DNA from: Anaerolinea sp.
GTDB taxonomy: Bacteria; Chloroflexota; Anaerolineae; Anaerolineales; Villigracilaceae
Direction of reading: 5' to 3'
NCBI GenBank assembly: GCA_020723805.1
Contig: DYID01000026.1
Coordinates: 1-45,082 of the forward strand
DNA length: 45,082 nt
A program made the position numbers and the translations under genes. Positions 1-45,082 of this stretch are shown here, piece after piece. The notes beneath the pieces were generated by a model. That model had not been told where the DNA came from, made no database searches, and saw nothing but the letters and a program-made list of their open reading frames with translations. Positions within the stretch are counted from its first letter, which is position 1. Each line of letters begins with the position of its first letter.

Positions 1-42
1 CTCTATCATAACCATTGTTAGAATAATTTGTAAAGGTGCAAA

Positions 43-75
43 ATGTCGCGCTACGGGAAAACTGCGTAAGGTGAG
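43..75. repeat. Dispersed repeat, inverted copy at right end of window
   Basis: This intergenic stretch ends with AACTGCGTAAGGTGAG and begins with TGTCGCG. The reverse complement of 45025-45057 has the same ends and overall order with a few mismatches in the middle. It is probably a member of a short dispersed intergenic repeat family. The 45-kb separation makes a functional pairing between the two copies unlikely. Confidence 0.5.
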
Positions 76-81
76 CTGCTA

Positions 82-115
82 AAAAAACATCGGGAAGACG
101 CGCGTGCATCTTCCC
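82..115 (-). terminator. Intrinsic terminator of the ELWxxDGT lipoprotein gene
   Basis: GGGAAGA (92-98) pairs with TCTTCCC (109-115). On the minus strand the stem is followed within a few bases by seven T residues (the A run at 82-88). It lies just beyond the stop codon of the minus-strand gene that ends at 133. Confidence 0.7.
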
Positions 116-132
116 AATGTGTGACATTTGCC

Positions 133-2619
133 CTACGGCGCATTAAACCGCCACAACTCCTTGCCGGCGCCGTCGCCTCCGTTGGCGCTGAAGTACAGCC
201 GGTTGTTGTACGACGTCAGATACGAGGGAAACGAATCGCCCGACGGGTTCACATCCGCTGCGAGGCTGGCGCTGGTGCCGTTGAACCTCCACAGTTCGAA
301 GCCTTTGCCGTCGCCGCCGTTGGCGCTGAAGTACAACACGCCGTTGAAGACTGCCAGATGCGAAGGCGCCGAATCGCCTGCGCCGGGGTTGATGTTGGAG
401 GCGAGAGCGGCGTTGGTTCCGTCGTATTTCCAGAGTTCCGTGCCGTTCACGCCGTCGTTGGCGCTGAAGTAAAGGACATCGTTCCAGACCTGCAGGTAGG
501 CAGGGTTGGCGTTGCCCACACCGGCGTTGATGTCGGTCACGCGGACGGGGGGATTCGTGCCGTCGTACTTCCACAGTTCTGTGCCGAAGGTATCGTTGCT
601 GACGGCGCTGAAATACAACGCGCCTTTGTATTCCGCCAGGTGCGAGGGGTTTGAATCGCCCGCGCCGGGATAAATATCGGCGACACGGGTGGTGGTAACG
701 CCGTCCGTCTTCCAGAGTTCCGTGCCGTTCACGCCGTCGTTGGCGCTGAAGTAGAGGAAGCCGTTATAAACGGTCATGTAGGCGGGATTGGCGTTCCCCC
801 CGGCGGGATTGATGTCGGTCAGGCGTCCCACATTACTGCCGTTGAAGCGCCAAAGTTCCACGCCGGCGCCGTCGTTGCCGTTGGCGCTGAAATACAACGC
901 GCCGTTGTAGTCTGCCAGGAAGGCTGGATTCGAGCCTTCGGCGCCGGGGAAAATATCCGCCACACGGCTGGCAGAGTTGGCGGCGGCGTCGTACTTCCAT
1001 AGTTCCGCGCCGGCGTTGTCGTTGCTCACCGCGTTGAAATATAGGACGTTGTTGAACACCGCCAAATACGAGGGGTTGGAGTCTGCGCTGCCGGGGTAAA
1101 TATCTGCCGCTCGTTCAGTGGCAGATACCGGCGCGGCAAGAGCGAGTTCGAGCGTGTAGCGGCGGTCGGCGGCAGAAACGTTGACCACGTCCACGTAATA
1201 ACTGCCGTTGGCGGGCAGGCTTCCGCTCCATGTCAGCGTGTTGTTTTGAGGCTTCAGGACGATGTTCCCGCCGACTTGTGTCACCGCCAGTTCCAGCCCG
1301 CCGTCGGGCGCGGTGAGGACGGCGCTGAGGGTCTGTCCCTGTGCGGCGGTGAAGACGTAGCGCTCTTTGCCCTTGGATGGGGTGATGGTGCCGGAGAGGG
1401 TGACTTTGGAGCCGGCGGTCAGGCTGAGCGGAATCGGCTCCGACCCGCCGCTGACGGGATTGCCGTCTGCCGAGTTGATCGGCACGCGAATCCTGTCGCC
1501 GCCTGTGACGGTGGAGATGGTTTGATTCGCCTCTTTCAACACGTCCACGCGGGCGTTGTAGCGCTGAGCGATGCTCTCCCATGTGTCGCCTGCCTGGGCG
1601 GTGATGAAAATAACGCACGGCGGACCATAGATTTTGCCGTTGCTGCCGATGTTCGGAACGGTCAGGACATCCACGGGCCAGATTTTGGCGGGGTCTTTCA
1701 CCTGCGGGTTGGCATTGCGCAGGGCGTTGAAGTCGGCGCCGTAACAGCGGGCGATTTGAAGCATCCATTCGCCGGGTTGCACGTCGTGTTGGATGGTGGC
1801 GCCCTTGGTCAAGCCGGAGGGGGGCGTTCCGCTCGATACGGTGGTGTTGGTGACGGTCACGCTGAACGGTTGATTCGTGGTTGCTCCGCCGCCCGAGGCT
1901 TCGAAGGTGAAGGTGAGTTGTGTGAGCGCGCGGTCACTGTCTTGGATGTTGTACACGCTCGTGCAGGAAAACGATGCGCCTGCCGCGAGCGTCGTATCCG
2001 CCCCGCCGCAGTTGATTGTTCCTATGCGGCTCTCGCGCAGGGTGAACTGGGCGGGTCCCAGCGCGGTCGCGCCGGTGTTTTGAATCGTGTAGGCGAGCGT
2101 GATGGAGGAAACGGCGTTACTGTAACTTGTCGGGCTGGCGGTAACGGTCAGGGCGAGGACGCGGGCAAGCGTCATCGGCACGTTGGTGGTGACAGTATTG
2201 GACGTAATCCCCCCGGCGCTGGCGGTAGCGGTACTGGTCACTGAACCGGCGTTCAGGTCGGCTTGGGTGATTTGATACGACCCGGCGCAGTCCAGGCTTT
2301 CGGTTGGGTCGAAAGAATCGTTCAGGTTGCCGACGGTGTTGACCGCCGGGCAGGAGACAGCGGCGACTTTTGTGTCGGTCACGGTCACAGGTCCGCTAAG
2401 AGCCGTGTTGCCGGCGTTGGTCACGGTATAGCGAAAGACAATCGTCTGCCCAACGGTGTTGAACGTCCCGCTTTGCGCCTGGACGTTCAACGTCAACGCC
2501 GCTCCATCTCCTCCTGAAAAGACGGCTTGCTGGGTTTCGGGCGCGCCGCCGAGGTTGCAGGCATACAGGAGAGCCGCAAAAATCAGAACGATGACGCCGA
2601 GGGTAAGGAACTTTGACAT
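133..2619 (-). CDS. Secreted lipoprotein with two LysM domains and seven ELWxxDGT repeats
   Basis: This is a probable surface lipoprotein. A signal peptide of hydrophobic residues ends in a lipobox (LLYAC). Two Ig-like DUF11/CARDB-type repeats follow, with the phrase YTVTNAGNTALSG, then two LysM domains, one beginning HDVQPGEWMLQIA and one with AGDTWESIAQRYN. Next is a pre-peptidase C-terminal-like beta domain. The C-terminal third has seven repeats of about 45 residues with LYFSAN and ELWKYDG or ELWRFNG cores. That is the ELWxxDGT family, thought to form beta-propeller-like folds. LysM suggests peptidoglycan binding. The start at 2619 is preferred because AAAGGA lies 8 nt upstream; an in-frame ATG at 2628 has no properly spaced site. 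No enzyme domain is seen, so the function is unknown, probably binding or adhesion. Confidence 0.85.
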   Translation of the reverse strand: MSKFLTLGVIVLIFAALLYACNLGGAPETQQAVFSGGDGAALTLNVQAQSGTFNTVGQTIVFRYTVTNAGNTALSGPVTVTDTKVAAVSCPAVNTVGNLNDSFDPTESLDCAGSYQITQADLNAGSVTSTATASAGGITSNTVTTNVPMTLARVLALTVTASPTSYSNAVSSITLAYTIQNTGATALGPAQFTLRESRIGTINCGGADTTLAAGASFSCTSVYNIQDSDRALTQLTFTFEASGGGATTNQPFSVTVTNTTVSSGTPPSGLTKGATIQHDVQPGEWMLQIARCYGADFNALRNANPQVKDPAKIWPVDVLTVPNIGSNGKIYGPPCVIFITAQAGDTWESIAQRYNARVDVLKEANQTISTVTGGDRIRVPINSADGNPVSGGSEPIPLSLTAGSKVTLSGTITPSKGKERYVFTAAQGQTLSAVLTAPDGGLELAVTQVGGNIVLKPQNNTLTWSGSLPANGSYYVDVVNVSAADRRYTLELALAAPVSATERAADIYPGSADSNPSYLAVFNNVLYFNAVSNDNAGAELWKYDAAANSASRVADIFPGAEGSNPAFLADYNGALYFSANGNDGAGVELWRFNGSNVGRLTDINPAGGNANPAYMTVYNGFLYFSANDGVNGTELWKTDGVTTTRVADIYPGAGDSNPSHLAEYKGALYFSAVSNDTFGTELWKYDGTNPPVRVTDINAGVGNANPAYLQVWNDVLYFSANDGVNGTELWKYDGTNAALASNINPGAGDSAPSHLAVFNGVLYFSANGGDGKGFELWRFNGTSASLAADVNPSGDSFPSYLTSYNNRLYFSANGGDGAGKELWRFNAP

Positions 2620-2666
2620 ACTCCACATCCTTTTCTGGTGACGTTCTTCACCGTCTCGATGGTATC

Positions 2667-2675
2667 AGTATAGCA
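2667..2675 (-). promoter_or_regulatory. Extended -10 promoter of the lipoprotein gene
   Basis: The minus strand reads TGCTATACT, an extended -10 element, about 45 nt upstream of the start codon at 2619. No clear -35 is visible. It is divergent from the alaS leader promoter at 2716-2724. Confidence 0.55.
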
Positions 2676-2715
2676 TGAACATAGACGAAAAATCCGCTGC
2701 GGCTGGTTCCAGCGG

Positions 2716-2724
2716 TGGTATAAT
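2716..2724 (+). promoter_or_regulatory. Distal extended -10 promoter of alaS (P1)
   Basis: The sequence is TGGTATAAT, a perfect extended -10. The expected start site 7 nt downstream is the A of the leader-peptide ATG at 2732, so the leader ORF would be translated from a leaderless transcript. No good -35 is seen, as at most other promoters in this window. Confidence 0.7.
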
Positions 2725-2731
2725 GCGCTCC

Positions 2732-2803
2732 ATGTTCAGGCAGATGATTTTCCAAGCCGCCGCCGCATCGGCTAGCGCAGCCCAGATCGGGACTGTTCTA
2801 TGA
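2732..2803 (+). CDS. Alanine-rich leader peptide of alaS (23 aa)
   Basis: This is a short ORF, ATG to TGA, that begins exactly where transcription from the TGGTATAAT promoter should start. Its middle reads QAAAASASAA: seven Ala codons (GCC, GCC, GCC, GCA, GCT, GCA, GCC) within ten. The downstream gene encodes alanyl-tRNA synthetase, so the codon bias matches the regulated enzyme. This is the hallmark of a regulatory leader peptide as in trp, his, leu or pheST attenuation. There is no Shine-Dalgarno site, consistent with leaderless initiation. The ORF ends just past the 5' arm of the antiterminator (2787-2795). A ribosome finishing the ORF would cover that arm, while one stalled on early Ala codons would leave it free. 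The function is inferred from sequence only. Confidence 0.75.
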   Translation: MFRQMIFQAAAASASAAQIGTVL

Positions 2804-2870
2804 GCGTGTGACGGCATATCGAAAACGACACCCTCCCAGTCCCGAATCTCCGCAGGTTCGGGATTTTTTT
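2787..2870 (+). promoter_or_regulatory. Transcription attenuator of alaS: antiterminator/terminator switch
   Basis: Two mutually exclusive hairpins are visible. In the antiterminator, TCGGGACTG (2787-2795) pairs perfectly with CAGTCCCGA (2837-2845), 9 bp. In the terminator, TCCCGAA (2840-2846) pairs with TTCGGGA (2857-2863) and is followed by T7 (2864-2870). The shared segment 2840-2845 can join only one of them. With the alanine-rich leader peptide upstream this is a classical ribosome-mediated attenuator: low Ala-tRNA stalls the ribosome, the antiterminator forms and alaS is read. The conserved T-box motif (GGGTGGNACCGCG-like) is absent, so a tRNA-binding T-box is unlikely. Confidence 0.75.
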
Positions 2871-2903
2871 CTTTCACAAACTTCCACTTTCTACTTTCCA
2901 CCT

Positions 2904-2912
2904 TGATATAAT
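2904..2912 (+). promoter_or_regulatory. Proximal extended -10 promoter of alaS (P2)
   Basis: TGATATAAT lies 30 nt upstream of the alaS start and downstream of the attenuator terminator. It would give a 5' UTR of about 24 nt containing the GGAG ribosome site at 2934-2937. If active it supplies basal alaS transcription that bypasses the attenuator. Confidence 0.55.
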
Positions 2913-2942
2913 TCGCCCGTCATCTCAACATTTGGAGACCGC

Positions 2943-5708
2943 ATGACCAAAAAACTTTCAGGCAACCAGATTCGCCAGGATTTCATCAACTTCTTCGTCG
3001 AGCGCGGACACACCGCCGTGCCGTCCATGTCGCTTGTCCCCGGCGGGGATGCGACGCTGCTCTTCACAAACTCGGGCATGGTCCAGTTCAAGGACGTTTT
3101 CCTCGGCACCGACAAAAAACCCTACACCCGTGCCGTGGACTCGCAAAAATGTATGCGCGTCGCCGGCAAGCACAATGACCTGGAAGACGTGGGGCGCGAC
3201 GACACCCATCACACCTTCTTCGAAATGCTCGGCAACTGGTCCTTTGGCGACTACTACAAAAAGGAAGCCATCGCCTGGTCGTGGGAACTGCTTACTGAAG
3301 TCTGGGGTCTCCCCAAAGATAAACTCTACGCCACCTGCTTCGAAGACGACAAAGGCAGCATCCCGCGCGACGACGAAGCCGCAGAAGTTTGGAAGGCGCA
3401 GCCCGGCTTCGATCCCTCGCATGTCCTCTTCTTTGGGCGCAAGGAAAACTTCTGGCAGATGGCGGAGACGGGTCCCTGCGGTCCCTGTTCCGAAATCCAC
3501 ATTGACCTCGGCGAAGAACGCGATAACCTGCGCGGCAAGCCGCATCGCTGCGGCGTGAACGGCGAATGTACGCGCTTCCTCGAACTGTGGAACAACGTTT
3601 TCATTCAATACAACCAATTTGAAGACGGGCGCCTCGAACCGCTCCCCGCCAAACACGTGGACACCGGCATGGGCTTCGAGCGCATCGTTGCCGTGTTACA
3701 GGGCGTGGACTCGAACTACAAAACCGACCTCTTCGCCGGCTCGCTTGCCGTCCTGCGCTCGCTCACCGGTCACAGCGAAGCGCAAATGTACGCCGACTTC
3801 ACCCCCTACCGCGTCATTGCCGACCACGCCCGCGCCGCCGCCTTCCTCATCGCCGATGGCGTCGTCCCCGGCAACGCCGGCAGAAACTACGTCACCCGCA
3901 TGATCATCCGCCGCGCGGCGCGCTTTGGCACCAAAATCGGCTTGAACGAACCCTTCCTTGCCAAAGTGGCGCAGGCGGTGATTGACCAATACGGCGACTT
4001 CTACCCCGAACTCCGCAAGGCACAGCCCGCCATCCTCGATCACCTCACGCGGGAAGAAATCCGCTTCGCGCGGACCGTGGAGGCTGGCACTGCCCATCTG
4101 GAGAATCTCCTCTCGAACCTCCGCGCCTCCAACCAGACCGTCCTCGACGGACGCCAAGCCTTCGACCTCTACGCCACCTACGGGCTTCCCTTCGAAATCT
4201 CCCGCGACATCGCTCGCGAGCAGGGACTGGACGTGGACGAGAAGGGCTTCAACGCCGCCAAAGAGGAACACGCCCTCGCTTCCGGCGGCGGCAAAGCCAT
4301 GGGCAAGCTCGGCGGTGAAGATGCCGAATTCTTTGCCGGTATCCTCCAAGACCTGCAAGCCAAAGGGAAACTCGGCGCGGGCGGCGTCGAATACGACCCC
4401 TACACCAGCCCGCGCGTCGAAGGGGAGGTGCTGGCGCTGGTGGTCAACGGTCAGCGGGTCGAATCCGCCTCGCTCGATGACCAGGTGGAGGTCATCCTGC
4501 CCAAGACCGGTTTCTACATCGAGTCGGGCGGTCAGGTGGACGACACCGGCTACATTCGCTCCGCCCCCCTCCGTCTCCCCAAAAATTCGGAGAATTTGGG
4601 GGGAGTGTCCCGAAGGGACGAGGGGGGATGGGAAATCGAAGTGACCGGCATGCGCCGCGCCTCGGCGGGAGTCATCGTCCACATCGGCACGGTCATCGCT
4701 GGGCAGCCCAAAGTCGGCGACAAGTGCATCGCCGAAGTGGACATGGTGCGCCGCCACGACATCATGCGCAACCACACCGCCACCCACCTCCTGCACAAGG
4801 CGCTGCACGCCGTTTTGAGCGACCAGGCAAAGCAGGCGGGTTCGCTCGTCGCGCCGGACCGCCTGCGCTTCGACTTCAACCATCCCGAAGCGTTGACTGC
4901 CGAACAACTCGAGCGCATCGAGCGGATGGTCAACGAGGCGATTGCCGCCGACATGCCCGTCCGCAAGGAAGTCAAATCGCTGGAGGCGGCAAAGCAGGAA
5001 GGCGCGATGGCGCTCTTCGGCGAAAAATACGGCGAGACCGTCCGCACGATTTCCATCCTCGAAGATGAGCAGAGCAAATATTCGTATGAACTGTGCGGCG
5101 GCACGCACCTCGAACGCACCTCCGATATCGGCATGTTCCTCATCGTCAGCGAAAGTTCGGTGGCGGCAAACGTGCGCCGCATCGAAGCCGTGACCGGACG
5201 CGGCGCCTACGAGTTGGTCACGAAGCGTTTCAAGACCTTGAAGCAGACAGCCGCGCTCCTGAAGTCCAGCCTGGACGAAGTGCCGCAGAAAGTGGAAAGC
5301 GTGCAAAGCGAGGTGGCAGAACTCAAAAAGGAACTTGCCAACCTGCGCGCCCAGCAGGCGCTGTCCATTTTCAACCTGCATCTTTCCAACCTTCAAACCG
5401 TGAAAGACGTGCATGTGCTGGCGGCGGACTTCCCCGGCGCAGACGCCGACACCCTGCGCCTGCTCGCCGATAAATTCCGCGAGAAAGTTCCTCAAAACGG
5501 CGCGGCATTGCTCGCCTCCGATTCCACCGTCATCGCGGCGGTGACCGAAGACCTCGTCAAGCGCGGGCTGAAAGCCGGCGACCTCATCGCCGGCGTCGGC
5601 GGAAAGGGAGGCGGGCGTCCTCATCTCGCGCAGGGCAGCCTGCCCAAAGGTCAGGAAAAAGAAGCGTTGTCGAAACTGCCGAAGGTCATCCAGGAACGGC
5701 TGAAATAA
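2943..5708 (+). CDS. alaS: Alanyl-tRNA synthetase
   Basis: It charges tRNA-Ala with alanine. The class II catalytic domain is at the N-terminus (GHTAVPSMSLVP, LLFTNSGMVQFKDVFLG). The editing domain carries the zinc-type motifs HTATHLLH (about residue 612) and CGGTH (about residue 719), and the C-Ala domain ends in GGKGGGRPH. At 921 aa it is some 40 residues longer than most bacterial AlaRS. About 22 of the extra residues (541-562) are encoded by an in-frame palindromic element in a loop between ESGGQVDDTG and the next beta strand. The ATG is preceded by GGAG at good spacing. Expression is probably controlled by the alanine-codon attenuator upstream and a proximal promoter. An intrinsic terminator follows, so it appears monocistronic. 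Confidence 0.98.
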   Translation: MTKKLSGNQIRQDFINFFVERGHTAVPSMSLVPGGDATLLFTNSGMVQFKDVFLGTDKKPYTRAVDSQKCMRVAGKHNDLEDVGRDDTHHTFFEMLGNWSFGDYYKKEAIAWSWELLTEVWGLPKDKLYATCFEDDKGSIPRDDEAAEVWKAQPGFDPSHVLFFGRKENFWQMAETGPCGPCSEIHIDLGEERDNLRGKPHRCGVNGECTRFLELWNNVFIQYNQFEDGRLEPLPAKHVDTGMGFERIVAVLQGVDSNYKTDLFAGSLAVLRSLTGHSEAQMYADFTPYRVIADHARAAAFLIADGVVPGNAGRNYVTRMIIRRAARFGTKIGLNEPFLAKVAQAVIDQYGDFYPELRKAQPAILDHLTREEIRFARTVEAGTAHLENLLSNLRASNQTVLDGRQAFDLYATYGLPFEISRDIAREQGLDVDEKGFNAAKEEHALASGGGKAMGKLGGEDAEFFAGILQDLQAKGKLGAGGVEYDPYTSPRVEGEVLALVVNGQRVESASLDDQVEVILPKTGFYIESGGQVDDTGYIRSAPLRLPKNSENLGGVSRRDEGGWEIEVTGMRRASAGVIVHIGTVIAGQPKVGDKCIAEVDMVRRHDIMRNHTATHLLHKALHAVLSDQAKQAGSLVAPDRLRFDFNHPEALTAEQLERIERMVNEAIAADMPVRKEVKSLEAAKQEGAMALFGEKYGETVRTISILEDEQSKYSYELCGGTHLERTSDIGMFLIVSESSVAANVRRIEAVTGRGAYELVTKRFKTLKQTAALLKSSLDEVPQKVESVQSEVAELKKELANLRAQQALSIFNLHLSNLQTVKDVHVLAADFPGADADTLRLLADKFREKVPQNGAALLASDSTVIAAVTEDLVKRGLKAGDLIAGVGGKGGGRPHLAQGSLPKGQEKEALSKLPKVIQERLK
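4564..4627 (+). repeat. In-frame palindromic element inside alaS
   Basis: The outer stem is CCCCCCTC (4564-4571) with GAGGGGGG (4620-4627). Inside it are two further hairpins, CCCC-A-AAATTC with GAATTTGGGG (4577-4601) and GTCCC-GAA-GGGAC (4607-4619), so the DNA can fold like a cloverleaf. It is translated as an extra loop starting PLRLPKNSENLGG. The first 17 nt (CCCCCCTCCGTCTCCCC) are identical to the element in cinA (15414-15471, other strand), read in the same frame there. Removing it restores a normal AlaRS loop. Confidence 0.75.
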
Positions 5709-5728
5709 AATCCCTTTCCTTCAATCCC

Positions 5729-5757
5729 AAGAGCCATTCGCCCGAATGGCTCTTTTC
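5729..5757 (+). terminator. Intrinsic terminator after alaS
   Basis: AAGAGCCATTCG (5729-5740) pairs with CGAATGGCTCTT (5743-5754). The end of the 3' arm and the next bases supply a short T run (TCTTTTC). It is 20 nt after the alaS stop. Confidence 0.8.
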
Positions 5758-5834
5758 ATGACCCGAAGCGGCGTGTCCAATCGGCGTAAAATTGGTTATA
5801 GATAGCAGAGCATCTTCTTGACAAGGAGCCAACC

Positions 5835-6443
5835 ATGAACGCTATCCTTCTTTGGGTTTTGTTTGGTTTTCTTTGCGGGAGTATCCCCTTTGCTTTCCTG
5901 ATCGGAAAATTCGTCCTCAGGCGCGACATTCGGACGGTGGGCGACGGCAACCCCGGCGGCACCAACGTCTGGATTGCCGGCGGCTGGAAGATCGGACTGG
6001 CGACCATCCTGCTCGAAATCTTCAAAGGCTTTGCGCCGGTCTATCTGGCGCAGCGCGCCGGACTTTCGGACTGGTCGCTGATCCCGGTGGGGCTTTCGCC
6101 CATCGTCGGTCACGCCGCCCAGCCCTTCCTCGGCTGGCGCGGCGGCAAGGCGCTGGGAGCCACAGGCGGCGTCTGGCTGGCGCTCACGGGGATTTGGGCG
6201 TTCATCGCTTTTGCCGTCGGCGCGCTGACGGTGTTGACCCTGCAAACCGTCCATGCCTACGCCTCCCTGGCTGGGATGATTACCCTGACCGTTTTTGTGT
6301 ACCTGCGCTTCGGCGCCGACTGGCTGAGCGCCTTTGCCCTGCTCAACACCGCCGTCATCTTTTGGACTCACCGCCGCGACCTGGGCAGTCCCTGGCAATG
6401 GCGGAACTGGGTCTCTCACTACGTCTTCAGGAGGAGCGCGTGA
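5835..6443 (+). CDS. plsY: Glycerol-3-phosphate acyltransferase PlsY
   Basis: It acylates glycerol-3-phosphate from acyl-phosphate, the first step of membrane phospholipid synthesis. It is an integral membrane protein of 202 aa, the usual length for PlsY. Recognised motifs are GSIPFAFLIGK near the N-terminus, GDGNPGGTNVW (the PlsY GNPGATN motif) and GHAAQPFLGWRGGKALG (the GH...GGKG motif, with KAL in place of KGV). Multiple hydrophobic segments are evident. The start ATG has AAGGAG 7 nt upstream. Its stop overlaps the start of the next glycosyltransferase gene (GTGA), so the two are translationally coupled, linking lipid precursor synthesis to a probable lipid-modifying enzyme. No PlsX or PlsC is in the window. 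Confidence 0.93.
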   Translation: MNAILLWVLFGFLCGSIPFAFLIGKFVLRRDIRTVGDGNPGGTNVWIAGGWKIGLATILLEIFKGFAPVYLAQRAGLSDWSLIPVGLSPIVGHAAQPFLGWRGGKALGATGGVWLALTGIWAFIAFAVGALTVLTLQTVHAYASLAGMITLTVFVYLRFGADWLSAFALLNTAVIFWTHRRDLGSPWQWRNWVSHYVFRRSA

Positions 6444-7621
6444 GCGGCTATTTCGAAAATCAACCGCAGGTCATCGTCGTCTTCCTCGCCCTGGGACTGT
6501 TGACCGCGCTCTCCAACTATTTTTCCATCCGCCGCTTCGACCAGTATCCGCGCGCCAGCGCCTTCCCGCGCGTGTCCGTCCTCATTCCGGCGCGCAATGA
6601 AGCCGCCAACATCGAAGCCTGCGTCCGCTCCCTGCTGGAACAGGATTATCCCGACTACGAGGTCATCGTCCTCGACGACCACTCCGAAGACGAGACGCGC
6701 CTTATCCTCAACCGCCTTGTTCAATCTCTGCGCCGCGCTTCAGACTCCGCCTCGGAGCGGCTCCGTGTACTCGATGGGCGTCCTCTTCCCGATGGCTGGC
6801 TGGGCAAGCATTGGGCGTGTCACCAATTGGCGCAGGCGGCGACGGGCGAACTCCTGCTCTTTACCGACGCCGATACCCGTCATGCGCCGAACATGCTGCG
6901 CGACAGCGTTTCGGCTCTCCTTGCCGAGCGCGCCGACCTGATCACCGCCTTCCCGCGCGAGGAGGCGGTCACTTGGGGCGAAAAACTCATCATCCCCGTC
7001 ATCGGCTTTGGCGTCTTTTCCTTCCTGCCTGTCACGCTGGCGCGCTGGCTGAGGTGGGCAGGGCTGTCTGTCACCATCGGTCAGTTCATGCTCTTCCGCC
7101 GCGCCGCCTTCGAAGCCATCGGCGGCTATGAAGCCGTCCGCAATCACCTTGTGGACGATGTGATGCTGGGACGCCGCATCATCCAGCACGGCTTCACCTG
7201 GCGGCTGATGGACGGCACGCGGCACGTTTCCTGCCGCATGTATCGCGGCTTCTGGCAGGCGGTGGATGGCTTTACCAAAAACATTTTTGCCTTTTTCGAT
7301 TACCGCCTTTCCCTGTTTGTGATTGCCTGGGCATGGATGGCGGTTACGTTTCTCGCTCCCGCCTTCGTCGTTGCGGCTCATGCCGTGAACCTGCCGGTGG
7401 ACTCCTACCCCTATCCGCTGGCGTGTCTGGCGGTCATCGAATCGCTTGCGATGTGGGCGTTGGCGTATGACCGTTTTCGTGTGCCGCTGTATCTGGTCTT
7501 TTTCTATCCCGTCAGTTTTGGTCTCTTTGTTTTGATTGCGTTTCGTTCCCTCGTGTACACCCTGCTGGGACAGTCCACCTGGAAGGGACGCGAACTCGCT
7601 CCGCCTGTGTGGAAGTGGTAG
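6440..7621 (+). CDS. Membrane-bound GT2 family glycosyltransferase
   Basis: This 393-aa family 2 glycosyltransferase resembles the CrtQ/CruC/HpnB group, which modifies carotenoid or hopanoid lipids. The GT-A fold begins PRVSVLIPARNEAANIEACV and has the acidic motifs DDHSEDET and TDADT plus a DDVMLGRR segment. One N-terminal and three to four C-terminal hydrophobic stretches anchor it in the membrane. The GTG start overlaps the plsY stop by four bases and has AGGAGG just upstream. A longer in-frame opening back to 5852 is only the shadow of plsY. The acceptor is not identifiable from sequence; the tie to plsY suggests a glycerolipid or a polyprenyl-type lipid. A 12-bp hairpin follows the stop. 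Confidence 0.85.
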   Translation: MSGYFENQPQVIVVFLALGLLTALSNYFSIRRFDQYPRASAFPRVSVLIPARNEAANIEACVRSLLEQDYPDYEVIVLDDHSEDETRLILNRLVQSLRRASDSASERLRVLDGRPLPDGWLGKHWACHQLAQAATGELLLFTDADTRHAPNMLRDSVSALLAERADLITAFPREEAVTWGEKLIIPVIGFGVFSFLPVTLARWLRWAGLSVTIGQFMLFRRAAFEAIGGYEAVRNHLVDDVMLGRRIIQHGFTWRLMDGTRHVSCRMYRGFWQAVDGFTKNIFAFFDYRLSLFVIAWAWMAVTFLAPAFVVAAHAVNLPVDSYPYPLACLAVIESLAMWALAYDRFRVPLYLVFFYPVSFGLFVLIAFRSLVYTLLGQSTWKGRELAPPVWKW

Positions 7622-7626
7622 TGCAA

Positions 7627-7654
7627 GTAGCGCAAGTCTATGGACTTGCGCTAC
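7627..7654. repeat. Perfect 12-bp hairpin repeat (REP-like)
   Basis: GTAGCGCAAGTC (7627-7638) and GACTTGCGCTAC (7643-7654) form a perfect stem with a 4-nt loop. It has no T run, so it is not a typical terminator. The hairpin upstream of aspS (38899-38933) shares the core GTAG..CAAGTCT and ACTTG, which suggests a dispersed palindromic repeat family. Confidence 0.6.
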
Positions 7655-7665
7655 ACCCCAGGGGG

Positions 7666-7671
7666 TATAAT
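7666..7671 (+). promoter_or_regulatory. TATAAT -10 box of the baseplate-J-like gene
   Basis: A perfect TATAAT preceded by G residues lies 9 nt before the ATG at 7681. The start site would be within about 3 nt of the ATG, so the mRNA is likely leaderless or nearly so. No Shine-Dalgarno sequence precedes the ATG. Confidence 0.5.
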
Positions 7672-7680
7672 TTTCTCCGC

Positions 7681-9168
7681 ATGAAGACCACGCTCATCAC
7701 CCTCGAATCGCACGATGACCTCATCTCCATCCGCGACCGCATGTCGTGGGCGAAAACGCCACGCATTTTGCTGATATTGCCCAAGTTCGAGAAGGTGACT
7801 CTGCGGCAGGTGGACTTGAAGGTGTTACAGCGGCACGCCGCCGCGCTGGGAGCGCAGTTAGGACTGGTCACACGCTGGCGGCGCGTGCGGGCAGAAGCCG
7901 AGGCGCTGGGGATACCGGTCTTCAAATCTACGAAGGAGGCGCAGCGGGGACAGTGGTCCCAGCCCGCCCGCCGGGAGTGGCAGAGAAGAGCGCCAGATAA
8001 GACTCTGCGCGAGAAGCGGGAGCAGGTTCAGATCCGGGAAGAAGCGTGGCGTGCGCATCCCGTGACGAGGATCGTCTCGTTCTCCATCGGTGTGCTGGCG
8101 GTGCTGGCGCTGGTCGCGTTGTTCCTGCCGCGCGCGCAAATCCAATTGAAGCCGGTCGTCCAAACACAGAGCGTCGAAATCCCGGTCAGCGCCGATCCTG
8201 CGGCGGCGAAGGTATTTATCACCGGCGTCATCCCCGCGCGCGAGAAACGCATTGTCGTCGAGGGGACGCAGCAAGTCACGGTGACCGGCGAAGGCGCGGT
8301 GCCGCAGTCGAAGGCGAAGGGCGCGGTGGTCTTTCGCAACCTGACGCAAAACGCGCTGACCATTCCCATCGGCACGGTGGTGACGGCGGGCGATGTGCGT
8401 TTTGTGACGACGGAACTGGGCGTGTTGAACGCCGGCGTTGGCGAGACCGTTACGCTGCGCATCGAAGCGGTGCAAGGCGGCGCGGCTGGCAACGTCGAAG
8501 CCGGCGTCATCAATGCTGTGGAAGGCAGGCTGGGGCTTTTGGCGTCGGTCACCAACCCCGAACCGACCAGCGGCGGACGGGAACGCGCCTCCACGCTGGC
8601 GACGGACGCCGACCGCGAACGCGCCCGGCAACTCCTGTTGAAGACTCTGGAGGCGGATGCGCTCGCCAGACTCCGCGATGAACTTGCCCCGGGCGACGTG
8701 CCTTTCGAACAGACCTTTGCGCTGGTCGGGATTCTTTCAGAAGCCTCCGACCCGCCGCCGGGCACTGCCGCCTCACAACTGACCTTGACTCTGCAGGCGG
8801 AATATTCGATGCGCTACGCCTCCGCCTCCGACTTGACCGAACTGGGTCTGCTCGCCCTAAACGCTTCCCTGCCCTCTGGCTTTTTCCCCGCCACCGAAAC
8901 CGTGACCGTTGACTCCGTCTCCGTCCCGCGCTTGCAGGAGGACGGCTCGGTCCGCTGGAAGGTCCGCGCCAAACGCAACATCGTCCAGCAGGTGGACGCC
9001 GCCCAAGTCACCCGCCTGGTGATGGGCTTGAGCGTTTCGGAGGCGCAATCGTTGTTGAGCCGTACCCTGCCCGTGCAAAGCGAGCCGAAACTTACGCTCA
9101 CGCCTTCGTGGTGGCGCTGGGTGCCGATTGTGCCGTTTCGGATTGAGGTGAGGGAGGATGAAAGATGA
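7681..9168 (+). CDS. Membrane-anchored baseplate J-like domain protein
   Basis: This 495-aa protein has a cytoplasmic N-terminus of about 140 residues (charged, ending in a REKREQVQ helix), one strong transmembrane segment (SFSIGVLAVLALVALFL), and an external part resembling the baseplate J/gp47 fold. That part includes KGAVVFRNLTQNALTIPIGT, TTELGVLNAGVG, AVQGGAAGNVEAGVIN and TNPEPTSGGRE. The last phrases are typical of baseplate J proteins of phage and contractile tails. No other tail genes are nearby, so this looks like a chromosomal membrane protein that uses the fold, not a prophage remnant. The ATG at 7681 is chosen because the TATAAT box sits 9 nt upstream; an in-frame GTG-type start at 7609 would lie inside the previous gene. 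Its function is unknown. Confidence 0.75.
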   Translation: MKTTLITLESHDDLISIRDRMSWAKTPRILLILPKFEKVTLRQVDLKVLQRHAAALGAQLGLVTRWRRVRAEAEALGIPVFKSTKEAQRGQWSQPARREWQRRAPDKTLREKREQVQIREEAWRAHPVTRIVSFSIGVLAVLALVALFLPRAQIQLKPVVQTQSVEIPVSADPAAAKVFITGVIPAREKRIVVEGTQQVTVTGEGAVPQSKAKGAVVFRNLTQNALTIPIGTVVTAGDVRFVTTELGVLNAGVGETVTLRIEAVQGGAAGNVEAGVINAVEGRLGLLASVTNPEPTSGGRERASTLATDADRERARQLLLKTLEADALARLRDELAPGDVPFEQTFALVGILSEASDPPPGTAASQLTLTLQAEYSMRYASASDLTELGLLALNASLPSGFFPATETVTVDSVSVPRLQEDGSVRWKVRAKRNIVQQVDAAQVTRLVMGLSVSEAQSLLSRTLPVQSEPKLTLTPSWWRWVPIVPFRIEVREDER

Positions 9169-9241
9169 AAGAGGAAAGTGGTGAGTAGAAAGAAAGAGGA
9201 AAGAGAAAAGATGTTTCGCGTGTGCACGGTGAAAAGGTTTT

Positions 9242-9652
9242 ATGAGAATCCTCGCAGTTGATCACGGCGAAAAACGGATTGGGCTTGCGCTCAGCGACCC
9301 GACCGGAACTCTTGCCGCCCCCCTGACCGTTCTCCAGCATGTTTCCCGCCTGCTGGATGCGGCGCGTGTGGCAGACATTGCCGCCGAGAACGAGGCAGGG
9401 TTGATTGTGGTCGGTCAGTCCTTCGATGAAGACGGAAACCCCAACCTCGCCGGGCGCCGCGCCGCAAAATTTGCCGAAGCCCTGCGCGAACAAACCTCCA
9501 TCCCCGTTGAATTGTTCGACGAATCTTTCTCCACTCAAGACGCACGTCAAACCGTCATCGAAATGGGAGTCTCGCGTAAAAAACGCGGCGGTCATCACGA
9601 TGCCCTTGCCGCGGTGATGATTCTGCGATCCTATCTCGAAGCCAACCGCTAA
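9242..9652 (+). CDS. ruvX: Putative pre-16S rRNA nuclease / Holliday junction resolvase-like YqgF
   Basis: This 136-aa protein of the YqgF/RuvX RNase H-like family matures the 5' end of 16S rRNA and has been proposed as a Holliday junction resolvase. The metal-binding Asp is in LAVDHGEKRIGLALSD at the N-terminus. The family motifs VVGQSFDEDGN, ELFDESFST and a terminal HDALAAVMIL are present. The start has AAAAGG shortly upstream. It precedes mltG by 33 nt, the ruvX-mltG neighbourhood common in many bacteria. The spacer before it (9169-9241) is very purine rich, made of AAAG/GAGG units. Confidence 0.95.
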   Translation: MRILAVDHGEKRIGLALSDPTGTLAAPLTVLQHVSRLLDAARVADIAAENEAGLIVVGQSFDEDGNPNLAGRRAAKFAEALREQTSIPVELFDESFSTQDARQTVIEMGVSRKKRGGHHDALAAVMILRSYLEANR

Positions 9653-9683
9653 TCACCAATCTCCAATCACCAATTTCCAATCG
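9651..9683. repeat. Degenerate tandem AATCACCAAT/CTCCAAT repeat between ruvX and mltG
   Basis: The whole 33-nt spacer is made of copies of AATCACCAAT, CTCCAAT and TTTCCAAT. It leaves mltG without a Shine-Dalgarno site. Comparable low-complexity repeats fill the spacers before ttuA and asnS. Confidence 0.5.
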
Positions 9684-9685
9684 TA

Positions 9686-10795
9686 ATGCGTAAACTCATC
9701 CCCATCCTCATCACTGCCGCCATTCTTCTCTGCGTTTGTCTTTTCCTTACCTTCGTTACCATCCCCTCACAAGCCGAACGAATCTATGGCAAGCCTGCCG
9801 ACTGGCTCACGCTTACCCAGCGCGTGCAATATTCCGCGCAATTGCTCTGGTACGACGGTCTGCTCACCCGTCCGCGCGACGCGAACGGCGCAGAATTGCC
9901 TTTCACCATCCAGCCGGGCGAGTCGGTCAACGCCATCGCCAACAACCTCGAAGCGCTGGGTTTCATCCGCGACGCCGATGCCTTCCGCGCCTATCTCATC
10001 TACAGCGGTCTCGACACTTCCATTCAGGCGGGCGAATACAAACTCAGCGCGGCGATGTCTCCCATCGAAATCGCCCACGAATTGCAGGATGCCACTTCAG
10101 CGGAAGTGCGTTTTGTGGTCCTGCCTGGCTGGCGGATGGAAGAACTTGCCGCTTCACTCTCGACCTCAGGCTTGTCCATCGCGCCCGGGGATTTTTTCAA
10201 CGCTGTTGCCAATCCGCCGCGCGGCTACGACTTCCTCGATGACGCCCACTCTGCCGAAGGTTTTCTCTTCCCCGATTCCTACATCTTCCCCCGCACGCTG
10301 ACCGCCGACGAACTGGTGCGCGAACTCGTCCGTCACTTTGCCCTGCGCCTCACCCCCGACCTGGAACTTGCCTGGCAAAATCAGGGACTCACCGTCTATG
10401 AGGCGGTGACACTCGCTTCCATCGTCCAGCGCGAGGCAGTGCGGACAGAGGAAGCCCCGCTGATTGCCTCTGTATATCTCAATCGCCTGCGCATCGGCAT
10501 GAAACTCGACGCCGACCCCACCGTGCAATACGCCCTTGGCTACAACGCCATTCAAGGCACCTGGTGGACCAATCCGCTCAGCGCGGCTGATTTGCAATTC
10601 GACTCGCCCTTCAATACCTACATCTATGCCGGGCTGCCGCCTGCTCCCATCTCCAACCCCGGCATGGACGCCTTGAACGCGGTCGCCTATCCCGCCGAGA
10701 CGCCCTACTACTTCTTCCGCGCCAAATGTGACGGGTCTGGCTATCACAACTTCGCCGAGACGTTCGAGGAACATTTGCAGAATGGCTGTCCGTAG
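9686..10795 (+). CDS. mltG: Endolytic murein transglycosylase MltG (YceG-like)
   Basis: It cleaves nascent peptidoglycan glycan strands and so helps set their length at the membrane. The 369-aa protein has an N-terminal signal-anchor helix (LIPILITAAILLCVCLFLTF), a LysM-like segment (FTIQPGESVNAIANNLEALG) and the YceG catalytic domain. Typical motifs are FLFPDSYIFP, VTLASIVQREA with the catalytic Glu, ASVYLNRL, MKLDADPTVQYALG and the C-terminal HNFAETFEEH. The length matches the family. It follows ruvX by 33 nt and is probably co-transcribed. No Shine-Dalgarno site is seen because a CCAAT-type repeat fills the spacer. Confidence 0.95.
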   Translation: MRKLIPILITAAILLCVCLFLTFVTIPSQAERIYGKPADWLTLTQRVQYSAQLLWYDGLLTRPRDANGAELPFTIQPGESVNAIANNLEALGFIRDADAFRAYLIYSGLDTSIQAGEYKLSAAMSPIEIAHELQDATSAEVRFVVLPGWRMEELAASLSTSGLSIAPGDFFNAVANPPRGYDFLDDAHSAEGFLFPDSYIFPRTLTADELVRELVRHFALRLTPDLELAWQNQGLTVYEAVTLASIVQREAVRTEEAPLIASVYLNRLRIGMKLDADPTVQYALGYNAIQGTWWTNPLSAADLQFDSPFNTYIYAGLPPAPISNPGMDALNAVAYPAETPYYFFRAKCDGSGYHNFAETFEEHLQNGCP

Positions 10796-10830
10796 CCTGA
10801 CGATGCCCTGCTAACTCACCGTACGCGAAA

Positions 10831-10884
10831 CGTCCCGAAGGTTCTCGCAAGTTACGCCTTATTTTCAGCCAAACCTTCGGGACG
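10831..10884. repeat. 13-bp inverted repeat between convergent genes
   Basis: CGTCCCGAAGGTT (10831-10843) and AACCTTCGGGACG (10872-10884) are perfect inverted repeats with a 28-nt loop. It lies between the end of mltG (+) and the end of the amidohydrolase gene (-). It may act as a bidirectional transcript end, but no T run follows. A CTTCGTG-rich stretch sits at 10906-10932. Confidence 0.55.
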
Positions 10885-10944
10885 GTGCGTAACATCAGTT
10901 GTTAATCTTCGTGCGTTTCGTGACCTTCGTGGTTCAAAACCATT

Positions 10945-12921
10945 TCATTGGCTGCTGACAATCTCGATGTAATCCTTCGTGACCACTTCGGCATCGGCAA
11001 CGCCCAGCAGGGCGAGCAGTTCGGTGACGAGATGTGCCTTGTTTTGTGCGTCCTTGCGGCTCCAGGTGCGGCTCTTGATTTCGAGGAAGTAGCCGAGCGG
11101 CGGGGTGGTGACGTTGTCGAGGTTGATGTAGAACTCGGTGTCTTTGTATTTGATCAGCCAGCGCAGGCGGTCTTTTTCGATGTTGACCTCCGATGCGGGC
11201 TTGAAGTATTCGCGGTAAAAGCGCAGGGAATTGGCGGCGGGCGCAAGGAAACGGCTGCGTGAGAGAAGCACATCGTGGGCGAACTCGCCCTCGCGCAGAA
11301 CGCCGATGAGTGTGAGCCGCGCTCGCACGTTGGTGACGTTGCCTTTGTCGTCCACGAAGTCGTCCTCGCGAAAGCGCAGACGTCCCTGTGACGGGTCGGC
11401 AAAGTGGAAGTAGGTATCGTGCTGACGGTAATGCCGTTCGTAGAGGATGATGATTTCATCGCGCATCAACGCCTGGACGATGGAGTCTGGCTCGGCAATC
11501 TTGACCTTGACCTGCACCTCGAACGATTCCTCTTCCATCGAGCCGCCGAGGGCGATGAGTTTCGAAAGCACCGACTGCTCGCGTTCGATGAGGAAGGCGT
11601 CCATCTTCTTCGCAATGTCCGCCGCCTGGGCGAGGAGTTCCTCTTCGTTGAGGGTGAGCAGTTTGCGGTCGCGCATCAGCCACTTGCCGTTGACCATCAC
11701 GTCGCTCACGTCGGTGGATTTGCTGGCATAGACGATTTGGGCGTAGGCGTTTTCCGGCGAGCGGCGGAAGGCGGGGGAGTTGTGGATGGGGGTGAGGTCG
11801 AGCAGGATCAGGTCGGCGCGGCGGCCCGGGGTGAGAGAGCCGGTCAAATGTCCGAGGTGAAGCGCCTGTGCGCCGAGCCGCGTGCCCATGAGCAGGGCTT
11901 GCGAGGCGGGCAGGGAGGTCGGGTCGTTAGTCACGGCTTTGGCGATGAAGGCGGCGAGGCGCACTTCCTCGAACATGTCGAGGTCGTTGTTCGAGGCAGG
12001 ACCGTCCGTCCCGATGCCAACGTTGAGCCCGGTGGCGAGCATCTTGGTCACGGGGGCAAAGCCCGAAGCGAGTTTGAGGTTGGATGACGGGTTGTGCGAG
12101 ACGCCCGCGCCCGCATGGTGCAGGGTGCGGATTTCTCCCGCGTCAATGTGGACGCAGTGCGCGGCGATGACCTTCGCTTCGAGCAGCCCCTGTTTTTTGA
12201 CGTAGGGGATGACGGGCATGCCTTCGTCGCGGCGCATGTTTTCGACTTCGAGCGCGGTTTCGGAGAGGTGGATGTGCAGCGGCACGTCGAACTCTTTGGC
12301 GAGTTCGGCGGTTTCGCGCAGGATTTCGGCGGTGGTGGTGTAGGGGGCGTGCGGCGCGATGGACGGGACGATGAGCGGGTGACCCTTCCAGCGCTGGATG
12401 AAGCCGCGCGCCTGTTCCATGGCGTCTTCGTAGGACTTTGCGTCGGCGGTGGGGAATTTGAGGATGGATTGTCCGCACACGGCGCGCATCCCCGCTTGAG
12501 CGGCGGCTTTGGCGACTTCCTCCTCGTAGAAGTACATGTCGTTGAAGGTGGTCACGCCGCTGCGGATGAGTTCGGCGCAGGCGATGGAGGTGCCGAGCGC
12601 GACAAATTCGCGCGAGACGAATTCGCGTTCGACGGGCCACATGTAGCCCTGCAGCCACACGTCGAGGCGCAGGTCGTCGGCGATGCCGCGCAGGAGGGTC
12701 ATGGGGACGTGGGTGTGGGCGTTGACCAGCCCCGGCATGAGGATTTTGCCGCCGCAGTCAATGATCTCGGCGGCGGTGTATGCCTTTTTGATTTCGTCCT
12801 CGGGTCCCACCGCGAGGATGCTGTCGCCTTTTACGGCGAGCGCGCCGGGGTGGTACTGCGTGAGGTGTTCATCCATGGTGAGGATGTGGGCGTTGAGGAA
12901 GAGGGTGTCGGCTTGCACCAT
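10945..12921 (-). CDS. Amidohydrolase (MTA/SAH deaminase-like) fused to a CYTH domain
   Basis: This is a two-domain protein of 658 aa. Residues 1-440 form a metal-dependent amidohydrolase of the MtaD/SsnA group, with HTH metal ligands at 69-71, HIHLSET, AAHCVH and GTDGPASNNDLDM. Relatives deaminate methylthioadenosine or S-adenosylhomocysteine. From about residue 465 a CYTH domain follows (class IV adenylate cyclase/triphosphatase fold): FEVQVKVKI in place of ExExK, then GRLRFRED, LRWLIKYKD and GYFLEIKSR. The second Glu of the ExExK motif is Gln here. The junction is continuous with no stop or frameshift. The start has TTGGAG 8 nt upstream. The fusion suggests a link between nucleoside deamination and a phosphoryl or cyclic nucleotide substrate, but none can be named. 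Confidence 0.88.
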   Translation of the reverse strand: MVQADTLFLNAHILTMDEHLTQYHPGALAVKGDSILAVGPEDEIKKAYTAAEIIDCGGKILMPGLVNAHTHVPMTLLRGIADDLRLDVWLQGYMWPVEREFVSREFVALGTSIACAELIRSGVTTFNDMYFYEEEVAKAAAQAGMRAVCGQSILKFPTADAKSYEDAMEQARGFIQRWKGHPLIVPSIAPHAPYTTTAEILRETAELAKEFDVPLHIHLSETALEVENMRRDEGMPVIPYVKKQGLLEAKVIAAHCVHIDAGEIRTLHHAGAGVSHNPSSNLKLASGFAPVTKMLATGLNVGIGTDGPASNNDLDMFEEVRLAAFIAKAVTNDPTSLPASQALLMGTRLGAQALHLGHLTGSLTPGRRADLILLDLTPIHNSPAFRRSPENAYAQIVYASKSTDVSDVMVNGKWLMRDRKLLTLNEEELLAQAADIAKKMDAFLIEREQSVLSKLIALGGSMEEESFEVQVKVKIAEPDSIVQALMRDEIIILYERHYRQHDTYFHFADPSQGRLRFREDDFVDDKGNVTNVRARLTLIGVLREGEFAHDVLLSRSRFLAPAANSLRFYREYFKPASEVNIEKDRLRWLIKYKDTEFYINLDNVTTPPLGYFLEIKSRTWSRKDAQNKAHLVTELLALLGVADAEVVTKDYIEIVSSQ

Positions 12922-12940
12922 GTTATTTACTCCAATTTTT

Positions 12941-12971
12941 GAAACAGGCGGCTTATCCTGCCGCCTGTTTC
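12941..12971. terminator. Strong hairpin between HEPN and amidohydrolase genes
   Basis: GAAACAGGCGGC (12941-12952) pairs perfectly with GCCGCCTGTTTC (12960-12971). It lies downstream of the minus-strand HEPN gene and just upstream of the amidohydrolase start. On the minus strand the stem is followed by A residues, not Ts, so termination is uncertain; it may instead shape the 5' end of the next mRNA. Confidence 0.5.
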
Positions 12972-12994
12972 TTTGAAAGATAGAATGTCGTACG

Positions 12995-13411
12995 TCATAG
13001 ATTTTCGAGCAGTTTTCGGGTTTCTTCGAGAAAGAACGTTGCTTTTTCGATTGCTTGCATGGAATCCTGCGAATTGTACACCTGGCTGGGCGTCAAATCT
13101 GGCAGTCCGTTGGGGTAGCGCGTTGGGATGTAATATTTATCCAAATATGCCGCCTGCATCAGCCAGTTTTGAACATCACTTAACATATCTTGTTGAGGAA
13201 ATTGCATTACCAGTTTTTGGATGGAATGCCCCCACGGGTCGCTGTCAATGGCAAACCAAAGCGCCGTCACCGCTTTTTCAGCGCTTTGTTGTGACAAAAA
13301 GCAGGCATGTGAAAATTTCTGTGCTTCGTGGAGCGATTTTGCAGCCTCCAGGTCGTCCTGGGCGGTAAGCCACCAGCGTTTTGCTTCGTACAGCGATTCA
13401 CTGCGACTCAT
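12995..13411 (-). CDS. HEPN domain protein (partner of MNT nucleotidyltransferase)
   Basis: This 138-aa all-helical protein belongs to the HEPN family that pairs with minimal nucleotidyltransferases. It has ESLYEAKRWWLTAQDDLEAAKSLHEAQKFSHACFLSQQSAEKAVTAL-type helices (positions 5-50) and the family phrase DKYYIPTRYPNG. It starts within the end of the upstream MNT gene (14-nt overlap), so the two are translationally coupled. Such MNT-HEPN pairs are often toxin-antitoxin or nucleotide-transfer modules. The RX4-6HXY RNase motif of HepT is not seen here, so a ribonuclease toxin role is not supported. Confidence 0.85.
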   Translation of the reverse strand: MSRSESLYEAKRWWLTAQDDLEAAKSLHEAQKFSHACFLSQQSAEKAVTALWFAIDSDPWGHSIQKLVMQFPQQDMLSDVQNWLMQAAYLDKYYIPTRYPNGLPDLTPSQVYNSQDSMQAIEKATFFLEETRKLLENL

Positions 13412-13712
13412 ACAGGACCTTTCCTTCCTTCAATGCCTGCTGTATGAAGCGCCTGTTCGATATTTTTTTTAATTCCGCAGGGGTGTAGATAAGCAGGTCC
13501 ACGTCCCATTCGGGCAGGGCGCGGCTGAATGACGGGAGAACATCATCGTAGCGATCCAAAAAGCGCAGGTTGGTATTCTGAACGAGAATCATGTCAATGT
13601 CGCTGCGGCGCGACGCCTCGCCGCGCGCAAATGAGCCAAAAAGGATTACCTTTTCGATGTTGTGTTTTTTGAAAACAGGTTGGAGTCTTTTTTTCAACTC
13701 GTCAATGTTCAT
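13398..13712 (-). CDS. MNT-type minimal nucleotidyltransferase
   Basis: This 104-aa protein of the DNA polymerase beta superfamily (MNT) has the catalytic GSX10DXD signature in full: GSFARGEASRRSDIDM near residue 25, with a third acidic residue in the strand EWDVDLLIY. Relatives transfer AMP to partner HEPN proteins. It overlaps the HEPN gene by 14 nt and is the first gene of the pair. The ATG lies about 12 nt downstream of the start site predicted from the TGCTATAAT promoter. Confidence 0.88.
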   Translation of the reverse strand: MNIDELKKRLQPVFKKHNIEKVILFGSFARGEASRRSDIDMILVQNTNLRFLDRYDDVLPSFSRALPEWDVDLLIYTPAELKKISNRRFIQQALKEGKVLYESQ

Positions 13713-13730
13713 CGTGCATTTCCTGCAAGG

Positions 13731-13739
13731 ATTATAGCA
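13731..13739 (-). promoter_or_regulatory. Extended -10 promoter of the MNT-HEPN pair
   Basis: The minus strand reads TGCTATAAT, a perfect extended -10. It lies 19 nt upstream of the MNT start codon. The neighbouring M14 carboxypeptidase gene ends at 13747, just upstream. Confidence 0.65.
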
Positions 13740-13746
13740 CGTCCAT

Positions 13747-14718
13747 TCATGGCACGAAATTCAAAAATACCTTGAGTGCCTCCAGGTTTTGTTTGAAGTC
13801 GGTGTCTTTGTGGTTGGTGAGTTCCACGTCCACCGCCGCGCCGACGCCGTTTTCCACCGCCCAGTCGGCGAGGGTGCCGGTGTATTCGCAGCCGGTGTCA
13901 ATGGGCGGATAGGGGTAGCCGGTGACTTTGGCGAGCGCCTTGGCGAGACGGATGGAGTCCGGCTCCCAGGGGTCTCCGCCGGGGAAGATGCCCAGTGCGG
14001 CGCTGTGGTAACTGATGACGGCTTCGAGGTCGTGTGTGGAGATGAAACTCATCACGGCACGGGTTTCGGGTTCGGAGCCGCCATATTCACCGCCGGTGGT
14101 GGGACGCCACACCCAGCACCCGTCGCGGTCCCAATCGGCGACCCAGTTGCGGGAGGGGAAGTTGCGGTTCAAGTCCACGCCGCGGTTGTTGACGCGCCCG
14201 TCCACGCCATCTGAGCGGGCTTCGCCGTCGGGGTTCATGTTGCGGATGATGTGGAGCGTGACATCGGAGGGGATGACTTCGGGATGGTCAATGATGTAGC
14301 GGATGAGTTCGTTTGCCAGCCCGATGGTGTTGCCCTCATAGCCGCCGTGAATGCCCGCTACGATGAGGTATTCGCGTTCGCCGTTCCCGAATGTGTACAC
14401 GTCAATTGGGCGTCCGCCGTGCGATAAGCCGATGACCTTCGACGGCTGTCCGTGGTCGAGGATGAACGGCGTGGGAGTTTCGAAGACCGGAACGGTGGCA
14501 TGTGGATTGGGCGTGAGGGTGGGGAGGTAGTAGATGGTGGGCGGAGCGTTGAGGGTGGGCGTGGAAGCCGGGCGTGTTTCGATGGGCGCATTGGCGGCGG
14601 AGGCGCGCTGGCTGTTCAGGTAGAGAATCCCGCCGACGAACAGGCAGGCGACCAGCGCGGCGTTGACGCCCCAGACGGCATATACCCACGCAAGGGAGGC
14701 GCGTTTCTTACGCGGCAT
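13747..14718 (-). CDS. Membrane-anchored M14 family zinc carboxypeptidase
   Basis: This 323-aa protein has an N-terminal transmembrane anchor (WVYAVWGVNAALVACLFVGG) after a positive MPRKKR stretch. A Pro/Thr-rich linker and an M14 peptidase domain follow. Zinc ligands are in GIHGGYEGN (HxxE), with ARSDG and NNRGVDLNRNFP as the substrate-binding arginines, SYHSA as the third ligand, and DVELTNH with the probable catalytic Glu near the C-terminus. It resembles MpaA/gamma-D-glutamyl-type carboxypeptidases that trim wall peptides, but the substrate is not certain. The start at MPRKKR overlaps the cinA stop by 11 nt; a much longer in-frame opening upstream only shadows cinA. Confidence 0.87.
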   Translation of the reverse strand: MPRKKRASLAWVYAVWGVNAALVACLFVGGILYLNSQRASAANAPIETRPASTPTLNAPPTIYYLPTLTPNPHATVPVFETPTPFILDHGQPSKVIGLSHGGRPIDVYTFGNGEREYLIVAGIHGGYEGNTIGLANELIRYIIDHPEVIPSDVTLHIIRNMNPDGEARSDGVDGRVNNRGVDLNRNFPSRNWVADWDRDGCWVWRPTTGGEYGGSEPETRAVMSFISTHDLEAVISYHSAALGIFPGGDPWEPDSIRLAKALAKVTGYPYPPIDTGCEYTGTLADWAVENGVGAAVDVELTNHKDTDFKQNLEALKVFLNFVP

Positions 14719-15895
14719 GTTCCTCCAGGGCGGCAGTGCGCAGCCAGTTGAGCGCCAGGTTGACCGACCAGCGCGGCAGACTGCGCGGCGGTCCGCCGTA
14801 GGTGATGCGGTGGGTTTTTTCGCCGTGCGGGGTGATGAGCGCCATCTCGGCGGCGCGTTCGTTTGGGAAGAGGGCAACGCCCAGGGCGGCGTCTGCGCGG
14901 GATTCGGTCCGGGCGGCGCGTAAGGCGTCCAGCAGGGCGCCAGGATCGAGGTCCGCGAGTGAGGCGGTGTGCGGAATGATTCGCGCCAGCAGACCATCCA
15001 GCCCTGATTCGATAGCGGTCAGAGTCCAGCCGCGTCTTGCCACAGCGTTAAGCGCCGCATCTTCCAGCCGGTCTTCGTCTGCTCCGAAAACATAACCGTC
15101 GAGTCGTTCTCGTACCTGTTGTTCGACTTCTGCGATCATTGCGTCGGCTTCGGCTTCACTGCGGGCTTTGGCGGCAATGCGCACGTCCACCACGCCGGTG
15201 TGCGCCGCCAGCCCAACGGTGGGGTTGCTGAGGGTTTCGAGGTCGCCGATTTTTTCGTCAATCATGCCTTCGCCGAGACCAGCGCAGTGCAAAATGCGGA
15301 CTTTGATGATTTCGTTCAGGTTGAAGCGCTGCTGGAGGTAGGGGATGATGGATTCGTGCAGGATGTATTCCATTTCGTTGGGGACGCCGGGCAGGGAGAT
15401 GATTGCCCTCACACCCCCCTCTTGCTCTCCCCCCATCCCGCTAAGGTGGGATGGGGGGAGACGGAGGGGGGTCTCCACAATAAAGCACGGTGCGGTACCA
15501 ACCGGGTTCCGCACGCCAATGGCGCCTTTGGGGACGTACGCCTGCCGCTTCTGGTTTTCGGAGGGTTTGCGCCCATATCGCGCGATGACTTCGACCACCT
15601 GTTCCCACAGGTCTTCACGGAATTCGGTCTCCACGCCGAGGGCTTTGGCAACCGCCTCGCGCGTGGGGTCATCCACAGTGGGACCCAGCCCGCCGGTGGT
15701 GATGACGATGTCGGCGCGGCGCAGGGAGTTGCGGATGGCTTCGGCGATGCGTTCGACGTTGTCGCCGATGGTGATGGTGCGATACAGGTCAATGCCCAGT
15801 CCGCGCAGGACGCGGGCGATGTAGCGCGTGTTGGTATCCACGATTTCGCCGAGGAGGATTTCGGTTCCGATGGTGATGATTTCTGCTGAGGGCAT
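14708..15895 (-). CDS. cinA: CinA-family protein with degenerate C-terminal deamidase domain
   Basis: The 395-aa protein has an N-terminal MoaB/Mog-type domain (ITIGTEILLGEIVDTN, TTGGLGPTVDDPTREAV) and the CinA middle region (NPVGTAPCFIVE, LPGVPNEM, RILHCAGLGE). The C-terminal domain should be the NMN deamidase PncC. Its active-site signature ESCTGG is replaced by ESGLDG, and the GIAGPxGG loop is missing, so deamidase activity is doubtful. About 20 residues (TPLRLPPSHLSG...EGG) inserted after FIVE are encoded by a palindromic element also found in alaS. The start ATG lacks a Shine-Dalgarno site. Its 3' end overlaps the M14 gene. Confidence 0.9.
   Translation of the reverse strand: MPSAEIITIGTEILLGEIVDTNTRYIARVLRGLGIDLYRTITIGDNVERIAEAIRNSLRRADIVITTGGLGPTVDDPTREAVAKALGVETEFREDLWEQVVEVIARYGRKPSENQKRQAYVPKGAIGVRNPVGTAPCFIVETPLRLPPSHLSGMGGEQEGGVRAIISLPGVPNEMEYILHESIIPYLQQRFNLNEIIKVRILHCAGLGEGMIDEKIGDLETLSNPTVGLAAHTGVVDVRIAAKARSEAEADAMIAEVEQQVRERLDGYVFGADEDRLEDAALNAVARRGWTLTAIESGLDGLLARIIPHTASLADLDPGALLDALRAARTESRADAALGVALFPNERAAEMALITPHGEKTHRITYGGPPRSLPRWSVNLALNWLRTAALEEHAA
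15414..15471 (-). repeat. In-frame palindromic element inside cinA
   Basis: The outer stem is CCCCCCTC (15414-15421) with GAGGGGGG (15464-15471). The inner stem is the perfect 13-bp pair CTCCCCCCATCCC (15427-15439) and GGGATGGGGGGAG (15448-15460). On the coding strand it begins CCCCCCTCCGTCTCCCC, identical to the alaS element, and is also translated PLRLP. It splits the normal CinA sequence between FIVE and the LPGVP strand without breaking the frame. Confidence 0.75.
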
Positions 15896-15944
15896 AATAG
15901 ACTATCACACTCTTTTCTACCGTTTTTGTGCAACGTTCATTTTT

Positions 15945-16037
15945 CAACGCGGATGTCACGGATTTAGCGGATTTCGCTGATGTTTTTTTTCAAAAAAGAA
16001 ATCCGCGCCATCCGCCTAATCAACGCAATCCGCGTTG
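15945..16037. repeat. 93-bp imperfect inverted repeat with CGGAT motifs
   Basis: CAACGCGGAT (15945-15954) and ATCCGCGTTG (16028-16037) are perfect terminal arms. Inside, GGATTTAGCGGATTTC and GAAATCCGCGCCATCC continue the symmetry around a T8/A6 centre. A related element with GACGCGGAT arms sits at 28655-28702. It lies between the start of cinA and the end of the flavoprotein gene, probably a dispersed palindromic repeat or MITE-like unit. Confidence 0.65.
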
Positions 16038-16084
16038 AGGTTCTCACCGTTGTACGGCAGCAAATCAGCCTTTCGACTTTAGAC

Positions 16085-17239
16085 TTAGACTACATTGTAC
16101 TCTTTTATCAGCCTTCCCTGTTCGAAGCGTGCCAGGTCGAGCATCGAAACGTCCACCGTCGAGAAGGCGCCGTCGAGGATGAGTTCGCTCATGAGTTTGC
16201 CGGAGATGGGTCCGTGCATGAAGCCATGTCCCGAAAACCCGGCGCAGACGAGGAATCCTTCCACAGGAGTCTTGCCGTAAATGGGGTGCGCGTCGGGAGT
16301 GACTTCGTAGAGTCCTGCCCAGTGTGCGGCGCGGCGGGCGCGTTCGAGGAGCGGCATCCGCGCGAGGGCGGCTTCGAGGTTGGTGAGTTCCCATGCCTCG
16401 TCCACGCTCTGGTTGAAGCCGGGCGTTTCGTGCGGGTTGCTCATGCCAATCAACAGTCCCTCGCCTTCGCGGTGAAAGTAGAGCGATTGCGCAAAATCAA
16501 TCACGAACGGAAAATCGGCGGGGATTTCCGCGAGCGGTGTGGTGGTGAACATCTGCCGGCGGATGGGCTGGATGGGGAGGGGGACGCCTGCCATTTGACC
16601 GATTTGTCCCGCCCATGCGCCCGCCGCGTTGACGACTGTACGCGTCTGGATGACGCCTTGGCTTGTTTCCACCCCTTCGACCTTTCCTCCCCGGACGCGA
16701 ATCCCGGTTACCTCCACACCGGTGAACGTTCGCACGCCCCCTTTTTGTGCGGCGCCGATGTATCCCATCACCACGCTGTTGGGGTCCACGAGACCGTCTT
16801 TTTGGTGAAAGGTGCCGGCGAGGGCGTCATCGAAGCGCATCATGGGGAGGCGGCGGCGAACCTCGTCACCGTCCAGCCATTCGGTCTGCACGCCGAGGCG
16901 GCGCTGGAGGGCGACGTTGTGTCGAAAGGTTTGTACATCCCGCTCGTCGGTCAACACGAAGAGATAGCCGCACGGGCGGTAGTGGACGTCCTGCCCCAGT
17001 TCGTCCTTGAAGCGTTCGAGCATGGGCAGGCTGGCGAGCGAGAGGCGGATGTTGATTTCCGTGCCGAACTGGTAACGGACACCGCCCGCGCATTTGCCGG
17101 TGGAGCCCTGCCCGAAGAGCGGTTCTTTTTCTAGCAGGACCACGTTGCGGGTCCCGCGCGAGGCGAGATGCCAGGCGAGGCTGGCGCCCATCACGCCGCC
17201 GCCGATGATGACGATGTCTGCTGTGTGAGGGATGTCCAT
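16085..17239 (-). CDS. FAD-dependent oxidoreductase of the DAO family
   Basis: This 384-aa flavoprotein is of the D-amino acid oxidase/sarcosine oxidase/glycine oxidase group. The N-terminal Rossmann motif IVIIGGGVMGASLAWHLASRG binds FAD, followed by VLLEKEPLFGQGSTGKCAGGVR, the typical DAO second segment. The C-terminal GFSGHGFMHGPISGKLMSE loop also contacts FAD. It would oxidise a C-N bond in an amino acid or N-methylated amine; the substrate cannot be read. It lies 126 nt downstream of the liv transporter genes and on the same strand, so a role with imported amino acids is possible. A terminator-like hairpin separates them, so co-transcription is doubtful. Confidence 0.9.
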   Translation of the reverse strand: MDIPHTADIVIIGGGVMGASLAWHLASRGTRNVVLLEKEPLFGQGSTGKCAGGVRYQFGTEINIRLSLASLPMLERFKDELGQDVHYRPCGYLFVLTDERDVQTFRHNVALQRRLGVQTEWLDGDEVRRRLPMMRFDDALAGTFHQKDGLVDPNSVVMGYIGAAQKGGVRTFTGVEVTGIRVRGGKVEGVETSQGVIQTRTVVNAAGAWAGQIGQMAGVPLPIQPIRRQMFTTTPLAEIPADFPFVIDFAQSLYFHREGEGLLIGMSNPHETPGFNQSVDEAWELTNLEAALARMPLLERARRAAHWAGLYEVTPDAHPIYGKTPVEGFLVCAGFSGHGFMHGPISGKLMSELILDGAFSTVDVSMLDLARFEQGRLIKEYNVV

Positions 17240-17256
17240 GTTGTTTCAAAGCAAGC

Positions 17257-17274
17257 GGGCGTTAGAGAACGCCC
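17257..17274. repeat. ACGTTAGAGAACGT-type hairpin repeat, copy 1
   Basis: GGGCGTT-AGAG-AACGCCC. Other copies are at 33746-33767 and 35753-35772. All share the tetraloop AGAG/CTCT closed by GTT/AAC and are followed by a TACG-like flank. Confidence 0.6.
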
Positions 17275-17307
17275 AGTACGCTCTCCAAGCGATAGTGATG
17301 AAATGGG

Positions 17308-17343
17308 TATAAAGAAACCCGCTTTCGGGTGAAAACGGGTTTC
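17308..17343 (-). terminator. Terminator after livF
   Basis: GAAACCCG (17314-17321) and CGGGTTTC (17336-17343) pair. On the minus strand the stem is followed by TTTAT. It is 23 nt beyond the livF stop codon. Confidence 0.55.
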
Positions 17344-17365
17344 CGTGCGGCGAGTTTGCGGGCGC

Positions 17366-18082
<717 letters not shown>

Positions 18083-18092
18083 GTCGCTTCTC

Positions 18093-18872
18093 CTATGCCT
18101 GCGCGGCGGCGGCTGCGCGCCCGAGATATGCTTCGATTACGCGCTGATTGCTGCGGATTTGAGCAGGCGTGCCCTCGGCAATTTTTTCGCCGTAGTCCAT
18201 TACACTGATGCGCTCGGAAATGTTCATAACCACACGCATGTCGTGTTCGATGAGTAAAACGGTGACGCCCTTCTCATCGCGAATGCGGCGGAAAAGGCGA
18301 ATGGCTTCCTCGGTCTCGTTCGGGTTCATGCCGGCGGTGGGTTCGTCGAGCAGAATCAGGATGGGGTCGGCGGCGAGGGCGCGGGCGATTTCGATGCGGC
18401 GCTGTCCGCCGTAGGGGAGGTTGCGCGCCAGTTCGTTGCCGACGTTTTTCAAGCCGACGTAGTCCATCAATTCCTTGGCTTTGGCTTCGGCGGCGGCTTC
18501 TTCTTCGTAGAATGCTTTTGTGCGGAAGAGGACATCAGTGCCGCGCTGTTTCAAGCGGGTGTGCATGCCAACCAGAATGTTTTCGATGACGGTCATACTC
18601 CCGAACAGACGGATGTTTTGGAAGGTGCGGGCGATGCCGCGTTCTGCCACCTGATCGGGGCGCAGACCGACCAGCGAATGACCGTTGAATTCAATTGAGC
18701 CCTCCTCGGGTTTGTAGATGCCAGTGAGGGTGTTGAAGAAGGTGGTTTTGCCGGCGCCGTTGGGTCCGATGATGCTGGCAATCTGTCCCTTTTCGAGGGT
18801 GAAGTTCATTTTGTTGACGGCGGTGAGACCGCCAAAGCGTTTGACGACATTCGTTGTCTCTAATAGAGCCAT
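18093..18872 (-). CDS. livG: Branched-chain amino acid ABC transporter, ATP-binding protein LivG
   Basis: The second ATPase of the importer, 259 aa. Walker A is GPNGAGKTT, the signature is shifted to YGGQRRIEIARAL as usual in LivG, Walker B is LILLDEPTAGMNPNE, and the H-loop is IEHDM. The phrase GIARTFQNIRLF is characteristic of LivG. It lies 12 nt after livM and 10 nt before livF. The last residues form a run of Ala (GRAAAAAQA). Confidence 0.96.
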   Translation of the reverse strand: MALLETTNVVKRFGGLTAVNKMNFTLEKGQIASIIGPNGAGKTTFFNTLTGIYKPEEGSIEFNGHSLVGLRPDQVAERGIARTFQNIRLFGSMTVIENILVGMHTRLKQRGTDVLFRTKAFYEEEAAAEAKAKELMDYVGLKNVGNELARNLPYGGQRRIEIARALAADPILILLDEPTAGMNPNETEEAIRLFRRIRDEKGVTVLLIEHDMRVVMNISERISVMDYGEKIAEGTPAQIRSNQRVIEAYLGRAAAAAQA

Positions 18873-18884
18873 GGGTCACTTCCG

Positions 18885-20237
18885 CTATTCGGAGTTTACT
18901 TCTTCATCTTCGACCGCCAGTTCGCGTTTGCGGCGTTCGGCAGGGATCAAACCCGAGGGTCTGAAGATCATCATCACCACCAGGATGATGCCGAAGATGA
19001 GTTTTTGATATTTGGCGGGGTCGAGCTGTGTGGAGAGGTTCTTCCAGGCAAAGTTGATGATGGGAATGACCGCATCGCTTTGCCGCAGGCTACTCAGGTA
19101 GAGCGAGAAGGTCTGCAAAACCTGGATGTTCAGGAAGACCACCACTGCCGCGCCGATGATGACGCCGGGGATGCTTCCCAGCCCTCCCAGGATGACCATG
19201 CTCAACACGCCGATGGATTGCAGGAAGGAAAACGTTTCAGGGCTCACGAAGGTGCGGTTTGCCGCGTAAATGACTCCCATCGCGCCTGCAAACGCCGCGC
19301 CCGAGGCGAACGCCGCCAGTTTCATCTTGACCAGCGGGATGCCCATGGCGATGGCGGCGGTCTCGTCTTCGCGGATGGCTGTCCATGCGCGTCCGATGCG
19401 CGAGTCGTCCAAACGGCGGGCGACAATCACGGCAATGATAATGACAGCCAGCGCCAGGAAGTAGAATAACACGTTGTAGAACTGGGCTTCAGTGACGGGA
19501 TGCCCAACGATCGGTTCCAGAAGTTTGCCCACTGCGTCCAGAAGCGCGGGCGGAAGTGTGGGTCGCTGAATGGGGGTGATACCCTGCGGTCCGTTGGTGA
19601 TGTTGATGGGTTTATCCAGGTTGAGCGCCAGCACGCGGATCACCTCGCCGAAACCGAGTGTGACGATGGCGAGGTAGTCGCCCCGCAGACGGAGGACGGG
19701 AAGTCCCAGCAGGATGCCGGCGAAGGCGGCGAGACCAATACCCAGAAAGATGAACAACCAGAACCAGTTGGGGTTTTCCAGGAAAAAGGGCGCATTGGCG
19801 GGCGCGGCGCCCGGCACGGAATGCAGCAGGGAGATCTGCTTTGAACCGAAGAACGCCCAGGTGTAGGCGCCGACGGCGTAGAACGCCACATAACCCAGGT
19901 CCAACAAGCCTGCCATGCCGATTACGATGTTCAAGCCCAGCGCAAGCGCAGCAAAGACGCAAATCTGGAATAACACTTCCAGATAGAAGATATTGCGTAT
20001 GCCGAGCACCGGCAGGACGATGATTGCCAGAACCAGCCCCGCAAATAACTTGACCTTGTTATTCATTTTCAGGAAGTACATTGAGGCTGGGCTGAGGAGC
20101 AGGATGAGAAAGGCGGTCAGCGAGCGCGGAGTGGCATACACCAGCACACTGCCGATGATCATCAAGCCAAAAGTGACGATGTAAGACCAGGGCTCTTTAT
20201 TGATGGCGGCGTAGAAATCGCTGAAAAATTTTTTCAT
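18885..20237 (-). CDS. livM: Branched-chain amino acid ABC transporter, permease LivM
   Basis: Inner-membrane permease of the LIV importer. The 450-aa protein has many hydrophobic helices and the family phrases GYVAFYAVGAYTWAF, LRLRGDYLAIVTLGFGEVIRVLALNL and RAWTAIREDETAAIAMGI, the loop that contacts the ATPase. It is longer than many LivM proteins, with an extended N-terminus and an extra loop of about 30 residues (QRPTLPPALLDAVGKLL). The ATG has GGAGG 9 nt upstream. It follows livH by 16 nt. Confidence 0.95.
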   Translation of the reverse strand: MKKFFSDFYAAINKEPWSYIVTFGLMIIGSVLVYATPRSLTAFLILLLSPASMYFLKMNNKVKLFAGLVLAIIVLPVLGIRNIFYLEVLFQICVFAALALGLNIVIGMAGLLDLGYVAFYAVGAYTWAFFGSKQISLLHSVPGAAPANAPFFLENPNWFWLFIFLGIGLAAFAGILLGLPVLRLRGDYLAIVTLGFGEVIRVLALNLDKPINITNGPQGITPIQRPTLPPALLDAVGKLLEPIVGHPVTEAQFYNVLFYFLALAVIIIAVIVARRLDDSRIGRAWTAIREDETAAIAMGIPLVKMKLAAFASGAAFAGAMGVIYAANRTFVSPETFSFLQSIGVLSMVILGGLGSIPGVIIGAAVVVFLNIQVLQTFSLYLSSLRQSDAVIPIINFAWKNLSTQLDPAKYQKLIFGIILVVMMIFRPSGLIPAERRKRELAVEDEEVNSE

Positions 20238-20253
20238 GGGAAAATTCCTCCGC

Positions 20254-21387
20254 CTATGCTTTCTGCCCGACCGTCTGCCCCAGCAAGCCGGAAGGACGGA
20301 AGATGAGGATGGCGATCAGGATGGCAAAAGCAAAGATATCCTTGTATTCCGCTCCGAAGGCGCCCTGGGTGAAGACCCCCAAATAGGAAGCGCCGAAAGA
20401 TTCCAGCAATCCCAGCACCAGTCCGCCCAGCAGAGCGCCGGTCAGGTTGCCGATGCCGCCCAACACGGCGGCGGTGAATGCCTTCAAGCCGGGGAAGAAA
20501 CCTACGAAGGGGTCGAGGCGGGTCACTTTGAGTGCAAAGAGAACACCTGCTGCGCCGCCAAGTGCGCCGCCAATCAGGAAGGTGATGGAAATGATGAAGT
20601 TAACGTTGATGCCCATCAGGCTGGCGGTGGGGCGGTCCTGCGCCACCGCGCGGATGGCTTTGCCGATTTTTGTACCGTTGACAAGATAGTTCAATCCCAC
20701 CAGCATTACGATGGTCACGCCGATGAGCAGGATGGTTTTATTCTGCAATTGGACAGGCGCCGCCACTCCCGGCACATTGAAGGTTTGAAACTCGTCGAAA
20801 GTACCGAACTTGGGCAGGATAACGTTGAATTCGCCGGTGGTCAGACCCAAAATCAGGCGGACGGCATCCTGCAGGAAGAAGGACATGCCGATGGCGGAGA
20901 TGAGGGGGACCAGGCGGGGGGCATTGCGGAGAGGTTTGTAGGCGACCCGTTCCACGGTCACAGCAAGACTGCCGGCGATGAACATTCCAAGGAGAATGGC
21001 AAGAGCAATCACCACGTATTGGTTCATGGATGCCAGCGCCCCCTGCGCTTCAAGATAGCGCAGCAATTCCACGCCCACTACACCGCCGACCATGAAAATT
21101 TCGCTGTGAGAAAAGTTGATGAATTCCAAAACGCCGTAAACCATGGTGTAGCCCAGCGCGATGGTGGCGTACACAAATCCAATCGTGATGCCGTCTATCA
21201 ACACTTTGGGGAGAATTACCAGGGTTCTTTCGACCAGGTCCAGGTTGGTGACAGAGCCTCTAAAAATGTAGGCAAGCAGGATGACAAGTACGGAAAGTGT
21301 GATGCCCGCCCCGAGAATGAACGCAAGTATCTGCCCAATCGGAAATAATACAAACTTGTAGAACGGGTTGGAAGTGAGTTGCTTCAT
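20254..21387 (-). CDS. livH: Branched-chain amino acid ABC transporter, permease LivH
   Basis: Second permease of the importer, 377 aa. Typical LivH motifs are LIDGITIGFVYATIALGYTMVYGVLEFINFSHSE-like (residues 55-90), IRAVAQDRPTASLMGINV and LLGGLVLGLLESF. The chosen ATG at 21387 starts a natural cytoplasmic tail before the first helix; an in-frame extension to 21456 runs through the intergenic hairpin and is rejected. A 15-bp perfect hairpin separates it from livK. Confidence 0.94.
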   Translation of the reverse strand: MKQLTSNPFYKFVLFPIGQILAFILGAGITLSVLVILLAYIFRGSVTNLDLVERTLVILPKVLIDGITIGFVYATIALGYTMVYGVLEFINFSHSEIFMVGGVVGVELLRYLEAQGALASMNQYVVIALAILLGMFIAGSLAVTVERVAYKPLRNAPRLVPLISAIGMSFFLQDAVRLILGLTTGEFNVILPKFGTFDEFQTFNVPGVAAPVQLQNKTILLIGVTIVMLVGLNYLVNGTKIGKAIRAVAQDRPTASLMGINVNFIISITFLIGGALGGAAGVLFALKVTRLDPFVGFFPGLKAFTAAVLGGIGNLTGALLGGLVLGLLESFGASYLGVFTQGAFGAEYKDIFAFAILIAILIFRPSGLLGQTVGQKA

Positions 21388-21406
21388 GACGCGTCCCTGT
21401 GTTTGG

Positions 21407-21440
21407 GGTGCTCCCTCCTGTGCAAACAGGAGGGAGCACC
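21407..21440 (-). promoter_or_regulatory. Perfect 15-bp hairpin between livK and livH
   Basis: GGTGCTCCCTCCTGT (21407-21421) and ACAGGAGGGAGCACC (21426-21440) pair perfectly over a 4-nt loop. There is no following T run on the minus strand. By analogy with hairpins after malE it may protect the upstream binding-protein mRNA from 3' decay, giving more LivK than permease. Confidence 0.6.
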
Positions 21441-21471
21441 TTGAAATGACCGCCAAAGGCGGAGTGGAGAC

Positions 21472-22719
21472 TTATTCGCCCATGCCGGGGGAGGCAAATT
21501 CGAGTTCAGCGACGATCTCGTTCTTGTTCCACTCGGCGCCGGTGGTGGCGTTGACTTTGATGATGAAGTATTTCGCCTTGGGCAGGTCGCCGATGCTGTC
21601 GAACGAAATGGTGCCGGTGATGCCTTCCAGGGTCAAAGCGCGGATGGCGTCGGCAACGGCGGCGCGGGTCGGGATTTCACCGTTGGCGGCTTTAGCGGCG
21701 TTCTCGATCGCCTTCAAGCACACAGCGGCGGCGTCATAACCCTGCGCAGCAAACGGCTGGGGCGGAGCACCAAATTTGGCTTCGAAGTCCTTGGCAAACT
21801 GAGCGGCTTTCGGGTAGGCGGAAGCGGGACCAGCAACAGAGGTGTAAACCATGCCGCCGCCCTTCACCAGCGCATCGCCCGCCAGGTCGGCGAGACCGCT
21901 GGCATCCATGCCGTCGGTGCCCATGAAGGTGCCTTCATAGCCGGCGTCGCGCGCCTGCTTGAAGAACACACCCGCCTGATTGTAGATGCCGCTGAAGAAC
22001 ACCACATCGGGGTTGGCGGCGAGCAGCGGGGTGATGATGGCGTCGAAGTTGGCGGTTTCTTCTGTCCCTTCGAAGCCCAGCACTTGCATGCCGTCTTTTT
22101 CAGCCGCTTTGCGGAAGAACTCCGCTACGCCCTGACCGTAGGCGGTCTTGTCGTGGATGATGTAAACAGACTTGGCGCCCAGTTCGTTGAAGGCATACGC
22201 CTCGGCAACAGGAGCCTGCACGTCATCGCGACCGACGATGCGGTTGACTTCCTTGTAACCGCGGGTGGTCACGACCGGGTTGGTGTTCGCGGGGGAAACA
22301 AAGGCGAGACCAGCGGCGTGATATTCTTCAGACGACGGGATCATGACGCCGGAGTTCAAGTGACCGACACCGCACAGGATGGCGGGATCCGCCACAATGG
22401 CTTTGGCGTTCGCAACGCCCACATCGGGGGTCGCCTGGTCGTCGTAGGGAGCCAGTTCAACCGTGAAGCCCATCTCGGTCAGCGGACCGCTGAGCTGCTC
22501 GACAGCCAGTTGAGCGCCGTTCTTGATGTCCACACCGAGCAGAGACTGACCGCCCGAGAGCGGGCTCTGGGTGGCGATCTTGATCAACTTGGGGGCTGCT
22601 GCGCCGCCGCCGCTTTCGTTTTCGTTGCCGCCTTCAGTGGCACCGCCACCGGTGCAAGCCGCAAGCACGAGGCTTGCGACCATCAACAAGGCGATAACCA
22701 GATTCAAACGTTTAGACAT
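21472..22719 (-). CDS. livK: Branched-chain amino acid ABC transporter substrate-binding lipoprotein LivK
   Basis: Extracellular amino-acid-binding component, 415 aa. The N-terminus MSKRLNLVIALLMVASLVLAACTGG is a lipoprotein signal with lipobox LAAC. A Gly/Glu/Asn linker follows and then a periplasmic-binding type I fold (IKIATQSPLSGGQSLLGVDIKNGAQLA, VVTTRGYKEVNRIVGRDD, GYDAAAVCLKAIE). Ligand specificity for Leu, Ile or Val is inferred from the operon. The ATG at 22719 has GGAGGAGG upstream. The frame stays open to an ATG at 22839, but that would bury the signal peptide. Confidence 0.94.
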   Translation of the reverse strand: MSKRLNLVIALLMVASLVLAACTGGGATEGGNENESGGGAAAPKLIKIATQSPLSGGQSLLGVDIKNGAQLAVEQLSGPLTEMGFTVELAPYDDQATPDVGVANAKAIVADPAILCGVGHLNSGVMIPSSEEYHAAGLAFVSPANTNPVVTTRGYKEVNRIVGRDDVQAPVAEAYAFNELGAKSVYIIHDKTAYGQGVAEFFRKAAEKDGMQVLGFEGTEETANFDAIITPLLAANPDVVFFSGIYNQAGVFFKQARDAGYEGTFMGTDGMDASGLADLAGDALVKGGGMVYTSVAGPASAYPKAAQFAKDFEAKFGAPPQPFAAQGYDAAAVCLKAIENAAKAANGEIPTRAAVADAIRALTLEGITGTISFDSIGDLPKAKYFIIKVNATTGAEWNKNEIVAELEFASPGMGE

Positions 22720-22841
22720 TCTTCCTCCTCCAAAATACTCATGATTTTGAAACTTTTCCGCAAATGCGGATTCGACGTTACGGCTGACAATGCTCTCCTC
22801 TGTCGGCACCACCTCCTTCGGCGAAAGATAAATTTCCATTT

Positions 22842-22876
22842 ACAAAAAGAACCGGAGAAAATCCCCTTCTCAGGTT
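22842..22876 (-). terminator. Terminator-like hairpin in the liv 5' leader
   Basis: On the minus strand AACCTGAGAA and TTCTCCGGTT form a 10-bp stem with one mismatch and a 7-nt loop, followed by CTTTTTGT. It lies downstream of the TTGACC/TAATAT promoter and upstream of livK. It could end transcripts from the upstream cNMP-binding gene or attenuate the liv operon. Confidence 0.5.
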
Positions 22877-22937
22877 AGAAATTCTCGCGGCTCTCTATTA
22901 ATGGCAGGGAGTGTCAATCATGCGGATATAGGCGTCT

Positions 22938-22966
22938 ATATTACGTGAAATCTTTCAGGGGGTCAA
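22938..22966 (-). promoter_or_regulatory. Sigma-70-type promoter of the liv operon
   Basis: On the minus strand TTGACC (22961-22966) and TAATAT (22938-22943) are spaced by 17 nt. The predicted transcript would have a leader of about 210 nt before livK, containing the terminator-like hairpin at 22842-22876. Confidence 0.55.
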
Positions 22967-22985
22967 GGAGCAATTTATCGAAAAG

Positions 22986-23492
22986 TTACTTTCGTTCCTG
23001 TGACTTGTTATAAAGCAACTGCTCTCGAATCCGCAGGTCGGTGTTCCGTATTTTCATTGCCAAATCCGCCGCCAGGTTATACATCAGGCGGTAACCGAGT
23101 TGCGGGTAGGTGTCGCACAGCATGATGAGTTTGTCGCGCGGGATGATGAGCAGGTGCGTGTCCTTTTGTGAGGCGCAGGCAGAAGCGGAGCGCAGACCTT
23201 CGTCCACCAGCGCCACCTCGCCAAACGACTGCCCGCGTCGCATCGTGGCGATGACTCTGTTTTCCGTGCCTTCCTCCAGCGTGCCAACCAGCGACGGGTC
23301 CACCACAATATCCACCTCCCCCTGCACGATGATATACAATTCCTTGCTGTCGCTGTTTTCGCGAAAGATCAAATCATCCTTCTGATAAACTGCTTCCTGA
23401 CAGATGTTGGCGACCAATTCCAACTGTGTCGGCGTGAACTGATAAAAAATGTCGCACTGTTTCAAAAAATTGACAATGGATGCGGTGGACAA
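22986..23492 (-). CDS. Cyclic nucleotide-binding domain protein (Crp-like, no DNA-binding domain)
   Basis: This 168-aa protein is a single cNMP-binding beta roll flanked by helices: FYQFTPTQLELVANICQE, ELYIIVQGEVDIVVD, then the phosphate-binding cassette RRGQSFGEVALVDEGLRSASA. No helix-turn-helix follows, so it probably acts by protein contacts, not as a Crp-type regulator. The TTG at 23492 is chosen because GGAGG sits 5 nt upstream and the TTGCAC/TACACT promoter lies at 23517-23545. An ATG at 23534 would fall inside that promoter. A ligand (cAMP or cGMP) cannot be told from sequence. Confidence 0.82.
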   Translation of the reverse strand: MSTASIVNFLKQCDIFYQFTPTQLELVANICQEAVYQKDDLIFRENSDSKELYIIVQGEVDIVVDPSLVGTLEEGTENRVIATMRRGQSFGEVALVDEGLRSASACASQKDTHLLIIPRDKLIMLCDTYPQLGYRLMYNLAADLAMKIRNTDLRIREQLLYNKSQERK

Positions 23493-23516
23493 GGCAACCT
23501 CCGATTTACTTGTGGT

Positions 23517-23545
23517 AGTGTAGCATAAACACAACCGATGTGCAA
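23517..23545 (-). promoter_or_regulatory. Promoter of the cNMP-binding gene
   Basis: Minus strand TTGCAC (23540-23545), 17-nt spacer, TACACT (23517-23522), with TGC just before the -10 box. The predicted start is near 23510, leaving a short UTR with GGAGG. Confidence 0.65.
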
Positions 23546-23554
23546 CGCTTCATC

Positions 23555-24943
23555 CTACGGGTAAGCCTGTTTCAGCCAATCGAGCGGATTCACCTGGACG
23601 CCGTTCACCCACACCTCCCAGTGCAGGTGCGCGCCCGTCACGCGACCGGTGCCTCCCACCAAGCCGATGACCTGTCCCTGCTCGACGAAATCTCCCGGCT
23701 TGACGTAAATCACCGACTGATGCCAGAAGCCGCTGTATACACCCCAGCCGTGGTCAATGATGGTGGCGTAGCCCCGTACTGGCAGCAAGCCGGCAAACAC
23801 CACCTGCCCCGGCGCCGGCGCAAAGATTTGCAAGCCCTCACCGCCGGCAAAATCCAGCCCGGTGTGAAAGCCCTCAATCGTCAGGTTCGAATTCGAGCCG
23901 ATGTAAGTCCGGCGTGTGCCGTAAAGAGAAGTGTATTGGTCGGGATACACGGCAGGGGAGGAGAAGATGCCGTTCCAGTATTTCGTATTGCTTACAACGC
24001 TGGTAATCGAGGAAATCTGCTGATTCTCCGGTTCGGTCACGGCTGGGTCAATCGTGGCGGGGTCCACATACAATGTTTCGCTGTAATAATTGCCGGAAGC
24101 CACCAGCACCATCTGTTCGAACGATTGCCGCGTGCCATCAGGCGCGACCGCCTCCAGCCGAAGGGGGTAGACGCCCGTCTCCAGCAGCGCATGGACGCCC
24201 TGCAGGGCAACCTGTTCGCCGTTCACGGGGAAAAATTGCAGAGGGCGGTCAATCAGTGTACCGCTGACGGTATATCCCTCCCGCACCTGCACACGGATGA
24301 CTTCCGTGCCTCCCTGAACCAGCGGCAGGGGCGTGATGCTCGCGCCGAGAAACGCGGAGGGCAAGCCGCTTACGCTCCCGCCGTTTTGACTGGGGGAATA
24401 CAACACGTCATTGGGCAGGGCGTCCCATGTCCCGCTCAATTTGTTGATGGAGGTCAGAGTCCACGGGTCGCTTCCCTGACGGACAGCCGCCTCCAAAAGC
24501 GACTCGCCGTTTCCCACGCTCATGGGCGAGTTGTACTGTATCTGCCCATCCTGCACCGGCAGGATGACGCTCACGCCTACATATAACTCGCTGGGGCTGA
24601 CCAGACGATTGAGTTGAATCAATTGCTCATCTGCCACCTGCGTGCGGCGGCTGAGACTGCGCAGCGAATCGCCCAATGCAATGACCTCCGTCTCCAGCAC
24701 GCCGTTGAAATCCAGCCCGGGGATGACGAGTCTCTGCCCGGGGCTGAGAAGATTGGGATTCACTTCAGGGTTGGCGGCAATCAACGCATCGAGCGTGACG
24801 TTGAACCGGGAGGCGATGTAAGAGAGCGTATCCCCCGCCTGGACGATATACACCGCTCCCCCCGTTTGGGCAGAGGCGGGGCGGGCGGCGGTAAAAGCCA
24901 ATACGAGTATCAGAATCAAGAGGGGCAGGGCGCGTTTAGACAT
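23555..24943 (-). CDS. Secreted M23 metallopeptidase with LysM domains
   Basis: This 462-aa exported cell-wall endopeptidase has a signal peptide (LPLLILILVLAFTAARPASAQ), a clear LysM domain (YIVQAGDTLSYIASRFNVTLDALIAANP) and two weaker LysM-like segments. A beta-sandwich linker and a C-terminal M23 (LytM) domain follow. Zinc ligands are in HTGLDFA and HLHWEV, with GWGVYSGFWHQS between them; the usual HLS of that segment is WHQS here. It probably cuts peptide cross-links for growth or separation. The ATG at 24943 overlaps the end of the DUF192 gene by 8 nt, indicating co-translation. A longer start at 25009 would hide the signal peptide. Confidence 0.92.
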   Translation of the reverse strand: MSKRALPLLILILVLAFTAARPASAQTGGAVYIVQAGDTLSYIASRFNVTLDALIAANPEVNPNLLSPGQRLVIPGLDFNGVLETEVIALGDSLRSLSRRTQVADEQLIQLNRLVSPSELYVGVSVILPVQDGQIQYNSPMSVGNGESLLEAAVRQGSDPWTLTSINKLSGTWDALPNDVLYSPSQNGGSVSGLPSAFLGASITPLPLVQGGTEVIRVQVREGYTVSGTLIDRPLQFFPVNGEQVALQGVHALLETGVYPLRLEAVAPDGTRQSFEQMVLVASGNYYSETLYVDPATIDPAVTEPENQQISSITSVVSNTKYWNGIFSSPAVYPDQYTSLYGTRRTYIGSNSNLTIEGFHTGLDFAGGEGLQIFAPAPGQVVFAGLLPVRGYATIIDHGWGVYSGFWHQSVIYVKPGDFVEQGQVIGLVGGTGRVTGAHLHWEVWVNGVQVNPLDWLKQAYP

Positions 24944-25307
24944 CTTGAAACTTGACTGTGTCTCCAATTTGATAATCCTCCCAGCGGGCGGGATGAATTT
25001 CGAGGACATATTGGGCGGGGCGTTTGGGGAAGTAGGCAGGGTGCCACGATTTTGCCAGTACCTTGTCCACTACCTGCATTTGGGAGTTGATCCAGATGAC
25101 CGCTAAATCGAACCAGACGAAGAGCATGTGAATGGAGGAGTCGAGGCGTGAATCCCGCCTGCCAACGAGGAGCAGCCCCTCGTCTGGCGCGAGGCGGGCG
25201 CGGAAGGTGAATCCACGCAGTTGGCTGAGGAAAGTGTCGCAATAGCGGATGCGCGGTGGGGTTTCGATCGTTCGGGTTGTATTTTGGACGAGGATGTGCC
25301 GGGGCAT
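24936..25307 (-). CDS. DUF192 family protein
   Basis: This 123-aa member of DUF192 is recognised by LLLVGRRDSRLDSSIHMLFVWFDLAVIWINSQMQVVD (positions 45-81) and a terminal YVLEIHPARWEDYQIGDTVKF, the family's beta-barrel ending. Many DUF192 proteins are secreted, but no signal peptide is visible here. It overlaps the M23 peptidase gene by 8 nt, so the pair is probably one transcription unit. No Shine-Dalgarno site is seen. The molecular function of the family is unknown. Confidence 0.85.
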   Translation of the reverse strand: MPRHILVQNTTRTIETPPRIRYCDTFLSQLRGFTFRARLAPDEGLLLVGRRDSRLDSSIHMLFVWFDLAVIWINSQMQVVDKVLAKSWHPAYFPKRPAQYVLEIHPARWEDYQIGDTVKFQDV

Positions 25308-25318
25308 GATTCAAATTG

Positions 25319-25349
25319 AAAACGAGGCGTCCTTTTGGAGCGCCTCGTT
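25319..25349 (-). terminator. Hairpin after the response regulator gene
   Basis: AACGAGGCG (25321-25329) and CGCCTCGTT (25341-25349) form a 9-bp stem. On the minus strand it runs into TTTTC. It is 5 nt past the response regulator stop and 14 nt before the DUF192 start. Confidence 0.6.
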
Positions 25350-25353
25350 GGGG

Positions 25354-25743
25354 TTACGCCGCCTTTTTCTGGAGCACTCTTTCCACGCTGGCGAGCAGTT
25401 CCTGAGGCTGAAAGGGCTTGGCGATGTAGTCGTCCACCTTGGCGATGTGCAAACCAAGAACTCTGTCTATACTTTGCGCCTTGGCGGTGACCACGATGAC
25501 CGGAATGCCCCTGGTTTTTTCGTCGGCTTTGATTTGCTGATATACTTCCCAGCCATCCATATCCGGCATCATCAGGTCGAGCAAAACGAGATCGGGCTTT
25601 TCCTCACGAATCATTCGCAGCCCTTCGACGCCGCCGTTGGCGCCTTTGACCTCGAAGCCGCGGCGTCCCAGAATGAGCCGAATCAGGTCAATCATTTCCG
25701 GCTCGTCTTCGACGCATAGGATGCATTTCATTTTTGCATTCAT
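25354..25743 (-). CDS. Single-domain response regulator
   Basis: This 129-aa stand-alone receiver (REC) domain has an acidic pocket in CVEDEPE, the phosphoacceptor Asp in LVLLDLMMPDMDGW, the conserved Thr/Ser in VIVVTAKAQ and the Lys in YIAKPFQP. There is no output domain, so it resembles CheY/DivK-type signalling relays. The ATG at 25743 is chosen because a TGGTAAACT extended -10 element lies just upstream; the in-frame ATG at 25770 would overlap that element. No histidine kinase is in the window. Confidence 0.92.
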   Translation of the reverse strand: MNAKMKCILCVEDEPEMIDLIRLILGRRGFEVKGANGGVEGLRMIREEKPDLVLLDLMMPDMDGWEVYQQIKADEKTRGIPVIVVTAKAQSIDRVLGLHIAKVDDYIAKPFQPQELLASVERVLQKKAA

Positions 25744-25760
25744 CGGTATTACCTGTTCAA

Positions 25761-25769
25761 AGTTTACCA
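25761..25769 (-). promoter_or_regulatory. Extended -10 promoter of the response regulator gene
   Basis: Minus strand TGGTAAACT, with the predicted start about 11 nt before the ATG at 25743. It lies within the short divergent spacer shared with xthA. Confidence 0.5.
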
Positions 25770-25782
25770 TAAAGTGAAATCA

Positions 25783-26544
25783 ATGAAGATAGTGACATGG
25801 AACGTCAACGGAATTCGGACGGCGCTGGGCAAAGGGGCATTGGAACGAGTTTGGGAACTCTCGCCAGACGTGTTGTGCCTGCAGGAGGTCAAAGCCCGCC
25901 CCGAGCAGTTGACGGAGGAACAAGCGGCGCGGCTGCGCCTGCCCTATGTTTGGAATCCCGCCGAGCGCGCCGGCTACAGCGGCGTGGTGACTTTTTATAC
26001 GGATGCCCCGCTGGATGTGCGCCTGGGGCTGGGGGACCCAAAATTCGACGCGGAGGGACGCGTCATTTCCACGCTGCATCCTGGATTCCGCCTCTTCAAC
26101 ATTTACTTCCCGAACGGTCAGCGCGGTCATGACCGTGTGACGTACAAACTGGAGTTTTATGCCGCCTTGTTGGACCGCTGTGACAATTTGCATCAACAAG
26201 GGGAGAATCTCATCATCACCGGCGACTTCAACACTGCCCACATGCCGATTGACTTGAAAAATCCCAAAGCCAACGAGAAAACGTCCGGGTTTCTGCCGGA
26301 AGAACGCGCCTGGGTGCAAAAATTCCTCGACCACGGCTTTGTGGATATTTACCGTCGCCTCTACCCGGACCGTGTTCAGTACACTTGGTGGACGTACATT
26401 TCCAACGCCCGCGCACGGAACGTGGGCTGGCGGCTGGATTATTTCCTCATTTCCGAGGCGCTGGTCCCGCGCGTCCGCGACGTGGTCATCCACGACGAAA
26501 TCCCCGGTTCCGATCATTGCCCGGTGGCGTTGATTCTGGCGTAA
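25783..26544 (+). CDS. xthA: Exodeoxyribonuclease III
   Basis: An AP endonuclease and 3'-5' exonuclease of base excision repair, 253 aa. The exonuclease-endonuclease-phosphatase fold begins MKIVTWNVNGIRTALGKG and has the metal-binding Glu in LCLQEVKA. The catalytic residues are in NIYFPNGQ, ITGDFNTAH, WRLDYFLIS and GSDHCPV. The ATG at 25783 gives the conserved N-terminus; a GTG 9 nt upstream is possible. No Shine-Dalgarno site is seen. It is divergent from the response regulator with only 39 nt between start codons. Confidence 0.95.
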   Translation: MKIVTWNVNGIRTALGKGALERVWELSPDVLCLQEVKARPEQLTEEQAARLRLPYVWNPAERAGYSGVVTFYTDAPLDVRLGLGDPKFDAEGRVISTLHPGFRLFNIYFPNGQRGHDRVTYKLEFYAALLDRCDNLHQQGENLIITGDFNTAHMPIDLKNPKANEKTSGFLPEERAWVQKFLDHGFVDIYRRLYPDRVQYTWWTYISNARARNVGWRLDYFLISEALVPRVRDVVIHDEIPGSDHCPVALILA

Positions 26545-26651
26545 GAGGGGAGTAGATTTTTGCATCCATAAAAGGCGGTTTAAGCAAGCGTTATCCTACG
26601 TTAGAGGAATATATTAAATTCGGCGGCGGGCTATTCCACTACCCTCCCTGT

Positions 26652-26660
26652 TGGTATAAT
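26652..26660 (+). promoter_or_regulatory. Extended -10 promoter of ftsH
   Basis: TGGTATAAT, 25 nt before the GTG start at 26686. The predicted UTR of about 20 nt contains TTTTGGAGG. No heat-shock CIRCE-type operator is seen. Confidence 0.7.
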
Positions 26661-26685
26661 TTCCCTCACATTTTGGAGGCAAAAA

Positions 26686-28581
26686 GTGAATTCGAGAAAC
26701 CAATCGTTTATCGTAACTTTCCTGTTGATCGTGGCGGTGGTGGTGATGGCGGTGACCATGGTGCGGAACCAGGCGCCTGCCGCCCAGCCGCTCTCGCTCA
26801 ACGAACTTGCACAAGACGTTCAACTGGGGAAGGTAGCGCGTATTGTCGTCGAAAACGACGGCAGCCTGCGGGTGATTTACAAGACCGGCTCTGAAACCGC
26901 AACGACCACCGGGGTGGAGGCATACAAAGAGCCGGATTCGACCCTTGTCGCGCAGTTGACCGCTTTGGGCGTCAGCCCGGAACGGCTTTCTGCGGATAAT
27001 GTCAAAATCGAGGTGGAGCCGCCTTCCGTATGGTCGGGGCTGCTGGGAGGGTTTTTGGTCTACCTCCTGCCGCTCCTTCTGATGCTGGGCGTCTTCTGGT
27101 TCATCTTCCGCCAGGCGCAGGGATCGAACAATGCAGCGATGTCGTTTGGCAAGAGCCGCGCCCGCATGTTCAGCGGCGAACATCCCACCGTGACGTTTGC
27201 CGACGTTGCCGGGGCGGATGAATCCAAGCAGGAACTGGCGGAAGTGGTCGAGTTCCTGAAAGAGCCGCAGAAGTTCATCCAATTGGGCGCGCGTATTCCC
27301 AAAGGCGTCCTGCTGGTGGGACCTCCCGGCACGGGCAAGACCCTGCTGGCAAAAGCCGTCTCCGGCGAGGCGGGGGTGCCGTTCTTCTCCATCTCCGGCT
27401 CCGAGTTCGTGGAAATGTTCGTGGGTGTGGGCGCCAGCCGCGTGCGCGACCTGTTCGACCAGGCGAAGCGTCACTCGCCCTGCATTGTCTTTGTGGATGA
27501 AATTGACGCCGTCGGGCGTCAGCGCGGCGCGGGCTTGGGCGGCTCGCACGACGAGCGCGAACAGACCCTCAACCAGATGCTTGTCGAGATGGACGGCTTC
27601 GACACCGACACCAACGTCATCATCATCGCCGCCACCAACCGTCCCGACATCCTCGACCCGGCGCTCCTGCGCCCCGGTCGCTTCGACCGCCGTGTCACCC
27701 TCGACCGTCCCGATGTGAAGGGGCGCGAAGCCATCCTGCGCGTTCACACCAAGGGCAAACCGCTCGAACCGAACGTGGACCTTGCCTCTCTGGCGCGCGG
27801 CACGCCCGGTTTCGTCGGCGCGGACCTCGAGAACCTGGTCAACGAAAGCGCCATCCTTGCCGCCCGCCGCAACAAGAAAGCCATCGGGCAGGCGGAACTG
27901 GAAGAGGCAATCGAGCGCGTGGTGATGGGACCCGAGCGCAAATCCCGCCTCATTTCGGACGAAGAGAAGCGCATCATCGCCTACCATGAAGCGGGTCACG
28001 CCGTAGTGGCAAACGCCATCCCCGAAGCCGACCCGGTCCAGAAAGTGACCATCGTCGGGCGTGGACAGGCTGGAGGTCTGACCTGGTTCCGTCCTGAGGA
28101 AGACCGCCTGCTCTACTCGCGCAAGAAACTGCTTGCCAACCTCGCCTACATGCTGGGCGGGCGCGTTGCCGAGGAACTCGTCTTTGATGACATCACCTCC
28201 GGCGCATCGAACGACATCGAGCAGGTCACCCGTTTGGCGCGTACCATGGTCACCCGTCTCGGTATGAGCAGTGAACTGGGTCCCATGCTCTACGGTCAGA
28301 AGGAAGAACTCATCTTCTTGGGGCGTGAAATCTCCGAACAGCGCGATTACTCCGAAGCCGTTGCCGAAAAGATTGACGCCGAAGTCCGCCGCATTGTGGA
28401 CGAATCTTACAAACTGGCAAAGAAACTGCTGACCAAATACCGCAAACAACTGGATGCCGTGGCGCAGAAATTGCTCGAGGTGGAAACGCTCACCCGTGAG
28501 GAGTTCGAAGCCATCTTCCCGCCGCCGGTTCCCAAGAAGAGCGGCACGCCGCAAATTGCTTCTTCTCCCCAGCAGGCATAA
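26686..28581 (+). CDS. ftsH: ATP-dependent zinc metalloprotease FtsH
   Basis: A membrane-anchored AAA+ protease that degrades damaged membrane proteins and short-lived regulators. The 631-aa protein has a transmembrane segment near residues 7-24, a small external domain and a second segment near residues 112-133 ([23 protein letters not shown]). The AAA module has Walker A GPPGTGKT, Walker [10 protein letters not shown] and the [23 protein letters not shown]. The protease has zinc motif HEAGH and the third ligand region [12 protein letters not shown]. The start codon is GTG with GGAGG 8 nt upstream. It is monocistronic, with its own promoter and a strong terminator. Confidence 0.98.
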
Positions 28582-28592
28582 CTTGTCCCTAT

Positions 28593-28627
28593 AAAAAAGC
28601 CCCGCAGTGCGTGGGGCTTTTTTTTTA
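28593..28627. terminator. Bidirectional intrinsic terminator after ftsH
   Basis: AAAAAAGCCCC (28593-28603) and GGGGCTTTTTT (28613-28623) form the stem, with T residues continuing to 28626. The A run on the other side would also serve transcripts from the minus-strand acyl-CoA ligase gene. Confidence 0.9.
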
Positions 28628-28654
28628 CTGCCTGAAAGGGGATACCCTTTTTCA

Positions 28655-28702
28655 GACGCGGATCACACGGGAAAATATGAACACTTCCGTGAAATCCGCG
28701 TC
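28655..28702. repeat. Inverted repeat with GACGCGGAT arms
   Basis: GACGCGGATCACACGG (28655-28670) and CCGTGAAATCCGCGTC (28687-28702) are complementary with two mismatches. It is related to the element at 15945-16037. It lies between the ftsH terminator and the end of the acyl-CoA ligase gene. Confidence 0.6.
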
Positions 28703-28709
28703 CAAGAGC

Positions 28710-30416
28710 CTATCCGCCGCTGGCTTCCTTGTGCTGGCGAACCAGTTCGCGGCGCAGAATTTTTCCGACCGTTGTCTTGGGCAGTTCTTTGCGGAATTCA
28801 TAATGCGTCGGCACTTTGTACGCCGCCAGCCGTTCCTTGCAGAACGCCTTGATTTCCTCCTCGGTGGCGGTTTCGCCCGGCTTCAGCACAATCCACGCCT
28901 TGACCGTCTCGCCGCGATACGGATCGGGAATGCCTGCCACGCCCGCTTCCAAAATTTTGGGATGCTGGGCGAGCACTTCCTCCACCTCGCGGGGCCACAC
29001 CTGGAAGCCGCCCGGCTTGATGAGTTCCTTCTTGCGATCCACGATATAGAAATATCCATCCTCGTCCATGCGGGCGATGTCGCCGGTGAAGAGCCAGGTC
29101 TTGCCGTCCTTCAGTTTACGCAGGGCGTTGGCGGTCTCGGTGGGCATGTTGTGGTAGCCCTTCATCACCATCGGACCGCTGATCACCAGTTCGCCCACTT
29201 CGCCCACCGGCATTTCGGTCTCGCCGTCGTCCAGGCTGATGATTTTGGCATCCACATTGGGCAGCGGCAGACCGATGGAACCGGTGCGGTTCTCGCCAAG
29301 CAGGGGGTTACAGTGCGTGGCGGTCGGCGCCTCGGAAAGACCGAAGCCCTCGAACACCTTGCCGCCGCTCAACTTCTCGAAAGTTTCCTTCGTTTCACGC
29401 AGCAACGGCGCAGAGCCGGAGATGCACGCTTTGATGGAGCGCAGACTGACCTTGCCCTCCTTCACCTCCGGGCGGTTGTTGATGGCGTTGTAGAGGGTCG
29501 GCACGCCGGGGAAGATGGTCGGCTTGTACTTGTGGATGTTCTCCAACACGTCGTGGATGTCGCGTGCGTTTGGCACCATCACCATGCTGGCGCCGCATGC
29601 CAGGGCAAAGTGCATCCCCGCCACCATGCCATAGACATGGAACAGCGGAATTGCCATCAGCAGAATTTCCTTGCCCTCTTCCAGCGTGGTCATCCAACTC
29701 TTGATCATCAGCGTATCGGCGACGACGTTGTAATGCGTTGCCACTGCACCCTTCGAGACGCCGGTCGTCCCGCCCGAATATTGGAACAAAGCCGTGTCAT
29801 CGGGCTTCACGTCCACGTTGGGCTTCGGTGCGCCCTTATACTTGGCGAGCAAATCCTTGAGCCAGATGTCACCGTCCCTCAGCCCGCCCTCGATCCTGAA
29901 TCCGCCCTTCTTCTCCCGCGCCAATGTGAACAACACGCGCAGCACGGGCGGGAGCGTCTCCTTCAAGTTGGTCACAATCATCTTTTTGATTTTGGTCTTC
30001 GGTTGTGCCTTCTTGATGGTCTCATAGAAGTTCGTCATCACGAACATGTACTCGATGCCCGCGTCGTTTGCCTGATGCTCGATCTCCGGCGGCGTATAGA
30101 GCGGGTTGGTCGCCACCACCACACCGCCCGCCTTGAGAATGCCGAAATAGACCATCACGAACTGCGGCGTGTTCGGCATGAAGATGCCCACCCGGTCGCC
30201 CTTCTTCACCCCCATGTCTACCAGCGCGGCGGCAATACTGTTGGCAAGCGCATCCATCTCGCGGAACGTAATGACCGCGCCCTTAAAGATCGTACAGGCG
30301 CGGTCGGGATACTTACGGGCAGACTCCTCCAGAAAATGCTGAAGCGGCACTTGCGGAATTTCAAACGAATGCGGCACCCCTTTGTCATAGTGAGCGAACC
30401 ACGGTTTATCGTTCAT
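28710..30416 (-). CDS. Long-chain fatty acid-CoA ligase (AMP-binding)
   Basis: It activates fatty acids to acyl-CoA through an acyl-adenylate. The 568-aa protein belongs to the ANL superfamily. Motifs in order are the P-loop YSGGTTGVSKGA (about residue 213), GFGLSEAPTATHCNP, TGDIARMDEDGYFYIVDRKKELIKPGGFQVWPREVE-type hinge region (residues 440-480), and the C-terminal lysine in KTTVGKILRREL. It is closest in style to FadD-like ligases. The ATG has GAGGAGG upstream. A strong promoter, TTGACT-17-TATACT, overlaps the 3' end of miaA, so it is transcribed separately. No beta-oxidation genes are adjacent. Confidence 0.93.
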   Translation of the reverse strand: MNDKPWFAHYDKGVPHSFEIPQVPLQHFLEESARKYPDRACTIFKGAVITFREMDALANSIAAALVDMGVKKGDRVGIFMPNTPQFVMVYFGILKAGGVVVATNPLYTPPEIEHQANDAGIEYMFVMTNFYETIKKAQPKTKIKKMIVTNLKETLPPVLRVLFTLAREKKGGFRIEGGLRDGDIWLKDLLAKYKGAPKPNVDVKPDDTALFQYSGGTTGVSKGAVATHYNVVADTLMIKSWMTTLEEGKEILLMAIPLFHVYGMVAGMHFALACGASMVMVPNARDIHDVLENIHKYKPTIFPGVPTLYNAINNRPEVKEGKVSLRSIKACISGSAPLLRETKETFEKLSGGKVFEGFGLSEAPTATHCNPLLGENRTGSIGLPLPNVDAKIISLDDGETEMPVGEVGELVISGPMVMKGYHNMPTETANALRKLKDGKTWLFTGDIARMDEDGYFYIVDRKKELIKPGGFQVWPREVEEVLAQHPKILEAGVAGIPDPYRGETVKAWIVLKPGETATEEEIKAFCKERLAAYKVPTHYEFRKELPKTTVGKILRRELVRQHKEASGG

Positions 30417-30445
30417 GCTGCCTCCTCTTTTGGTTGAATAGATTC

Positions 30446-30474
30446 AGTATATACAAGGCTGATTCAAAAGTCAA
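30446..30474 (-). promoter_or_regulatory. Sigma-70-type promoter of the acyl-CoA ligase gene
   Basis: Minus strand TTGACT (30469-30474), 17-nt spacer, TATACT (30446-30451). The -35 box overlaps the miaA stop codon region. Confidence 0.75.
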
Positions 30475-31387
30475 CCACCCGGCGGATGTTTTTCTCGATT
30501 TCATCCACCACGCCCTCCTCAACTTTGAACCACAGGATGCTCGGATCGGACTCTTTGAACCAATTTGCCTGTCTGCGGACATACACCCGCGTCGCGCGTC
30601 TTATCTGGACCTTCGCCTGCTCCTCCGACCATTCGCCTTTTACCACACCGACACATTCCCGATACCCGATGGCAGACATCGTCGGCAGGGAGGGGGAGTA
30701 CCCTTTCGCCAGCAGACCGCGCACTTCCTCCACGAATCCCTTTGCAAACATGGACTCGATGCGCTCATCCACGCGCCGATACAACTCCTCGCGCGGGCGC
30801 GTCAACCCAATGGTGATGAGGTGGTAGGGCGATTCACCGCGCCGGCGCTGTTCGGAAAATCTTTTGCCGGTGGTGAGAATGACCTCCAACGCGCGGATGG
30901 TGCGGCGGTAATTGCGCGGGTCAATGCGGGCGGCGGCTTCGGGGTCGAGACCCGCAAGTTTTTCGTGTAGCCAATAAATCCCTCTTTCCTCTTTCTCTCT
31001 TTCAAGCTCATCCCTCAAACGCATGTCAGGCTTAACTTCTGGTGGTTTCCATCCCTCCGTCACTGCGCGGACATATTGCCCGGTTCCCCCCACCAAAAAC
31101 GGCAATTTGTTGCGTGCATGGATGTCTGCGATTGCCTCACGCGCCTTTTGCTGAAAGACCGCCAGGCTCAAAATTTCATCAGGGTTGGCGATGTCAATCA
31201 GATGATGCGGCACACGCGCCCGTTCCTCGGCGGTGGGTTTTGCCGTGCCGATGTCCATGCCGCGATAGAACAAGCGCGAATCTGCCGAGACGATTTCACC
31301 GTTCAGCCGCTCCGCCAGTTGGATGGCAATCTCCGTTTTGCCGACGGCGGTCGGTCCGACGATGAGGATGAGGGGTGGTTTGGTCAT
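30464..31387 (-). CDS. miaA: tRNA dimethylallyltransferase MiaA
   Basis: It transfers a dimethylallyl group to A37 of tRNAs that read UNN codons. The 307-aa protein has the P-loop GPTAVGKTEIAI at residue 10, the catalytic Asp in VSADSRLFYRGMDIGTAKP, the helix LVGGTGQYVRAVTEGW, the RTIRALEVILTTGKRFSEQ segment and the C-terminal RRATRVYVRRQANWF. The length is normal. It lies 39 nt after the HepT gene on the same strand. Confidence 0.96.
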   Translation of the reverse strand: MTKPPLILIVGPTAVGKTEIAIQLAERLNGEIVSADSRLFYRGMDIGTAKPTAEERARVPHHLIDIANPDEILSLAVFQQKAREAIADIHARNKLPFLVGGTGQYVRAVTEGWKPPEVKPDMRLRDELEREKEERGIYWLHEKLAGLDPEAAARIDPRNYRRTIRALEVILTTGKRFSEQRRRGESPYHLITIGLTRPREELYRRVDERIESMFAKGFVEEVRGLLAKGYSPSLPTMSAIGYRECVGVVKGEWSEEQAKVQIRRATRVYVRRQANWFKESDPSILWFKVEEGVVDEIEKNIRRVVDF

Positions 31388-31426
31388 TGGTTGTGAAAAC
31401 GAAGAACCCGCTGAAAACGGGTCCTG

Positions 31427-31771
31427 TTAGAGTTCGTCTTCTTTGGGGATGAGCGGTTCGATTTGCACGATCAATGCCGGCAAATCATTTTGAATGGTAT
31501 CCCAAACAGCGCCATATTCGATGCGAAAATACTCATGAATGAGGCGGTTTCGCAGACCAACCATGTCTTTCCAGGGGATTTCAGGATGCGCTTTGCGGAA
31601 TTTTGACGAGATGCGTGCCGCCGCTTCGCCGATTATTTCCAACGGGCGCATGACGGCATTTTGGATGATTTCGTTATCCTCAAATTCGTTTCGATCAACC
31701 CCTTCTACAAACTTCAGTGCCTTACGTGCTGCAATCAATATATCCAAAAGATAGGCATCGTCACGCCGCAT
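31427..31771 (-). CDS. hepT: HepT-like HEPN ribonuclease toxin (DUF86)
   Basis: This 114-aa HEPN/DUF86 protein has the complete RX4HXY RNase motif in GLRNRLIHEYFRIEYGAVW (around residue 80). Other DUF86 features are DILIAARKALKFVEGVDRNEFEDNE-like helices (positions 8-32) and AVMRPLEIIGEAAARIS. In characterised MntA-HepT pairs, HepT is the toxin and its motif Tyr is AMPylated by MntA. The ATG at 31771 gives the conserved MRRDDAYLLDIL start and an 11-nt overlap with mntA; a longer frame upstream only shadows mntA. Confidence 0.9.
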   Translation of the reverse strand: MRRDDAYLLDILIAARKALKFVEGVDRNEFEDNEIIQNAVMRPLEIIGEAAARISSKFRKAHPEIPWKDMVGLRNRLIHEYFRIEYGAVWDTIQNDLPALIVQIEPLIPKEDEL

Positions 31772-32099
31772 AGATGACCTTTGTGTGTTCGAGAATGCTC
31801 TTACGGCGAATGTAGTTTTCATTTTTCTCGATGGCTGTGCGTTCCACAAGGTCAACATCCCGTCCGAAGAGTTCTTTCAGTTCGTTTTGCATCCGAAGCA
31901 TGTCGAACAGGCTGATTCTGGCTTTCGGTTTGAATGAGACAAGAATGTCTATATCGCTGTTTGCACGGAAATCATCCCGCAATACCGACCCGAAGAGCGC
32001 CATTTCCGCAATTTTCCAACGGCGGCAAAATTCCACCAGTTTTTTTCTGGGGATTCGTACCTTTGTTTTTTGCCGAACAGGGTCTCGTAACGTCCTCAT
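31761..32099 (-). CDS. mntA: MntA-like antitoxin nucleotidyltransferase
   Basis: This 112-aa minimal nucleotidyltransferase has the GSX10DXD signature GSVLRDDFRANSDIDI near residue 36 and the third acidic residue in GRDVDLVER. In known MntA-HepT modules this enzyme adds AMP to HepT and silences it. It overlaps hepT by 11 nt. TATAAT lies 7 nt upstream of the ATG, so the mRNA is probably leaderless. It is the second MNT-HEPN module in the window and belongs to a different HEPN family from the first. Confidence 0.9.
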   Translation of the reverse strand: MRTLRDPVRQKTKVRIPRKKLVEFCRRWKIAEMALFGSVLRDDFRANSDIDILVSFKPKARISLFDMLRMQNELKELFGRDVDLVERTAIEKNENYIRRKSILEHTKVIYAA

Positions 32100-32106
32100 G
32101 CAATTT

Positions 32107-32112
32107 ATTATA
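32107..32112 (-). promoter_or_regulatory. -10 box of mntA-hepT giving a leaderless mRNA
   Basis: Minus strand TATAAT, 7 nt (AAATTGC) before the mntA ATG at 32099. The start site would be the A of the ATG. Confidence 0.6.
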
Positions 32113-32129
32113 CACGCACTCTTTAACGC

Positions 32130-32480
32130 TCAGATTGCATTCTCGAAGTATGTGACCTTCGGGGTTGACCCCGGCTTTCCTTCAATCGCAATTACGTCAA
32201 TCTGCCAGTGGTCAATCCCGTGTTCGGCAGCGTAATGTTCGGCGCAGGCAATCATGTGTTCGCGCTTGCGTGTCGTGATGGAGTCTTCGGGCAAGCCCAT
32301 CGTGTTCGATGTCCGTGTTTTGACTTCGACGAAGATGACCGTGTCATCGCGCCGGGCAAGGATGTCAATTTCGCCGTAGGGCGTGCGGACGTTCCGCCCT
32401 ATAATCTCATGACCCTTTTGCATGAGATATTCGATGGCGGTCTCCTCGCCCCATTTGCCGACGCGCTGGTTGTGTTTCAT
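32130..32480 (-). CDS. yraN: UPF0102 family protein YraN (nuclease-like fold)
   Basis: This 116-aa protein of the YraN/UPF0102 family has an endonuclease-like core: GKWGEETAIEYLMQKGHEIIGRN, then GEIDILARRDDTVIFVEVKTR with the PD-(D/E)XK-type residues D, E and K. Its start overlaps the stop of the upstream glycosyltransferase (ATGA). The cellular role of YraN is not well defined. Confidence 0.93.
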   Translation of the reverse strand: MKHNQRVGKWGEETAIEYLMQKGHEIIGRNVRTPYGEIDILARRDDTVIFVEVKTRTSNTMGLPEDSITTRKREHMIACAEHYAAEHGIDHWQIDVIAIEGKPGSTPKVTYFENAI

Positions 32481-33679
32481 TTGAGGAATTCTTCCAGAAT
32501 GGCTTTGAGGCGTTCATCGAGTTTGGGTTTGACGGGCTTGGTGGTTTGCGTCAGGCGGCTGTACTGTTCGAGGAGGAGTTTCGTAGTGCGCTCGATGGAA
32601 TACTGCTCGGAGGCTTTGCGAGCCGCCGCGCCAAATTTCTTTTGCAGGTCGGGGTGCAGGCATAGATAGGTGAGTTTGGCGGCAAAAGAGGCGATATCCT
32701 CCTTTGCAAGCAGACCAGACTCCCCGTCCACGACTGAATCGCCGACGCCGGGTGAGTCCATGCCTACGATGGGAAGTCCCGTGCCCATCGCTTCGATGAC
32801 CGAGAGGGGATGAACTTCGGTGACGGAGGCGGTGACGAAGATATCGCACATTGCCAGGTAGGAGGGGAGTCTGTCGTAGGGGATCATTCCCACGAAATGG
32901 ACGCGGTTTGCGATGCCGAGTTCTCCCGGTATGGGGGTGATTTCTTCCAGATGGTCTTTTTGCCCGCCGCCGACGATCAGCAAATGAGCGTTGGGGACCA
33001 CATCGGCGACGCCGGCGAACGCCCGGAACAGGAATTCGAGATTCTTTTCGGGCGCAATCCGCCCGGCGTACACAAGCAGGAGTTCGTTCTCAGTGAAGCC
33101 GAATTCGGCGCGGGGGAGGGGAACGGCGTTATGGAAACGGGTCAGGTCCACGCCGTTGGGGATGACTTCGATGGGACCCTGTACCCCGTACTGCCGCAGG
33201 ACTTTTTCCATGCCGCGCGAAGGGGAGATGACCAGGTCCATTTGTTCGCAGAAGGCGGGCATGTAGGCTTGAAGCAGTCCCATGCTCACTTCTTCGGGCA
33301 TGAGCGGCAGGCGCGCCTGAGCATAGAGGTCGAAGCGGGTGTGGTTGGTGTAAACGATGGGAACATGCGCCGGGCGGCAGTAAGTGATGGCAAGCCGCCC
33401 GCTCAAAAAAGGGTGGTGGACGTGTACCACGTCCATGCTTTGGATGAGTTTTTTGATGGCGGTCTTATGGCGCAGAGAGAGGTAAAAGCCTGTGTCTGCC
33501 AGAGGCACGCCCGGGCTGCGGAAGACGCGGGGTTCGTCGTCTTTGTAGTCGAGGTCGCCAAAGGTGAAGACGTAAACCTCGTGTCCGGCGGCTTCCATTG
33601 CCTGTTTGTGGAGGGCAATGTAGTTGGTCACGCCGCTGATGTACGGTTTGTAGGTGTCTGCCATCATGCCGATTTTCAT
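32477..33679 (-). CDS. GT4 family glycosyltransferase (glycolipid synthesis type)
   Basis: This 400-aa GT-B glycosyltransferase resembles diglucosyl-diacylglycerol synthases and PimB. The N-terminal domain starts MKIGMMADTYKPYISGVTNY and has VVHVHHPFLSGRLA and YTNHTRFDLY. The C-terminal donor domain has YAGRIAPEKNLEFL and the EX7E motif in TEVHPLSVIEAMGTGLPIV. These features fit a UDP-glucose-dependent, membrane-associated enzyme making glycosyl diacylglycerol. The ATG at 33679 lies 6 nt after a -10 box, so its mRNA is probably leaderless. An earlier in-frame ATG would lie upstream of the promoter. Confidence 0.9.
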   Translation of the reverse strand: MKIGMMADTYKPYISGVTNYIALHKQAMEAAGHEVYVFTFGDLDYKDDEPRVFRSPGVPLADTGFYLSLRHKTAIKKLIQSMDVVHVHHPFLSGRLAITYCRPAHVPIVYTNHTRFDLYAQARLPLMPEEVSMGLLQAYMPAFCEQMDLVISPSRGMEKVLRQYGVQGPIEVIPNGVDLTRFHNAVPLPRAEFGFTENELLLVYAGRIAPEKNLEFLFRAFAGVADVVPNAHLLIVGGGQKDHLEEITPIPGELGIANRVHFVGMIPYDRLPSYLAMCDIFVTASVTEVHPLSVIEAMGTGLPIVGMDSPGVGDSVVDGESGLLAKEDIASFAAKLTYLCLHPDLQKKFGAAARKASEQYSIERTTKLLLEQYSRLTQTTKPVKPKLDERLKAILEEFLK

Positions 33680-33685
33680 GCTGTA

Positions 33686-33714
33686 ATCGTACAGGCTGGA
33701 GGGGCGGCTGTCAA
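33686..33714 (-). promoter_or_regulatory. Sigma-70-type promoter of the GT4-yraN operon, leaderless
   Basis: Minus strand TTGACA (33709-33714), 17-nt spacer, TACGAT (33686-33691). Only six bases separate the -10 box from the ATG at 33679. Confidence 0.7.
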
Positions 33715-33745
33715 GGCGGCGAGGCAAAGGAATACCTTATGCGCC

Positions 33746-33767
33746 GCGGACGTTCTCTAACGTCCGC
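33746..33767. repeat. ACGTTAGAGAACGT-type hairpin repeat, copy 2
   Basis: GCGGACGTT-CTCT-AACGTCCGC, perfect 9-bp stem, followed by TTTACGTAG. Copies 1 and 3 are at 17257-17274 and 35753-35772. Confidence 0.65.
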
Positions 33768-33790
33768 TTTACGTAGTTTGCACACTCACA

Positions 33791-33799
33791 TGGTAGAAT
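33791..33799 (+). promoter_or_regulatory. Extended -10 promoter of ttuB-ttuA
   Basis: TGGTAGAAT, 17 nt before the ATG at 33817. The short UTR contains CGGAG. Confidence 0.6.
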
Positions 33800-33816
33800 G
33801 CCCGCACGGAGTCAAT

Positions 33817-34014
33817 ATGGTCAAGTTGATTTTGCGCGATAAGGAATATGAAGTGAAGGCAGGCATGACTTTGCTTTCCGCGCTGAAGAAGTGCAACATC
33901 GTCCCCGAGTCGGTGATTGCGACGCGGGACGGCGAGATGATTCTGGAAGACGAAATCCTGCGCGACGGCGATGTCATCAAGTTGGTCGCGGTAATTTCGG
34001 GCGGAACGTGGTAA
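33817..34014 (+). CDS. ttuB: TtuB-like ubiquitin-fold sulfur carrier protein
   Basis: This 65-aa beta-grasp protein of the ThiS/MoaD/TtuB type has VKLILRDKEYEVKAGMTLLSALKKC, then ATRDGEMILEDEILRDGDVIKLVAVISGGTW at positions 35-65. The end resembles Thermus TtuB, which finishes in SGG, but here two residues (TW) follow the Gly-Gly. Activation as a thiocarboxylate needs a free terminal Gly, so removal of TW would be required. It is the first gene before ttuA, the enzyme that uses TtuB to thiolate U54 of tRNA. An in-frame ATG at 33790 overlaps the promoter and is rejected. Confidence 0.85.
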   Translation: MVKLILRDKEYEVKAGMTLLSALKKCNIVPESVIATRDGEMILEDEILRDGDVIKLVAVISGGTW

Positions 34015-34021
34015 TAGATTT

Positions 34022-34055
34022 TTGGTAACTGGTAATTGGTAACTGGTACTTGGCA
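34022..34055. repeat. Tandem GGTAACT/GGTAATT repeat between ttuB and ttuA
   Basis: TTGGTAACT, GGTAATT, GGTAACT and GGTACTT follow each other directly before the ttuA ribosome site (AGGGAG). It is similar in position to the spacer repeats before mltG and asnS. Confidence 0.5.
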
Positions 34056-34067
34056 GGGAGTTTGTTC

Positions 34068-35009
34068 ATGAAGTGCAAGAAATGCGGTGAAAAAGCCTCG
34101 GTGAACATGCGTCAGCATAAACTGGCGTTGTGCAAGGAGCATTACCTCGAGTGGGTGCCTGAGCAGACCGAGCGCTTCATCAAAAAGTACGAGATGTTCA
34201 CACACGACGAGAAAGTTCTGGTCGCGGTTTCGGGCGGCAAGGATTCGCTCGCGTTGTGGGATATTCTCCACCGCCTGGGCTATCAGGCGGATGGGCTGTA
34301 TCTCGGTTTGGGGATTGATGGGGGCATCGGTTACTCGCACGAGTCGCAGCGGCTGGCGCAGAAGTTCGCGGACGAGCGCGGTCTCAAACTCCATGTGGTG
34401 GACATCGAAAAAGAGTACGGACAGCCCATCCCCGTCCTTTCGGAAATCAGCCATCGCGGACACGGCAAGCCGTGCGCCGTGTGCGGGCTGGTGAAACGGC
34501 ACGAGATGAACCGCATCGCACGGGACTTGGGGTATGCCGTGCTGGCAACGGGACATAACCTCGACGACGAGGCGGCTGTGCTCTTCGGCAACACGCTGAA
34601 CTGGTCGAGCGAATACCTTTTGAGACAGGGACCGGTTCTTCCTTCGAGCGACGGGCTGGCGCGCAAGGTCAAGCCGTTGTGCCGCTTCTACGAGCGCGAG
34701 ATGACGGCGTATTGTCTCCTGCGCGGCATCGAGTACATCTATGAGGAATGTCCGTTTGCGGAAGGCTCGACATCCATTTACTACAAGGAACTGCTCAATC
34801 AACTGGAAACGGCGCGTCCCGGCGCGAAACTGACCTTCTACCTGAAATTCCTCGAAGCGCGTAAACGCGGCGACCTGTTCATCGAGCAGAATGTCGGGCA
34901 GGCGCACCTGCATCCCTGCCCCAAGTGCGGACAACCCACCTCTGCGCCCGGTCTGTGTTCGTTTTGCAGGATGATCGAAAAGACACAACAACTCACTCTT
35001 TCAGAATAA
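34068..35009 (+). CDS. ttuA: tRNA 2-thiolation enzyme TtuA
   Basis: A TtuA/TtcA-family sulfurtransferase, 313 aa, probably making 5-methyl-2-thiouridine at position 54 of tRNA. It has an N-terminal zinc finger (CKKCGEKA...LCKEH), the PP-loop VSGGKDSLALWD, the Fe-S cysteines CAVC (about residue 143) with a third in YEECPFAE, and a C-terminal zinc finger (CPKCGQPTSAPGLCSFC). Domain order matches TtuA, not TtcA, which lacks the fingers. The upstream gene encodes the sulfur carrier TtuB, supporting the call. The ATG at 34068 has AGGGAG 8 nt upstream. It is followed after 3 nt by a queuosine precursor transporter. Confidence 0.9.
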   Translation: MKCKKCGEKASVNMRQHKLALCKEHYLEWVPEQTERFIKKYEMFTHDEKVLVAVSGGKDSLALWDILHRLGYQADGLYLGLGIDGGIGYSHESQRLAQKFADERGLKLHVVDIEKEYGQPIPVLSEISHRGHGKPCAVCGLVKRHEMNRIARDLGYAVLATGHNLDDEAAVLFGNTLNWSSEYLLRQGPVLPSSDGLARKVKPLCRFYEREMTAYCLLRGIEYIYEECPFAEGSTSIYYKELLNQLETARPGAKLTFYLKFLEARKRGDLFIEQNVGQAHLHPCPKCGQPTSAPGLCSFCRMIEKTQQLTLSE

Positions 35010-35012
35010 GTC

Positions 35013-35717
35013 ATGAGACAATACAAATTCTTCGATCTGATCATGGCTGTCTTTGTCACAGTCCTGATCCTGAGCAATGTTGCCTCCTCCGCCAAGATTG
35101 TTGACCTGGGATTCAGTCTGTTTCACGTGCCGATGGCGTTCGACGCGGGGACGATCCTGTTCCCGGTCAGTTATATCTTTGGCGATGTCCTCACCGAAGT
35201 GTACGGCTACAAGAGGTCACGGCGCGTCATCTGGGCGGGGTTTGCCGCTCTGGCGTTGAGCGCGGTGGTCTTTGGTATTGTCCGCGCACTGCCGGGCGAG
35301 GCAACCTGGCAGGGCTACGCCGGCGACGATGCCTACAACGCCATCCTCGGCGGGATGAGCAGCGGCGGGATTGTGCTGGCAAGCCTGGCGGCGTATTGGG
35401 CGGGCGAATTTTCCAATTCCTTTACGCTGGCGAAGATGAAAGTGTTGACGAATGGGCGCTGGCTGTGGATGCGCACCATCGGCAGCACGCTCGTCGGTCA
35501 GTTCGTGGATACGGTGATGTTCGTGGCGGTGGCGTCGGCGTTTGGGGTGTTTCCGTGGAGTTTGTTCCTCACGTTGACCGTGACCAACTACCTGTTCAAA
35601 TGCGGCGTGGAAGCGCTGATGACGCCGGTCACTTATGGGGTGGTCGGCTTTTTGAAGAGGGTCGAGAACGAGGATTATTACGACCGGGGAACGAACTTCA
35701 ATCCGTTTGCGGTGTGA
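35013..35717 (+). CDS. yhhQ: Queuosine precursor transporter (YhhQ/QPTR family)
   Basis: An integral membrane importer of queuosine precursors (preQ0/preQ1), 234 aa. COG1738/YhhQ features are LILSNVASSAKIVDLG, GTILFPVSYIFGDVLTEVYGYKRSRRVIWAGF (residues 45-77), IGSTLVGQFVDTVMFVAVA and TNYLFKCGVEALMTPVTY. About six hydrophobic segments are visible. It starts 3 nt after ttuA and is almost certainly co-transcribed, giving a small tRNA-modification operon. No queuosine biosynthetic gene or tgt is in the window. Confidence 0.92.
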   Translation: MRQYKFFDLIMAVFVTVLILSNVASSAKIVDLGFSLFHVPMAFDAGTILFPVSYIFGDVLTEVYGYKRSRRVIWAGFAALALSAVVFGIVRALPGEATWQGYAGDDAYNAILGGMSSGGIVLASLAAYWAGEFSNSFTLAKMKVLTNGRWLWMRTIGSTLVGQFVDTVMFVAVASAFGVFPWSLFLTLTVTNYLFKCGVEALMTPVTYGVVGFLKRVENEDYYDRGTNFNPFAV

Positions 35718-35752
35718 TTGCTTTGTTCCAACCATTCAGTGTTTTGCACATT

Positions 35753-35772
35753 GCGACGTTAGAGAACGTCGC
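35753..35772. repeat. ACGTTAGAGAACGT-type hairpin repeat, copy 3
   Basis: GCGACGTT-AGAG-AACGTCGC, perfect 8-bp stem, followed by TTACGCGTAA. It lies between yhhQ and the YcaQ-like gene. Confidence 0.65.
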
Positions 35773-35790
35773 TTACGCGTAATAGGAGTT

Positions 35791-37065
35791 ATGAAACCTT
35801 TTATCGTCTCGCAGCAAACCGCACGAAGATTTGTCCTTGGCAGGCAGGGATTGTGGCCCGGCCGGCGCTGGAAAGGGAAGAAGGGCGTCGCGCAGGCGAT
35901 ACGCGTTTGTGAAGCCGTGCAATTGGACCCCTTGAACGTCATTGCCCGCAGTCAAGACATTGTCTTGCACAGCCGCGTGCTGGAGTACAAGCCCGAATAT
36001 TTGCATCGGGTCGCGTATGAGGAGCGGCAGGCGTTCGATTACGGCGGCTGGCTGGCGATGTACCCCATGTCGGATTTGCCGTATTGGCGGCTGCACATGA
36101 GCCGGCGGGCGCACGAGGAATACGTGGCGTATTTTGTGAAGGGGCACAAGGAACTGCTGAACTATGTACGCGATGAGTTGCGCCGGCGTGGTCCGCTGGG
36201 GAACCGCGATTTCGACGGCAAGCGCGTGGAGCAGTGGAGTTACCGCGGGCGCAAGGAGACGGCGGTGGCGTTGTTCGACTTGTGGCTTTCGGGCGAGTTG
36301 ATGATTCACCATCGCGAGGGATTCGAGCGGGTCTATGATTTCCGTGAGAATATCGCGCCGAAGGAGTTCGATATCATCGCCTCGGAGGATGATGCGGAGA
36401 AGTTCTTTGCCCGCAAGGCAGTCGCGTTCATGGGGTTGAAGCGCGAATCGGAGATGAAGAGGGAGTTGCAGTATTATCTGCGCAAGGAGTACACAAAGGC
36501 AGAGATGGCGGGTCTGCTTGGGGGGTGGATCGAGTCTGGGATGTTGAGGCAGGTTCAAGTCGAGGGCGGACGCGAGACGTATCTCGTTTTGGGAGAGGAT
36601 GTTGCGGCGTTGGAGTCGCTCGAAAAGGGGAAAGTCCCCAAAGGCTGGAATCCCAAAGAGACAACCACGCTGGAAGAGGTCACGTTTCTTGCGCCGCTGG
36701 ATATTGTCAGTGCGCGCGGACGGGCGAAGAAGTTGTTCGATTTCGAGTACACGTGGGAGGTTTATACGCCCGCGCAGAAACGGCGCTGGGGATATTACGT
36801 GCTGCCGATTTTGTACGGCGATGACCTGGTGGCGCGGCTCGACCCGAAACTCGACCGCACGACGATGACGCTGGAGATCAAAGGCTTTTGGCACGAGGAC
36901 GACGCGCCTGTGAAGGACGCCGATTTTGCGAACGCGCTGGCGAGGGGACTGGTTCGTTTTGCGAAGTTTGTGGAGGCGAAGAAGGTCAGCCTCGATGCGA
37001 TTCAGCCGCTTGGGTTGAAGCGGGCGGTGAAGAAGGCAATGAGTGATGAAGTGAAGACGGTGTAA
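35791..37065 (+). CDS. YcaQ/AlkX-like winged-helix DNA glycosylase
   Basis: This 424-aa protein is of the HTH_42 (YcaQ/AlkZ) family, whose members remove bulky or crosslinked alkyl lesions from DNA. The active-site-type motif here is QLD in AVQLDPLNVIARSQDIVLHSRV (around residues 43-64), as in YcaQ (QxD), not the QxQ of AlkZ. Further family features are FDYGGWLAMYPMSDLPYWR, SYRGRKETAVALFDLWLSGEL and the C-terminal FLAPLDIVSARGRAKKLFDFEYTWEVY block (residues 310-336). The ATG at 35791 has AGGAG 5 nt upstream; the earlier in-frame ATG at 35707 overlaps yhhQ. It probably acts in interstrand crosslink repair. Confidence 0.88.
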   Translation: MKPFIVSQQTARRFVLGRQGLWPGRRWKGKKGVAQAIRVCEAVQLDPLNVIARSQDIVLHSRVLEYKPEYLHRVAYEERQAFDYGGWLAMYPMSDLPYWRLHMSRRAHEEYVAYFVKGHKELLNYVRDELRRRGPLGNRDFDGKRVEQWSYRGRKETAVALFDLWLSGELMIHHREGFERVYDFRENIAPKEFDIIASEDDAEKFFARKAVAFMGLKRESEMKRELQYYLRKEYTKAEMAGLLGGWIESGMLRQVQVEGGRETYLVLGEDVAALESLEKGKVPKGWNPKETTTLEEVTFLAPLDIVSARGRAKKLFDFEYTWEVYTPAQKRRWGYYVLPILYGDDLVARLDPKLDRTTMTLEIKGFWHEDDAPVKDADFANALARGLVRFAKFVEAKKVSLDAIQPLGLKRAVKKAMSDEVKTV

Positions 37066-37177
37066 CAAAGGATGACGACGGTTTTCCTTTGTATCCCTTC
37101 GCGACCTGTGGTTGAATCCTTTTCGGCTTCGGCTTGAGCGGGTTGGGTTAGAATCAGTCAAGTATTGCGGAGGAAGC

Positions 37178-38110
37178 ATGACCGAAATAAGCAGTGAAAC
37201 CCGTTTTTTGCACGCGATTGAAATGGGCTTGGGGGCATGGCAGTGGGGCGACCGGCTGGTCTGGCAGTTTGGGCAGGGATACGACGATCAGGCTGTGCGC
37301 GAGGCGTTCAAACTTTCCGTGGAGGAGGGCATCCGCTTCATTGACACGGCGGAAGTGTATGGCAACGGTCTGTCGGAGCATCTGCTGGGGCGGTTCCTCA
37401 AAGAGACCGAACAGCCCGTGTTGATTGCAACCAAATACTTTCCCTTTCCGTGGCGGCTTTCCCGCGCCTCCGTGCCGCGTGCCTTGAAGAACAGCCTGGA
37501 ACGCATCGGCGTCGAAAGCGTGGACCTGTATCAGGTACACTGGCCCACGCCGCTGATGAGCGTGGATCGTCTGATGGACGGCATGGCAGAGTGCGTGAAA
37601 AGCGGCATGACCCGCACGGTGGGCGTCTCGAATTTCAATCAGACGCAGATGCTGGCGGCGTATTCCGCCCTGGCGCGTCAGGGCATTCCGCTGGCTTCCA
37701 ATCAGGTGCATTACAGCCTGCTGAATCGCAAAGTGGAAAAGAATGGTCTGCTGGCACGCTGCCGGGAATTAGGCGTTCGCCTGATTGCATACAGCCCGCT
37801 GGAAAAAGGACTGCTGAGCGGCAAATACAATGCCCAGAACCACCCGCCCGGCATGCGTGCCAGGACGTATGCCAGCCTGTTGCCCAAAATAGAGCCGCTC
37901 CTCAAATTGATGACCACCATCGGGCAGGATCACGGCGGCAAGACCAATGCCCAGGTGGCGCTGAACTGGCTGATTTGCAAGGGGGCGCTTCCCATTCCCG
38001 GCGCCAAAAATGTAAGGCAGGCGCAGGAAAACATCGGCGCCCTCGGCTGGCGGCTCACGGATGAAGAGGTCGCCAAACTCGATGAAATGAGCGACAAAGT
38101 TCTCGAATAA
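37178..38110 (+). CDS. Aldo/keto reductase family oxidoreductase
   Basis: This 310-aa NADPH-dependent aldo/keto reductase has a TIM barrel with the catalytic tetrad in FIDTAEVYGNG (Asp, Tyr), IATKYFP (Lys) and VHWPTP (His), the cofactor site GVSNFNQTQM, and SPLEKGLLSGKY and IPGAKNVRQAQEN near the C-terminus. The substrate is not predictable. The ATG at 37178 has GGAGG 7 nt upstream; an in-frame ATG at 37112 lies in the intergenic region. A hairpin follows 5 nt after the stop. Confidence 0.93.
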   Translation: MTEISSETRFLHAIEMGLGAWQWGDRLVWQFGQGYDDQAVREAFKLSVEEGIRFIDTAEVYGNGLSEHLLGRFLKETEQPVLIATKYFPFPWRLSRASVPRALKNSLERIGVESVDLYQVHWPTPLMSVDRLMDGMAECVKSGMTRTVGVSNFNQTQMLAAYSALARQGIPLASNQVHYSLLNRKVEKNGLLARCRELGVRLIAYSPLEKGLLSGKYNAQNHPPGMRARTYASLLPKIEPLLKLMTTIGQDHGGKTNAQVALNWLICKGALPIPGAKNVRQAQENIGALGWRLTDEEVAKLDEMSDKVLE

Positions 38111-38115
38111 AAAAA

Positions 38116-38139
38116 CTGCCCGCGCTTCAGCGCGGGCAG
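38116..38139 (-). terminator. Intrinsic terminator shared by convergent genes
   Basis: CTGCCCGCGC (38116-38125) and GCGCGGGCAG (38130-38139), loop TTCA. On the minus strand it is followed by seven T residues, so it ends the small membrane protein gene; on the plus strand it could also stop the aldo/keto reductase mRNA. Confidence 0.85.
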
Positions 38140-38146
38140 TCCGTCT

Positions 38147-38527
38147 CTATTCCTTCATCTTCGGCTTGATGAAGAGCATAAACCCATAGCCCAACGCAAA
38201 TATCACGAGAACCACAATCGGAATCCAACTATTGACACGGATGATGCCGCTGACTGCGCCCATCAACGCCACAATCAGCCCCAGCACGGAACCCGCCAGC
38301 GAAGCCATTCCCAGGTTGCGCTGAGCCGCGTCCCCGGCATCCTTGGCGAACCACAGCACCAGCCCTAGCGAGACCAGCGCCGCGCCCAAAGCGCGGGTGA
38401 GAAATTGCTCCGTCACACGGGCGTCCATGTTGAATTGCGCCAGGCCGGTTGCCGGAACAAACACCAGTACCAAGCCCGCCAAAAGGGCAACGAACGCATT
38501 GAGAACGAACAAGACTTTGTAACTCAT
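38147..38527 (-). CDS. Small four-helix membrane protein
   Basis: This 126-aa hydrophobic protein has four predicted transmembrane segments: VLFVLNAFVALLAGLVLVFV, FLTRALGAALVSLGLVLWFA, LAGSVLGLIVALMGAVSG and WIPIVVLVIFALGYGFMLFI. It resembles small uncharacterised bacterial membrane proteins, with a short basic and acidic tail (KPKMKE). No motif suggests a function. The ATG has AAGGAGA upstream. The stretch 38528-38700 upstream holds no gene that I can see. Confidence 0.8.
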   Translation of the reverse strand: MSYKVLFVLNAFVALLAGLVLVFVPATGLAQFNMDARVTEQFLTRALGAALVSLGLVLWFAKDAGDAAQRNLGMASLAGSVLGLIVALMGAVSGIIRVNSWIPIVVLVIFALGYGFMLFIKPKMKE

Positions 38528-38712
38528 GGGGATTCTCCTTTTGTGTATGGGTTTGCAAAATTAATATACAACAACCTGCCAGCCAGAGGAAAGAAAGACT
38601 CTTCCTCAAACCTTGCATTTACTTAACAACCGCTCCGCCTCCCGCTGGACCTTCAGCCTGGTTCTGTCTCGAGGAGGTTTTTCCACCCGTTTCCTCATCG
38701 CCGGTTAGTTTG

Positions 38713-38721
38713 TGCTATAAT
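38713..38721 (+). promoter_or_regulatory. Extended -10 promoter of the aspS-asnS operon
   Basis: TGCTATAAT, a perfect extended -10. The start is expected near 38728, six nt before the leader-peptide ATG at 38734. No -35 is recognisable. The gap to aspS is over 220 nt and filled by the attenuator. Confidence 0.7.
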
Positions 38722-38733
38722 GCCGCCATCTTT

Positions 38734-38817
38734 ATGGCATACCAGGCTTTCTTCGCCAACGATAATAATAACGACAATAACGATCCCCGAATCGTTGGGC
38801 GAAGCCTGGCTGGTTGA
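38734..38817 (+). CDS. Asn/Asp-rich leader peptide of aspS-asnS (27 aa)
   Basis: A short ORF from ATG to TGA begins about 6 nt after the predicted transcript start and has no Shine-Dalgarno site. Its centre reads NDNNNDNND: nine consecutive Asn or Asp codons (six Asn, three Asp) encoded by AAC, GAT, AAT, AAT, AAC, GAC, AAT, AAC, GAT. The two genes downstream encode aspartyl- and asparaginyl-tRNA synthetases, so both codon types match the regulated enzymes. The codon run sits between segments 1 and 2 of the attenuator, and the stop codon lies just past segment 2. This is the arrangement expected for ribosome stalling to control transcription. The peptide itself probably has no function. Confidence 0.8.
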   Translation: MAYQAFFANDNNNDNNDPRIVGRSLAG

Positions 38818-38884
38818 CGAAAACCTGAAGTCGAACTTCATCGCCCAACGTGGAGACAAGACACCACGAAGGGCGATTTATTTT
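38742..38884 (+). promoter_or_regulatory. Three-state transcription attenuator of aspS-asnS
   Basis: There are four mutually exclusive pairing segments. 1:2 is CCAGGCT..TCGCC-AACGAT (38742-38763) with ATCGTT-GGGCGA-AGCCTGG (38791-38809). 2:3, the antiterminator, is CGTTGGGCGA (38793-38802) with TCGCCCAACG (38841-38850), 10 perfect bp. 3:4, the terminator, is TCGCCC-AA-CGTGG (38841-38853) with CCACG-AA-GGGCGA (38864-38876), followed by TTTATTTT. A small TGAAGT/ACTTCA hairpin sits between 2 and 3. Stalling in the Asn/Asp run would free segment 2 to pair with 3 and allow read-through. No T-box motif is present. Confidence 0.8.
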
Positions 38885-38898
38885 GTAACGACCCACCG

Positions 38899-38933
38899 TC
38901 TCGTAGAACAAGTCTGTAACTTGTTCTGCGAGA
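38899..38933. repeat. 14-bp hairpin just upstream of aspS
   Basis: TCTCGTAGAACAAG (38899-38912) pairs over its whole length, with one G-T pair, with CTTGTTCTGCGAGA (38920-38933). It has no T run. Its GTAG..CAAGTCT/ACTTG core resembles the hairpin at 7627-7654. It ends 23 nt before the aspS ATG and could affect mRNA stability, or simply be a dispersed repeat. Confidence 0.6.
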
Positions 38934-38955
38934 TCACAAATTTCGGAGGCGCATT

Positions 38956-40722
<1,767 letters not shown>

Positions 40723-40727
40723 TGGAT

Positions 40728-40765
40728 AAACAGGTACACAGGTAAACAGGTAAACAGGTACACAC
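40728..40765. repeat. Tandem AAACAGGT/ACACAGGT repeat between aspS and asnS
   Basis: Units AAACAGGT, ACACAGGT, AAACAGGT and AAACAGGT and a final ACAC fill most of the 69-nt spacer. A GAGGAG ribosome site for asnS follows. Confidence 0.6.
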
Positions 40766-40791
40766 GCTGCAGGAACCGTGAGGAGAAAATT

Positions 40792-42132
40792 ATGACAGTT
40801 ATCCGCGTTGACGAAATTGCAAAATATGTCGGGCAGGAAGTGACCGTGCGGGGCTGGGTCTATAACCGCACCGATAAGGGAAAACTGGTCTTTCTGCTGG
40901 TGCGCGACGGCACGGGCTTTGTCCAGTGCGTGGCGTTCAAGGGCGACCTCGAGGCTGAGGTCTTTGACCGGGTGATGCGCCTGCCGCAGGAGTCGTCGGT
41001 GATCATCACGGGCGCAGTGCGGGAGGATAAGCGCGCGCCCGGCATCCCCGGCGGGTATGAAATCGGCGTGAAGCAAATCGAAATCGTGCAGGAGGCGGCG
41101 CTGGATTACCCCATGGCGCTCAAGGATCACGGCGTGGACTTTGCCCTCGACAACCGTCACTTGTGGATTCGCTTCCCCAGCCAGTGGGCAATCCTGCGTG
41201 TGCGCGTGAGGGTCATGTCGGCAGTGAGGGAGTACCTCGACAGTCACGGCTTCTTCAACCTCGACACGCCCATCCTCACGCCCGCCGCCGCCGAAGGCAC
41301 GACCACCCTATTCGAGACCGAATACTTCAACGAGGGCAAGGCATACCTCGCCCAAACGGGACAACTCTACAACGAGGCAAACATCTTTGCCTTTGGGAAG
41401 GTGTATTGCTTTGGTCCCACTTTCCGCGCCGAGAAATCGAAGACGCGCCGCCACCTGACCGAGTTCTGGATGCTCGAACCCGAAATCGCCTTCTGCGACC
41501 TCGACCAGTTGATGGAAATCGAGGAGGGTCTTATCACCCACATCGTCCAGACGGTTCTGCGCGACTGCGCGGCGGAGTTGAAATTCCTCGAGCGCGATGT
41601 GACCAAACTGCAAGCCATTACCCCGCCCTTCCCGCGCATGTCCTATGACGACGCGGCAAAATACCTCATCGAACTCTACGAAAAAGAAACCGACCCCGAA
41701 CGCAAGGAATTGCTCAAGTTCGAGTGGGGCATGGATTTCGGCGCGCCGCACGAGGTGGAATTGACCAAACTGCACGACAAGCCGCTCTTCGTCTATGGTT
41801 ACCCCAGCGCGGTGAAAGCCTTTTACATGGAGCCGTGGCCGGGACGCCCCGAAGTCTGTAAATCGGTGGATTTGCTCGCTCCCGAAGGTTACGGCGAAAT
41901 TTGCGGCGGTTCCGAGCGCATGAGCGACTACGACAAACTGCTGGCGCGTATCCGCCAGGAGGGTTTGCCGGAGGAGGCGTTCAAGTGGTATCTGGAATTG
42001 CGCAAGTATGGCTCGGTGCCTCACTCCGGTTTCGGCATGGGCGTGGAGCGCGTCGTTGCGTGGCTGTGCGGTATCGAACACATCCGTGAAGCGATTCCCT
42101 TCCCGCGCACCATCAAAAGGGTGTATCCGTAA
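40792..42132 (+). CDS. asnS: Asparaginyl-tRNA synthetase
   Basis: A class IIb synthetase of 446 aa, the usual length for AsnRS. It has an OB fold with VTVRGWVYNRTDKGKLVFLLVRDGTG (residues 17-42), motif 1 around FFNLDTPILTPAAAEGTTTLFETEYF, motif 2 FCFGPTFRAEKSKTRRHLTEFWMLEPE-like (residues 204-230) and motif 3 GFGMGVERVVAWLCGIEHIREAIPFPR. AsnRS is told from AspRS by the missing GAD insertion and by the AEGTTTLF and EKSKTRRHLTEF segments. The ATG has GAGGAG upstream. It is the second gene of the aspS-asnS operon, which ends at a strong terminator. Confidence 0.97.
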   Translation: MTVIRVDEIAKYVGQEVTVRGWVYNRTDKGKLVFLLVRDGTGFVQCVAFKGDLEAEVFDRVMRLPQESSVIITGAVREDKRAPGIPGGYEIGVKQIEIVQEAALDYPMALKDHGVDFALDNRHLWIRFPSQWAILRVRVRVMSAVREYLDSHGFFNLDTPILTPAAAEGTTTLFETEYFNEGKAYLAQTGQLYNEANIFAFGKVYCFGPTFRAEKSKTRRHLTEFWMLEPEIAFCDLDQLMEIEEGLITHIVQTVLRDCAAELKFLERDVTKLQAITPPFPRMSYDDAAKYLIELYEKETDPERKELLKFEWGMDFGAPHEVELTKLHDKPLFVYGYPSAVKAFYMEPWPGRPEVCKSVDLLAPEGYGEICGGSERMSDYDKLLARIRQEGLPEEAFKWYLELRKYGSVPHSGFGMGVERVVAWLCGIEHIREAIPFPRTIKRVYP

Positions 42133-42147
42133 ATTCGGAACAGAATC

Positions 42148-42187
42148 AATCGTCCCCGGCGTGTGATGCGCCGGGGACGATTTGTTT
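42148..42187 (+). terminator. Intrinsic terminator of aspS-asnS
   Basis: AATCGTCCCCGGCG (42148-42161) pairs perfectly with CGCCGGGGACGATT (42169-42182), followed by TGTTTA. It may also serve the convergent lysozyme gene. Confidence 0.85.
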
Positions 42188-42194
42188 ATCCGCT

Positions 42195-43208
42195 TCAGGG
42201 GATTTGCAGGACTTGTCCCACTTTAATCTTGTTGGGGTTGGTGATGTTGTTCAACGCGGCGATGGCGGCGACGGTGGTATTGTAGCGGATGGCGATGGCG
42301 TAGAGGGTGTCGCCGGCTTTCACGATATGCGTTTTGGGAATAGATGTACCGCTTCCACCCGCGGACCCGGAGCCTGTTCCGCTTTCAGACGGTATCGCCA
42401 CCGCGACGGGGATTTTCAACGTCTCGCCGGGTTTGAGCAGCTGCAGGTTGGCGCTGACCAGTTCGCGCACAGTCACGCCATACTTGATGGCAATGCTCTC
42501 GAAGGTGTCGCCTGCTTTGACGGTGTGAGTCTTTTCCTGGGGGGCTGGCTCGGTGACGATTTGTGCGCCGGCAAATTTATATAGGTCTTCGAGCGTGCCG
42601 TTGAAGACGTTCAAGTCCACGTTGGCGTTGATGCCGTTGAGCCTGCCTTTTTGGCTATACTGCCAGAAGGTCCATTTGAACCAGCCGCGCGGCAGGTAGG
42701 GCTGTTGTCCTTCCACGTAGGAGTTCGGATATTGCGCCAGCCAGAGGGGATAGTCCTTTGCCCAGGCGGGAGGTCCGCCGCCGGTTTCGGAGAAGTGATC
42801 CTGCAGGAAGTATTGACCGGAGTAGATGATGGGCTTTTTGCCAAAGGCGGCTTCCACTTCGTCGAGCCAGTCTTTGGCGCGTGAGATGATGCGGGCATTG
42901 GGCTGACCGTCGTGAGTTTCCAAGTCGAGGACCGGCGGCAGTTCGCCATTGTCTTTGGTAGATTTGACGTAGTCAATGAATTTCTTCGCTTGCTTCTTTC
43001 CGTCCACGTTGGCGCGGAAGAAGTGATATGCCCCTCGCAAGAGTCCAGCCGCTTTGGCGCCTGCCCAGTTGACGGGAAAGGTGGGATCCGCATACGAATC
43101 GCCTTCGGTGGCTTTGGCGAAGACGAAGCGTTGTCCGGTGGCGCGCACTTTGGGCCAGTCAATGCCTGCGTTCCAGTAAGAAACATCTATGCCGGGTACA
43201 GTAGCCAT
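42195..43208 (-). CDS. GH25 family lysozyme with two LysM domains
   Basis: This 337-aa N-acetylmuramidase-type protein has a GH25 barrel at the N-terminus ([44 protein letters not shown] with catalytic Asp/Glu, [32 protein letters not shown] at residues 187-210) and two LysM domains at the C-terminus ([18 protein letters not shown] and [18 protein letters not shown]) joined by a Gly/Ser linker. LysM should bind peptidoglycan. The start at [12 protein letters not shown] has AAAGGAGA upstream, but no signal peptide is visible. It therefore must leave by lysis, a holin or another route, or act on internalised wall. A weak TTGCCT-17-TACCCT promoter may lie upstream on the minus strand. Confidence 0.9.
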
Positions 43209-43327
43209 GATTTCTCCTTTGGGGAAGTGGAGTCGCTTTATAATAACAAGGGTAGCATAAAACGATGGGAAAGGCAAACGTCCGGTAAGACCTGATTAAG
43301 GTTTCCCTACCCTTGCACGATTGATTA

Positions 43328-43336
43328 TGGTATAAG
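43328..43336 (+). promoter_or_regulatory. Extended -10 promoter of the 6S RNA gene
   Basis: TGGTATAAG, 5 nt before the 6S RNA closing stem begins. It fits the extended -10 pattern of the window. Confidence 0.55.
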
Positions 43337-43340
43337 ATTT

Positions 43341-43520
43341 GTGTCCCTGCGGTGTGCGTGATGTTGCACTCCCCGTTTTGAGCCAACACCCACTTTTAGG
43401 GTCTCAAACTCCTAAGAAATAACGCGATAGGCCTGAGCCAAGGCGGCGTTTCTGGGTCGGGACCCACCTGCGAAAGCAGGTTCAAAACTCCGCAACACAC
43501 GGCACTTGCGGGGCAATGTC
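43341..43520 (+). ncRNA. ssrS: 6S RNA
   Basis: This is a rod-like RNA of about 180 nt that mimics an open promoter and binds the housekeeping RNA polymerase. The closing stem pairs CCCTGCGGTG (near 43345) with CACTTGCGGGG (near 43504). The helix continues with TGTTGC/GCAACA. An asymmetric bulge follows, and then GTTTTGAGCC (43375-43384) with GGTTCAAAAC, joined by an inner arm of about 90 nt. The order GTTGC...CTCCCC...TGAGCC on the 5' side and GGTTCAA...GGCAC on the 3' side matches the E. coli 6S pattern. A promoter and a strong terminator frame it. RNase P, SRP and tmRNA signatures are absent. The identification rests on structure and short motifs. Confidence 0.8.
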
Positions 43521-43526
43521 TTATCA

Positions 43527-43560
43527 GACTCTGAAGGTTTTCCCTTCGGGGTCTTTTTTT
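43527..43560 (+). terminator. Intrinsic terminator after the 6S RNA
   Basis: GACTCTGAAGG (43527-43537) pairs with CCTTCGGGGTC (43543-43553), 11 pairs with G-T wobbles, followed by seven T residues. Confidence 0.85.
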
Positions 43561-44992
43561 ATGGCGCGCGATGAATCGCAATGGCGGCGCGTAAACCGGA
43601 TTCGAATGCGCCTTGTATCCAGGCATGGTAGAGGGAGGCATGTTCGCCTGCAAAATGGATGCGTCCCTCCGGGGCGACGATGTCATCATGCAGGAGGGTT
43701 TGCTGACCGGGGTCGAACAAGGCAAACGCGCCTCCAGCGAACTCGTCGTCGTGCCACATCCAGGATGTGCCTACTTCGAACTCCTTCAGGATTTGCGGGT
43801 GAATCTCAGCCACATCCTCCAGCGCCTGAACGATGCGGTCATCGGGTTTGAGCGAACCCCAGCGCTGAGCGTCTTCCGACCAGGTGTAACTGGCAAGGAT
43901 GACGCCGCGCCCCGTCTCCCGTCCATGATCGGGATAGTAGAGGTTGCGGATGGGCAGGTCGGTGATGGTGCCGCCGCCAAAGATGCCGTCATCCTCCTCC
44001 CAAAAGCGGCGTTTGCACTGGAACAGGATTTTCGCTGAGGCGTCGTAATGCAGCTGGCGGATGGCGCGGTTCTTGGCGCGCGAGAACGGCTTGAGTATTT
44101 CCACGTGACGCAGGACGGGAAACGGCACGGTGATGATGGCGTAGTCGCCGCTTTCGGAGAAGCGCCCGGCAGGGGTTTGATAGTGAATGGTCACATCGTG
44201 CGGCGATTGGTCTATGGCAATCATCTTCGCACCGAAGCGGATGTTGTCCTTGAGTTCGGGGAAGAAGGCATACGGCAGGCGGTCGGTTCCGCCCTGGATT
44301 TCGATCATGTTGGTGTAATAGTTGCCCGAGTCTTCACGGAATAACTCCAGGAAGGAGGAGTTCATCACCGATTCTTGGTTTGCCAGCAAGCCGAACATTT
44401 CGATCATGCCCTCCGACCAGCCGTTCAGTTCCAAAAACTCGCGCGTGGAGTAGCCGTCGTATTTGGCGACGATCTGATCCCAGGCGGCGTCGCCCTCCCG
44501 TTCGAGCAGGTCCAGCAATGGCTTGAGCGCCTCCATATACATTTGACTGGAAGTCTTGCCCACTTCGTTGTGGGACACATCGAAGCCCATCAGGGACGGA
44601 TCTGCGTGCGCTTCGGAAGCGCGCATCTTCCTGCCGCCGATGTAGTAATAAGCGTTGGGGTTGTCCATGGTGAAGTCGTTGGTCTTCAGTCCGAATTTTT
44701 GGATGTATGCCATGGTCAGGGAATGGGCGCGGGGGATGCGCATCGCGCCGACTTCGGCGTATAACCCCTCGGTAAACGGCTCACGCAGGGTATAGACCCG
44801 TCCGCCCACGCGTTGCTGCGCCTCCAAAATGACCGGGGTATGACCAGCCCTCTTGAGTTCGTACCCGGCTGAAAGTCCAGCAAGACCCGCTCCCACAATC
44901 ACCACCTTCTTGGGTCTTTCCGTCCCAAATTTCCCGCTGATTCCGCGCTCGACGACCTCGATATACTCGGCAATGGAACGTTCAGGGTTCAT
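43559..44992 (-). CDS. Flavin monoamine oxidase / L-amino acid oxidase family protein
   Basis: This 477-aa flavoprotein oxidises an amine or L-amino acid. It has the FAD Rossmann motif VVIVGAGLAGLSAGYELKRAGH at residue 30, the second dinucleotide motif ILEAQQRVGGRVYT, EVGAMRIP (GG-motif region of the family), YAIITVPFPVL and the C-terminal FAGEHASLYHAWIQGAFESGLRAA (FAD contact, residues 450-473). The substrate is unknown; the length and motifs fit bacterial L-amino acid oxidases. The ATG has GGAGG 6 nt upstream. Its 3' end meets the T run of the 6S terminator. There is no signal peptide, so it is probably cytoplasmic. Confidence 0.93.
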   Translation of the reverse strand: MNPERSIAEYIEVVERGISGKFGTERPKKVVIVGAGLAGLSAGYELKRAGHTPVILEAQQRVGGRVYTLREPFTEGLYAEVGAMRIPRAHSLTMAYIQKFGLKTNDFTMDNPNAYYYIGGRKMRASEAHADPSLMGFDVSHNEVGKTSSQMYMEALKPLLDLLEREGDAAWDQIVAKYDGYSTREFLELNGWSEGMIEMFGLLANQESVMNSSFLELFREDSGNYYTNMIEIQGGTDRLPYAFFPELKDNIRFGAKMIAIDQSPHDVTIHYQTPAGRFSESGDYAIITVPFPVLRHVEILKPFSRAKNRAIRQLHYDASAKILFQCKRRFWEEDDGIFGGGTITDLPIRNLYYPDHGRETGRGVILASYTWSEDAQRWGSLKPDDRIVQALEDVAEIHPQILKEFEVGTSWMWHDDEFAGGAFALFDPGQQTLLHDDIVAPEGRIHFAGEHASLYHAWIQGAFESGLRAAIAIHRAP

Positions 44993-45024
44993 GGCAGCCT
45001 CCGTGAATGAATTTGACTTATCGT

Positions 45025-45057
45025 CTCACCTTACGCAGTTTCGTCGTACCGCGACAT
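45025..45057. repeat. Inverted copy of the left-end dispersed repeat
   Basis: The reverse complement ends AACTGCGTAAGGTGAG like 43-75. A small GCGACAT-TC-ATGTCGC hairpin overlaps its edge at 45051-45066. It lies upstream of the amine oxidase gene. Confidence 0.5.
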
Positions 45058-45082
45058 TCATGTCGCCTGAAAACGCGAGATA

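Follow-up and report, generated by a model that had tools for sequence, protein, structure and literature searches.

The aspS-asnS locus of an Anaerolinea sp. genome (GenBank assembly GCA_020723805.1; Chloroflexota, Anaerolineae, Villigracilaceae) is preceded by a short leader open reading frame (ORF) rich in asparagine and aspartate codons and by three alternative RNA pairings. The best explanation of this arrangement is very likely a bivalent ribosome-mediated transcription attenuator, for which no expression, transcription start site (TSS), term-seq or Ribo-seq data are available. The parts of the leader, their conservation, their codon content, the covariation of the 2:3 and 3:4 pairings and the gene context are shown by sequence and comparison. 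Sensing of both amino acids, given an attenuation mechanism, is a likely inference. The window referred to below is the whole analysed stretch of DNA, positions 1 to 45,082 of contig DYID01000026.1 (45,082 nt).

All elements of the leader are located on the + strand. An extended -10 promoter element (TGC-TATAAT, 38713-38721), a motif that also precedes the leaders of many relatives, is followed by a leader ORF of 27 codons and a TGA (38734-38817), predicted to be leaderless, with its ATG at 38734-38736, 12 nt after the -10, and its stop codon at 38815-38817; the encoded peptide is MAYQAFFANDNNNDNNDPRIVGRSLAG. The control codons (38758-38784) are nine consecutive Asn and Asp codons in the order N D N N N D N N D, and the 3.69-Mb genome contains three uninterrupted runs of nine RAY triplets, this leader being one. 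Segment 1 (38742-38763), which pairs with segment 2, lies 5' of the control codons and overlaps the first of them. Segment 2 (38791-38809) can be the partner of segment 1 or of segment 3, and the stop codon begins 5 nt past its end. Segment 3 (38840-38853) serves either as an antiterminator arm with segment 2 or as the 5' arm of the terminator with segment 4 (38864-38877), the 3' arm, and the U-rich tract of this intrinsic terminator is located at 38876-38884 (AUUUAUUUU to 38884). The 2:3 pairing (38793-38802/38841-38850, 10 bp) shares the segment 3 arm with the terminator and is thus mutually exclusive with 3:4. A distance of 138 nt, containing the terminator, separates the stop codon of the leader ORF from the start of aspS (38956-40722), which encodes aspartyl-tRNA synthetase of 588 aa (NCBIfam NF001750, 849 bits, cut-off 443; TIGR00459, 750 bits) and has a Shine-Dalgarno sequence, GGAGG (38945-38949), absent from the leader ORF. 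The next gene, asnS (40792-42132), encodes asparaginyl-tRNA synthetase of 446 aa (NF003037, 525 bits, cut-off 414; TIGR00457, 453 bits). The preliminary description had reported the extended -10, the 27-codon ORF with its nine Asn/Asp codons, the three pairings and the U-rich tail at these positions, and had identified the next genes as those of AspRS and AsnRS; all of this held, the gene identities being supported by NCBIfam models above cut-off.

A longer frame rich in Thr and Ile, opening at an upstream ATG (38720), was rejected, as this start codon shares nucleotides with the -10 and should be absent from the transcript. The interval between the terminator and aspS contains a second inverted repeat without a U-tract (38898-38934), and in relatives (L005, L011, L013 and others) the same interval carries different palindromic REP-like repeats, of the types GTCATTGCGAGG.. 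and CACAAAGGACAC... A 6S RNA (RF00013, 74.8 bits) is encoded elsewhere in the window, at 43341-43518 of the + strand.

In the proposed mechanism, the leaderless start, translation, stalling, an OR-type response to Asn and Asp, termination and readthrough are all inferred. The transcript would begin at or a few nucleotides from the leader ATG, and a ribosome would initiate on it without a Shine-Dalgarno sequence. When either Asn-tRNA or Asp-tRNA is scarce, the ribosome would stall within the run of Asn and Asp codons, covering segment 1 or occupying the loop of 1:2, and segment 2 would be left free for segment 3; the resulting 2:3 antiterminator would allow transcription to proceed into aspS and asnS, and in many relatives into gatCAB as well. 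When both tRNAs are charged, the ribosome would reach the stop codon beside segment 2 and block 2:3, and 3:4 would terminate transcription near 38884. Without translation, 1:2 would form and 3:4 would again terminate, a state that corresponds to the minimum free energy (MFE) structure.

The leader ORF is probably leaderless, a conclusion inferred from sequence alone without TSS data. The spacing of TATAAT and ATG in the window places the predicted transcript start about 5-6 nt before the ATG, and such leaderless-type spacing leaves no room for a Shine-Dalgarno sequence. All 86 leaders identified in relatives (see below) start with ATG. A -10-like hexamer was present in 83 of them, the distance from it to the start codon being 6-13 nt in 71/83 (mode 9) and 14-21 nt in 12/83; the script favoured starts near such a hexamer. 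Several leaders with the longer spacing (L016, L043, L292, G479 and G485) have TGAGGCAAGAATG, a short leader with GAGG. A leaderless start, if true, would turn the very 5' end of the mRNA into the sensor.

Upstream regions for comparison were obtained from 41 genomes searched with the AspRS of the window (30 loci), from a contig scan (23 of 80 loci used, five duplicates and L038 being omitted and the rest being either not Chloroflexota or unused), from 396 genomes of the class (24 new loci) and from 60 further stretches, mostly one to few per family. The final scoring covered 164 regions, 157 upstream of aspS, mostly from Anaerolineae, and seven upstream of asnA. Ninety-one aspS regions scored 4 or more, seven of which (L205, L227, L047, L198, L201, L206 and L242) were dropped by eye as lacking a promoter and/or a leader-like context, while two regions with a score of 3 (L211 and L284) were added by eye, giving 86 leaders with 83 distinct peptides. 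This set includes close relatives and single genomes present in two collections. The leaders were selected for their N+D content and not for the presence of both residues.

An Asn/Asp-rich leader ORF is conserved in the family of the window genome (f1). Small ORFs with an N/D score of at least 5 in a 10-residue window were found on the coding strand in 26/84 aspS upstream regions, two of which (L205 and L227) were discarded later, and in 0/84 on the reverse strand. All 18 aspS upstream regions of the family scored 6 or more, as expected if the Asn/Asp-rich ORF envisaged in the preliminary description is a conserved feature; it was mostly absent outside the family, where 11/66 aspS upstream regions were judged leader-bearing and no leader was seen in the other 55. 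The recurrent layout in the family consists of TGCTATAAT, a short gap, ATG, and FA followed by the AAY/GAY run, then TCGTTGGGCGAAGC, the stop codon, TCGCCCRACG, a loop and GGGCGATTTATTTT. Beyond it, scores of 5 or more accompanied by a -10-like hexamer and a terminator found by script occur in families f4, f6, f8, f9, f10, f11, f18 and f36; in f14 (L024) the score is likewise at least 5, with promoter and terminator identified by reading alone, and weaker leaders (score 3-4) are present in f7, f24, f67 and f71. Six distant Chloroflexota loci (L054 of Dehalococcoidia, L055 of Roseiflexaceae, L056 and L059 of Ktedonobacterales, and L061 and L066, class unstated) showed no Asn/Asp leader, a sample too small to conclude from.

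A covariance model of segments 2-4 with the 2:3 structure (R1) matched 33 of the 396 class genomes, 25 of these belonging to the window's family. No genome of the window's family among the 396 seems to be without a match. As a class-wide detector the model failed, missing known divergent leaders in other families. Of its eight weak matches outside the family, five were inspected, four of these proving unrelated and the fifth being that of G219 described below; G263, G292 and G328 were outside the inspection. In a larger sample of the family, R1 matched 116/150 genomes at E <= 0.001, with at least one false match (G486, E 5.8e-4, unrelated on inspection), and the 34 genomes without a match were not inspected individually. 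G019 contains a further R1 match (C32), which comprises nothing more than a terminator. In G219 (L259, about 200-700), a small ORF with Pro codons, MKRGNSLSTQQYPIPSGPVACGAVSLAG, and a terminator precede a ProRS-like gene, named by reading, and a Pro leader is possible there.

Some leaders contain only 2-4 control codons in ten, and some genera of the family (e.g., G434, G449, G455 and G468) have short runs such as DNNN, NNNDN or DDNNN. A terminator was found by script for 81/86 leaders, at a spacing of 49-64 nt between stop codon and U-tract in 75 of the 81; the one assigned to L030, with a spacing of 27, probably reflects a chance stem.

The RNA pairings of the window leader are supported by folding. 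The terminator folds at -19.5 kcal/mol (z -5.7, with 0/200 shuffles as good), the pieces forming 2:3 and 1:2 have z-scores of -3.65 and -3.5 (1/200 shuffles as good in each case), and the MFE structure of the whole leader combines 1:2 with 3:4 (z -4.5). Compensatory changes, proposed as a check on all three pairings in the preliminary description, support 2:3 and 3:4 and not 1:2. In an alignment of 28/37 leaders (A2; L002, L006, L014, L017, L019, L020, L021, L026 and L027 were omitted as redundant or poorly alignable), the 2:3 helix is paired in 98.2% of cells, compared with 21-40% in slid controls, and two-sided changes affect 4/10 of its pairs, a number reached by 0/500 shuffles. The 3:4 helix is likewise paired in 98.2% of cells, with two-sided changes in 3/10 pairs (1/500 shuffles). 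In neither 2:3 nor 3:4 did the number of additional pair types in this alignment exceed that in shuffles (468/500 and 261/500, respectively, reach the count). For 1:2, 91.8% of cells pair in an alignment of 30/37 leaders (A1, the seven most divergent omitted), where no two-sided change was detected; this pairing is kept in close relatives without compensatory change and therefore rests on their sequence conservation. A duplex test against shuffled segments, performed on 78/83 leaders (the script had found no terminator in the other five), supported 2:3 in 65/78 and 1:2 in 47/78 at p <= 0.05, leaving 13/78 and 31/78, respectively, not above shuffles. Divergent leaders retain 2:3 with a changed sequence, as in L025, where CCGGGCGGGA is able to pair with TCTCGCCCGG. 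Relatedness among the sequences means that the shuffle counts, like the Fisher value given below, overstate significance.

The codon content of the aspS leaders points to both amino acids. All 83 distinct leader peptides contain both Asn and Asp, and in 82/83 both residues are present inside the densest 10-codon window. The residues N, D, K and E are represented in these windows by 407, 206, 6 and 2 occurrences, respectively, so that K and E make up 8/621; the choice of the densest N+D window itself depresses K and E. In the whole leader peptides the corresponding numbers are 438, 225, 46 and 13 of 2118 residues. The first codon position varies between A and G while the third stays pyrimidine, the pattern that selection for Asn and Asp would produce. 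Segment 2 also lies within the ORF, mostly in one of two main frames, and its conceptual translation is VGRS-like for 49 leaders, RWAKPC-like for 10 and different again for 24, indicating that the run and not the tail of the peptide is kept at the protein level.

A natural control is provided by asnA, encoding asparagine synthetase A (PF03590), upstream of which R1 also matched. This gene is present in 7/150 genomes of the family and is preceded by a paralogous leader in all seven, six found by R1 match and that of G005 by reading. The N:D ratio is 47:2 in the asnA windows versus 407:206 in the aspS windows (Fisher p 1.7e-6, ignoring relatedness). In 6/7 genomes the asnA window contains no Asp, while the aspS window of the same genome contains 2-4; the exception is G485, with two Asp in each. 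For instance, G014 has FNNNNNNNN at asnA versus NDNNNDNDD at aspS, and G459 has IANNNNNNNNNR versus FANINDDHDNR, its asnA adjoining aspS and each gene having a separate leader. The contrast between asnA, read almost as Asn alone, and aspS, read as Asn and Asp, is the best evidence that each operon has a codon mix suited to it, and hence for bivalent sensing. The asnA leaders thus add independent support to the earlier interpretation of the aspS leader as an attenuator reading both Asn and Asp, the regulation itself being inferred. The pairing of an Asn-only leader with an Asn and Asp leader in one genome represents a natural test of the relation between codon choice and the shortages that are read.

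A weak R1 match in G446 led to lysC, encoding aspartate kinase. Thirty lysC upstream regions (L294-L323) were drawn from 36 family matches, and 26 of them contain an ATG-started small ORF with at least five Met or Thr in ten residues, e.g., MTMTTTTS, with an internal Met in 25/26; the reverse strand of the same regions yielded such Met/Thr ORFs in 0/30. A -10-like hexamer is located shortly before the Met/Thr ORF in 18/30 and a terminator was found by script in 15. A further example of such an ORF upstream of lysC is present in L282 (around 1608-1850, minus strand). The Met/Thr ORF has the look of a second bivalent attenuator leader.

The genes downstream of the aspS leader differ in their relation to GatCAB. 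No GatB was found in the window genome, where asnS directly follows aspS. In the nine regions examined, asnS shares the strand of aspS and lies some kilobases beyond it; gatB is located between the two genes in eight of them (G006, G009, G010, G011, G013, G015, G016 and G020) and elsewhere in G024. In the eight regions gatB is accompanied by GatA-like, mostly GatC-like and sometimes DapB-like ORFs; GatC, GatA and GatB of G011 and DapB of G009 were confirmed with NCBIfam and the other ORFs were named by reading. An opposite-strand ORF is inserted between gatB and asnS in G006 (ClpB-like) and G016, so a single transcript reaching asnS is doubtful there. The coexistence of AsnRS and the GatCAB route is known in some bacteria (PMC4206432).

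Among the 30 AspRS loci inspected, the motif RDHG was found in all 24 GatB-bearing genomes and TFGG in five others (G000, G005, G014, G019 and G023, the window's genome among them), none of which has GatB; G037, also without GatB, has NHGG. We take the RDHG/TFGG motif to mark the AspRS type by its use of tRNA-Asn, discriminating versus non-discriminating; this residue is not mentioned in the relevant sections of PMC4206432. A change in tRNA discrimination alongside the loss of GatCAB is possible in the TFGG genomes. G432 and G446 (L274 and L275) each contain two aspS genes, of the HRYRDHGG and HNFRTFGG types, flanking GatA/GatB-like ORFs, and each of the two has its own Asn/Asp leader. The leader system would also offer a view on charging balance in lineages with and without GatCAB.

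Other synthetase genes of these genomes are associated with T-boxes. T-box matches were detected in 41/41 relatives searched, 32 of them above the Rfam cut-off. The genome containing the window has five matches, four of which are located just upstream of ileS, pheST, thrS and serS; those of thrS and serS are below the cut-off, the genes were identified by reading the encoded proteins, and the fifth was not inspected. One cell thus has T-boxes at some synthetase genes and a leader ORF at aspS.

Several other explanations of the leader can be considered. The most resilient, still unlikely, is that the attenuator is real and senses Asn-tRNA alone, the Asp codons being neutral substitutes that a single nucleotide transition separates from Asn codons. 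In its favour, Asn outnumbers Asp 407:206, the control codons begin with Asn in 70/83 leaders, AAY and GAY differ by a single transition, and the asnA leader of G485 also contains Asp. However, Asp is kept in 83/83 aspS leaders against two Asp to 47 Asn in the asnA windows, and neutral Asp would drift alike in both sets, with the reservation that merely seven asnA leaders are known.

According to a second alternative, the run is an A-rich unstructured spacer, and the terminator is switched by some other factor, either protein or metabolite. The location of the run inside the loop closed by 1:2, where low structure helps, is compatible with this idea, which is nevertheless very unlikely: third positions are pyrimidines, Lys and Glu are nearly absent from the windows, most leaders place the run in the reading frame of an ATG close behind the promoter, this frame shifts relative to segment 2 among relatives, and codon identity follows the downstream gene (N at asnA, M and T at lysC). 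A spacer that is merely purine-rich is ruled out by the codon phase.

Equally improbable is a role of the ORF in translational coupling or re-initiation for aspS, or of its peptide in trans. Small upstream ORFs have been proposed to raise the translation of the next gene (PMC4833913). Coupling is opposed by the terminator and the 138 nt between the ORF stop and aspS and by the GGAGG of aspS itself, and action in trans by the different frames in which the peptide outside the run is read among relatives. Control by a T-box or another known RNA family, with the leader ORF incidental, draws support from the T-box matches in all 41 relatives and is all but excluded, as an Rfam search of 38600-38990 (E up to 5) returned no match besides a 10.9-bit snoRNA on the other strand, the RF00230 model gave no T-box match upstream of aspS, and none was reported in the window.

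A bivalent attenuator at aspS-asnS thus remains the preferred reading, and it admits a bolder extension towards which the balance tips only slightly when all its claims are taken jointly. In the Anaerolineae, the aspartate branch would be governed by a family of attenuators that are leaderless and often multivalent, with Asn and Asp read at aspS-(gatCAB)-asnS, Asn at asnA, and Met and Thr at lysC. Read by translation, this family would parallel the T-box regulon of the same cells, having arisen apart from proteobacterial attenuators, and the codon mix of each leader would encode an OR-gate for those tRNAs that are served by its operon.

A search of the open-access literature (subscription papers excluded) revealed no Asn/Asp leader and no such attenuator in Anaerolineae, and T-boxes alone are described there for Chloroflexota; the earlier statement that no dual leader of this design was known in Chloroflexota thus met no counterexample in that literature. 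The attenuation of amino acid and aminoacyl-tRNA operons was reportedly the subject of a comparative study (Lopatovskaya et al., 2010). A survey of 2013, which suggested a gamma-proteobacterial origin, listed attenuators specific for His, Leu, Thr, Trp, Ile/Val and Phe (PMC3766115).

The mycobacterial leaderless Cys-rich small ORFs, proposed as attenuators (PMC4633059), share with the Anaerolinea leader a leaderless small ORF, clustered relevant codons and a matching downstream gene. They differ in the amino acids, the phylum and the target genes, and three alternative pairings are not described in the relevant sections of that paper. T-box riboswitches share with the proposed role of the leader the reading of tRNA charging and the control of synthetases by antitermination; in contrast to them, the sensor here would be a codon run instead of a bound tRNA, and neither the sequence nor the structure of a T-box is present.

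The closest resemblance is to the ribosome-mediated attenuators of enterobacteria (trp, his and pheST; thr and ilv), which likewise combine an ORF with control codons, the 1:2, 2:3 and 3:4 pairings, a U-tract and a stop codon beside segment 2. Multivalent reading exists among such systems, the thr leader containing Thr and Ile codons and the ilv leader those of Ile, Val and Leu. The Anaerolinea leader differs from them in its Asn/Asp specificity, the synthetase genes of two amino acids downstream, the Chloroflexota host and a probably leaderless start. Overall, the anatomy is that known from ribosome-mediated attenuators, the bivalent Asn/Asp control codons being the new part and regulation by them being inferred; if this reading is true, classical attenuation extends to Asn and Asp, to a two-synthetase operon and to the Chloroflexota.
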